A DNA stretch of 64,000 nt, from assembly GCF_964204645.1 (NCBI RefSeq), contig NC_134035.1:13311951-13375950 (forward strand), read 5' to 3'. A program made the position numbers and the translations under genes. The notes below the pieces were generated by a model, which did no database searches, was not told the DNA's origin, and saw nothing but the letters and a program-made list of their open reading frames with translations. This DNA is from Tubulanus polymorphus. Taxonomy: Eukaryota > Nemertea > Palaeonemertea > Tubulaniformes > Tubulanidae. This document shows, piece after piece, positions 1 to 64,000 of this stretch (positions are counted from its first letter, which is position 1; every line of letters starts with the position of its first letter).

Positions 1-352
1 CTAACCATGCTGTTGGTTTTTAGCAGTTTAAACCTACCAACTTTTGAGCAGCGGTAGTTTTAGTCCAAAGGGCTTCACAATTTTCTACAAGTTATTTCAA
101 AATAACCAGTGGAGAACTGAAAATTGACTTCTTAAACTTGCAACTATTTCCATTATCCACTGAACCACTTTTGAACAAATAGTAATTGGGTTTAAGTTAA
201 AACTATTCAAAACCTGGACCAATTGCTAAGGCAAGGTTTGGAGTCTATTTTGGTTCAATAACCGGCCTAACGAGTTAAAGCGAGTAAAGTTCATGACAGC
301 GAATCTGTTTATTTAGAAAAATCATGTTTATATTTTCTCTATTTCCTTGTAG

Positions 353-1725
353 GAATTCATTTGAATGTAATCGAAGGAAGCGATGACCCGGAACGCGAAT
401 CTTATGACAACATCGTTGCAATCGATGACGTCATCAGAACGGTGTTCTCAATGAAACATAAGACGACCGTGTCGTGTTTGATTGGTAACGCCGGAGCCGG
501 TGGGGCGATGATGGCCGCCGCTACCGATTTCGTTTTTGCTCATAAGGTACGAGTCTTCCTAAGAGGGTTATATGTGCCCCTAGCCCGGGTTCAAACTCTC
601 TCGGTTAAGATTTGAGTCTTCTATTCAAAACGTTGACTAATTTAACCAAGTATGTTGACCAAGTTGTATAACCTGGTTATACCTGTTATCCTCGACCTAG
701 TTATTCGTGACCTAGTTATTTACGACCTAATTATACGTGACCTCGTTGTCTATAACCTAATTATTTATTCATTGCATCGATAGCAAACTCCATGAATGAA
801 TGATTTATTTACTTGTACAAGATTATAAACAATCAATTCTTTGGATATAATTTCATAGATAAATAGGTACATGTATAAGAAGGACAACCCCAAGCCCTAG
901 GGGCTGAGCCACCATCATCAATGATTCATTGAAATACTGTTTATGCTTCTCTTATTTCAGGGAGTTGTTTTGACGCCTACGTATAAAGCGATGTACCTTT
1001 ACGGATCGGAATACTGGACGTACTTCCTGCCGCAGAGGGTCGGTTACGACACGGCGCTGTCTTTGACAAACGACACGAAATCGATGATGGCTTCAACTGC
1101 TCAACGTATTGGACTAGTCGATCAGATCATCGGACGGTATGAGTACCCCCAACCAACTCATCTCTTACTCTCTCCGTCTTCTTTACCTTTCCCATTCTCC
1201 CCTCCTCAGCTGAATCTGCCTCTCACTCCATCTTCCCCAGCCTCCCACCCTATCCCATTCCCCTCCCCACTCTCAACCCTCCCGATCCATCCACTCGCTG
1301 TCGCTACCAATTGCTTTCGTCGCTTCTCTTTTAGCACTTGCTTTATATTCATCCAGGTCCACTTTCCAATATACCCCCCCCCATCCTTAATTTCATCCAC
1401 ACAATTTTCTTTTTATGCATTCTGATGACTTTCATGAAAGAAATGATAACCGCAAGCAGGTACTGAAAATGTATTCCACAAAATTCACGCCCGTATTTTT
1501 GTTTTTAACAGGAATCGACCGGAAGCGTTGGGAAATTTACACGATCGAGTCCTGAATTTGTTACAATCGGAAAAATGTCAAACGAAACGTGAAGAGAAAC
1601 GCAATAGAACTCACGAATGGTATCAGATGTTAGAGGAACATCGAACCGAAGAATTGAGCAAAATGCAGAAATGTTTCAGTAGCGAGGATTATCACGAGGC
1701 CAGGAGAAAATTCGTCTATCACTGA
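353..1725 (+). CDS. HypX/HoxX-like protein, C-terminal enoyl-CoA hydratase-type part (5' partial gene)
   Basis: Three exons are read as 353-546, 961-1136 and 1512-1725 (stop TGA). Entry into the first is phase 1, the next junction is phase 0 and the last phase 2, all with GT/AG borders. The roughly 194 visible residues begin GIHLNVIEG. They contain the crotonase oxyanion-hole segment GNAGAGGAMMAAATD, then YLYGSEYWTYFLPQRVG and IGLVDQIIG, and end in DYHEARRKFVYH. This order and the ending are characteristic of bacterial HypX/HoxX rather than of ordinary enoyl-CoA hydratases. Bacterial HypX joins an N-terminal formyl-transferase half to a C-terminal crotonase half and makes CO from a formyl donor for [NiFe]-hydrogenase maturation. 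The formyl-transferase half should lie upstream, outside the window. Animals have no such hydrogenase, so the role here is unknown. Bases 1-352 are intron. The spliced structure argues against bacterial contamination. Confidence 0.85.
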
Positions 1726-1829
1726 ACGGCATAGACACAGACTGTTCACCTAATACCACGAGGCCTGAACGACGTTTACACAGACTGTTAAACCCACTAC
1801 CACGTCCGGCTTTAACTCTCTAGGACTCG

Positions 1830-1975
1830 ATCCACAGTTCTGAGTTAACTCGGAGCCGAATCTTAACTCACCGTGGATCTGGGTCCCGGTGGAACAGGGT
1901 TCGTAACTGTGGTGGAACTTGAACCAGCGTGCACTGAATCCTGAACTGTGGAACTGGGTCCAGAGTGTTATTGAA
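1830..1975. repeat. Degenerate copy of the AACTGTGGAACTGG element family in a 3' UTR
   Basis: This stretch carries TCCACAGTTCTGAGTTAACT near its left end and GAACTGTGGAACTGGGTCC near its right end. These match the inverted ends of the element at 41448-41560 and 55375-55495. It lies downstream of the HypX-like stop codon and so is probably transcribed as 3' UTR. It is a decayed copy; exact borders are uncertain. Confidence 0.5.
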
Positions 1976-2019
1976 CTAAGTCGGGAACCAACGAGAACCG
2001 GGTGTATTGGGTTCGATAC

Positions 2020-2222
2020 TTTATTTAGTTTTCTAAAATTCATTGATCATTCTATATGATTTATACGTACGATGCGGTGTATTGAAAAACCAACCAACCC
2101 AAACAGGGACTCGTAGAATCAACAAGGAGAGAATTTTGCAAAGGGGGCTCAATTCCAAACAATTTGTAAAAAGGTTGCAGCACACCGATGACGTCATATC
2201 ATTTTGTATCGTGTACAATAAA
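2020..2222. terminator. Convergent poly(A) signals of the HypX-like gene and GPCR copy A
   Basis: AATAAA stands on the plus strand at 2217-2222, about 490 bases past the HypX-like stop. AATAAA stands on the minus strand at 2020-2025, about 265 bases past the GPCR stop at 2288. If both are used, the two converging 3' UTRs overlap by roughly 200 bases. The hexamers are seen; their use is inferred. Confidence 0.5.
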
Positions 2223-2287
2223 GATTTGAATGTAAATAGAAAATTAGTTCACTTTTTAGTTCAGCAGTCGCGTCATGTATCGCATTT

Positions 2288-3340
2288 CTAAGATGTTTTG
2301 CGTGACCAGCATTTCATCCATGTTACAATAAAAGCGGCTTCCGAACGGAATTTCCTATTTGTAAAACAATAAACACTGAAATTAGCGCAAGAATCAAACA
2401 TTGACATCAACAGCGACACCTTTCTCATAATCATGTTGCTAGGTCCAGTGAAAATGTTTAATTCCAATCGATCCAAACAACCAGGAAATTCACAGATAAT
2501 ATAAACCACAACAACTGCTGAAACCATCCGCAATATTCCTGCATCTTTTCCCTGAACAGCAGAGCCGACTATTAGCGACTTACGGCGGTTTTTGGTCCAT
2601 GTATAAACAGCAAATAGGACGATGTTAACAATCAAAAGAAATGCGATCGGTAGATAAATGATACCAAACGCGATAAGATCATGGTGTTTAATGTAACCTC
2701 GCAGAAAGTGGGTTCCAGTCGGAAGATAGGTAATGTCTGTGTACTCCTCAAAGTACATGGTGTAAGTATATTGACCTGGTTTCAAACAGGGCCATCTCGT
2801 TAAACCCGGTATCCTGCGAGGAATTATGAAATCATAGTAAAACAAAATTGCCAAAAACAACAGCGTAAAGCAGACGAAATTAATAGTCAAAGGTCTCCAG
2901 AAGCGTCTATACGTTAATGGGAAAATTATAACTAAAATTCTCTCTAAACTCACAACAACGACGAGCCAGTTTCTGACAAACTGTGACGGATACAGTCCCA
3001 TATAGGCGACAGTAATAAACCACCAACCAAAATGCCAGTCGTCATAACGAAAAACCAAGTCTCCCAGATTACTGTAAATGAAATACGTTCTCAGCGGGTA
3101 CATGATAAAAGATGATAAACTGAACGCAAGATCAGAAACCGCTAAAAGACAAATTGTGTGATAACAACTACTATTGCGTAGTCTGCGTATAATGATAATA
3201 GTCAGAATATTCAACACAATACCACAAACAGTAACAGGACCCATTCCTGTCATATAGATGTAAACACTGAACTGATAGTTCCATCTTATTGTCTGAGAGC
3301 AATGATACGTCGCGGTCGGACGAGAACCGTTCACTGCCAT
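2288..3340 (-). CDS. Rhodopsin-class GPCR, peptide-receptor-like, copy A (intronless)
   Basis: A single uninterrupted frame of 350 residues starts MAVNGSRP, with an N-glycosylation site (NGS) at residues 4-6. Seven hydrophobic segments are visible. Recognisable landmarks are GIVLNIL in TM1, LAVSDLAFSL in TM2, NWLVVVVSLERILVIIFPL at the end of TM3 (ERI in place of DRY), CEFPG in TM6 and DSCANFSVY in TM7 (in place of NPxxY). This set resembles the FMRFamide-receptor-like GPCRs expanded in many invertebrates. The usual cysteine before TM3 is not apparent, while the second extracellular loop keeps WPCLKPG. The C-terminal tail is very short and ends SRKTS. It is one of three tandem copies on this strand, with copy B at 4803-5870 the closest relative. 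The ligand cannot be told; chemosensory or neuropeptide use are both possible. The start is supported by the shared MAVNGSRP start of copy B. Confidence 0.85.
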   Translation of the reverse strand: MAVNGSRPTATYHCSQTIRWNYQFSVYIYMTGMGPVTVCGIVLNILTIIIIRRLRNSSCYHTICLLAVSDLAFSLSSFIMYPLRTYFIYSNLGDLVFRYDDWHFGWWFITVAYMGLYPSQFVRNWLVVVVSLERILVIIFPLTYRRFWRPLTINFVCFTLLFLAILFYYDFIIPRRIPGLTRWPCLKPGQYTYTMYFEEYTDITYLPTGTHFLRGYIKHHDLIAFGIIYLPIAFLLIVNIVLFAVYTWTKNRRKSLIVGSAVQGKDAGILRMVSAVVVVYIICEFPGCLDRLELNIFTGPSNMIMRKVSLLMSMFDSCANFSVYCFTNRKFRSEAAFIVTWMKCWSRKTS

Positions 3341-3694
3341 TGTTCACACTCTCAGTAACCACGAGTCATACACTGCTTTCCACAAAGTTAACATAATATT
3401 AACATTTGGCGGCACAAATAATTTCATCCTTTCTATTCTTCAGAAACTTCCTGACTAAATCCAAACTTCTGTTGTGTGTCGGATTATTCTTCATTGATTA
3501 AGCGAGTGTAAAGCAGCATGGCCTAATTTCATTGGACACATTCGTAGAATCTAGTTTATTCTATCGTTTTTACAATAGCCGGTCATATTTCATTCGATGA
3601 AAACTAAATTTAGAAAATCGTGTATTTTAGCAGTGAAATTCTGTTGAAATATGAAATGACTTTGTGCACGAATTTTGCATTGTGTTGAATCTGA

Positions 3695-3836
3695 ACCGTC
3701 AAGTGCTGCCCCTTTATCGTTGACGGCGAATCTGCGAACTAACTTTAATACTCGCTTGCCACATGAGGAATATTGTGCTGCACATTAGTTCACATGTTCG
3801 CCGCTATTTATACTTATAGGGGTAGCACCTGACGGT
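3695..3836. mobile_element. MITE-like element, ACCGTCAAGTGCTG family, copy 1
   Basis: The left end reads ACCGTCAAGTGCTGCCCC and the right end is its near inverse, GGGGTAGCACCTGACGGT. The 142-bp body contains no coding. A second copy lies at 27493-27640 with the same ends and a related middle (GCGAACTAACT and TTAGTTCAC). It sits upstream of GPCR copy A. I could not define a target-site duplication. Confidence 0.7.
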
Positions 3837-4089
3837 CTATATTTGGCACGCCTTATATGTCCTTGCTTGCCACGAGCGGAATCACCGATTGCCACAGTCG
3901 ACTGCGGCTGGAGTCCCGTTGACTATAGAATGATTAACATGAGCCTTCGAAATATCGGCAATTCAATTAAATTGTATCAGATGGCGGTGCAACTAAAATG
4001 TGTGCAGGCTGCTAAACACTGGAACACTGATGATATGTAACGTCATGTGGCCCCACGTAGGGATTGGTCGAGCAATCGCCCCCGGGTCG

Positions 4090-4799
4090 TTATCGAATTT
4101 TCAAAATGTGTTTTATCCTTGTAAGAACAACGGCGGCTTCAAAACGAAATCTTTTATTCGTCAAACAATAAACGGTAAAATTCACACAAGAATCAAACAT
4201 TGACATCAACAGTGACACTTTCCTCACAATCATTTTATTTCGGGTTTTGAAAATGAAACGGAAAATATTCATAGGCATTCGATCAAAACAACCCGGCAAT
4301 TCGCAGATAATATAAACCACAACAACTGCTGAAACCATCTTCAATATTCCTGCATCTTTACTCCGAGCAACAGAGCCACCTATTAGTGATTTACGGCTTT
4401 TTTTGTCCATGTATAAACAGCAAATAGAACAGCGTTTACAACTAATAGAAATGTGATTGACAAGAAAACGATACCAAACGAGACTCGATCGTTGTGGTCA
4501 ATGTTACCGTTCAAAAAGTGGTAGTCACCGAAAAGACGAGTCGTGTCCGTATACCTCTTAAAACAAACTGTATAAATAAACAGGGCCATCTCGTTAAACC
4601 CGTTATCCTGCGAGGAATTATGAAATCAAAGTAAAGTAAAATTGCCATCGAAAGCAGCATAAAACAGAGTAAATCAATAGTTAAAGGTCTCCAGAAGCGT
4701 TTACAATTTAATGGGAAAATTATAACTAAAATTCTCTCTAAACTCACAACAACGACGAGCCAGTTTCTGACGAACTGTGACGGATACAGTCCTATTAAG
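4090..4799 (-). pseudogene. Truncated, frameshifted GPCR copy
   Basis: Homology to the flanking receptors runs from GLYPSQFVRNW (just before TM3) to the C-terminus (KHILKIR and stop), but everything before TM3 is missing. The coding is broken twice. Near 4575-4590 about 16 bases present in the intact copies are absent (in the loop that reads WPCLKPGQYTYT in copy A). Near 4400, within the lysine codons after YTWTK, a further shift occurs. The left edge of the homology abuts the 3' end of copy B directly (around 4800), so a tandem duplication with deletion, or unequal crossing-over, probably removed its promoter and first third. It should not make a receptor. Confidence 0.88.
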
Positions 4800-4802
4800 G
4801 TA

Positions 4803-5870
4803 TCATGGTATCGCATTTCTAAGATGTTTTGCGTGACAGCGGAATTTGATCCATGTTACAATAAAAGCGGCTTCCGAACGGAATTTCCTATTTGTAAAAC
4901 AATAAACACTGAAATTAGCGCAAGAATCAAACATTGACATCAACAGCGACACCTTTCTCATAATCATGTTGCTAGGTCCAGTGAAAATGTTTAATTCCAA
5001 TCGATCCAAACAACCAGGCAATTCACAGATAATATAAACCACAACAACTGCTGAAACCATCCGCAATATTCCTGCATCTTTAGTCTGGGCAGCAGAGCCA
5101 CCTATTAGGGATTTACGGTGTTTTTTGGTCCATGTATAAACAGCAAATAGAAGAGCGTTTGCAACTAATAGAAATGTGATTGGCAGATACACAATACCAA
5201 ACGAGATTAGATCGTTGTGGGTTATGTAACCATCGAAAAAGTGGGCGGCAGTGTATAGATATGTGATATCTGTATACTTCACGAAGGAAGTGGTATAAGT
5301 ATACTGACCTGGCTTCAAACAGGGCCATCTCGTTAAACCCGGGAACCTGCGAGGAATTATGAAATCATAGTAAAATAAAATTGCCAAAAACAACAGCGTA
5401 AAGCAGACTAAATTGATAGTTAATGGTCTCCAGAAGCGTCTATACGTTAATGGGAAAATTATAACTAAAATTCTCTCTAAACTCACAACAACGACGAGCC
5501 AGTTCCTGACAAACTGTGACGGATACAGTCCTATAAAGCCTACATATATAAACCACCAGCCAAAATGCCAGTCATCATAACGAAAAACCAAGTCTCCCAG
5601 ATTACTGTAGATAAAATACGTTCTCAGCGGATACATGATAAAAGATGATAAACTGAACGCAAGATCAGAAACCGCTAAACGACAAATTGTGTGATAGCAA
5701 CTATTGTGCAGTCTGATTATAATGATAATAGTCAGTATATTCAATAGAATACCACAAACAGTAACAGGACCCATTCCTGTCATATAGATGTAAACACTGA
5801 ACTGATACTCCCATCTTATTGTCTGAGAGCAATGATACGCAACGGTCGGACGAGATCCGTTCACTGCCAT
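4803..5870 (-). CDS. Rhodopsin-class GPCR, peptide-receptor-like, copy B (intronless)
   Basis: A 355-residue frame closely matches copy A throughout: MAVNGSRPTVAYHC at the start, LAVSDLAFSL, NWLVVVVSLERILVIIFPL, a CELPGCLDRLE segment in TM6 and NFSVYCFTNRKFRS at the end of TM7. The sequence upstream of the start (CACTCTCAGTTACCACGAG on the plus strand) also resembles that of copy A, so the duplication included the proximal promoter. The tail differs. A net two-base difference from copy A near the 3' end moves the frame past the stop used in copy A and adds KHLRNAIP. The stop TGA lies in the junction with the pseudogene at 4803-4805. Divergence between A and B is concentrated in the second extracellular loop, where ligand contacts often lie. 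Confidence 0.85.
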   Translation of the reverse strand: MAVNGSRPTVAYHCSQTIRWEYQFSVYIYMTGMGPVTVCGILLNILTIIIIIRLHNSCYHTICRLAVSDLAFSLSSFIMYPLRTYFIYSNLGDLVFRYDDWHFGWWFIYVGFIGLYPSQFVRNWLVVVVSLERILVIIFPLTYRRFWRPLTINLVCFTLLFLAILFYYDFIIPRRFPGLTRWPCLKPGQYTYTTSFVKYTDITYLYTAAHFFDGYITHNDLISFGIVYLPITFLLVANALLFAVYTWTKKHRKSLIGGSAAQTKDAGILRMVSAVVVVYIICELPGCLDRLELNIFTGPSNMIMRKVSLLMSMFDSCANFSVYCFTNRKFRSEAAFIVTWIKFRCHAKHLRNAIP

Positions 5871-6536
5871 TGTTCACACTCTCAGTTACCACGAGTCATA
5901 CACGACAGTACCCTGCTTTTACATAGTTAACACAATTACATTCAGCGACAAAACCATTTCATCCTATTTAATTCTGCAGAAACTTCCTGACTAAATTCAC
6001 ACTTCTGTGGTCTGGTGATTCTACTTTCACTGATAAATTGAGTGTAATAACCAGAGTAGGCCTGATGTAATTTCATTGGACACATTTTCATTGAAATCAG
6101 ATTACCTTTACCGGTCTCACAGTGTAGCTGATAGATATTTCACTCGGCGGTGATATTAGAAAATCAAGAATTAACAGCGATGAAATTCTGTTGAAACATT
6201 TAGAATGGTTTAATCTCCAATCAGCATCTTAGTGAGTTAGTGAGTTAAGGATGCTTGCTGTACCTTATTAGTACCGAGAGACAAGGGGGTACGGCCGGCT
6301 TTACTGGCAGCTAACAGGGTGTGGGCAACACATCAATGGCCATGGTCCGGTCGTGAAATTAATTTCTATTTATCAGGTTATGTTGGATTTTTCTCCATAA
6401 GATTTTATTACTTCTGCAGTAGATTCCGGGTTAGTTGTTTATTTCTGATTTGGTTCCACGAATGAGAATCGAACCGCTAGAACTGAGAGATGAATAAAAC
6501 ACAAACTAACACAAATCAGTAATGAAACGGCTTTTC

Positions 6537-6542
6537 TTTATT
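6537..6542 (-). terminator. Poly(A) signal of the TRPC gene
   Basis: AATAAA on the minus strand about 315 bases past the TRPC stop codon; the first canonical hexamer I noticed downstream. It places the minisatellite at 6598-6814 inside the 3' UTR. Confidence 0.55.
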
Positions 6543-6597
6543 TCTATAAACAATGTTTCTAAGTGAAGTTATAGGAAATTGATACATGTTTCCGATG

Positions 6598-6814
6598 ACT
6601 CGGTATCAGAGCGATGATACTCGGTATCAGAGCGATGATACCGAGTATCAGAGAGCGATGATACCGAGTATCAGAGAGCGATGATACCGAGTATCAGAGA
6701 GCGATGATACCGAGTATCAGAGAGCGATGATACCGAGTATCAGAGAGCGATGATACCGAGTATCAGAGAGCGATGATACCGAGTATCAGAGAGCGATGAT
6801 ACCGAGTATCAGAC
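6598..6814. repeat. 23-bp hairpin-forming minisatellite in the TRPC 3' UTR
   Basis: About nine tandem units of GAGCGATGATACCGAGTATC plus AGA. Each unit contains GATAC-CGA-GTATC, a 5-bp inverted repeat around a 3-base centre. The array lies between the TRPC stop codon (6856) and the minus-strand AATAAA at 6537-6542, so it should be present in the mRNA as a row of small hairpins. Confidence 0.9.
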
Positions 6815-6855
6815 ATGACATGTTATCAACTATATAAAGAGGTATATATTTGTAT

Positions 6856-26356
<19,501 letters not shown>

Positions 26357-26900
26357 CGTTCAGGCATTTCTATCGTCAAAATCTATCGATAAAACTATAA
26401 TTCCGTAGTTTTCATCCGATCCAAACTGGATCACTACACCACATCTTAGTTTAAATTCTCATTAAATCCGTAACGAACCGATGTATTCTGACGAATCCTA
26501 ATTAGCTAGGCATACATATATAGGTATGGAATTATTAAAAAAGAACTATAGCAACTGTCGTCGCTATCAGTTACCATATCAACTCACGCACGATATAAAT
26601 CCACTTTGACGGTTACGGCTTGACTGGGAGACTGCATTTTATAGATTGTTTGAATGTTTCGTTGTTTTAGAAATCGGAATTTATCAAAGTGCGCGGAGTC
26701 GACGATATGACACTGACAGACGGCGCACTAGAAACACAGATGTGTGTGTAACTGATGCACGAGGAGGACTAGGATTTCACCGCCACTAGTCCGGCGGCAT
26801 CGCTCGCACCTACAACCGATAACGGCTGCGATCATATCACGCGCGCGCGCTCTCTCTCTCTCTCTCGCCCTAAAAACTTATCAATCATTGGCGATTGATA
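26357..26900 (-). promoter_or_regulatory. Probable 5' UTR/promoter region of TRPC exon 1A
   Basis: Upstream of the exon 1A ATG on the minus strand. It includes a (CT)n/(GC)n tract at 26838-26868 (GCGCGCGCGC then TCTCTC). No clear TATA box can be tied to a start site. The assignment rests on position alone. Confidence 0.35.
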
Positions 26901-27492
26901 TGATAAACCGTTTTGAATCATGATTCAGTGATATCACGATATCCGCGTGATGAATGTAAAATCATAAAATTGTTGAAAGACTAGAAAAGTTCATTCAAAA
27001 TGCTGGAAATTATTCGGGTGCCGGTTCCTATTCGGTCATTTTTTGACTGAAGAAATCGTGTTTAAGATATGTCGACTAAGATGCATGCTATGATGACCCA
27101 ACGTCGCTCTATTTGTCCCGGACGGAATTGGCGTGGTACCCCTCGAATTTACCGCTCGTGACTAGACCACGAGTAGTCATTATAATTCAAATTCGTTTTT
27201 ACGAATAGGCGTGGAACCATCTGTCGGAATGAATATCGAAGTAGCCATTGATTTTTGAATATATATATATTAAAGTACATGTACTTTTATATGCGAACCC
27301 CGGGACGATTTGAACGAATCATTATCATTAAATACTGGGTTCGAACCTGGGACACCTCTGAAGATCAAGACCACTCCTATACATCCTCTATTCATCATCA
27401 GGACCACTCGATGTCAGTTATTAATCGGTTCGAACCTGGGACACTCTCTACATTGGTTGTCTGGCCCGCTCAAATTCTATTATTATCATATT
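26901..27492. other. Intergenic DNA with tRNA T-arm-like fragments
   Basis: No gene seen. On the minus strand CCCAGGTTCGAACC occurs near 27335-27352 and again near 27427-27443, about 90 bases apart, resembling a tRNA T-arm/B-box. I find no matching A-box or cloverleaf, so a short SINE remnant or chance is as likely as anything else. Confidence 0.35.
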
Positions 27493-27640
27493 TACCGTCA
27501 AGTGCTGTCTCTATATATAGCAATAGCGGCGAATTGGCGAACTAACTGGTATGCACAATAATCCTACTGTGGCATGCGGGCCGAAAATTAGTTCACAGTT
27601 TCACCGCTAGCGTTGTGTATAGGGGCAGCACTTGACGGTT
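27493..27640. mobile_element. MITE-like element, ACCGTCAAGTGCTG family, copy 2
   Basis: Left ACCGTCAAGTGCTGTCTCTA and right GGGGCAGCACTTGACGGT are inverted repeats; the interior shares GCGAACTAACT and TTAGTTCAC with copy 1 at 3695-3836. Confidence 0.72.
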
Positions 27641-28574
27641 GAAATTACACGTCCGATATTCTTACCGCGGCATGCGAGTAATGCAGCGTCTTACAAACTG
27701 TCCCCAATGATCGAGATCCTTAATCTGTATCGAATATCTTCTGGAATGAGTTTACAGCCACTAAAAGTGATCCCTCACGTGCCAAAGTAAGAATCAATGA
27801 ACAAATACAGTCCCCGGAGGTCCCGGGTTCGAATCTAGAGTTGTTAATAGGAATATTTATTTTTATATATGTAGTACCCGGGATACTGGATGATCTAAGT
27901 TACAGTTCACCCCCAAACTTCAAATACGAGCCCCTGTGATGTCAAGTTATTTGGCAAGTGTAAATTATCTCAGCTGTTTTTGCAACACGTACTACGAAAT
28001 GAAATCTAGTTATAAACCTTCAAAGTACTTATTTGTCTTCCAGCGTTTATTGATTCTTGGACTGAAATTACGTTGTTAAGTCAAAGGAAACTGGTATCAA
28101 CTTAAACCAAATGCAAATCGAATTTTCAATTGAGTTAACATCGATCAAAGTGCGCCCTTTTTTGGATGAGTCTTCAAAATCGAACTCCACCCCCGGTTTC
28201 GGGCCCAGTTTGAGATCGATACCAATCTATAAAACCGCTTTTCCTACCCTTCTATTCCATCGTCCATTAAATTTCTTCGTTATCGATTTTGAAATTCGTC
28301 TAGCATTATTAACAGACGACCATACGTGTTGTAGATGTTCACGTGGCTGCCCGTCAGCCCTATTGGATTCATCGTTGCACCGTCGCTGTGAAGTGACGTT
28401 ATTCCTGATAAACAACCACGCTCCGTCGTCCCACCCGAATAGTGATGACGTCATTGTACGCGTGCCGGGGCGCTTTGTACCAGTGAACGAATTCTGAAAT
28501 GTGACATTTACAAACTTGATAGATGATTAATTTTAATTGTTGGGTCAAACTTAAGCAAGAACCGCGCTATATAC
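27641..28574. other. Intergenic DNA, no gene recognised
   Basis: A 128-codon open frame at 28111-28497 (+) and an overlapping 75-codon frame on the other strand look like neither a known family nor an exon with good splice sites. GC content is somewhat higher around 28200-28490 than in the flanks, so a decayed exon or mobile element is possible. Nothing else stands out. Confidence 0.4.
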
Positions 28575-28642
28575 GTGGAACCTCGTTACAGCGAACTTCC
28601 AAGGGACCAGAAAATATGTTCGTTATAACTGATAGTTCTTTA

Positions 28643-28818
28643 TACAGCGGAACCTCGTTACGACGAACTTCAGGAGACCAGAAAATATGTTCGTTATAAC
28701 CGTTATCCAGTATCGATTAATCCAAATTAATTACATTTTCTTTCTTGGGACGAAATTCTATATTTGTTATGATGAATCGTTGTATGAATCGAGTTCGTTA
28801 TAACGAGGTTACACAGTA
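28643..28818. mobile_element. pogo/Tigger-type MITE
   Basis: The left end TACAGCGGAACCTCGTTACG and the right end CGTTATAACGAGGTTACACAGTA are inverted repeats of the type seen in pogo-like elements (CAG...GAACCTCG...TATAACGA), flanked by TA. The 176-bp unit has no coding. A partial copy of its left end is repeated just upstream at 28575-28640. Confidence 0.8.
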
Positions 28819-29123
28819 TTCAATTTGAGATATAGGGGCACGTAGGACCCACGGGCTCGAGAACAGGACACAGGACTCTGAGTTGGGCTTGTCCTGTGAC
28901 CTCCCCTATTGAACCTGGATCCAGCCCTACAATATTGAGTTATATCTTCAACCATAGTGCCAGCATTTGTGTTCATATCAAATCCGGAAACTTTAGAACT
29001 GAGACCGGCTGTGAAAATAAATTCACTATGAATTTTCAATGTTATTATTCTTTTTATAACCGTTAAAGTTTATGAATTTTGAAAAAATGAATGTAACTGA
29101 ATTTTCTTACAGTTTACCATTGT

Positions 29124-29125
<2 letters not shown>

Positions 29126-29215
<90 letters not shown>
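29126..29215. repeat. (CAG)n microsatellite, about 30 units
   Basis: An uninterrupted CAG run of about 90 bases. I see no exon structure around it, so a polyglutamine tract is not supported. It lies between the TRPC and LIM genes. Confidence 0.95.
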
Positions 29216-31739
29216 TAGAATCATCCACTTTCACTGATCACCGAAATATCCTCCTCACTCACAATCGACACAGTACAAAATATCATATATTATTCAAATG
29301 TGTTGTTGATTTCTAATTTTCGACTGGCGCACCATAGTACCTTGTCATAATTTATTAAAATCGGTTGTTTTAACGGAAGGTTGTCACGTGGTGCGACAGC
29401 GGGCTCAAACATGTGTGACGGGTGTGGTGATATTGATATTTGTTTCGCAGCAGTTCCAATATCAGAGTCTGGTCTCCCGAATTTATAAAATTCCTGAGGT
29501 TGAATGTCCAGAGGAGTGAATCTAGACGGGTTTACAACCCCCCTAAAACATCCCGGGCTATAGTTTCACACGGTTACCTTAACGTAGACAAGATAATGAG
29601 ATCAAATGCCCTGAAAAGTCATTAAAAAAAGTCTTAGATTTTTCGAAGTTTTCTATGATAGGGACCACAAACAGACCCCCAAGGGCTTTACACCTTCGGT
29701 GATCGCCATCTTTGTAAGTTACCCTTTTTCTGCCACAATCTTTGAAGAAATCCTATAACTGCCCAGCTGCTGAAATCTTCAAACACTGACAGTACCAGCC
29801 ACCACCGTGAGAAAACATCCTAACTGCGCCAGTCACTACTAACAAGCCCGATGATTAGCACGCAGGGCTTTAAAAGCTATGCTCGAATAGAGGGTTAGAG
29901 TTATTTCGCATATCATATACCGGACACGCGTTAGATGTTTTGCCAGGACCAGAAGTCAGGTTTGCCGGATGATCAAATATACCACATTGAGATACAAGGA
30001 ACAAACCATCGAAACAAATGAAACTTTTTCAGATAGTTTTGTTAATAGCGTTTTTTTTATTTGATTGATCTCAAAATCTAAAGCGATATAAGTATACATG
30101 ATGAACTATTGAATGAATAATTCGTGGAGGAAATATATATATAACTCATAATCAATTAACAATAAGGAGTCGTCTGGACTCAGGAGCCATATCAAGAAGA
30201 CACAGACTCTATGAGTCATGATGACTTTCTCTCTGGTGTTAGTAATAATGGAATGCATGCACTGATTACACTGATCATTTTATACATTTGTAAATTATTT
30301 GGACCCAGTTCCACAGATATGGGTTACATTTGACATACAGATAGTCAATCTGTTGCCTGGACCCTGCCGCCGCTCAGCCTGGATGGACCCAGCTGCCTCC
30401 CAGCCTGGATTGGATGCACCCAGCTGCCTCTCGGCCTGGACCAAGCTGCACCTCTTCTGACAATCTGTTGTTCCAGGCTGCAGACTGATACCTGCTTAGT
30501 TAAATCTAACTCACGGTCCTGTTATTCTAAGCACATGAGTGGTTTTTTTTTGTACCGATACAAATATTTGATTTAACTTAATCAGTTTTTATCGCATAAA
30601 ATAGTAATATAAATCATACATCAATATTTAATAAATGTCAGCATTATACACGTGCTGCTGCTGCTGGTGCTGCTGGTGTTGGAATGTTAGTTTTCCTATA
30701 AATTGAACGTTGGAGATAAATAAGATTCCGTCACCTTAAAAACTTGCGTCAAACTTTGACACGGATTTCAAAAAATTGAAAATTTTGACCAACAAAAAAT
30801 GAATGCACACGATTCTAAACAATAGAAACAGTAACCATTGACAACAATATCTGACCATAAGTAGTGAATTTATAAACGGCCACATTCGAAATGGCGTCCT
30901 CGCTTGCCAAAGGACAATTCACAGTGATGGATACTGTGACCTATAGTGACTTATAATGTGTAAGCCATAAATAAAACTAGATTTATTATATAGGATATGT
31001 TTTAAAAATGCTTATATCTTAAATAGATAATTAACCGGGTTTTTTTCAAGGTTTTCTATTATTGGCACATGTTGTGTGTAGAGTATGTTTTCATCTTTTC
31101 GTTCTATAAAAGTAGCAAATACTACATAAATATCATTCCTACTGTTTGTACCCTGGTTTATATATTAAAGTTTAGTCGGAATTTTTTAAGAGACAGATTA
31201 TCAAGAACTTATATATTCTGGTGCCCAGGGGCAGGTTTCATAAAGCTAGTGACAATCAAATTATATTGTTGAAGTCATTCAAGATGAAAAGGTCGTCAAA
31301 GTCCATTATAAATTTCTAATGCTTCTGGCTGTTCGCTTAACGCCAACATTTTTCAAAGAACAAATTCGACCAATTTTACTCGAATTCAATGTAAATACGA
31401 TCATTTACAATGCTGCAAAATTTGTTTTGGTGCCATGTTTTTCATGTTGGTCCCAATAGTGGCGTTATAAACGACTTTTCCTGTAATCGTTATTTGAAGT
31501 CAATGTAAATGATACATCATTAATAACTAATTATAATTTTGCTGAATCATTGAAGTCATTGAGATTTAGTAGGTCAGTCATTAGTAACCGATAATAATTT
31601 GGCTTTATGAAACTGCCCGTGGTTTTTTTTTCAGGTGGGGTTCGACAAATAATTTTTCAGATATATTTATGAATAAGTTTTTTTAAATATCTTACAGCTA
31701 AAATACATCAAATACACGTAGAATATCATATATCGTGAT
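29216..31739. other. Intergenic DNA, no gene recognised
   Basis: Mostly unremarkable AT-rich sequence. At 30354-30470 there are about four diverged units containing CAGCTGCCTC and GCCTGGAT, and at 30650-30680 a CTG-rich patch. Near 30298 the sequence GGACCCAGTTCCACAGAT matches one end of the AACTGTGGAACTGG element. Short open frames here carry no recognisable domain. Confidence 0.5.
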
Positions 31740-32111
31740 ATATAATAGTATATATATATATATATATATATCGAAGTCCACCGAAACCGAAATATGTATT
31801 ACAATGTAACAAAATGTAGCATTAATTATGATTTAATTACAATGTACAAAGTACACAGCACCTTACTCAGTATGGTTTCAGAATCAGAGAACTCGGTAGT
31901 GTTGGTGGGACTGTCAATATCTGACACTGAGTTGAGACCCGTACCGAGTAAGGAGAAGTCTACCGCAATATCGAATGTAAATCTTAAATTTTAACTGAAG
32001 ATGTTTTAAGACAGCAAATCATTGATATTCAATTGATTAAAAGCATTTCTAATGCGATCCATGTTGGTTGGCACAAAGTGTGTGTCTTGTGTGTCGTGTG
32101 TGGACTGGTAT

Positions 32112-35100
32112 CTACTGTGTACGAGTCAATGCACCAGCGCCGCCTCCATAACCGTATCCCTTAGGTCCGAAATTAGCTCCGTAACAACCTGTAATACAAC
32201 GTAATACAATGTTACATTATGTAATACAATGTTATACAATGTCATATTGATGAGAAGAGTTGTCGAGGAGTTGCGTCAACCTGGAATTGAATCAGTCAAA
32301 CTTATAGACAGATAGTACTTCACAATCATTTCAATTTCATACTTCAAATATATCTAGTTAACCTTCAAAGTATTATTTGTCACATTACGCAAGAGTGTTA
32401 CATTAAATAATGCAGTGTAACATAATGTACACATTATGCGACATAATGTGCACATTATGCGTCATAATGTACACATTATGCAACATAATGTGCACATTAT
32501 AAATAAGACAATGTCATGTGATGAAATATAATGTAGAAACAGTTTTTTCGATGTTATCATCAGGGGGTGAGGGGGGGGGGTGAGAGGGGGAGGGGGTGAG
32601 AGGGGGGCGGTATGTGTTGTTTTACCTTTGCAATAAATGTCTCCATCTTTTTCTGCTAATTTATTCGAATCGAGCAAAGCTTGACACATTTTACACTTGA
32701 AACATTGTTTGTGAAAAACCTACAATACAAAAATAGATATCACAATCAATCAATCAGATTATCCTAGGTACTGTTAACGCTGTACAGTTTTCCCTGACTT
32801 GATCTGCTAAAAATCCAATCAATTTAACACAGTGAAATAACTAAGACATAGACGGAAACTGATTAAGAGGATTAAGAGGTGTTAGTTTCCTACCTGTCCT
32901 GCTCCTGTAATTCTTTCCGCGTGATAAACACTCGTTCCACATCGAAAACATTTTTCAGCTCCTCCGAAACTTGTTGTTTGTCCACCAGATTTCGGAGCTA
33001 CATAGGTTTCAGCACCAACACTGTAAACAATAAATAACATATCACCGTTAAACAGCATTCAGAAGAGGAGACAAGAGGAGAGAGGAAAGGAGGAACAGGG
33101 GATAGAAGCGTGAGAGGGAGAGGAGAATGGGAGAGAGTGGGAAAGAGGAAGGGAGGAGAGGGAGATGAGAGAGAAAGAAAGGAAGGGAGAAAGGGAGACA
33201 GGCAGAGTGGGAAGAGCGAAAGAGGAGAGGTTAGAGGAGGCAAAAGGGGAGAAGAGGTGTAGAGGGATGATTAGGGATGAAGAAGGGAGGAATGGGAGGA
33301 AGAGAAGGATGAGGAATGGGAGGAAGGGAAGGATGAGGAATGGGAGGAAGAGAAGGATGAGGAATGGGAGGAAGGGAAGGATGAGGAATGGGAGGAAGAG
33401 AAGGATGAGGAATGGGAGGAAGAGAAGGATGAGGAATTGTTATCGTACAAATAATTGGTTGTTCAAACTTTTCAAAATATGCAACAGTTACAAAACACAA
33501 CACAACATCAAACTACATTAAACTTACACAAACAGATTTACAATTATTTGAGAATGACTCGTTTTAAGATCAGTTACTCAATTCTATCCGATACATTATC
33601 TCTAATTCTGACAAAAAGTGAGTAGAATTTCAGGCCACTGGGAAAAAACTGTTCGTTTATCAGTATGAAAGTAATCTGAAGTTTTTACGGTTTTATTTGA
33701 ACATCTGTCGTGAAGAAAGAGTAACTGATATTAGTAGTGTTAACGATAACTTACTCTCGCGGCGCTGTTCTCGCTCCGTCCATGGACAGCCCGGTACCGC
33801 CACCTGCAGCAAAACCGTATCCATGGGGACCGAAGTCCTTACCGTAACAGCTCGGACAGTAGAGACCGTCCTGATGTTGTTTGATAGAACCGGGAGTTAG
33901 CAGTTTATTGCACGTTTCTGTCGAACAAACAAACAACATAATTACATGCAAAACACGTATTAAACAGCATGCGGATAGTACTGCCATCTAGTGAGCAGTA
34001 ATGACACTAAATACACTAGAGCCTGTATCATTTATACAGATATCGATCTGCCACTTGGAATCCCCAATGATCTGCCCGAATCCTTAACCTTCAGCCCGAA
34101 TCCCCAGACGTTCCACCTGAATCTTCAACGTTCGGCCTGAATCCCCAACCTTTGGCCAGAATCCACAACCATCAGACAATCTGCACCCTAAACCACACAT
34201 ACTAAAGTATGGACGATCAGTTTTCAGAATGCTGGTAAAATGTCTCATATCTAGAAGGACAGGATACAGGCAGCAGATTGATATGTGCATCAACAACATC
34301 AGACTCTAACATATCTATATTTACAGTTAGTGTTATATACAGAGATTATTTTTGTGATCGGTGAATTTCATTGAACCCAATCACTATTTGGGGACGATCC
34401 CGAGTTAGGTAAATTTTGGGGTGGGTCGCAATTTGATTGGTTGAATCGACGTCGTAGAAAATTGACTGCGTACAAGTTGTGATACCAGTGTTAGGATTGA
34501 TAATAACCCAAGGGCAGCCGAGAGTCATATTCTGAATTAGAGCGCGCTCTAAATTCGACGCTTAAAAAAATTCATAGCAACAACATACACATCATACACA
34601 GATACACTGCGGGTGTTTTTACTGTTGATACGGAGCCAAAATCTGCAGTCATCAATCGATTGATCAATAATATTGATTTGTCATATACCACATTTCATAA
34701 CGCGGCAACAAAAAATACCCACAACGGGTTTGTATGAAATGCAAGTCAAACTTCAATTGATGTACGTTCATCTCAAAACATGGGTTAATCATTGATTGTG
34801 AGACTTAATCAAACCCTAATCATCTTAAACAATCATCCTGCTAGTAGTATATATATATATATATATATATACTGTCATGCTATTAGAGAAACAATTAAAA
34901 CTTCAATTCATGCCAGACCTGGAATTATAAATGAACTCCAGAGTTACGCAGAGATGAACACTGTCATTGTCGATCAAGATTTAGCGATTTGTGTTGAAAC
35001 TAGATGTGCAAGGTGCAGTAGGGTGTTCGTAGACAAACAACTGGAGTTCAAATGGAACTGGTGTTCATGGAGTGAACAAACTGGTGTCTATGTACATAGA

Positions 35101-38100
35101 ACGGGTGTTCACATAGAACCAGTGTTCATATAGTGAACATAGAACTAGTGTTCATATCGAACTGTTCGACAGTTGTGAGTTAAAATCTATTCATCTTCAA
35201 TGATTTTAATTCTAATCAAGTCTGAACAGTTGTGAGTAACTCATGAGTTAAAATCAATTCATTTTCAACGAGTTAACTCCGAACCAAATCTTAACTCACA
35301 ACAGTGGAACTGGTTCGTGGTGTGTTCATGTAGAACTGGTGCCTGAGTGAGAGAGAGAGAGATGTAAAACTACCGGCTGATTTAAAACAAACACAAACAC
35401 AATGCTACGAATGCTGCGTTCATTCTCACGTTAATCAATAAACCGTGCGATAAAACAACAACCTATAAAACTAACACACTTCAAAATTAACATTATCAAA
35501 ATGATTTCCGATGAATCTCGAAATTTCGCAAATTTCTCAGCCGATAATTTCACAAATTTCCTTTCATCGAAAAACGAAAACGACAACGATTTTTAATCAG
35601 CATCGAACGACATCGATATCCATCACCAGTGAGTCGACTTACTCCCGAGTCGGTAACTTTCCGTTAGCCGCCGATAAACCGCCTTGACCTCCCGCAAAAC
35701 CGTAACCGTGGATACCGAATTCACGTCCGTAACATGTGAAACAATAAACCTCTTCCTGATGTAATTTAGATGTTCGAGCGTCTAATAATTTACTGCAACC
35801 AACTACAATTAACCAAACCATCGTCGTAACCAACCATTAACCTAGTAACCATAGTTATTACTGATTGTAACCATAGAAACCAGCCATAACCGTAGTAACC
35901 ACTGGTAATAACCATAGAAACCAACCGTTAACCTAGTAACCAGAGTTGCTACTGATTGTAACCATAGAAACCAGTCATAACCATAGTAACCATTGGTAAT
36001 AACCATAGAAACCATCAATTACCATAGTAACCACAGGTATGGTATATAATAACAGAGCAGGTATTAACCCTTTCAGTGCAGAGTACTCCACACTGCGGTG
36101 TATAACCCACCCACGATACATCGCATCTACTCTTACCCACCGTGCGGTGTATTCATGTAATTATTAATTAGTTACGTAAAATCTCTATTGAAAGAGGCAG
36201 CACCTGTCAAACATAGAAATACTCACAGCGGGGTAAGAGTATATCATAGCACTGAAAGGGTTCAATCATTAAGATGTATCGAGCAGTTAGTTGTTCACTA
36301 ATAGTGTGAGATCAGTAGTCACTGCATTCATTGAAACTCCTGGGCCCGGTTCTAAAGTCATGGCTTAGTCTTAAGACCAGTCTAAGACTGTGTTAGTTTA
36401 TCTCAATAATCGAGCAACTTAAGACCGATCTTGATGTTTAAAAATACTTTTGGACTTATCAGTCTTAACTCTGGAACCGGGCCCTGGGTACAACCTCCCC
36501 GGGTGAAACCTCCCCGGGTACAACCTCCCTGGGTACAACCTCCCCGGGCACAACCAAACCATCCTCTTTCAATACTTACGGCACTTTAAACAGAGTTTAT
36601 GGAATTTTTTTCCGCCGGCTTCGACACATTCAGCGTGATAAACCGTCGTCTGACAACGATGACATTTATCGCCACCTCCGAATTTAGAAGCTAACGGATT
36701 AGATTGAGTCGGTCTCGCCGGCTGCTGCCTGCATGAAAACAAATAATAATACTGTAGAAATTGTCAAAAATTAGTTATTTTGACCGACAGTATTAAAAAC
36801 ATGGGAAATGAACGATTCTGAACTCTAGGACAGACCAGACAACTTGATATCTCTAACTGGAGTAGTTTTCACAAAAATTTAGAATAGATTGACTAGATTC
36901 GACTGAAAAGTCGTTGTTTAATTGAAAATGAACTAGAAATTATTGTGATTTTGAGAGTAACTTGATAGTCTTGGGATCAGTTGAGCTCTTTAAAGAGAGT
37001 AGGAATGACTACCAAGTCACATCTGCTCGAGTCACACTCATTTGAACAGAGTCCTCTAGTGACAGACAGATAGACAGAGATTGACAGACAGAGATAAACG
37101 GACAGACAGACAGAGATAAACGGACAGACAGACAGACGTACGTATTGGTAGATTCAGCACCGTGTTCAGTTGATAACCCAGCACCACCACCTCCACCAAA
37201 CCCGTATCCAGCTGCGCCAAACTTCTTCTTATGACACGGTATACAGTATGGTGTACCATCGTGATCGGCTGAATTACCTCCTTCTAATGTTTTACCGCAA
37301 TCGTCTAAAAACAGAAAATAATCTCACGTCACAAACTGTTACTCAGTATTTGACACCAACTCGGGGTAGAATTTTACCAGTCTCAACCTTACCGCAGTAA
37401 GAGACAGAGTCTACTGTATTTAACAAACTCTTACTCAGTATTTGACACCAACTCGGGGTAGAATTCTACCGGTCTCAACTTTACCGCAGTAAGTGACAGA
37501 GTCTACTGTATTTCACAAACTCTTACTCAGTATCTGACACCAACTCGGGGTAGAATTTTACCGGTCTCAACTTTACCGCAGTAAGAGACAGAGTCTACTG
37601 TATTTCACAAACTCTTACTCAGTATTTGACACCAACTCGGGGTAGAATTTTACCAGTCTCAACTTTACCGCAGTAAGAGACAGAGTCTACTGTATTTCAC
37701 AAACTCTTACTCAGTATTTGACACCAACTCGGGGTAGAATTTTACCATGCTCAACCTTACCCCAGTAAGAGACAGAGTCTACTGTATTTCACAAACTCTT
37801 ACTCAGTATTTGACACCAACTCGGGGTAGAATTTTACCATGCTCAACCTTACCGCAGTAAGAGACAGAGTCTACTGTATTTCACAAACTCTTACTCAGTA
37901 TTTGACACCAACTCGGGGTAGAATTTTACCAGTCTCAACTTTACCGCAGTAAGAGACAGAGTCTACTGTATTTCACAAACTCTTACTCAGTATTTGACAC
38001 CAACTCGGGGTAGAATTTTACCATGCTCAACCTTACCCCAGTAAGAGACAGAGTCTACTGTATTTCACAAACTCTTAATCAGTATTTGACACCAACTCGG

Positions 38101-38285
38101 GGTAGAATTTTACCATGCTCAACTTTACCCCGAGTAAGAGACAGAGTCTACTGTATTTCACAATCAAACTTACCGCATTTAAAACAGCTTTGATGCCACG
38201 TTTTATTCAAAGCCTTTCTTTCCTCGTTGAAATAAACAGATTTATTACATTTGGCACAAGTCGGTCCTCCACCATAAACCGGCAT
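32112..38285 (-). CDS. Three-LIM muscle-type LIM protein (CSRP/MLP family)
   Basis: Exons in transcription order: 38174-38285 (ATG at 38285), 37142-37304, 36580-36728, one of 35643-35802 or 33755-33917, 32894-33020, 32626-32719 and 32112-32188 (stop TAG). Phases agree throughout, giving 293 or 294 residues. Each LIM domain is split across exons just at its central cysteines. LIM1 begins CAKC and continues WHQSCFKCDDC to YCIPC. LIM2 is CHRC, FHKLCLKC and then the alternative half. LIM3 is CFRC, FHKQCFKCKMC to YCKGC. After every domain comes the Gly-rich CRP-type linker (GYGFGGGGGAGLS, GPKGYGYGGGAGAL). CRP/MLP proteins bind alpha-actinin and actin-associated partners at Z-discs and in the nucleus. 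An acceptor at 38319 starts the coding exon, so a non-coding first exon lies further right. Vertebrate CRPs have two LIMs; some invertebrate MLPs have more. Confidence 0.92.
32560..32612. repeat. G-rich low-complexity tract in LIM intron
   Basis: Runs of GGGGTGAGAGGGGG on the plus strand (C-rich in the transcript) directly beside exon 32626-32719. Being next to the donor, it could influence splicing, but this is only positional. Confidence 0.7.
33255..33440. repeat. 24-bp purine-rich minisatellite in LIM intron
   Basis: About seven units of AATGGGAGGAAGAGAAGGAT GAGG, preceded by a longer GA-rich tract from 33060. It lies between alternative exon 33755-33917 and exon 32894-33020, and is CT-rich in the transcript. 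Confidence 0.9.
33755..33917 (-). CDS. LIM2 second half, alternative exon b' (mutually exclusive)
   Basis: After its acceptor (33918-33920 CAG) this 163-base exon completes the split codon as Q. It encodes TCNKLLTPGSIKQHQDG, LYCPSCYGKDFG and a Gly-rich linker, ending in phase 2 (GA) before GTAAGT. Entry phase 1 and exit phase 2 equal those of 35643-35802. Spliced after exon 36580-36728 it restores LKC-Q-T-C, the correct CxxC spacing. No separate first-half LIM exon exists between 33918 and 35642. Confidence 0.85.
34838..34871. repeat. (TA)n microsatellite
   Basis: A short TA run of about 12 units in the intron between the two alternative LIM exons. Confidence 0.85.
35165..35330. mobile_element. 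Partial AACTGTGGAACTGG-family element
   Basis: GTTGTGAGTTAAAATC on the left and CTTAACTCACAACAGTGGAACTGG on the right match the element at 41448-41560; part of the left half is duplicated. It lies in the LIM intron upstream of alternative exon b'. Confidence 0.6.
35643..35802 (-). CDS. LIM2 second half, alternative exon b (mutually exclusive)
   Basis: A 160-base exon completes the split codon as L and encodes GCSKLLDARTSKLHQEE, VYCFTCYGREFG and the linker GYGFAGGQGGLS, ending PTRE in phase 2 before GTAAGT. Its zinc ligands fit LIM2 perfectly (LKC-L-G-C, then CFTC). Joining it to 33755-33917 would read GAA AAC GTG CAA TAA, a stop, so only one of the two can be used. Confidence 0.85.
35830..36055. 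repeat. Degenerate AACCATAGAAACC tandem repeat
   Basis: Many imperfect copies of ACCATAGAAACCA and AACCATAGTAACCA in the LIM intron between exons 36580-36728 and 35643-35802. Confidence 0.8.
36352..36486. mobile_element. GGCCAGTTGCATAGTC-family MITE, LIM intron copy
   Basis: CTGGGCCCGGTTCTAAAGTC on the left and CTCTGGAACCGGGCCCTGGG on the right are inverted repeats, with AAGACCAGTCTAAGAC inside. The termini have shifted from GTTGCATAG to GTTCTAAAG. A CTCCCCGGGTACAAC repeat follows at 36486-36555. Confidence 0.7.
37329..38165. repeat. 92-bp satellite filling a LIM intron, about 9 units
   Basis: Units at 92-base spacing (TCAGTATTTGACACC at 37343, 37435, 37527 and on) occupy about 840 of the 869 bases of the intron between exons 38174-38285 and 37142-37304. 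They are the reverse complement of the array at 24237-24560. High unit identity indicates recent homogenisation. Confidence 0.93.
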
Positions 38286-38884
38286 AGTTTATATACTGCG
38301 TTCCGCTGGAGGAAGAAATCTGTAATTTCAAATTTCAAACTGTTATAAGGCGTGAGGATTAAACAGGTTAAGCACCTTCTTCACTCTATCAGACATAAAC
38401 ACCTCAATTGCTGTGAATTGATATTTGTTTCATTGAAGTGATCTATAAAATACATAATATTTAGAATTCATTGGCTAGGAATTTCAAACCGATATCAACC
38501 CTTGATTGCGTATAAATGCACACATTATAAGCACTAGGTCATAATGTTTTCAACCAAGCCCACTTTTAAGCAATGTACGATACGCCTTTAAACAAGTTTA
38601 AATAGTTTACACCCACAAACAAGGCTTTCACCTTATTTTGCACTCCTTTCGAAAAATATTTTCATTGTCAGTGAAAGAGAATCTATTTAACATATCTTTT
38701 CATATCGAATGAGGCTACCTATAGACAAATAGACTATTAACAAACTATGTCAACCTATTCTCAGGTACAATATTAAACACCTTTCTTACCCCATCCCTCT
38801 CAACCCATGGACCCCCATCTCCCCGTACTGCCTGAAAAACAACACATATCATTTTTTTAAAATTCCCATTAGGTTAAAAAATTG

Positions 38885-39060
38885 TTCCTTGTTTCCTGTT
38901 TCTGCTCAGCTTAAAAGTTGACCCGTCCGGTCGCTTCAAATTATGATCAAACCAACAATAACAGGCCCGGCAGTTATAGAAATTAACTGATTACAAATCT
39001 AATTACAGTTGACAAAAGTGACCCGGCCGATTAGGAGAAACCAGGTATCATTTTTCAGCC
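38885..39060. mobile_element. Diverged GATACCTTGTTTCTCCGC MITE
   Basis: TCCTTGTTTCCTGTTTCTGC on the left and GAGAAACCAGGTATCATTTT on the right are the decayed inverted ends. The middle keeps GCTTAAAAGTTGACCCG and GTGACCCGGCCG. Clearly older than the copies at 8890 and 41922. Confidence 0.75.
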
Positions 39061-40977
39061 CTATCTTACCACTTATTTCAAGAAACAAAAATCGATTTGA
39101 TAATTCAGCGACAAAGTTTCAATATATTCCCTGTTTAAGGTGTATGAATGCTCGTGTGTTAATTAAGTCTGACTAATGCGAATACGACAGTGTGCAATAT
39201 TTCTATATTGATTATAGAGTTTTTTAAAAGCCGATTTTTAACTGAACACGAGCAGAGTCTAGGCCAAACGACATTCTCATTCTACTCCTCGCCGCGGAGC
39301 TGCACCTGCGCTCTCCTCGTTACTACGCAACATATGTGCATCTATATATAATACTAGGGTGGAGTTAGTGTTTATAAGTTTAACCCTCAGACACCTGAGC
39401 ACCAATATCAACAACTACGATGACACATTTACTGTGACAATATCCGATCAATATTCAACACACTCAATACATCATAGAAAATCACTGAGCACAATATATT
39501 GCGTAGTGCAAACTTTAAGAAAATAGTCCCCTTAATATAACGTCCATAAAAGTCATTATTTTGATAAAATTGGATAGGGCCTACCGACTAAACTCCCCTA
39601 GTTAGGCCCCTTACTTAGCAGGAAAGGCCTTGTTACTTAAATCAAGTTTTCATAATCAGATTGGCTTTTACCAATATGAAAATATCCAATCGTAAAACTA
39701 ATCAGACATGTGTAACTGATTCAGGGGGGATGTCGGAAAATTAAGAAGGCCAGGGTCCATCTAAAATTTTCAGAGATAGGCCTGCAGCCATGTCAAAAGG
39801 GTCACACCTACCCTCCGCCTCACGGTGTCAGATATTTTTGAAGAATAACATCCTATATTTACTTCAAATAAAGATGCAATTTCCAAAGGATCAGTGTCAA
39901 AATATTAGGTTCTAACTATCTCTTGTCCTCGAAATGGGCAACTTCCAATGGCCCAATGATATTGCATGGGATAAAGAGGGGTCGGACCCTAAATAATATC
40001 CCTATGCTATTGATCAGCCCTTCATCGTGTGAATGGGTGGGCTTATGTGGCAGTGTGTTAATCATAGAGATATGTAGTTGGACAGTCAGTGTTATTATTA
40101 GTCTACCCCACCCAGTCTGAACGATTCATTTTAAGTTGAGTCGAGTCGAGTCTTTTGAGTGCAGGTCCGCGGACGGAGTTTCACGGTCCTGGGCTCGTCT
40201 GTAATCTAAATGAGCCTTAAACAACTCTGTCAAACTGACAAATATCGAGAAGAAGCGTGTTCTCTACAGACAGATAATTCAACTTACAACTAAGAGAAAT
40301 ATTCCAATTCGAAGTGACACCGCTTCAATGAGAGCTGTCAAAGTTGATATCCGATCGGGCGGGGACTGAGAGACGCCGTGTTAGACATCGCGCCACGGGC
40401 TTCTAGTAAAACACTAACCATAAGACGCAACGTATATTTGTTCAAGCAAACATTTTTCTGATTATATCTTCTCCTCGACTTTTCATCGAAGAAATATATA
40501 ATCTATATAAGAACTTATCAAAGATGTATAGCTATCAGGGACAATTCGAGAAAATGATGTTCTCGATGATCCAGCAATATACGAGCGGTTGATTTTAGAT
40601 TTATGTTTCGAAGTATGCCACGGTGTGGCACGGATTGGCCGGAGCGCGGACCATTGAGATTTTTCATACTCAAGACTATTACTGATTGATTATTTTTACA
40701 TAGCGCGTATAATCCCACATGAATGTGTACATTCGCATTTTCGCGATGAGCTGGGTTTTTAACGAGGCCCCGGCCGACGGGTGCGTTAGTAATTGTTACT
40801 TGGTATACTTAGTTCGACTGACGGAGATTTCATGGTTGTGTGGAGGCATATTAGTGGGAGCTGTTACTCGATGAAAGGTAACGTAACCAGGTTTTCCCAT
40901 TACCTTCTGTAATGCGGGAGTACGACTTTCGTACACTGAAGGTTATGATTAAAAATTGACTGTTGACAGCTGTCAAA
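39061..40977. other. Intergenic DNA between LIM and BLOC1S6 genes
   Basis: No coding seen. On the minus strand TATATATAGATGC near 39341-39353 is a possible TATA-like site for the LIM gene, whose non-coding first exon must lie in or near this stretch. The 300 bases before 40978 should hold the BLOC1S6 promoter. Short open frames (39923-40120 and 40518-40718) carry no recognisable domain. Confidence 0.4.
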
Positions 40978-42917
40978 ATGGAGATAGAATCGAACCACCA
41001 GCAGCAGCAAACTGAAACAACAGGTACTTTTACCTCTTATCTGTTCTTATCACTAGTGTTTTATGGATTAAAGTCAAACCAAGATTCCAAGCTAAGTGAA
41101 AATGTTGATTGCCACAAGCCAACAGAACTTCCCAGGCAGAAGAAGAGGGAGGAGGGACCCATTCCTTTTTTTTGCTGCTGTTAAAAGTGTTTGCATGAGT
41201 GGCTTAGAATGGTACCCAGGCTCGGGTCTCACAGTCACAGACTCATCAGGGGCTCAATTTCACAAAAATACGTCTAAATCTGAAAACGAGGAAATTAAAG
41301 CGATCTTATGAGTTAAAGCTTGTTTGTGAAATTAACCCCTCTCTCTTGCGCCGCTGTGCCCTCGATCTGTTGTTGTTGAGCGACTGCACGTTAAGGTGGC
41401 GCTAAAGTCTAATACCTGGTAACCTTACCATAACTCCAATCCTCAGGACCCAGTTCCGTAGTTGTGAGTTAGAGTTAACTCTTAAGTTACAACTAGTTGA
41501 TTTTCATTGAGTTAACTCAGAGTTAAATCTTAACTCACAACTGTGGAACTGGACCCAGTATGCCAACGCCACGTATTTACTCTTGATTGTTGTTATTTTC
41601 AGATGGTGAATTAATGAAAGATGTTCCGCCGATTTCACCTGAAGCTGTCGATAAATTCGTGAAAGGATTCACCGACGTTTTTCTGCCAGAAGCCGAAAGC
41701 AATAAACAAAAACTTGACGAACTCCTGTAAGAAAACTGAATTACCTTTATACAACGAAAACCCACTTAATTCAGATCTAATCGCGGTATTATTTACAGTT
41801 TAGAGACATCGAAATATGATGTTAAATGCAGATTTCATAAACTGGTTTGACTAGATTAGATTGGTTCTAAATGATCCGAATTAAGCCGGTGGCACTACAG
41901 TATAAACATACCCCGGTATCAGCCAACTTAGGCCAAAAAAAATTGATACCTTGTTTCTCCGCTCTGCTGAGCTTAAATGTTGACCCGGCCGGCCGCCTAT
42001 CTACCCTATACATTACTTTTTTAAAAATCGTGATCAATTTCACCATAACAGACCCGGCCGCTATAGAAATGAACTGTTTATAAATTTTATCATATTTTAC
42101 AAAAATGACCCGGCCGCTGCGGAGAAACAAGGTATCATTTTTGTTTAGCCTTAATATCGCTCTAAATACCTCGCATATACAAGGGTTATTTCTATAAGTG
42201 GTGTTATTTTTTATAGATTGAATCAATCGGTTGTTTTAGAAACGCTACAACAGGAAAACGCAAAGTTCAAAGAATGCACAACTTTCAACGACATCCAACA
42301 AACGGTAATTATAATATTTTCAGAATATAACTCTGTACTAGTGAGGGTGGTGAGAGTAATCTGTTTGTCTGGGGATAATCTGGTATGCAGGAGCCGCAGT
42401 TGCCTAAAAGTTTGTTAGAGTGTAACCAGTGGATAGTTGACATAGTGACAATTCAAAGTCAATTGTTACTATGGTATCTCTGGTTATCTTTAACCAACTT
42501 TTGAGAAACTGCCGGCAGGGCCGTATTAGGGGGGGATAGGGACCTCCGTCTAAGGGTTATCTGCTCATCTGTCTGATAATCTGCTTGTATCATGATTGCT
42601 GTTGTTGTTTAGATGTTGAAAGCGAGAGTGTATTACGGGAAATTGTGTGGACTTCGCAGAGAAATGAATTCACTTCACGACCGAACGTCTAAATTACGAG
42701 TAAGTAATTTATTATCAGAACGCAGATTCACAATCAAACTGAAACTCATCGAATTATAATGAAATCTGTTTTTCAGAGACGAGCCGTCAAACTGCAGCAA
42801 CAAAGACAAAAAGAATTCCTTCAACTCGAACAAAAACGCGAAAAAGAAATGGAGAGAGAACAACAATTAATGGCGAAACAGGCGCGACCTGTACAGAGAG
42901 GAGGGCTCCTGTCTTAA
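40978..42917 (+). CDS. BLOC1S6: BLOC-1 complex subunit 6 (pallidin)
   Basis: Five exons: 40978-41023, 41603-41726, 42217-42304, 42613-42699 and 42777-42917 (stop TAA). All have GT/AG borders and consistent phases, giving 161 residues (human pallidin is 172). The N-terminus is short and Gln-rich (NHQQQQTETT). The conserved core follows: FVKGFTDVFLPEAESNKQKL, LNQSVVLETLQQENAKFKEC, LCGLRREMNSLHDRTSKL and RRRAVKLQQQRQKEFLQLEQ, a predicted coiled coil ending EREQQLMAKQARPVQRGG. The last part matches the family signature KLKKRALKLQQKRQKE closely. Pallidin is a coiled-coil subunit of BLOC-1, which sorts cargo from endosomes to lysosome-related organelles and binds syntaxin-type SNAREs. The stop codon lies inside the first unit of a 41-bp array at 42886-43200. 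Confidence 0.93.
41448..41560. mobile_element. AACTGTGGAACTGG-family inverted-repeat element
   Basis: GGACCCAGTTCCGTAGTTGTGAG on the left and CTCACAACTGTGGAACTGGACCC on the right are near-perfect inverted repeats, with AGAGTTAACTC/GAGTTAACTC nested inside. The unit of about 110 bp is essentially one hairpin, inside BLOC1S6 intron 1. Related copies lie at 55375-55495 and 59098-59195. Confidence 0.82.
41922..42152. mobile_element. GATACCTTGTTTCTCCGC MITE in BLOC1S6 intron 2
   Basis: Left end CTTAGGCCAAAAAAAATTGATACC, right end GGTATCATTTTTGTTTAGCC. It is almost identical over its whole length to the reverse complement of 8890-9117, so both moved recently. There is no coding capacity. Confidence 0.87.
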
Positions 42918-43200
42918 AACAGGCTCGACCTGTACAGAGAGGAGGGCTCCTGTCTTAAAACAGGCTCGACCTGTACAGAGAGGAGGGCTCCTATCTTAAA
43001 CCAGGCTCGACCTATACAGAGAGGAGAACTCCTGTCTTGAAACAGGCTCGACCTGTACAGAGAGGAGGGCTCCCTGTCTTAAAACAGGGTCGACCTGTAT
43101 AGAGAGGAGGGCTCCTGTCTTAAAACAGGCTCGACCTGTACAGAGAGGAGGGCTCCCTGTCTTAAAACAGGGTCGACCTGTATAGAGAGGAGGGCTCCAG
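42886..43200. repeat. 41-bp array amplified from the BLOC1S6 C-terminal codons
   Basis: About eight units at 41-base spacing of GACCTGTACAGAGAGGAGGG plus CTCCTGTCTTAAAACAGGCTC. The first unit is coding and contains the stop (RPVQRGGLLS, TAA at 42915-42917); the rest lie in the 3' UTR. Because 41 is not a multiple of three, later units are out of register. Confidence 0.92.
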
Positions 43201-43371
43201 AGAGAACTCCATTTTATTTATGATTCAAATGATTCCATTTTACAGTCGACTTTCTGCGTTAAGACTTCTATCAAGTTGGGACCAAATTCGCGAGTATCTT
43301 CAAGAAACTAGTTAACATAGATTCTTTTTGTTCGCTGTAACATATTATGTACATAGTTCTTATAATTAGCT

Positions 43372-43377
43372 AATAAA
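43372..43377 (+). terminator. Poly(A) signal of BLOC1S6
   Basis: AATAAA about 455 bases after the stop codon, followed by a second AATAAA at about 43391. The 3' UTR so defined includes the 41-bp array. Confidence 0.6.
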
Positions 43378-44221
43378 ATGGTGCTAACAAAATAAAACAA
43401 AAAACGAAATTCTTGATATGGACTTTCTTAAATTTTTATGATGAGGTACCGTTTAATCCAGTATCAAAATTAAAGAAAACAATTCGTTTTTTTTCAAATT
43501 ATGAGTGGTAAGCATGAAGTTTTTGGCAGAATTTCAGAGGATCGGTGCTCCAAGTAATTAGAGAAGCCTAATATGTCTCCCCTCAATTGAATCGAGGAGT
43601 TTTTTTTAATGAAAATCTGTCTATTGACGGGATTCTGTGATAACAGTATGAATAATGATTAATCATGAATACATGGTATTAGTGGGTTTTCCCCAAATGA
43701 CTCAAATAGACCGCTTTCCTCGTGCATGGTGTAAGTTAGTTATCTCGGGGTGCATGAACTGTCCTTACGTAGTTGTGACTAATTAACTAATTTCAGCATT
43801 TCATTAGTAAATGTTTACGCGGTTTCTATGATATGAAGACCTGTGTTGGTGTGAATCTTTAACTGAAGTGCTATCGGTCGGTATAATTTTATAGGAGATT
43901 ATTCTAGAATATAAGAAAAAAAACCAGGCGGCGGTTTATAAATTCGGATGTTGGGAATCAAGTAATTTATTTCATGGCCGTATATGAAGTTCCTCCACTA
44001 TATTGTTCAGCTGGCTACTGGCGCGTATTCAACCCGGCAGTAGAACCTTTTCATTCAACTTCTATAAGCTCTCAATGTAAATCCATTCAACAATAGAGAC
44101 ACAATTGCGGCTTTTCAGAGTTGTTGATATCATTCTGACACGCGCTATTGAATACGTCACCGGCTGACCACGGTGTACACAAGCATAGACCATTCACCTC
44201 TGCACACTCACACTGTGAACA

Positions 44222-44308
44222 TGCTACCGTGGATTCTCCTCCTGGCGATTTTCGCTGCGCTCCCGCTCTTGCTCCTGTTCCTGCTTCCTGAGGAACGACG
44301 TCTTTATG
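44222..44308 (+). CDS. Possible exon of a small membrane protein (uncertain)
   Basis: ATG at 44222 opens MLPWILLLAIFAALPLLLLF, a strong hydrophobic segment, then LLPEERRLY. The reading frame continues to 44610 but runs into LINE-like sequence. If a weak donor at 44309 (GTTTTA) were joined to the acceptor at 45254, the product would be 51 residues ending in an acidic tail (DSQEVEEDAEGD and stop). The family is unknown. A chance hydrophobic frame is quite possible. Confidence 0.2.
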
Positions 44309-44419
44309 TTTTATGTGTTACTGTTCGTCTCTGTACTGTCCTGTACTGTTCTGTGTTAATTAATCCGTTCTATTTTTCAGCAATTAACCCGTTTTATTTT
44401 TCAGGGCCGATTTCTCTGT

Positions 44420-45215
44420 CGAATTTCAACGTTTGCTGGAACAAAACTAATGTCCGAAAGCGTCAGCTCTCCTTCGCCGGTCATGTGTCGAGGATGTCAG
44501 ACAAAGAGTCGGTCAGGAAATTCTGCCCTCTACACGCCCTCATACGGAACACGAAAACCAGGATGATGAGGCCTCACTGCCCCCACCTATCTACAAAGTG
44601 TGCTGAGTGATGTCAATGACGGGCATATCTGCGGGATTGCGCGGGATACAAATGGAGCGGTTATACTGGATTGTCACGCTACTAGCATTCATTGTGTCCT
44701 TGTGACCACCCGGATGAGGGATGATTCTACTGTCACGCTCTTTGTTTCTGGTATTCTGAGTCGGCTGAGGGATGATTCTACTGTCACGCTCTTTGATTTC
44801 TAGTTTGAGTGCTAGTTTTCATTGTGTCCTTGTGATAACCTCGGTCAGTGGATGAAGTCTCTTGTCGGCTTGTGAGTGCTAGTTTCATTGTGTCCTTGTG
44901 ACAACCTCGGTCAGTGGATGAAGTCTCTTGTCACGCTTTTGAGTGCTAGTTGAGATCCTGAATCTCAACCCGGTCAAGCTGGTTGTACTGTGCTACTTGT
45001 GTTTCGTGCAATTTTACAGGTTTGTCAGTTACTGACGTCGCCCAGTACATCCTGCAGTTAGATGGGGAATGTGAGGCGTTGTCATTCTGGTTTTCGCGTT
45101 CTGTGTGAGGGCGTGTAGAGGGCAGTATATTCCTGGCTGGCTCATTGTCTGGTGTTCTCGGCATGTGACCAGCGATGGAGAGCTGAAAAGCTTTCGAACA
45201 TTAGTTTTGTTCCGT
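44420..45215. mobile_element. Inverted pair of LINE-type C-terminal remnants
   Basis: 44420-44600 (+) encodes RKRQLSFAGHVSRMSDKE and CPLHALIRNTKTRM. 44950-45215 (-) encodes a frameshifted homologue (MPRTPDNEPARN; another frame CPLHALTQNAKTRM). FAGHVxRM followed by a short basic segment is typical of the end of non-LTR retrotransposon polymerases. The two arms are inverted relative to each other and separated by about 350 bases. Both are broken. Confidence 0.6.
44690..44950. repeat. Diverged tandem repeat, about 65-bp unit
   Basis: Repeated GAGTGCTAGTTTTCATTGTG and TCCTTGTGA plus GGATGAAGTCTCTTGTC or GGATGATTCTACTGTCACGC motifs, about four units. It separates the two LINE-like arms. Confidence 0.75.
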
Positions 45216-45239
45216 ACCAGGTTTTCATCGCTCTTCTCT

Positions 45240-45600
45240 TTTTTTCATTTCAGGACTCCCAAGAAGTTGAAGAAGATGCTGAAGGTGACTACCACGAAGA
45301 CGATGCCAAAAAAGAACACTGAACTCAGCAATATTGAAAGTTAAGTTGATACACATGTAAATTACGATGCGTGATACGGAAAGGATTGTGTAACTACAGA
45401 ATATCGTTCTTTTACTCATTTCAGGTTAATCCGGAAAGGCCCATCTAAAATCTGCCCACCAGAAGTGCCCACAAAAGACTCCACCTTGAAGTACCACCAA
45501 ACACCTGTTTCAAAGACCTGTCGCAGCCGAACCTGGCAGTCTTGCATGGCTCATCCTGCATGGCAACAGGAAAACATACATACATAAAGCTAAGTTGATT
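45240..45600 (+). other. Exon-like segments of unknown identity
   Basis: TTTTTTTCATTTCAG at 45239-45253 is a good acceptor. It is followed by a Lys-rich frame (TPKKLKKMLKVTTTKTMPKK) or, in another frame, the acidic DSQEVEEDAEGDYHEDDAKK ending at TGA. A second acceptor-like TTACTCATTTCAG ends at 45425, followed by an open frame (RKGPSKICPPEVPTKDSTL) to about 45591. I could not find a phase-consistent join. They may belong to an unrecognised or non-coding transcript. Confidence 0.25.
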
Positions 45601-48500
45601 TTTCATATCTGGGGTAGAATGCATAGGCGCTGGTCAAGCTCACCATCTCCGCACTACTTTATTGAGGCTCTGTGGCCGGTAGTAAATTGAAATATAGCTA
45701 GGCAATGATTGCTTGAATATTTACAATATTAAACAAAATGATTGAGTGAGGTCCTTTAAATATTCTTTGGTCTGATAATTAAAATGTAGATTGGTCAGTT
45801 ATTGATTAAAAGATTTTGTAAGTACGTACAATTAAGGTAAATTCAATATCTTATGTGACATTTGAAATTATTCGAATGTACCGTAGATATTTCAGGCCTC
45901 ATATGACTATTGTTTAACTGACAATCAAGATCTAGATAGGACAATTTTTACTAAAAGATATATCAATTAAACTTTATCGTTGGTTGATAGATTTTTCTTT
46001 ACAAATAATATATTGATAAATTTATTACCATTGAGGCCTTACTTTACAATATATACTGTGTGCTGCCTCACACATAACAGTAATGAATTTCATAAGATAG
46101 TGTCTAGGGCTCTATCGAGGTCTGGTGTTATATGGGGAAAACTATGGACTACAGGTCTTTATGAAACAGTGATTTGGTCTCAACACTATGACAAATCCAG
46201 AATAAACCAAAGCTTTAATTGATTTAATTCATTCCTGAAACACTGCGTCTTGTTTTGGCCAACGCATGATAATTGTTTGACTGACAATTAGCATAGATAC
46301 AGCCGGGAAAAATGGCTTAGATATTCACAATTAAGATGAATTCAATATTTGATGTTAGATCAAAAACTTTTTATATCATAAATATTTATTGAAATATAGC
46401 TGAAATATATAATATATTTGAGCACATCTATAAATGAATCAGTCTCATGGACTGATCAGTTCTGTATTGCCAACTGCCGCGCTTACGACGACTAGCCATG
46501 CTTTTCAATATTGGCAAAATTTACTCAAACCTAACTGATTCAATTAATATCTAAAAGCCTGTGTCGCATATTAGATATAGTTTAACTGAAAATTAGAATC
46601 TAAGATGAATAACTCATTAAGGTACATGTATTACTTAGATCGATTAAGGTTAATTCAATTGTTATGTGAAATTATTTCTAATTCCATGGACATTTAAAAT
46701 GTAGCTGATACATGTGTATCTGAGCACATTTATTTATCTGTATCTAAGTGAACCTATTGTGTCTTCATACAGCAGTATTAGTTTTGATACATATTGCCAA
46801 AATCATTTAACGCAGATTTACTTCCGATCGAAGGGAGATAAAACAAATCTGTGCCCAAATACATTCCTGGATTTGGAAGGGGGAATATTTCAATTTCACT
46901 GTGTATGTCAGATTGAAAGCCTTATTCTGACAGGATATCCTAAACTTAGGTCTTATTCCTCTTGCTAATAGCTCTCTTTTACTAACCCCTCTCCTTCAAA
47001 CTATATTCCAGCATCATGACTTGCACCGCACCAGGGAGGTCCGGTCATAACAAGGTCTTTCGGTCCTTATACACAGTGTACTATATAAGGGAAATAAAGA
47101 TTATATAGCCATTCGGCTAAGGGAATTTCTAATTTACCACTAAAGATATGCTTTTTTATCTTTAATTTCTGATGAATTCAAATAGTGACGAATTCAGCAC
47201 ATCTGAAATTCTACTCATGTAGATTTTCAGGCTCCATATAGATATTGTTCAACTGACAATTAAAATATAGCTAAGTATGATTACTAATTAATGGTTCGCT
47301 TAGATACCTAGAATTCAATTAAAATCAATTCAATATAATAAATAAAAGTGAAACTTATTCAAAATTGCACAGTGGATGAGACGACTGTATCGCGCAATGT
47401 CATCTGCGTCTAACTGGGCCACATGTGTGTGTGGGATCTGTTGAATCAGTTAGGTTTTGGGGGATTCTGGGTTAGTTAAGCTAGGTATCAAAAGCTCTGA
47501 TGCAAAATTAGCAGTTCAAATAGTGATTAATTCAAATTTGTACCGGATCTGAAATTCTTCTCGTGTAGAAATTTCAAGCCCCATATAAAATATTGTCCGA
47601 GGCAATTTCAATTATAGCTAGGACATTATCAATTAACTTATAGATTAGGTATCTAATTCAGCATCTTCATATAAGGTAAAAGAGCTCAAATCTAAACCAT
47701 AGGGGTTGATAAGTATAATTCAATATTGGTTGATATATAAAGAATACTGGGTATGTTTTAACTCTGTCTCTTGTGCGTGGGTTTTATTGAATCTTTAAGG
47801 CTTTGCAGAATTCTGGATTTGTCGAGGTGTGGGAATGATTCAAGGTTTCTTAAATCTGTAGAACCATGTTACTAATAGGATCAATGTGCTCAATGCTGGC
47901 AGCGCACGGTTAGTTATATTATCATAATTACAAAATCATTGTATATATTAGGAGCAATATTTAGAATTAATGAAATGGATTAGAATACCATTCACTGGGT
48001 ACAGATGTCGCCATCTGTGGGTAGAAAACATCTCTTAAGTTTATTAACTGACGATGAAGAAAACTTGATAATACGAACATGGTTTAGCTGACAATCGAAA
48101 TATATACAGGCCAGTATTACTAGCAGGTTTGCACTGTATGATGGGCCTGGGTTTCAATAAAAGACACATCAAGAATTTCAAGAAGATAGAAAAGAAAACA
48201 GTTCAAAAACGATTTGATAAGATTGATTATGCATTACTAAATTTGTTGTAACTCTGGTATTCCTAGAGATGACTATAGATGCTTTAGTTGAATTGTTGTT
48301 AAACTATAATAATCAACCATTGCTTAGATATTTAGAATATAGATGAATTACTATATGAGTTGAATTTCATAAATATCATTTAAGACTATTATTAAAATCT
48401 ACGTAACGATCCACGTTGCTGATCTTATATATGAATTGACATGATAATTATGATCAGTGATATTTGAAAGGATTTTCTGCTCAAAAGGTTCTGCTCTTTT
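45600..48500. repeat. AT-rich tract of highly degenerate repeats
   Basis: The motif TTTCAGGCCTCATATGAxTATTGTTTAACTGACAAT, then AAxATATAGCTAGG, recurs in decayed form near 45893, 46240, 46565, 47228, 47568, 48076 and again near 49935. Spacing is irregular, 300-700 bases. No protein-coding signal is present. It looks like an old satellite or an ancient tandem duplication. Confidence 0.55.
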
Positions 48501-48589
48501 CTTCAGCTTGCCGTTTCAGACTGATTGGAAGATAGTTTGAATGAACCGGAATCGAATTTCCCAATTATGTACTTCGATTTCAGACATAC

Positions 48590-49200
48590 TCGAGAAAAAC
48601 TACAATAAACTTTAAAAAATTAGACAAATTTAAACAGACAAAAAAAATTAAAGTTAGACAAAATTCTCCCACCTTGTAAACTTTCGGACTAGTTACATGA
48701 AAAAAAGACCAAATATTGTAAAATATAATTATTTCCAAAGTCTCGATGTATTAAATTAGGCAGAAAAAAAATAGATAAAATTATTCAACCTTGTAAACTT
48801 TCGGACTAGTTACATGAAAAAAAGACCAAATAATGTAAAATATAGTTATTTCCAAAATCTCAATGTATTAAATTAGGCAGAAAAAAATAGATAAATTATT
48901 CAACCTTGTAAACTTTCGGACTAGTTACATGAAAACAAGACCAAATATTGTAAAACATAGTTATTTTCAAAATCTCGATGTATTAAATTAGGCAGAAAAA
49001 AAGTTAACCCCAATCAGTCACTTAATATGTGCTTCGACTATTTAAACGGTGAAAGCGACCAAAAAATTGAAGTTAGACAAAATTATTTAACTTTGTGAAC
49101 TTTCGGACTAGTTACATAAAAAAAGGCCAAATATTGTAAAATTACTTTCAACCTTGTAATATAGTTATTTCCAAAATCAGAATTAGGCAGAATAAAAGAT
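48590..49200. repeat. 116-bp tandem repeat
   Basis: GGACTAGTTACATGAAAA occurs at about 48686, 48802 and 48918 (116-base spacing) and again near 49106. Each is preceded by CCTTGTAAACTTTC and followed by a stretch with ATGTATTAAATTAGGCAGAA. Very AT-rich, no coding. Confidence 0.85.
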
Positions 49201-49369
49201 TGTTTGAATGAACCGGAACCGAATTACCAATTATTTTCTTGGACTTAAAAAAAAAAAGATCTGTAAAAACGACCGCCGATCACGCAACTATATCTGTACT
49301 TTGATTTTCGATTTTGAAAAAAACCGCCCTTTCGCTCCCGGCAGGTTTGTAAGGGACACCAACTCGAAA

Positions 49370-49930
49370 AATCAAACGAGAGCTTGAGGTCAACAACTCA
49401 TCAAAAATCTGCTGATTAGAGAACAGTGCACAGAAACCAACCGACTTAGAAGATCCTCGTCGATGATGAAACCAGCAATCATAAAAGGTAACTTGATATA
49501 CATGGAATTATTACGATTAATTCTTATCGAAATATTTTGTCATTACAGGACATCTTCTTTTAATTATTGCAGCTAAATTTCAACTATAAGAAGAAACCCA
49601 GCTTGAGATCAACTACTCGTCCAAAATCGACCAACTGGAACAGCGAACAGATGAGGCCAACAGAATCGAATTCATTAACCAACCAACTTGGATGATCCAC
49701 ACCGATAACGAACCCAGCAATCATAAAAGGTAACTTGATATACATGGAGTTATTACGATGATTTCTAAATGAAATATGTCGTGATTACAGGATATTTATT
49801 TACTCATTGCAGTTAAGTTTCAACTATAAGAAAGAGACCAGCTTAAAATCAACTACTCATCTGAAATCTACGGATTTGAACAACCCACAGAAGAATCAAA
49901 CTCATTAGATGGAAATTACCGGTATATAGA
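49370..49930 (+). repeat. Three diverged copies of a coiled-coil-coding, exon-like unit
   Basis: The units run about 49380-49490, 49570-49730 and 49810-49910. Units two and three are each preceded by an acceptor-like TTGCAG; units one and two are followed by AAAAGGTAACTTGATATACA. The best frame of unit two reads LEINYSSKIDQLEQRTDEAN. Unit one keeps LEVNNSSKI and unit three LKINYSSEI. All have stops or shifts nearby, so they look like decayed duplicates of one exon with its flanking intron. Confidence 0.5.
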
Positions 49931-50181
49931 AATTTCAGGCCTCATATGAATATCATTTGATAAGTGATTATCATCGAAATCTATTTACCTGTCCACATGG
50001 CTGATCTTAGAACTTTTATCTTTACTAGTCTTACACCTTGGAGTAATAAATTTGTAATGAACCTAATTCTGATTTTGGAAATAACTATATTAAGTGAAAA
50101 ACACGGTGGCTTGTAATTTGAAATGACATGTAAGTTATGATAAATCTGTCTAAAATGTTTTGCTTTCTTCACTTTGTTTCA

Positions 50182-50396
50182 GTCAAACTACATCCCGGTA
50201 ATAATGGCCTGAAGAAGACACAAGTAGACAAATACCCATTGACCCATTTGGTGATGAAAACTGCAGAAGCCCAGATGAGAAGTTTAGGAGCCAGCGACGG
50301 ATTAATCACTCAACGATGGAATCTTCTACAATCGGTGATTTCTATAAAACATTTTATCAGGAGCAGCAGAGATGATAGTGTATCTTATAAACACTG
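50182..50396 (+). CDS. Possible terminal exon of an unrecognised gene
   Basis: CACTTTGTTTCAG (ending 50181) is a good acceptor. The frame then reads KLHPGNNGLKKTQVDKYPLT, HLVMKTAEAQMRSLGASDGL and ends at TGA (50396). AATAAA at about 50737 could be its poly(A) signal. No family is recognised and no upstream exon can be attached with confidence. Confidence 0.25.
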
Positions 50397-50759
50397 ATTC
50401 GCGCAGCAAAGACAATGGATTATCTCATGAACACTGAGATCCAGTAGCGGCAAAGACCTCTGTAGTAAAGTATTGATTTTTTTACTAATATCACCCTTTT
50501 TCAGACCAGTCTGATAGGTAACATAGTTTAAAAAATTTACCTGCTTGCGTGGAATGGAGTATGAAAATAGTTGTTGAGTAGAATATTGAAAATTGGAGTT
50601 AGATAACTAGATTCCTTCGGCCTGAGAAGGAACTATGTTCGAATATTTCAATATAGAGAAAACTATTTTATAATGAGTTTGTAAAAAGATGTGTCATGTG
50701 TTTTGCAATGTGACAGAAATATCCTTTTTAGAGTCTAATAAAAGCTAAGCTCCATTAAT

Positions 50760-52180
50760 TCACGATATTGGTCTTCGATCTTTGGTTGATAGATAAGTCG
50801 AGTTGGTTAGTCACTAGGAGTAAATGGTCGCGTCGAGCGCCTAGTTTTGAGTCGTAGGTCTGTTGAGTTAACGCCTAAACTGAGATATAGTTTCAACATG
50901 ATATTGTAAGTTTTATTGTGCTTAACATAGTTAAACAGAGTCAACACAGTGGCTTTGCCCTGTAGATATCACATAGTTAGGAAACATAGAACATAACGTC
51001 CTATGTACAAATAATAAGTATTTGCAGAATTGTAGATGTACTAATTTGATGGCATTGATATTTTCCAAGGCCTGTGTAACCAATTTGAGAAATGAATCAT
51101 ATATGTCGATTTTCAAATGGAGTTTTAACTTTGAGCCTCCATCAATCTGTTCGATGATCAAAGCTACGTATTTGAAAGCAAAGCTTTATCTAAAGAGACC
51201 ATTATTTATATTTGAGAGGTAAAGCTAAAGTTATAGCTAGGACTAATTTTGAACGTTTTAACATTGTTTATAGCTGTTTGAACTTCTTTTATTGTAATGG
51301 GTAAATCCATATAACGAGATGGCTCTCGTGAATAATCACTTAGCTTCAAATCGGGTGTATAATGATTATTAAGAAGCGGCAGTGAATTAGTAGTGCTTTT
51401 TTAAAATGGGCCCAGAACTTTACTGTGAAAAAATGCCTGCAGTTGTAAATAGAGGAGTATAAATAATACATGATACAAAATACAAGTACATAAATAAATG
51501 AATAATATTTAAAAAAATAGATAAAATAATAAGCAACAATACAAACAAACAACAAATTAATACTCTATTTACATGAAAAGGCATTTTTTCAAATATTTAT
51601 TTATCAACAAGGTTTTCTCATTTATCGAACAACCTTCCCTAAGTATAGCGAAAACCCGAGATCTTTTCTGTTGTTGTTTTTAGCATTCTATCAACTCGGT
51701 TATTGTAATAAACAAAACAAATAACAATAAACCTTAACTAAATCGAATACACTTAAAAAAATAACTGATATGATAGAATGCTTTGAATAACTGTGATGAA
51801 AGATCGACCCGTCCTTAGAACTAGCTGCGCTCAATCACTGCTGTGACTGTTTATTGTTATACTGGGGTAGACTTACTATCTAAAATCTGGTACATACATT
51901 TTACTTTTTAGAAAGAATTTAAAACAGCTATAAACTTAAGTTATTGATGTTATTGATAAGTTACCGATTGTATAATTATGTTGATGTTTTCGAAGCTGGA
52001 AGAAAAAGGTCAGAATAGTTAGTATTTAATGTCAAGGTGCTTGGACATCTTCAAGTCAGGGCAAAGTTAGTGGCAAAATTATAGTTTTCAAGTGAAAGTA
52101 ATGTTTACGCAAAAGAAATTAAGAATGATAAATTGATACTCCAAGATTTCTGGAGTGAATCGGTATGTTTCATCTCTAGT
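50760..52180. other. AT-rich intergenic DNA, no gene recognised
   Basis: No long open frame with recognisable features, no tandem repeat of note and no inverted-repeat element that I can define. Several short frames are consistent with chance in AT-rich DNA. Confidence 0.5.
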
Positions 52181-53720
52181 TTTAACGCTTTATGTTAGAG
52201 ACTGTTATTGTAATACAGTTCACGTGTTTGTAAATTAGGAACTTACATGATGATTCCTCGATTAAGATATTATTGTTGTGTGAATAAAACAATGTACATT
52301 TTCATCATTCATGTTGATACTTTTCAGTTGTTAAGTTTTATAGCAACAATTTCACTTTGGTGCTTATCAGTCGTTCATAAAATACTGATTTAATTAAGGC
52401 CCTGTCGAAAATAGAGGATAACTTGTGGATGCAGTGCTAATTGGTCAATCGTCCTAGCTTTGTTTTGATTATCGGTTTAACCGCGTCTGTGTGAAAAATA
52501 CTATTTTTATTAAGGTCCTTATGGAAAATGGAGGAGCAAAATAGAGGAGCATTCTCTTGATTAATGAGGATATATGAACAGTATTAATCAGTAAATTGTG
52601 CTAGCTATATATGGACTCTAAAATCATGGCTTAACAATGTCTATATGGGTCCTGAAATATCTGCACGAGAAGCACCTCAAAAAATTATTGAATCTAACTT
52701 AATTGTAGATATCTAAGCAATTAGTTATTAGTAATTGACCTAGCTCTATTCAAATTGACAGTTGCACAATATTTATATAATCGATTTATCTTGCTGAATG
52801 CATAGAAGAGAATGCCTCCAAAATACTTTGCATTAATATAACATTTGAGAAAATAACCAATTTGATCATGTCTGAAGACAAGGCAAAGGTGGCAAAACTC
52901 TAGTTATCTTTTAAAATAATGTTATTGAAAATTAAATCAAAGACTGTTTAAAATCAAAAACGAAATGTTCATGTCAACTGTTCTGAAACGCTTTTCTTGA
53001 TAATTGAGATGTCATCTGAAAAGTTGAGATGATAGATTCATATTTCATGAAATATAACAAAGTGTCGGTTATATTGACCTCATGAATTGTCAAATTCATA
53101 ATCTTAGACTTTCAGAATAGTCCAATTGTCGGTGTTTTATGGATCAAAGTTTATAATTCTTTGTGTATTTTTGTTATTTTCCTATTGATGCAAAATTGTA
53201 TAAAGTCAGTAGTAGTGGAAATGTATTGTATATCAAAACTTCGAAATACCTTACATGTAACTTTTGTGGTTTTAAAGTTAGAACAATTTCATACATAGCA
53301 ATAGAAATAAAATTACTATTTGAATTTGAGAAAATAAGCTAAAAGTTAATAATTTGATATGTGAAAATAAAATGATGTAAAAATGTAAATCACTTACTGT
53401 AATTACTTAATCCTACGCTTTCCAGAGTATTTGGCCAGGTTTATCTCTGGTTTTAGTGCGGGGAGCCATGGACTCTTACAGTTTAAGAGTCCATGGTTGG
53501 GCCATAGGCTTTTTTGTTTTAGAGTCTATGGTTGGACCATGGGCGTATAAACTCTCGTTTATAGTTTATACGCTTATGGTGGTTGGACTAGTTGTTTTTG
53601 AAATACAGTCCACGTGTTTGAGGAGCTTACATTATAATTCCTCGAGCACTCCTGGCATTTTGTATAATTGTTGTATGAGAATAAATATGATTGATTTTGA
53701 AATTTGTTAAGTTTAATAAT
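52150..53720. repeat. Diverged direct repeat pair
   Basis: 52150-52290 and 53430-53700 share TTTCATCTCTAGTTTTA-like and ATACAGTYCACGTGTTTG segments, then TTACAT..TGATTCCTCGA and TTGTTGTRTGARAATAAA. The right copy has gained two hairpins (53466-53496 and 53543-53573). Nothing coding is recognised; the long frame at 53456-53710 runs across the hairpins. Confidence 0.55.
53466..53496. repeat. Perfect hairpin (about 13-bp stem)
   Basis: CCATGGACTCTTA, a five-base centre CAGTT, then TAAGAGTCCATGG. A second copy of GAGTCTATGGTTGGACCATGG follows. The stem is perfect, so it is either young or maintained. Confidence 0.85.
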
Positions 53721-53734
53721 AGCAACTCTTAGAT

Positions 53735-53995
53735 TGAGGCCTAAATCGATTTAAGATAAACTGAATTAATGAAGAAATGAAATCGATTCAAGAGTTATGA
53801 AACTGGGTCCTGGGTATTGTTGTTGACCAATCAGTTTCACCCAGAGATCCCAATGGTATTTTATTCCCCAGGGCCCACAAACAGGATTAAGGCCTAAATT
53901 GATTTAAGATAAACTGAATAAATGAAGAAATTAAATCGATTTAAGAGTTAAACCTTTTTGTGAAACTCGGCCCAGGGGCTTGTATATTGTTATTT
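53735..53995. repeat. Duplicated segment with GATTTAAGATAAACTGAAT
   Basis: AGGCCTAAATCGATTTAAGA at 53738 and AGGCCTAAATTGATTTAAGA at 53890 begin two copies of an 80-base segment. Between them lies CTGGGTCCTGGG...CCCAGGGCCC, an inverted pair. It is probably one or two inverted-repeat elements. Confidence 0.55.
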
Positions 53996-54621
53996 TATAT
54001 ACATTATACATGTAGACAGATTATCGTTTTTACACTACCTACAATTCTGATATGAGGAGCCCCTGTTTTATTCTTGCAATCTACTTCATCCAATAAATAA
54101 TCGCACCAACTGGTCCGCTGACAAGCTTTTACACGTTCGGAAGACATGATTATGTGATTATATCAACGGCAAAACCAATACGACTTTGTGAGTTAAACTG
54201 AGCCTGTTGACGGTTGTTGACGCTATGACCAGCCAGAAGTACAGCGGGCCTAACTACGATTCAAAAATCCGCCATTTTGGGTCTTTCAAAATCTGAATTT
54301 TATTACTGTAATCCGTAATTTCCGAGGAGAAACAAAGCTTCGTTCAGAAGTTATTTCGTAACAAAGGAAAAAATTTTTATATGTGATAACAAAATGGACT
54401 TCACTAAAGCGCAAGTCCAAGTTTTTAGTGAGGGAGGATCGATATTGATTGATTCAATACCCATTGCGATACTAATCAAGATTGAATGCCGAACTTTTGT
54501 CGAACTACAAGTTTTATTTACAATATTTTTAACAGAAAATATGAAACAATCGAGAATAAAACATTTCTACAAAGGACGAAGCTGCTGAATTTCAGATGAA
54601 GTCTGCGTACGTAATAGGAAG

Positions 54622-54775
54622 TACAGTCAAACCCCCGATATATCGCCCTCCCACATACCGCACCCACCAGGTTTTATCAATGTACACCTCTATACAAATA
54701 CATGATAAAACACCCCCGATATACCGCCAAAATTGTTCTGTACCGATGTGAGCGGTATATCGTGGGCTGACTGTA
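54622..54775. mobile_element. MITE with TACAGTCAAACCCCCGATAT ends
   Basis: The left end TACAGTCAAACCCCCGATAT and right end ATATCGTGGGCTGACTGTA are inverted repeats with TA at both borders. Internal CCCCCGATATACCGCC repeats the left end. Size about 154 bp. The TA borders and CAGTC start fit Tc1/mariner or pogo-derived MITEs. Confidence 0.78.
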
Positions 54776-55019
54776 TTGGCAAATTATTCAATCCCCGCCC
54801 TCTCCTCCCTTCCCTCATGGATGAGCATGTTAGAATAACCGCGATACACATTTTTTTTTTTTACTGATTTGAGCTAGAAAAACAATTACAGTTTAGAATA
54901 TATACACTAGACTAGAGGCACGTAATCAAACGAGGATGAATGATGATTCAGGGAGAACCCAATATCGCCCGAAGATGAGTTTTCATTCACTGAGCGCAAT
55001 CTCGTTCATTACAATTAAA

Positions 55020-55374
55020 CTGGATTCAACAATTGGGGGCGCCAGTTGCTGAAAAGTTGGTTGAAGCATGGACGTTTAATGAGCCTCATTACAATTCCCT
55101 GGTTGAAGATATAACGAGCGGAATGAATCAACAAATCTTTAATTGTCACTATGTCAACTATCCACTGATCAACTCTAACCAACTTTTGAGCTCAACCGGT
55201 TCCAGTTCACAAAAAACGCAGAACTTTGTCCCAAATCGGAAGAATTCTCGCAGTCGGAACAATCGTTATATGTTGTAGACTCGACGAAATGACAAGTTCA
55301 TTAACGTGATGACTTATCAGATAACGACTACTACTGAGTTTGACTGCGATTTCTCAAAAGAGATTTTTTTGGTG
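55020..55374. other. Intergenic DNA with a short open frame of unknown value
   Basis: An 81-codon frame at 55033-55278 reads APVAEKLVEAWTFNEPHY at its start. No family is recognised and no splice or poly(A) support is evident. Otherwise nothing is seen. Confidence 0.3.
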
Positions 55375-55495
55375 CTCTGGACCCAGTTCCACAGTTGTGA
55401 GTTAGAGTTAACTCCGAGTTAAAGTTAGTTCATTTTCAATGAGTTAGCTCAGAGTCAAATCTTGACTCACAACTGTGGAACTGGGCCCTGAAGTT
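55375..55495. mobile_element. AACTGTGGAACTGG-family inverted-repeat element
   Basis: CTGGACCCAGTTCCACAGTT on the left and AACTGTGGAACTGGGCCCTG on the right are inverted repeats with GTGAGTTAGAGTTAACTC nested inside. This is the cleanest copy. Just to its right TTCGTTGTAACGAGGTTCAA is a pogo-like end fragment. Confidence 0.85.
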
Positions 55496-55977
55496 CGTTG
55501 TAACGAGGTTCAACTGCATTTAAAAGGCACTAGTTTAACATATACTAAAACCAATATCACCAACCAATAAATAATAGATAGCACTTTGTGTAAAAGCAAA
55601 TTCAGTACAATGAATAGAATACACAATATCACCCGCAATTTTCAAATCACATTGTTCTCTCTACGAGAAATTATCTGAATAATTGCTCGCAGGTTCAGCA
55701 CACCAGTGGAAGCTGGATTTAAATCATTCCCTTATGATTGATATAGTCTCAGCAAAACATCGAAATACCTGCATAGATTCAAGAAATATGACATATGAAG
55801 GTGACTGATTACACTTAGTAAGAATTGATTCGAGGTACATAAAATAAACCTTGCACCTTAATGGGACAAAAACAACATTCCTGATTTCTTCCTCTGCCAG
55901 TGGTCAGAGTTAGGACAGTTTTACTGTATCCGTGAATATATCTTATAAGTGAAATTCAAACTGTTTTGAAAATAAGA

Positions 55978-56042
55978 CAACAACAGCAGCTGCTGCTTCT
56001 GCTGCTGCAGCAGCTACAGCTACAGCTACTGCTGCTGCCGCG
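55978..56042. repeat. CAG/CTG-rich simple repeat in sirtuin 3' UTR
   Basis: Mixed CAGCAGCTGCTGCTTCTGCT and GCTACAGCTACAGCTACTGC lie directly after the sirtuin stop codon at 56050. GCAGCAGC and GCTGCTGC pair to form a short hairpin. Confidence 0.85.
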
Positions 56043-56049
56043 ATAACAA

Positions 56050-59000
56050 CTAATCATCTGAATCAGATGAATCATCCTCATCACTCTCCTCGTCATCATC
56101 ACTACTAGAGGAATCGGATGATTGTTGTCGATGATTCCACATATTACGGTATGTGTATATTTTATTACTTGATTCTCGTCCGCCGATACTCGGTAACGCA
56201 AACGATGATTTCGATTGTCTCGCCGGTCCCGATCGTTGCCTCGACGATGCGCTGTACGTATGATACTGTCTCGCCGGGCGAGGTGGAGCTACTCCCGGTT
56301 TACTATTCGTTAAACCGGGTTTATTACTTAGTCCTGGTTTATTGTTATTGTTTTGAGCGGAGGTTGGTTTACCGTCTGTTGAAGAGGTATCCGTTGTATT
56401 ATTGTCAGAAGAAGCCGATATTTGATGTTTCTGCGCTGCGTACATCTATAAAATAATGGAACAGAAAAAAACTCTTAGAGAAAAACATATTCAGGAACTC
56501 CAGGAGGAGCTGAGTGCCCCAGACGTGCCCCAGGAGGAGCTGGTCGACAAGCAACTTGTTGCCCCAGGAAAAGCTTGCTGCCACCGCAGGAACAGGTTGC
56601 CACATGAGGAGCTGGTTGACCCAGGAGCCCCAGGAGCTGGTTGACCCAGGTGGTGAGGAGGAGCTGGTTGACCCAGGAGCCCCAGGAGGAGCTGGCTGAC
56701 CCAGGAGCCCCGGGAGTAGCTGGTTGACCCAGGAGCCCCGGGAGGAGCTGGTTGACCCAGGAGCCCCGGGAGGAGCTGGTTGACCCAGGAGCCCCGGGAG
56801 GAGCTGGTTGACCCAGGAGCCCCGGGAGGAGCTGGTTGACCCAGGTGGTGAGGAGGAGCTGGTTGACCCAGGCGGTGAGGAGGAGCTGGTTGACCCAGGA
56901 GCCCCGGGAGGAGCTGGTTGACCCAGGTGGTGAGGAGGAGCTGGTTGACCCAAGCGGTGAGGAGGAGCTGGTTGACCCAGGTGGTGAGGAGGAGCTGGTT
57001 GACCCAGGAGGAGCTGGTTGACCCAGGAGCCGCGGGAGGAGCTGGTTGACCCAGGAGCCCAGGGAGGAGCTGGTTGACCCAGGAGCCCCGGGAGGAGCTG
57101 GTTGACCCAGGAGCCCAAGGGAAAACTGATTGTCACAGGACACAATAGAAGCGATAAGCAATAAGAGCAAATACAAATAATTGAATAGATTATAACTATA
57201 ACTAACCGTATCTAATTGTGAGTTTGTTTGTTCAGTTAAAGTGTTTAATGTTTGTCTCCAGCTGAGTAAACGAATCAATTCATTGATACTGTTTACTAAA
57301 TCACCCTCGTGTACGAGATCATTAAAACGCTTTCTCCGTCTGAACGGACCGACCGCTTTCATATTGAGTAATACACGTGGAACGTGATATCGAGTGGAAT
57401 CGACGATTCCCGCAAACGGTTCCACCTACAAAATACAAACACAGCAAAATATTCATCATCAATTTCACAGTTTGCATAACTTAATCCGAGACATTGAAAG
57501 TAAACTATAAACGATATTTTATATCGTGAAGAGTTATGGCGAATATCTAAAGTGGTGGTTCAGGCCGGACTGCAGATTGTCTGAAGGTGTCTGAAGGTCA
57601 GGGGTTACAGGCTTAACTTTAACAATGAATTCCGATAATGAACAGACCTCTAGCGAAGTGCCGAGTACGAGTAAAAGATCTGCCTGCGGAAAATCGCGTA
57701 GATAATAATAAAATCTCTTTGGTAAATCTTCACCAAAAAACACAATGTCGGGTTTAATGACTCCCTGGAATAAAACAAAATAAATAACAATTAGAAGCTT
57801 TTCAAATTCCACCTAATAACGCACTAGATGAAGAGAAATATATGTCAGTAAATAAAGTAAAGAGCAAGTACGCCATTTTGAGGCGACCATAAATATGATA
57901 ATATACTTACTGAGCATGATGTTCTCTTTCTGCAATAAGGAATTTTTCCCTGAAAAATGTCGCCCTAAAATAACAGCAAAAATATCAGATCTATTGAAAA
58001 ATACCAAGTTGTTTTAATGATACTACATTCTGTAGCACTATCTACAGAATACCATGCTCAAGTCGGATCTGTTGGGATCTTGAAAATTTGTCCAACTTAA
58101 CAGTCATATCTGAGTTAGATAGTACAGTAGAGATCTTTTGACTTGATAGTGATATCTGAGTTAGATAGTACAGAAGAGATCTTTTGACTCCAGAGTGATA
58201 TCTGACTAGAACCTTGATGATACAATAGACTCTGCATGAGTAAGTAGGATTTTTGATATAAGGTTAATATATCTGAGGACGGTAAACTGTAGTTTGCCGT
58301 GTTATAAATCGTACCTTGATCTCATCTCCGGGATATTGTTTATTACACGCGGTACACGTAGCCGTCGCGAACGTACCGTGGGCTTCGACCATCTTCGCCG
58401 GCGGTATTCCACATACTGAAACAACCAATCATCATCATCATCACCATTACCACGACGACAAAAATACGAAGACAACAATATACGTACGACGTTCTAATCC
58501 GTCGATGTTTTGAGTGTACATCCTCAGTAATAACCCTCGATCGTAAAGCATTCGCACGAAGTAATGGATAATATTCGGACGGTATTTACCGGACGGATAT
58601 AGTTCTTTCGCCAACTCGAAAAACGGGCGCGGTTTATAGTGGAAATAATCGATATCGAATATCGCTTCCGGGTACGGGATACTATACTGTTTGAGATTAT
58701 CGTAAAGACCGGTTCCAGGACTCCTGAAATATCAACATTTTGAAATACATATTTGATTGTACATTCTATTGAAGTGACAGAGATTAGAGAGAGAGGGTAT
58801 TGATCTACAACTCGGAACCCCCTTCTGCCCCAGAACGACACTATGCAGTCTTTCATTTGAAGATGACTTATTGTACAAGTCAAAACATTGAATAATTTTA
58901 GACTTTATTCTTCAAGGGTGCAGGGATTTTATGTTATCTTTATAATATGGACTCAGAATGTTTCAGCAATGTTAGCTTCAAGTGAATTAGAATACAGAAG

Positions 59001-60968
59001 GACCAGTAGCTGTATTCCTGAAGCTGACTATTAGGTTTTAGTCAACTTTTCAGACTCCTTTCTCTCCCTATTTTTGTGTGATTCTAGTTCACATTGCTGG
59101 GCCCGGTTCCACAGTTGTGTGTTAACAGTTAACTCAAAGTTAAAATCAGTAAATTTTCAATGTTTTAACTGAGAACTGTGGAACTGGATCCTGTTGTTAG
59201 ATGAATGAGTTTACGTAGGTACCTGAAATCAGGAATTCCACTGGGTGTACTGATTCCAGCTCCAGCCATTACAACAATATTCTTCACTCGTTCTGTAGAG
59301 ATTAAACGTACGACGTCGTCTAAACTCTGAATACGACTTCCAGCACTAGATATACTCCTCTTTACACCAGCACTGAAATAATCAATACACATATATCAAT
59401 TCAGAAGGGCTCAGTGGCAGAGTCGTGACTTAAATTTAAGACCAGTAAATGCCCATATTTCAACTATATCCAATCTACAAGACTTAAAGACCAGTCTTAG
59501 CTCATTTTGGTTCTATAGCCAATCTAACAACTTAAGACCAGTCTAAGCTCATTTTGATTCTGTAACCAATCTAACAACTTCTTAAGACCAGTCTAAGCTC
59601 ATTTTGGTTCTATAGCCAATCTAACAACTACAACTTAAGAAGACAGTCTAAGCTCATATTGATTCTGTAACCAATCTAACAGACTTAAGACCAGTCTTAG
59701 CTCATTTTGGTTCTATAGCCAATCTAACAACTACAACTTAAGAAGACAGTCTAAGCTCATTTTGATTCTGTAACCAATCTAACAGACTTAAGACCAGTCT
59801 TAGCTCATTTTGGTTCTATAGCCAATCTAACAACTACAACTTAAGAAGACAGTCTAAGCTCATTTTGATTCTGTAACCAATCTAACAGACTTAAGACCAG
59901 TCTAGTGATTTTACATCATTCATGGATAAAACCTACAATATGGATAAAACAATTTACCCAAAGACAAACAAGGGCAATAAATCACTTTCATTTGAGAACA
60001 AATGCAAAAACAGTCGAGGGTAGGCCGAGGGATACCAGCCCTAGAAAATCATTTCTCAAGGTTCAGACTTTGCTATTTTATGGGTTAATGCTGGCATGTT
60101 TTATCAAATTGTAACTCTGTAGTTTTGAGATCCAACATGATCCACATCTTTCGCCGCTACTGTCAAAAAACTTCCGTGCGAATTTTACCAAATTGTAAAT
60201 TTATGAAAATACGTTTCTAGAGAAATCTAAATTAGAAACCTTTTAGTGAAAGCGTTTGTGCTGGCGGTACTGATGTTCGATTTCGCCGATCCATTCGCTC
60301 TGCGTCGTTCCCGTAGCGACAATTGTTGTACACCGTTTGTTAAAGATGAATCGGAGCGTGATTTATTCGGTTGAGGAATCGGTGATTCGACGGTGATCAG
60401 AGTGCGAGCCTGCGGTCGATTCGGTTTGTTATTCGTGGATTTAGATCGCGGTGGAAGTCCAGCAACGAGTCCTGAAAATGTAATCTACACTTCAGCTTCA
60501 CCCGTAAGATAATCTCGACCCAGTTTCGATAGAACTCATTATTGAATTGAAACATTCAGGAAAGAATCAAACTCTTAAGTGGGTAGATACAGCATTTGAT
60601 ATTTGTGTTGCTGTTTGGGTTGGAGGAGGGGGCATGAGGGGGTGGGGTGATTACAGTTTTAATGACCTCTGCACCAGTCACACTTGGTATTTAGTGCACC
60701 ACTGTACTTCTAGGTAACTAACTTGGGTCAGGGTAAATAAAGTTTAGATTATTCACACTGGGCTCACTGATTTTCAGAACTCATTCAAATCACCCCCCCC
60801 CCCCCCCCCCGTACTGCAACGACCGAGGAGGGGGCCAGAAGAGGAGGGCGCGGTGGGTGATCGATGATGTCGATATTGAAGAACATGTTGATCTGAATTG
60901 ATTGATTGATGATAGTTCGTACCTGTTTTTAGTTTCGCTGCTGCTGACATTCTATAAATGATTCTCAT
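56050..60968 (-). CDS. SIRT3-like NAD-dependent protein deacetylase with extended C-terminal tail
   Basis: Nine exons: 60923-60968 (ATG at 60968), 60240-60471, 59223-59372, 58488-58723, 58315-58415, 57911-57964, 57648-57764, 57207-57425 and 56050-56445. Phases agree, giving 516 residues. The N-terminus [15 protein letters not shown] and next 30 residues are basic with no acids, as in mitochondrial presequences. The catalytic core follows: [35 protein letters not shown], the catalytic His in VEAHGTF, zinc cysteines CTAC and [20 protein letters not shown] and GTSLEVEPFA. IDGLE and ISTPSG favour SIRT3 over SIRT2 (IDTLE, ISTSAG). The second zinc pair is spaced CxxxxxC instead of CxxC. After the core, which ends around LIRLLSW, comes a tail of about 155 residues: Asn/Ser/Pro/Gly-rich ([11 protein letters not shown]), basic (ARQSKSS), then a Ser/Asp/Glu run to the stop. 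Confidence 0.92.
56480..57120. repeat. GC-rich minisatellite inside the last sirtuin intron
   Basis: About 20 variable units built from GAGGAGCTGGTTGACCCAGG and AGCCCCGG or TGGT, with unit lengths of about 27-30 bases. It fills most of the intron between exons 57207-57425 and 56050-56445. It is much more GC-rich than its surroundings and lacks stops in several frames, hence long false reading frames on both strands. Confidence 0.93.
59098..59195. mobile_element. AACTGTGGAACTGG-family inverted-repeat element
   Basis: GGGCCCGGTTCCACAGTTGT on the left and GAGAACTGTGGAACTGGATCC on the right, with GTTAACTC inside. It lies in the sirtuin intron just downstream of the donor of exon 59223-59372. Confidence 0.75.
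59406..59905. repeat. Tandem array grown from a GGCCAGTTGCATAGTC-type element
   Basis: The left end keeps GCAGAGTCGTGACTTAAATT. Then units with TAAGACCAGTCTAAGCTCAT and TTTGGTTCTATAGCCAATCT AACAACT repeat, alternating with a variant carrying GATTCTGTAACC, about 9 times. In single copies of the element these segments occur once, so one internal segment has been amplified in tandem. Confidence 0.85.
60606..60810. repeat. G-rich tract and poly(C) run in sirtuin intron 1
   Basis: GGAGGAGGGGGCATGAGGGGG at about 60618 and a run of about 18 C at 60792-60810. The length of the homopolymer is likely to be unreliable in sequencing. Confidence 0.85.
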
Positions 60969-60973
60969 TTTCT

Positions 60974-61363
60974 ACAAAATCAAAACATTTTTTGCCGCTT
61001 TGGAAATTATTTCATTCTCAGAATCCGTCACACAATATCCCAAAATCTCTGCATCACTGACGGAATTTGAGATTTAAGACGAAAATTTCCACAAGGAAGT
61101 GATTTGTTGCCATAATAAGACTCCTCATTCTTCCAGTATCGCGCGGGTAGGAGATAGGGTTCAGTGTTGTCTCAACCAGGGTTATGATATTGTTGGAGCA
61201 GTCCCTTAATTAGGGTTAGCACATACACCGGTTAGCGGCTCTAAATGCGGAACCTGTAATCCGGCTCCGTAATTTACTCTCTACTGTCGGAACCCAGTAG
61301 TTCAGTCGGTTCAGTGGTTTGACAGCAGTATTTTTAGAGGTTATACCCCGCGCCGCTGTTGTA
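60974..61363. promoter_or_regulatory. Possible divergent promoter between the sirtuin gene and the 61364 exon
   Basis: The sirtuin ATG (60968, minus) and a candidate first coding exon at 61364 (plus) are about 400 bases apart, head to head. An acceptor-like TTTTGTAG ends just upstream of the sirtuin ATG, so its first non-coding exon lies in or beyond this gap. No TATA box is evident. Confidence 0.35.
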
Positions 61364-61384
61364 ATGGCTCCTGTCGAGGTTGTG
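61364..61384 (+). CDS. Candidate first coding exon, MAPVEVV (gene continues off-window)
   Basis: ATG at 61364, seven codons (MAPVEVV), then the consensus donor GTAAGT. It ends in phase 0. Length and phase equal those of the candidate at 63960-63980, so the two may be alternative first exons of one gene whose body lies to the right. Too short to name. Confidence 0.35.
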
Positions 61385-62814
61385 GTAAGTTGTCTTACTT
61401 ATTCTGTATTTTATGTATTTCATTTACAGTAACTGACAATATCTTAAATCATAGTAAAACCAACACTCAGTGACTGAGTCTACATTTTTGGCTTTGCGGA
61501 AAGGAAAGGTCCCTCACCTGGCTGGTCACGACCCCTCACTGACCATCATGACTGGTTTGCACTGAACTGTCTCGTGACCCTTTATTTAAGAGCCTGTGTT
61601 CTGTCTATTAAAATGGAGTTTGTCGACACATGAAAGCTGTCATTGTCTGGGTCTTATGAAGAAGTGTCCGACCGTCTTTACTCTTTGCCTTTGGTGGCGT
61701 CAACGGTCTAGGGCTCCTGTCCAAGCCAAGCTGTCCTCTTGTTGGCCTGTCATTAGTTATATGTCCTTCTCTCTCTCCAAGTATCATTGATTACACACAG
61801 TCTGACAGGAACAGGTGTGTTTGGATGATGCTAAACAGGTCTGTTGTACTCTACAGACGAGCTGGGCTGGGCCTGGGTCTCTGCATAGGCCGCATTAATT
61901 AGTCCTGTAAAACTTGGCCCTGACAGGACCAGTTGTTCCTTAGCATCAGGAAACCTATTTAACATTCAGGATATCTATTTAACCAGGACAGTTTTTATAG
62001 CCTATATATATTTATATGATATTGAGTTGATTTCAATCAGGCCCTACTCGTGATTTAATGGTTTTAACTCGCAACTGTTGAACTGTAGGTCCTCGGTCTG
62101 ACTATTTGTCATATGAAAACATGTGATAATGTGTAATCAATCTAGTTTATAAATCTATACTCAGTATAACAGTCGCGGTACCCCGGTGTGTGAGAGACCA
62201 ACACTAGGTTCTAGTCAATATTAAATCTTCAAGTATTCTGCACGTATAACCCAGATTTCTATAGTAAGGGGGACATGACCTGAGTGCGACTAATCAAATC
62301 ATATATGATATCGTGTTAAGTATGGTACTTATAAATGCAGAAATATTTAACTTGAAAAGTTCTGAGTCTCGCTGGCTGATTATTGAAGAGCGCTCTACTT
62401 TCTATCCTCCTCAAGGAGACAATTAAGACATTCTTGTTTTGACGTTTTCTGTGCTGATCGAGACCTGAACGGTTTATGTCTAAACGTTTTAATGAATTCT
62501 AAGTCGAATTAGGACAAAATTGAAGATCTTTTTACTACAGGATAATTGTTTAGAATTAGTGCAGTAGAACATTTTCGTACTAGGTACTTGAAAAATATAA
62601 TTAGATGTCATAATGACTTTATTCTGGAGTTAGAAGATAGGGTAGTACTTTTCCCATTGAGGGGAAGGTTTACTGAGGGTCCTATCTTAGGAATTATTAT
62701 CAATTGTGTTGCGTTATGAGGTTCTCTCGGGCTTTGTTGATTTGTAGAAGAGCTCTGGACCTGATTCCACAGTGTTCTGAATTAAGATTGCACTCAAGAG
62801 TTTACTTATTGAAA
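61385..62814. other. No coding recognised; intron or intergenic
   Basis: If 61364-61384 is a first exon, this is its intron. No domain, tandem repeat or clear inverted-repeat element stands out. Confidence 0.4.
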
Positions 62815-63215
62815 GTGAACTGTGGAACTGGATCCAGAACAGTAGAACTGATTCAAAGCAGTGGTACTGGATCCAGAACTGTGAAACTGGATTCAGAACT
62901 GTAAAACTGGATTCAGAACTGTGGAACTGATTCCAGAACTGTGGAACTGGATCCTGAACTGTGGAACTGAATCTAGAACTGTGGAACTGGATCCAGAACT
63001 GTGGAACTGGATCCAGAACTGTGGAACTGGATCCAGAACTGTGAAACTGGATTCAGAACTGTAAAACTGGATTCAGAACTGTGGAACTGAATCCAGAACT
63101 GTGGAACTGGATCCTGAACTGTGGAACTGAATCTAGAACTGTGGAACTGGATCCAGAACTGTGGAACTGGATCCAGAACTGTGGAACTGGATCCAGAACT
63201 GTGGAACTGGACTCT
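62815..63215. repeat. 20-bp minisatellite, unit GAACTGTGGAACTGGATCCA
   Basis: About 20 units, the same unit as at 25745-26010 and, inverted, 17534-17835. A higher-order repeat of about 180 bases is visible (62860-63030 matches 63040-63210). To its left, GACCTGATTCCACAGTGTTC resembles the start of an AACTGTGGAACTGG-family element. Confidence 0.92.
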
Positions 63216-63959
63216 TTTAAGCGTAAAGTTAAATGCATCCTTGTATAACATGCAAATATGGTTATTGATTGAACCCAAATTTCATCATGCGAAAACCGTG
63301 TTATTCAGATTGAAGAGAAACAAGATTTGAATAATTCATAAAGAAATTCAAATAATATAAAAACTAGTTACGGATAAAAATCGATAATATAGTAATAATT
63401 TCTGGTCGCGTATTTTATCCTATCACATTCAAACACACATTCAGCATTTATCACTGACATCTGTTCAACAGTCATTCTCCAGACAGAGGTTCAACACGGG
63501 ATGATTCAATATTCTTCATTTCACCAGTGTTGAGAAAATATACCGATTTCATTTGTGTCGATGAACAGGAAAGGTTCGGATCTAGACGGATTTTGAAAAG
63601 TTTCCTTGAAAATTTCTCGAGAGTTGGCCCAGACCCTTGGCACTTGCCTATTCAACTACTGGGTCTCGGGGTCTTGTCACGTAAATTTGGAGGATGGAAG
63701 TCAAAGATTCATGACTGAACTTAGATTCCGGTATTTGAGGCTTTGTTAGTAGAATAGTTTTGATTATGATTGAGAAGATATTGTTCGTATAGACTCAATA
63801 CACACTCACAGCTGTCTAATAGAATAGGGAGCCTCGATCCTCCCTCACTCAGTGGTTGAAACAGCTTTGCGTGTGACTAATACTAACACACTAGCAGCAG
63901 ACGGCAGTACGACTGATAGGACCGCAGACAGTGAGACAGGATACACACACGTACAAATC

Positions 63960-63980
63960 ATGTCTACTTTAGGTATAATT
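63960..63980 (+). CDS. Candidate first coding exon, MSTLGII (gene continues off-window)
   Basis: ATG at 63960, seven codons (MSTLGII), then GTAAGT. Phase 0 at the end. It is preceded by a CAG-rich stretch (CTAGCAGCAGACGGCAGTAC) that looks like a 5' UTR. It may be an alternative to 61364-61384. Confidence 0.35.
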
Positions 63981-64000
63981 GTAAGTAATCTCAATATCGC

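Follow-up and report, generated by a model that had tools for sequence, protein, structure and literature searches.

Why would an animal carry a gene for HypX, a protein named for hydrogenase maturation? The locus that raises this question lies at the beginning of a 64,000-nucleotide stretch of the genome of the nemertean Tubulanus polymorphus (G000:C11:13311951-13375950; hereafter, the window), in an assembly of 267.8 Mb and 77 contigs. The first-pass annotation, made from the sequence of the window alone, had read its first exons as the crotonase half of HypX, down to the ending YHEARRKFVY, in a spliced gene of an animal without hydrogenase. No account of HypX in animals or other eukaryotes was found among the literature matches listed, which leave preprints and most subscription journals outside. 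Neither the HypX fold nor its presumed chemistry is new; the novelty lies in finding together an animal genome, no detected hydrogenase, a presequence-like N-terminus, and a lost C-terminal tail.

The window starts within the gene, which has three exons inside it and three upstream, all on the plus strand of the 14-Mb contig C11. The upstream exons are exon 1 (G000:C11:13309861-13310739; L002 7461-8339), exon 2 (G000:C11:13311058-13311237; L002 8658-8837), and exon 3 (G000:C11:13311561-13311828; L002 9161-9428), in which the crotonase-like domain starts; L002, the upstream DNA, joins the window through an overlap (window 1-450 = L002 9551-10000). The window itself opens in the 3' part of intron 3 (1..352), a phase 1 intron of 474 bp that begins upstream. 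Exon 4 (353..546; C11:13312303-13312496) encodes the middle of the crotonase-like domain, based on the spliced translation, the match to HypX in the PDB, and the genome search. It is followed by intron 4 (547..960; 414 bp, phase 0, GT..AG), exon 5 (961..1136), intron 5 (1137..1511; 375 bp, phase 2, GT..AG), and exon 6 (1512..1725), in which the protein end YHEARRKFVYH precedes a TGA stop (1723-1725). A probable 3' untranslated region occupies 1726..2222 on the same strand, with a candidate poly(A) signal, AATAAA, recognized by eye at 2217-2222. All acceptors of exons 4-6 were AG and both donors were GT, giving a single open frame of 193 aa. Together with introns 1 and 2 (318 and 323 bp), the gene has five introns in its coding region, all bounded by canonical splice sites, in agreement with the earlier claim of a spliced gene in an animal genome, and its six coding exons yield an intact frame of 636 aa. 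Searching the genome with the HypX protein core returned six matches, which were the six exons of this gene, the sole copy found. The start codon is predicted from the genomic frame, and the gene is presumably transcribed.

Compared with the PDB, the 193-aa piece encoded by exons 4-6 matched Aquifex HypX with an E-value of 8e-36 (chain residues 366-560), while the best ordinary enoyl-CoA hydratase reached 2e-6, so that the assignment of these exons to the crotonase half of HypX was borne out. With the 636-aa protein as the query, residues 82-634 aligned to Aquifex HypX at 1e-98, and the runners-up were 10-formyl-THF dehydrogenase (5e-10) and the best enoyl-CoA hydratase (2e-7). Pfam placed Formyl_trans_N at residues 115-216, Formyl_trans_C at 259-356, and ECH_1 at 396-634. 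The architecture of the family, a formyltransferase N-terminal half and a crotonase-like C-terminal half, is therefore present and collinear with HypX throughout, and the formyltransferase half, which the first-pass annotation had suggested looking for to the left, is encoded by the upstream exons. Since the C-terminal half has the enoyl-CoA hydratase fold, an ordinary mitochondrial enoyl-CoA hydratase might have been taken for HypX. However, the HypX E-value is better by about 90 orders of magnitude and the N-terminal half is a formyltransferase; neither a hydratase N-terminus upstream nor a hydratase as the best match, the outcomes named beforehand as pointing to an ordinary hydratase, was observed. 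This reading is thus ruled out, with hardly any probability left to it, and based on sequence comparison the identity of the gene as HypX is near certain. An intact six-exon frame of 636 aa that keeps all proposed catalytic residues appears well past chance, and we consider the animal gene to be real, complete, and probably functional.

The relatives that we found were all bacterial, as would be expected of a bacterial contaminant or a recent horizontal transfer, although the collections searched were plasmids, genome contigs, and viral contigs, with no animal collection among them. A tblastn search of plasmids returned 54 records with at best 38% identity, 10 of which were fetched for comparison. 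A scan of genome contigs gave no HypX match with the 193-aa piece alone; with an alignment query, the best 80 of 563 confirmed stretches showed 36-42% identity in the best segment. No HypX was found in viral contigs. Across the 90 bacterial rows examined, including the best 80 of 563 from the contig scan, identity to the animal protein over aligned columns peaked at 44%, and none of the 90 exceeded this value. Contamination is ruled out by the gene structure, with its five introns on a 14-Mb contig, and the neighboring exons of a TRP channel and the low-scoring 7TM receptor frames also argue against a bacterial source. Taken as one alternative, contamination or recent transfer is very improbable; for transfer itself, the sequences make a recent event unlikely and an old one possible.

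To place the animal protein among bacterial homologs, we constructed two trees, a quick one with 91 rows and a careful one with 56 of them. In both, animal HypX formed a long branch (2.3 and 2.06, respectively) with no supported sister. A grouping with orphan HypX, that is, HypX encoded away from hyp genes, appeared in the quick tree with an SH-aLRT value of 80 and was discarded, as it was gone in the careful tree. Approximately unbiased (AU) tests of five placements, with the Bacteroidota placement left out, rejected none of them at 0.05 (p = 0.0655-0.387).

The remainder of the window contains several other features. Three intronless frames resembling 7TM receptors lie in tandem on the minus strand (2288-3343, 4090-4855, and 4803-5873); two are full-length and highly similar, and the one that separates them is a broken copy. 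The Pfam 7tm_1 scores of these frames fell below the cut-off. Exons of a TRP-type channel gene follow at 10475-13422 on the minus strand, with ankyrin repeats, TRP_2, and an ion-transport domain identified by Pfam. Together with the weak receptor frames, the introns, and the size of the genome, these exons mark the DNA as that of an animal. A 92-bp tandem repeat occurs twice (24253-24559 and 37329-38163), with consensus units that look reverse-complementary by eye. Arrays of a 20-bp unit near GAACTGTGGAACTGGATCCA or its complement are found at 17540-17832, 25746-25996, and 62817-63211, and a single word similar to this unit was noted by eye in the 3' flank of the HypX gene (1943-1962).

We then compared the active sites. 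According to the mechanism proposed for Aquifex HypX in PMC6802093, a triad of His74, Asp80, and Asp109 passes the formyl group to CoA, and formyl-CoA is then decarbonylated with the help of Tyr416 and Glu426. Based on the alignment, the triad corresponds to H76, D82, and D111 of the animal protein in core numbering, and the Tyr/Glu pair near the CoA thiol to Y433 and E442; the codons of this pair lie in exon 5, at 982-984 (Tyr) and 1009-1011 (Glu) on the plus strand. All five proposed residues are thus present, which answers the earlier suggestion to check the catalytic residues of both halves. Among the 90 bacterial rows, the His, both Asp, and the Glu were kept in every one and the Tyr in 87. 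The exceptions, L035, L042, and L063, are hyp-linked proteins of Bacteroidota that have Thr at the supposedly essential Tyr416.

Outside these residues, the animal protein departs from its bacterial relatives. The position of Aquifex R131, a CoA phosphate contact, is Val in the animal; it is Arg in 40/40 hyp-linked rows, and in the 50 orphan rows it is Arg in 32, Asn in 17, Thr in 1, and Val in none. Because Val, a residue found there in no bacterial row, replaces Arg131, CoA handling of the animal protein may differ from that of the bacterial ones. Beyond the position of Aquifex residue 542, the animal protein has no residues at all, while a tail of at least 15 aa was present in 79/90 bacterial rows (38/40 hyp-linked, 17/18 HypD-less, and 24/32 other orphan rows). 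We did not treat the tail as defining HypX because two bacterial proteins have next to no tail either (L019, 1 aa; L017, 8 aa). The motif TPxxLxxHR was found within the last 80 residues of 26/40 hyp-linked, 12/32 other orphan, and 2/18 HypD-less rows, and was not found in the last 80 residues of animal HypX. Given the long end branch of about 2 changes per site, the function of the animal protein may have shifted.

At the other end of the animal protein, about 80 residues precede the point where the bacterial proteins start. Residues 1-31 contain six K/R and no D/E, and the helical moment reaches 0.75 in the best segment of 18 residues, a value for which no control was computed. As read from the genomic frame, this extension looks like a mitochondrial presequence, and the presequence-like N-terminus may mean a mitochondrial location.

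To determine whether the genome encodes a partner for HypX, we searched the 268-Mb assembly for two hydrogenase-related families, and neither PF00374 ([NiFe]-hydrogenase large subunit) nor PF01924 (HypD) gave a match. For the genes searched, the earlier description of an animal without hydrogenase therefore holds. A search for PF00551 found HypX and three other loci, which from their exons we take to be GART (C7), an ALDH1L-like gene (C3), and an MTFMT-like gene (C1); because these formyltransferase genes are split into exons, the search was able to detect exon-split genes. Haem oxygenase is the textbook source of CO in animals. Its family, PF01126, gave no match in the assembly, although the search could overlook a gene made up of short exons. 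HypX would be the only recognizable CO source of this animal if this absence is real rather than a miss caused by exon splitting. COX1 gave no match either, so the mitochondrial genome is probably missing from the assembly.

The animal is not alone in having HypX but no sign of hydrogenase maturation. We called a bacterial locus hyp-linked if hyp or hydrogenase genes occurred in the available DNA, at most 8 kb on each side and much shorter on several contigs; by this definition, 40 of the 90 loci were hyp-linked and 50 orphan. Whole-genome searches for HypD in 40 genomes with orphan loci found it elsewhere in 22 and not in 18, while it was present in 8/8 hyp-linked control genomes. Those without HypD, two of which (L027 and L071) are metagenome-assembled and maybe incomplete, included all 10 Pseudomonas (L051, L056, L060, L073, L076, L082, L084, L085, L091, and L095) and all 5 Lysobacter (L022, L028, L041, L055, and L071) among the 40. 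We also drew 149 genomes of the genus to which P. lini (L073) belongs and found a HypX match (E-value of 1e-40 or better) in 39, one of them partial. Each of the 39 had one strong match, and HypD was missing in 38. The five proposed catalytic residues were kept in all 18 HypD-less rows.

These results indicate that, among the genomes examined, those of Pseudomonas and Lysobacter frequently have HypX without hydrogenase maturation, and that it probably does something else in them. Because the protein is kept in these HypD-less bacteria, calling it a "hydrogenase maturation protein" is misleading for some members of the family. Operon context was tried as a clue to function and abandoned: gene families common among the neighbors of orphan HypX were almost all confined to one genus, the little that connected different genera consisted of generic or antisense frames, and no function was inferred. 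A HypX tree was shown in a 2010 paper, and a proteomic study reported a HoxX-like protein from Chromobacterium violaceum, a species said there to lack hoxA (PMC3927592). Among the literature matches listed, HypX outside hydrogenase systems was thus at most hinted at, with no functional account.

Compared with the HypX/HoxX of Aquifex aeolicus (PDB 6J0P and related) and Cupriavidus necator, the animal protein shares the two-domain architecture over its whole length, the five proposed catalytic residues, and the motifs around NAGAGG and GSEYWTY. It differs in its animal host, in the undetected hydrogenase large subunit and HypD, in its six coding exons, and in the N-terminal extension, missing tail, and Val for Arg131 described above. 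With the orphan proteins of Pseudomonas and Lysobacter, encoded away from hyp genes, it has in common intact proposed catalytic residues and a genome with no HypD match; unlike them, it carries a long N-terminal extension outside the family alignment, and no grouping with them was supported. ALDH1L1 and ALDH1L2 have a homologous N-terminal domain that uses formyl-THF. These enzymes act on 10-formyl-THF, carry a C-terminal aldehyde dehydrogenase and a carrier domain, and produce CO2; their match to the animal protein reaches just 5e-10, and a separate ALDH1L-like locus exists elsewhere in the genome. Haem oxygenase would resemble animal HypX in producing CO in an animal, as homology suggests for the latter, while its fold and its substrate, haem, are unrelated.

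What, then, might the animal enzyme do? Formation of CO via formyl-CoA by HypX of R. eutropha (C. necator) is called demonstrated in a 2025 review (PMC12134894). Because of homology and the conserved residues, the same route to CO is expected in the animal. The protein would be imported into mitochondria, where its N-terminal domain would take the formyl group from 10-formyl-tetrahydrofolate and load it onto a firmly bound CoA, and its crotonase-like domain would decarbonylate the resulting formyl-CoA, yielding CO, free CoA, and THF. The CO would serve not a hydrogenase but as a signal, as a ligand of haem or metal, or as the form in which surplus one-carbon units leave. To this reading as a whole, location included, we assign a probability of about 0.55; the missing tail, the replacement of Arg by Val, and the long branch are the reasons for doubt. 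Catalytic activity, CO as the product, and its physiological use are all predicted here from sequence.

The same departures from hydrogenase-linked HypX in the surroundings of CoA could instead mean that the animal enzyme stops at formyl-CoA or diverts it, acting as a formyl-CoA synthase, or as a formyl-THF or formyl-CoA hydrolase that yields THF and formate but no CO. Crotonase-fold enzymes switch reactions easily. However, both residues proposed for decarbonylation are kept (Tyr433 and Glu442), and the genome apparently encodes an ALDH1L-like 10-formyl-THF dehydrogenase; because such an enzyme already recycles formyl-THF, a plain hydrolase would be redundant. We therefore consider loss of CO formation unlikely. 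A different question is whether CO itself is what selection has maintained. CO may be waste and the enzyme an overflow valve, selected for freeing mitochondrial THF and CoA at an unchanged redox state and complementing the ALDH1L-type dehydrogenase. This proposal overlaps the mitochondrial CO-releasing reading and differs from it only in what is selected. It would suit the presequence-like N-terminus, as well as the retention of HypX outside hyp clusters in hydrogenase-free bacteria, with its one strong match per genome. On the other hand, CO is toxic to cytochrome oxidase, and its routine release in mitochondria would need control, leaving this proposal possible but doubtful.

If the mitochondrial formyltransferase and decarbonylase reading is correct, it touches on an older problem. 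The carbon of serine is reportedly the source of the CO in siphonophore floats. Wittenberg reportedly addressed the source of this gas in 1960, and work by Wittenberg and colleagues is said to have given it a folate origin. To our knowledge, HypX is the sole enzyme whose chemistry fits folate-derived CO. The first-pass statement that animals have no known need for enzymatic CO was too strong, since siphonophore gas glands secrete CO, according to PMC6820529 and PMC3916360. Pneumatophore transcriptomes have been published for the siphonophore Nanomia septata (PMC13327316). In the literature matches listed, we found no name for the enzyme behind siphonophore folate-derived CO; no link of this CO to formyl chemistry was found in the literature searched, and the term "HypX" was absent from the main text of the siphonophore expression and genome literature examined.

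We tentatively propose, at somewhat less than even odds, that a mitochondrial HypX converting 10-formyl-THF to CO serves animals as a second CO synthase, one independent of haem, and that this enzyme class is behind siphonophore float CO. Chemically, HypX joins one-carbon metabolism and the supply of CO, the two options between which the first-pass annotation had left the choice. The animal protein would link serine and formate one-carbon metabolism to CO, presumably in mitochondria, the very compartment whose terminal oxidase CO inhibits. If true, an unrecognized form of CO signaling or an exit route for one-carbon units may possibly exist in other invertebrates, and the old finding that the gas glands of siphonophores form CO from carbon carried by folate would gain a named candidate enzyme class.

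Follow-up and report, generated by a model that had tools for sequence, protein, structure and literature searches.

Bacterial HypX makes carbon monoxide (CO) that goes to [NiFe]-hydrogenase, with HypC and HypD as maturation partners. To our knowledge, animals have no [NiFe]-hydrogenase. What does a HypX gene do in an animal? The question is raised by a 64,000-nucleotide stretch of DNA (here, the window) from the palaeonemertean ribbon worm Tubulanus polymorphus, in which an earlier note, made from the sequence, had proposed a spliced HypX/HoxX-like gene. The animal gene so far carries just an automatic "hydrogenase maturation" label. We found no account of eukaryotic or metazoan HypX/HoxX in the literature searched, which reaches few subscription papers; "HoxX-like" appeared there only in Chromobacterium papers.

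Results

The window holds the last three exons of a HypX gene

We found that positions 353-1725 of the plus strand contain three exons, which together encode the C-terminal 193 of the 636 residues of a HypX. The features are as follows, with residues numbered as in the full-length protein and the roles of Tyr416 and Glu426 as given in the accessible part of PMC6802093.

353..546, plus strand: exon 1 of 3, preceded by AG; residues 444-507 after a split codon
547..960, plus strand: intron, GT...AG
961..1136, plus strand: middle exon; residues 508-565 and two bases of Arg566
982..984, plus strand: codon TAT, Tyr515, equivalent to Tyr416 of Aquifex HypX, candidate general base
1009..1011, plus strand: codon GAA, Glu524, equivalent to Glu426 of Aquifex HypX, candidate general base
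1137..1511, plus strand: intron, GT...AG, its first half pyrimidine-rich
1512..1725, plus strand: last exon; last base of Arg566, residues 567-636 and the TGA stop

The spliced exons (353-546, 961-1136, and 1512-1725) form a single open frame, and both complete introns run from GT to AG. The 193 amino acids match residues 444-636 of an NCBI protein, "hydrogenase maturation factor HoxX-like [Tubulanus polymorphus]" (P0001; 636 residues), at 100% identity over their full length. The proposal of a spliced HypX/HoxX-like gene in an animal genome was therefore borne out. The GNAGAGG oxyanion-hole loop lies in exon 353..546, where Ala491 corresponds to Ala392 of Aquifex HypX (numbering from the available text of PMC6802093). 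Both proposed decarbonylation residues are encoded in the middle exon. The last exon supplies the C-terminal helices of the predicted model and the tail YHEARRKFVYH, with TGA at 1723-1725. The exons had been read as the crotonase half of HypX down to a YHEARRKFVY ending. The ending is present, but the exons encode just the last 193 residues of that half, whose ECH_1 domain starts at residue 396. Residues 1-443 gave no tblastn match in the window, and the full protein matches just the three exons; the remaining exons therefore lie to the left of base 1. A scan of genome contigs with the 193 amino acids alone confirmed no locus.

The window has other features besides this gene. Two closely similar intronless receptor-like frames of 351 and 356 amino acids lie on the minus strand at 2288-3343 and 4806-5873, with a broken third copy between them at about 4100-4800. 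The frame at 2288-3343, the one scanned, has a weak 7tm_1 Pfam match (E = 0.0002, below the cut-off), and these frames behind the HypX gene may be a recent tandem family of seven-helix receptors. A 92-base satellite forms arrays at 24253-24559 and 37329-38163, whose consensus units look like mutual reverse complements. A 20-base unit close to GAACTGTGGAACTGGATCCW forms arrays at 25746-25996, 62817-63211, and 17540-17832, and similar words occur at about 1830-1990, just downstream of the HypX stop codon.

The Tubulanus protein belongs to HypX by both halves

The earlier note had asked for the N-terminal formyl-transferase half, and we found it in the full-length protein. Pfam placed three domains, all above the cut-off: PF00551 Formyl_trans_N (residues 115-216), PF02911 Formyl_trans_C (259-356), and PF00378 ECH_1 (396-634). 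Compared by sequence with solved structures, the protein matched Aquifex HypX over residues 82-634 with an E value of 1.3e-98. The next solved relative was the hydrolase domain of zebrafish 10-formyltetrahydrofolate (10-formyl-THF) dehydrogenase (5.2e-10), and single-domain formyltransferases and crotonases were far weaker matches than Aquifex HypX. When we used the 193 amino acids alone, five Aquifex HypX chain sequences scored between 8.2e-36 and 7.6e-35; the best solved protein outside HypX was an enoyl-CoA hydratase at 2.2e-6. This gap argues that the HypX match is not due to chance.

Structure prediction gave the same answer. An AlphaFold model of the full-length protein, built from 21 relatives, had a mean pLDDT of 84.7 and a pTM of 0.82. 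In a fold search with this model, the top eight PDB matches were all HypX (1.5e-52 to 3.5e-51), and rank 9 was a methionyl-tRNA formyltransferase (2.3e-15). At an rmsd of ~4 Å to HypX (570 columns), the model is too coarse for conclusions on how the domains pack in detail. A stand-alone crotonase identity (ECHS1-like) was rejected, since the best matches by sequence and by fold are HypX and the formyl-transferase half is present. The upstream half is likewise not an ordinary enoyl-CoA hydratase N terminus, nor are mitochondrial enoyl-CoA hydratases the best matches, the two outcomes that would have spoken against HypX. We concluded that the Tubulanus protein belongs to HypX by both halves, by its best sequence and fold matches, and by its proposed catalytic residues.

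Residues proposed for catalysis are retained in animals

The published proposal assigns formyl transfer to His74, Asp80, and Asp109. It assigns decarbonylation to Tyr416 and Glu426, a pair tied to that step by Ralstonia mutants (Muraki et al., PMC6802093, accessible part). We checked both halves, as had been suggested, and found all five in Tubulanus HypX, as H158, D164, D193, Y515, and E524. The combination HDDYE is present in 94 of 96 proteins longer than 500 amino acids from the first search; the other two have no front half. In a 263-row alignment, 229 of the 233 rows without gaps at these sites carry it, the other 30 rows being fragments or broken gene models that we left out of the count. 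The four exceptions are Bacteroidota (L005, L008, L020, and L050) with Thr at the Tyr416 position, so this Tyr is not universal. HypD or hydrogenase genes occur at these four loci. Tyr416 and Glu426 are present in every eukaryote-like row free of gaps at the five sites, and all five residues are retained across several animal phyla at ~40 to 50% identity.

The coenzyme A (CoA) site is also largely kept. Asn306, which contacts the 3'-phosphate, is Asn404 in Tubulanus HypX and is kept in 256 of the 263 rows. Gln195 corresponds to Gln285, and Ser194 is conservatively replaced by Thr284. Aquifex Arg9 and Arg131 are not kept, being His and Val; these diphosphate contacts are reported as not crucial in the available part of PMC6802093.

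HypX is present in many invertebrates and forms an old eukaryote-like group

Animals named among the matches listed include Owenia, Lingula, Branchiostoma, Nematostella, Oculina, Montipora, Pocillopora, Actinostola, Hydra, and Trichoplax. Hypsibius, Bradysia, bdelloid rotifers, and the bivalves Pinctada, Mercenaria, Sinanodonta, Potamilus, Dreissena, Mya, and Mactra are among them as well, as are the nonanimal eukaryotes Chara, Ceratodon, and Ascophyllum. No vertebrate is named among the matches listed (120 rows per search). Several bivalves have multiple divergent copies: Sinanodonta (P0021 and P0033), Potamilus (P0022, P0044, and P0164), Mya (P0163, P0167, and P0177), Mercenaria (P0020 and P0043), Mactra (P0150 and P0158), and Pinctada (two or more). 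Some of these copies lie on contigs of equal listed length.

We built a tree of metazoan and bacterial HypX, as the earlier note had recommended, with 53 rows and 542 columns. It included 32 eukaryote-like rows (21 named, 5 from EukProt, and 6 others) and 21 bacterial rows, and the two sets were separated at 100/100 support. Eighteen core animal rows (Trichoplax, cnidarians, lophotrochozoans, lancelets, and three further rows) formed one clade of their own, apart from the bacteria (100/97). Within it, Tubulanus fell beside Owenia (100/99) and the cnidarians fell together (100/99), and the subtree agrees with animal relationships. A quick tree of 88 rows repeated the main split, 45 against 43, where by our choice "eukaryote-like" meant every database protein outside five known bacteria. 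Judged from these trees, the eukaryote-like HypX group is old; the root was set on the bacteria, and a single-transfer origin of the group depends on that root.

A single clade of all named animals was rejected when the gnat, tardigrade, and rotifer copies were forced together with the 18 core rows (p-AU = 2.2e-13), as was a clade of gnat, tardigrade, and core animals with the rotifer left out (p-AU = 5.7e-4). These copies therefore probably arrived by another route or are old paralogues, and their placement argues against a single simple history shared by all animals. Bradysia (gnat, P0142), Hypsibius (tardigrade, P0147), Chara (charophyte, P0160), and Ceratodon (moss, P0197) form one group outside the core animal clade, which probably reflects transfer between eukaryotes or old paralogues.

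The N terminus of most animal HypX proteins resembles a mitochondrial presequence

The N terminus of Tubulanus HypX, MYKLTALLRNGPRPVRRIVSGRCFGTMTSP, has no acidic residues, a net charge of +6, and a moment of 0.75. Residues 1-60 are unfolded in the model (pLDDT <50). We applied an ad hoc presequence rule to the first 30 residues (at most one acidic residue and a net charge of at least +3). The rule selected 34 of 48 chosen eukaryote-like proteins, compared with 3 of 44 bacterial rows, of which 38 began at the match start (Cupriavidus at its annotated start), and 579 of 9,600 internal 30-mers. Because most bacterial rows began at the match start, we recounted from the farthest in-frame ATG, which exists at 62 of 80 bacterial loci and gives an extension of at least 20 amino acids at 4 of the 62. 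By the same ad hoc rule, 16 of 21 named core animals were selected, compared with 6 of the 62 bacterial loci. The five animals that failed were Sinanodonta, Lingula, Pinctada, Mactra, and one Hydra isoform. By this simple rule, most animal HypX proteins are predicted to be mitochondrial.

FolD fusions point to 10-formyl-THF as the substrate

FolD converts methylene-THF to 10-formyl-THF, the HypX substrate. We found both FolD domains in at least 12 HypX relatives among 120 matches listed (P0148, P0155, P0166, P0168, P0169, P0170, P0172, P0174, P0175, P0179, P0183, and P0186), and FolD also in P0071 and P0101 among 120 matches listed in another search. A Pfam check was made for P0168 (Ascophyllum), P0174 (Adineta), and P0071; in the first two, FolD is C-terminal to the HypX part. 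The fusions come from rotifers, brown algae, other eukaryotes (EukProt rows), and one bacterium-like fragment (P0071). Under the filter used, 12 of 15 fusions carry the FolD active-site lysine pattern. The eukaryotic fusions share the HypX core with the Tubulanus protein and lie in the eukaryote-like part of the tree, but they continue into FolD (methylene-THF dehydrogenase/cyclohydrolase), whereas Tubulanus HypX ends with HypX. Such fusions would be hard to understand unless eukaryotic HypX uses 10-formyl-THF, and they would lead from methylene-THF towards CO within a single chain.

Bacterial HypX is not always linked to hydrogenase

We searched genome contigs with the HypX alignment and kept 80 loci of 593 relatives, among the matches listed. 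A hyp or hydrogenase gene lies near HypX at 52 of these 80 bacterial loci. No such gene was found in the examined flanks of the other 28, by a test with Cupriavidus queries at an E value of 1e-8 that may miss distant homologues. Fourteen of the 28 have ~10 kb on both sides (L002, L003, L023, L025, L033, L034, L041, L049, L053, L056, L062, L064, L070, and L071), and Lysobacter, Scytonema, and Methylocapsa are examples of bacteria with HypX outside a hydrogenase cluster. Even bacterial HypX is therefore not always hydrogenase linked. Among annotated plasmid neighborhoods, those of Acaryochloris and Mycetohabitans have no hydrogenase genes in the stretch shown, and that of Kitasatospora has them. 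When we clustered 378 open reading frames from 26 stand-alone loci, no partner was common across genera save one gene, by eye resembling a transcription regulator, at 4 loci of methane or C1 oxidizers. The neighbors at these 26 loci and on the annotated plasmids point to no alternative role.

Discussion

A predicted folate-fed CO synthase

Formyl transfer to CoA and decarbonylation by bacterial HypX were shown in vitro by the Lenz group, as summarized in the accessible part of a review (PMC12134894). Tubulanus and bacterial HypX/HoxX (Aquifex aeolicus, PDB 6J0P; Cupriavidus necator pHG1) share the order of the halves, the predicted fold, the five proposed catalytic residues, the CoA-site Asn, and the C-terminal tail. 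The Tubulanus protein differs in its introns, its presequence-like N-terminal extension, and its separate clade, and in animals no hydrogenase partner is known. We propose, with a probability of roughly 55%, that animal HypX works in mitochondria and makes CO from 10-formyl-THF via formyl-CoA, without a hydrogenase partner. The front half would move the formyl group of 10-formyl-THF to tightly held CoA, formyl-CoA would swing into the crotonase half, and Tyr515 and Glu524 would strip it to CO and CoA, while THF leaves. Since animals have no known [NiFe]-hydrogenase, CO itself would be the end product, which could act as a signal, modulate haem proteins, or, in siphonophores, serve as float gas. 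The FolD fusions of brown algae, rotifers, and other eukaryotes would combine supply and use of the substrate in one chain. The earlier note had set one-carbon metabolism and a CO source side by side as alternatives. By analogy with the bacterial enzyme, these are one HypX reaction, in which 10-formyl-THF is consumed and CO released. One point weighs against a mitochondrial CO synthase: CO poisons cytochrome oxidase, so its synthesis there needs explaining.

Two animal enzyme types invite comparison. ALDH1L1 and ALDH1L2 share front-half homology and the substrate family with HypX (human and zebrafish hydrolase domains, E = 5e-10 to 3e-7), but HypX has a crotonase half rather than an aldehyde dehydrogenase, and its expected product is CO, not CO2. 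Haem oxygenase is, like predicted animal HypX, an enzymatic CO source of animals, but it is an unrelated protein that uses haem and releases iron and biliverdin as coproducts. In HypX an Asp replaces the Ser of the triad found in 10-formyl-THF dehydrogenases, according to the available text of PMC6802093.

Alternative roles

Animal HypX might instead stop at formyl-CoA or divert it, either disposing of 10-formyl-THF as formate and THF or running in reverse to salvage formyl-CoA for the folate pool, with CO at most a by-product. Formyl-CoA is formed in animal peroxisomes, and conservation is as strong at the front-half residues and CoA contacts as in the back half. Other mitochondrial enzymes also handle 10-formyl-THF, ALDH1L2 being one (PMC7654619, part accessible). 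We nevertheless consider a formyl-CoA end point unlikely, because the decarbonylation residues are invariant in the gap-free eukaryote-like rows and Tubulanus HypX ends in VYH rather than in a peroxisomal, SKL-type signal. Animal HypX might also have lost catalysis while still binding THF and CoA, as a scaffold or regulator. Such a loss would fit the divergent copies found in six bivalve genera, at least two in each. It seems improbable given the persistence of five proposed catalytic residues in several phyla at the identity noted above.

Animal HypX might instead serve a hydrogenase, either one that the animal makes or one in symbionts that it feeds. This role would match the hyp and hydrogenase neighbors at 52 of 80 bacterial loci among the matches listed, including loci from some bivalve symbionts (L051, L057, and L066). 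Hydra, Nematostella, Branchiostoma, and Trichoplax, which are not known for such symbionts, have HypX all the same, and 28 of the 80 loci yielded no such gene; we regard this role as very improbable. Taken alone, the 193 amino acids might suggest contamination from bacteria, a private gene transfer of recent date, or a mitochondrial enoyl-CoA hydratase of the ordinary kind: Pfam detects ECH_1 alone, and the NCBIfam matches are enoyl-CoA hydratases, of which the best scores 45.1 bits where the cut-off is 311. The introns, the 14-Mb source contig, the animal clade, and the best match to HypX rule these explanations out for practical purposes.

CO in siphonophores and other animals

Siphonophore gas glands secrete CO, according to the accessible parts of PMC6820529 and PMC3916360. 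Hydra, another hydrozoan, has HypX. The Physalia gas gland was reportedly studied for folates in 1962, and in siphonophore glands serine is said to be the carbon source of CO, whose output a folate antagonist reportedly blocked. Such a pathway needs an enzyme joining formyl-folate to CO, and HypX is predicted to be such an enzyme. We tentatively suggest that a mitochondrial, haem-independent CO synthase acting on 10-formyl-THF was already present in the ancestor shared by placozoans, cnidarians, and bilaterians, if not earlier, and was kept in many invertebrates. Hydrozoans would then have turned it up to supply gas for the floats of siphonophores such as Physalia, and it could be the missing enzyme of folate-linked CO. 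CO is both a signal and a respiratory poison, and its recognized enzymatic source in animals is haem oxygenase. If the proposal is true, HypX would be a second enzymatic source of CO in animals besides haem breakdown. A folate-fed source would link one-carbon metabolism to gas signaling and to cytochrome oxidase.
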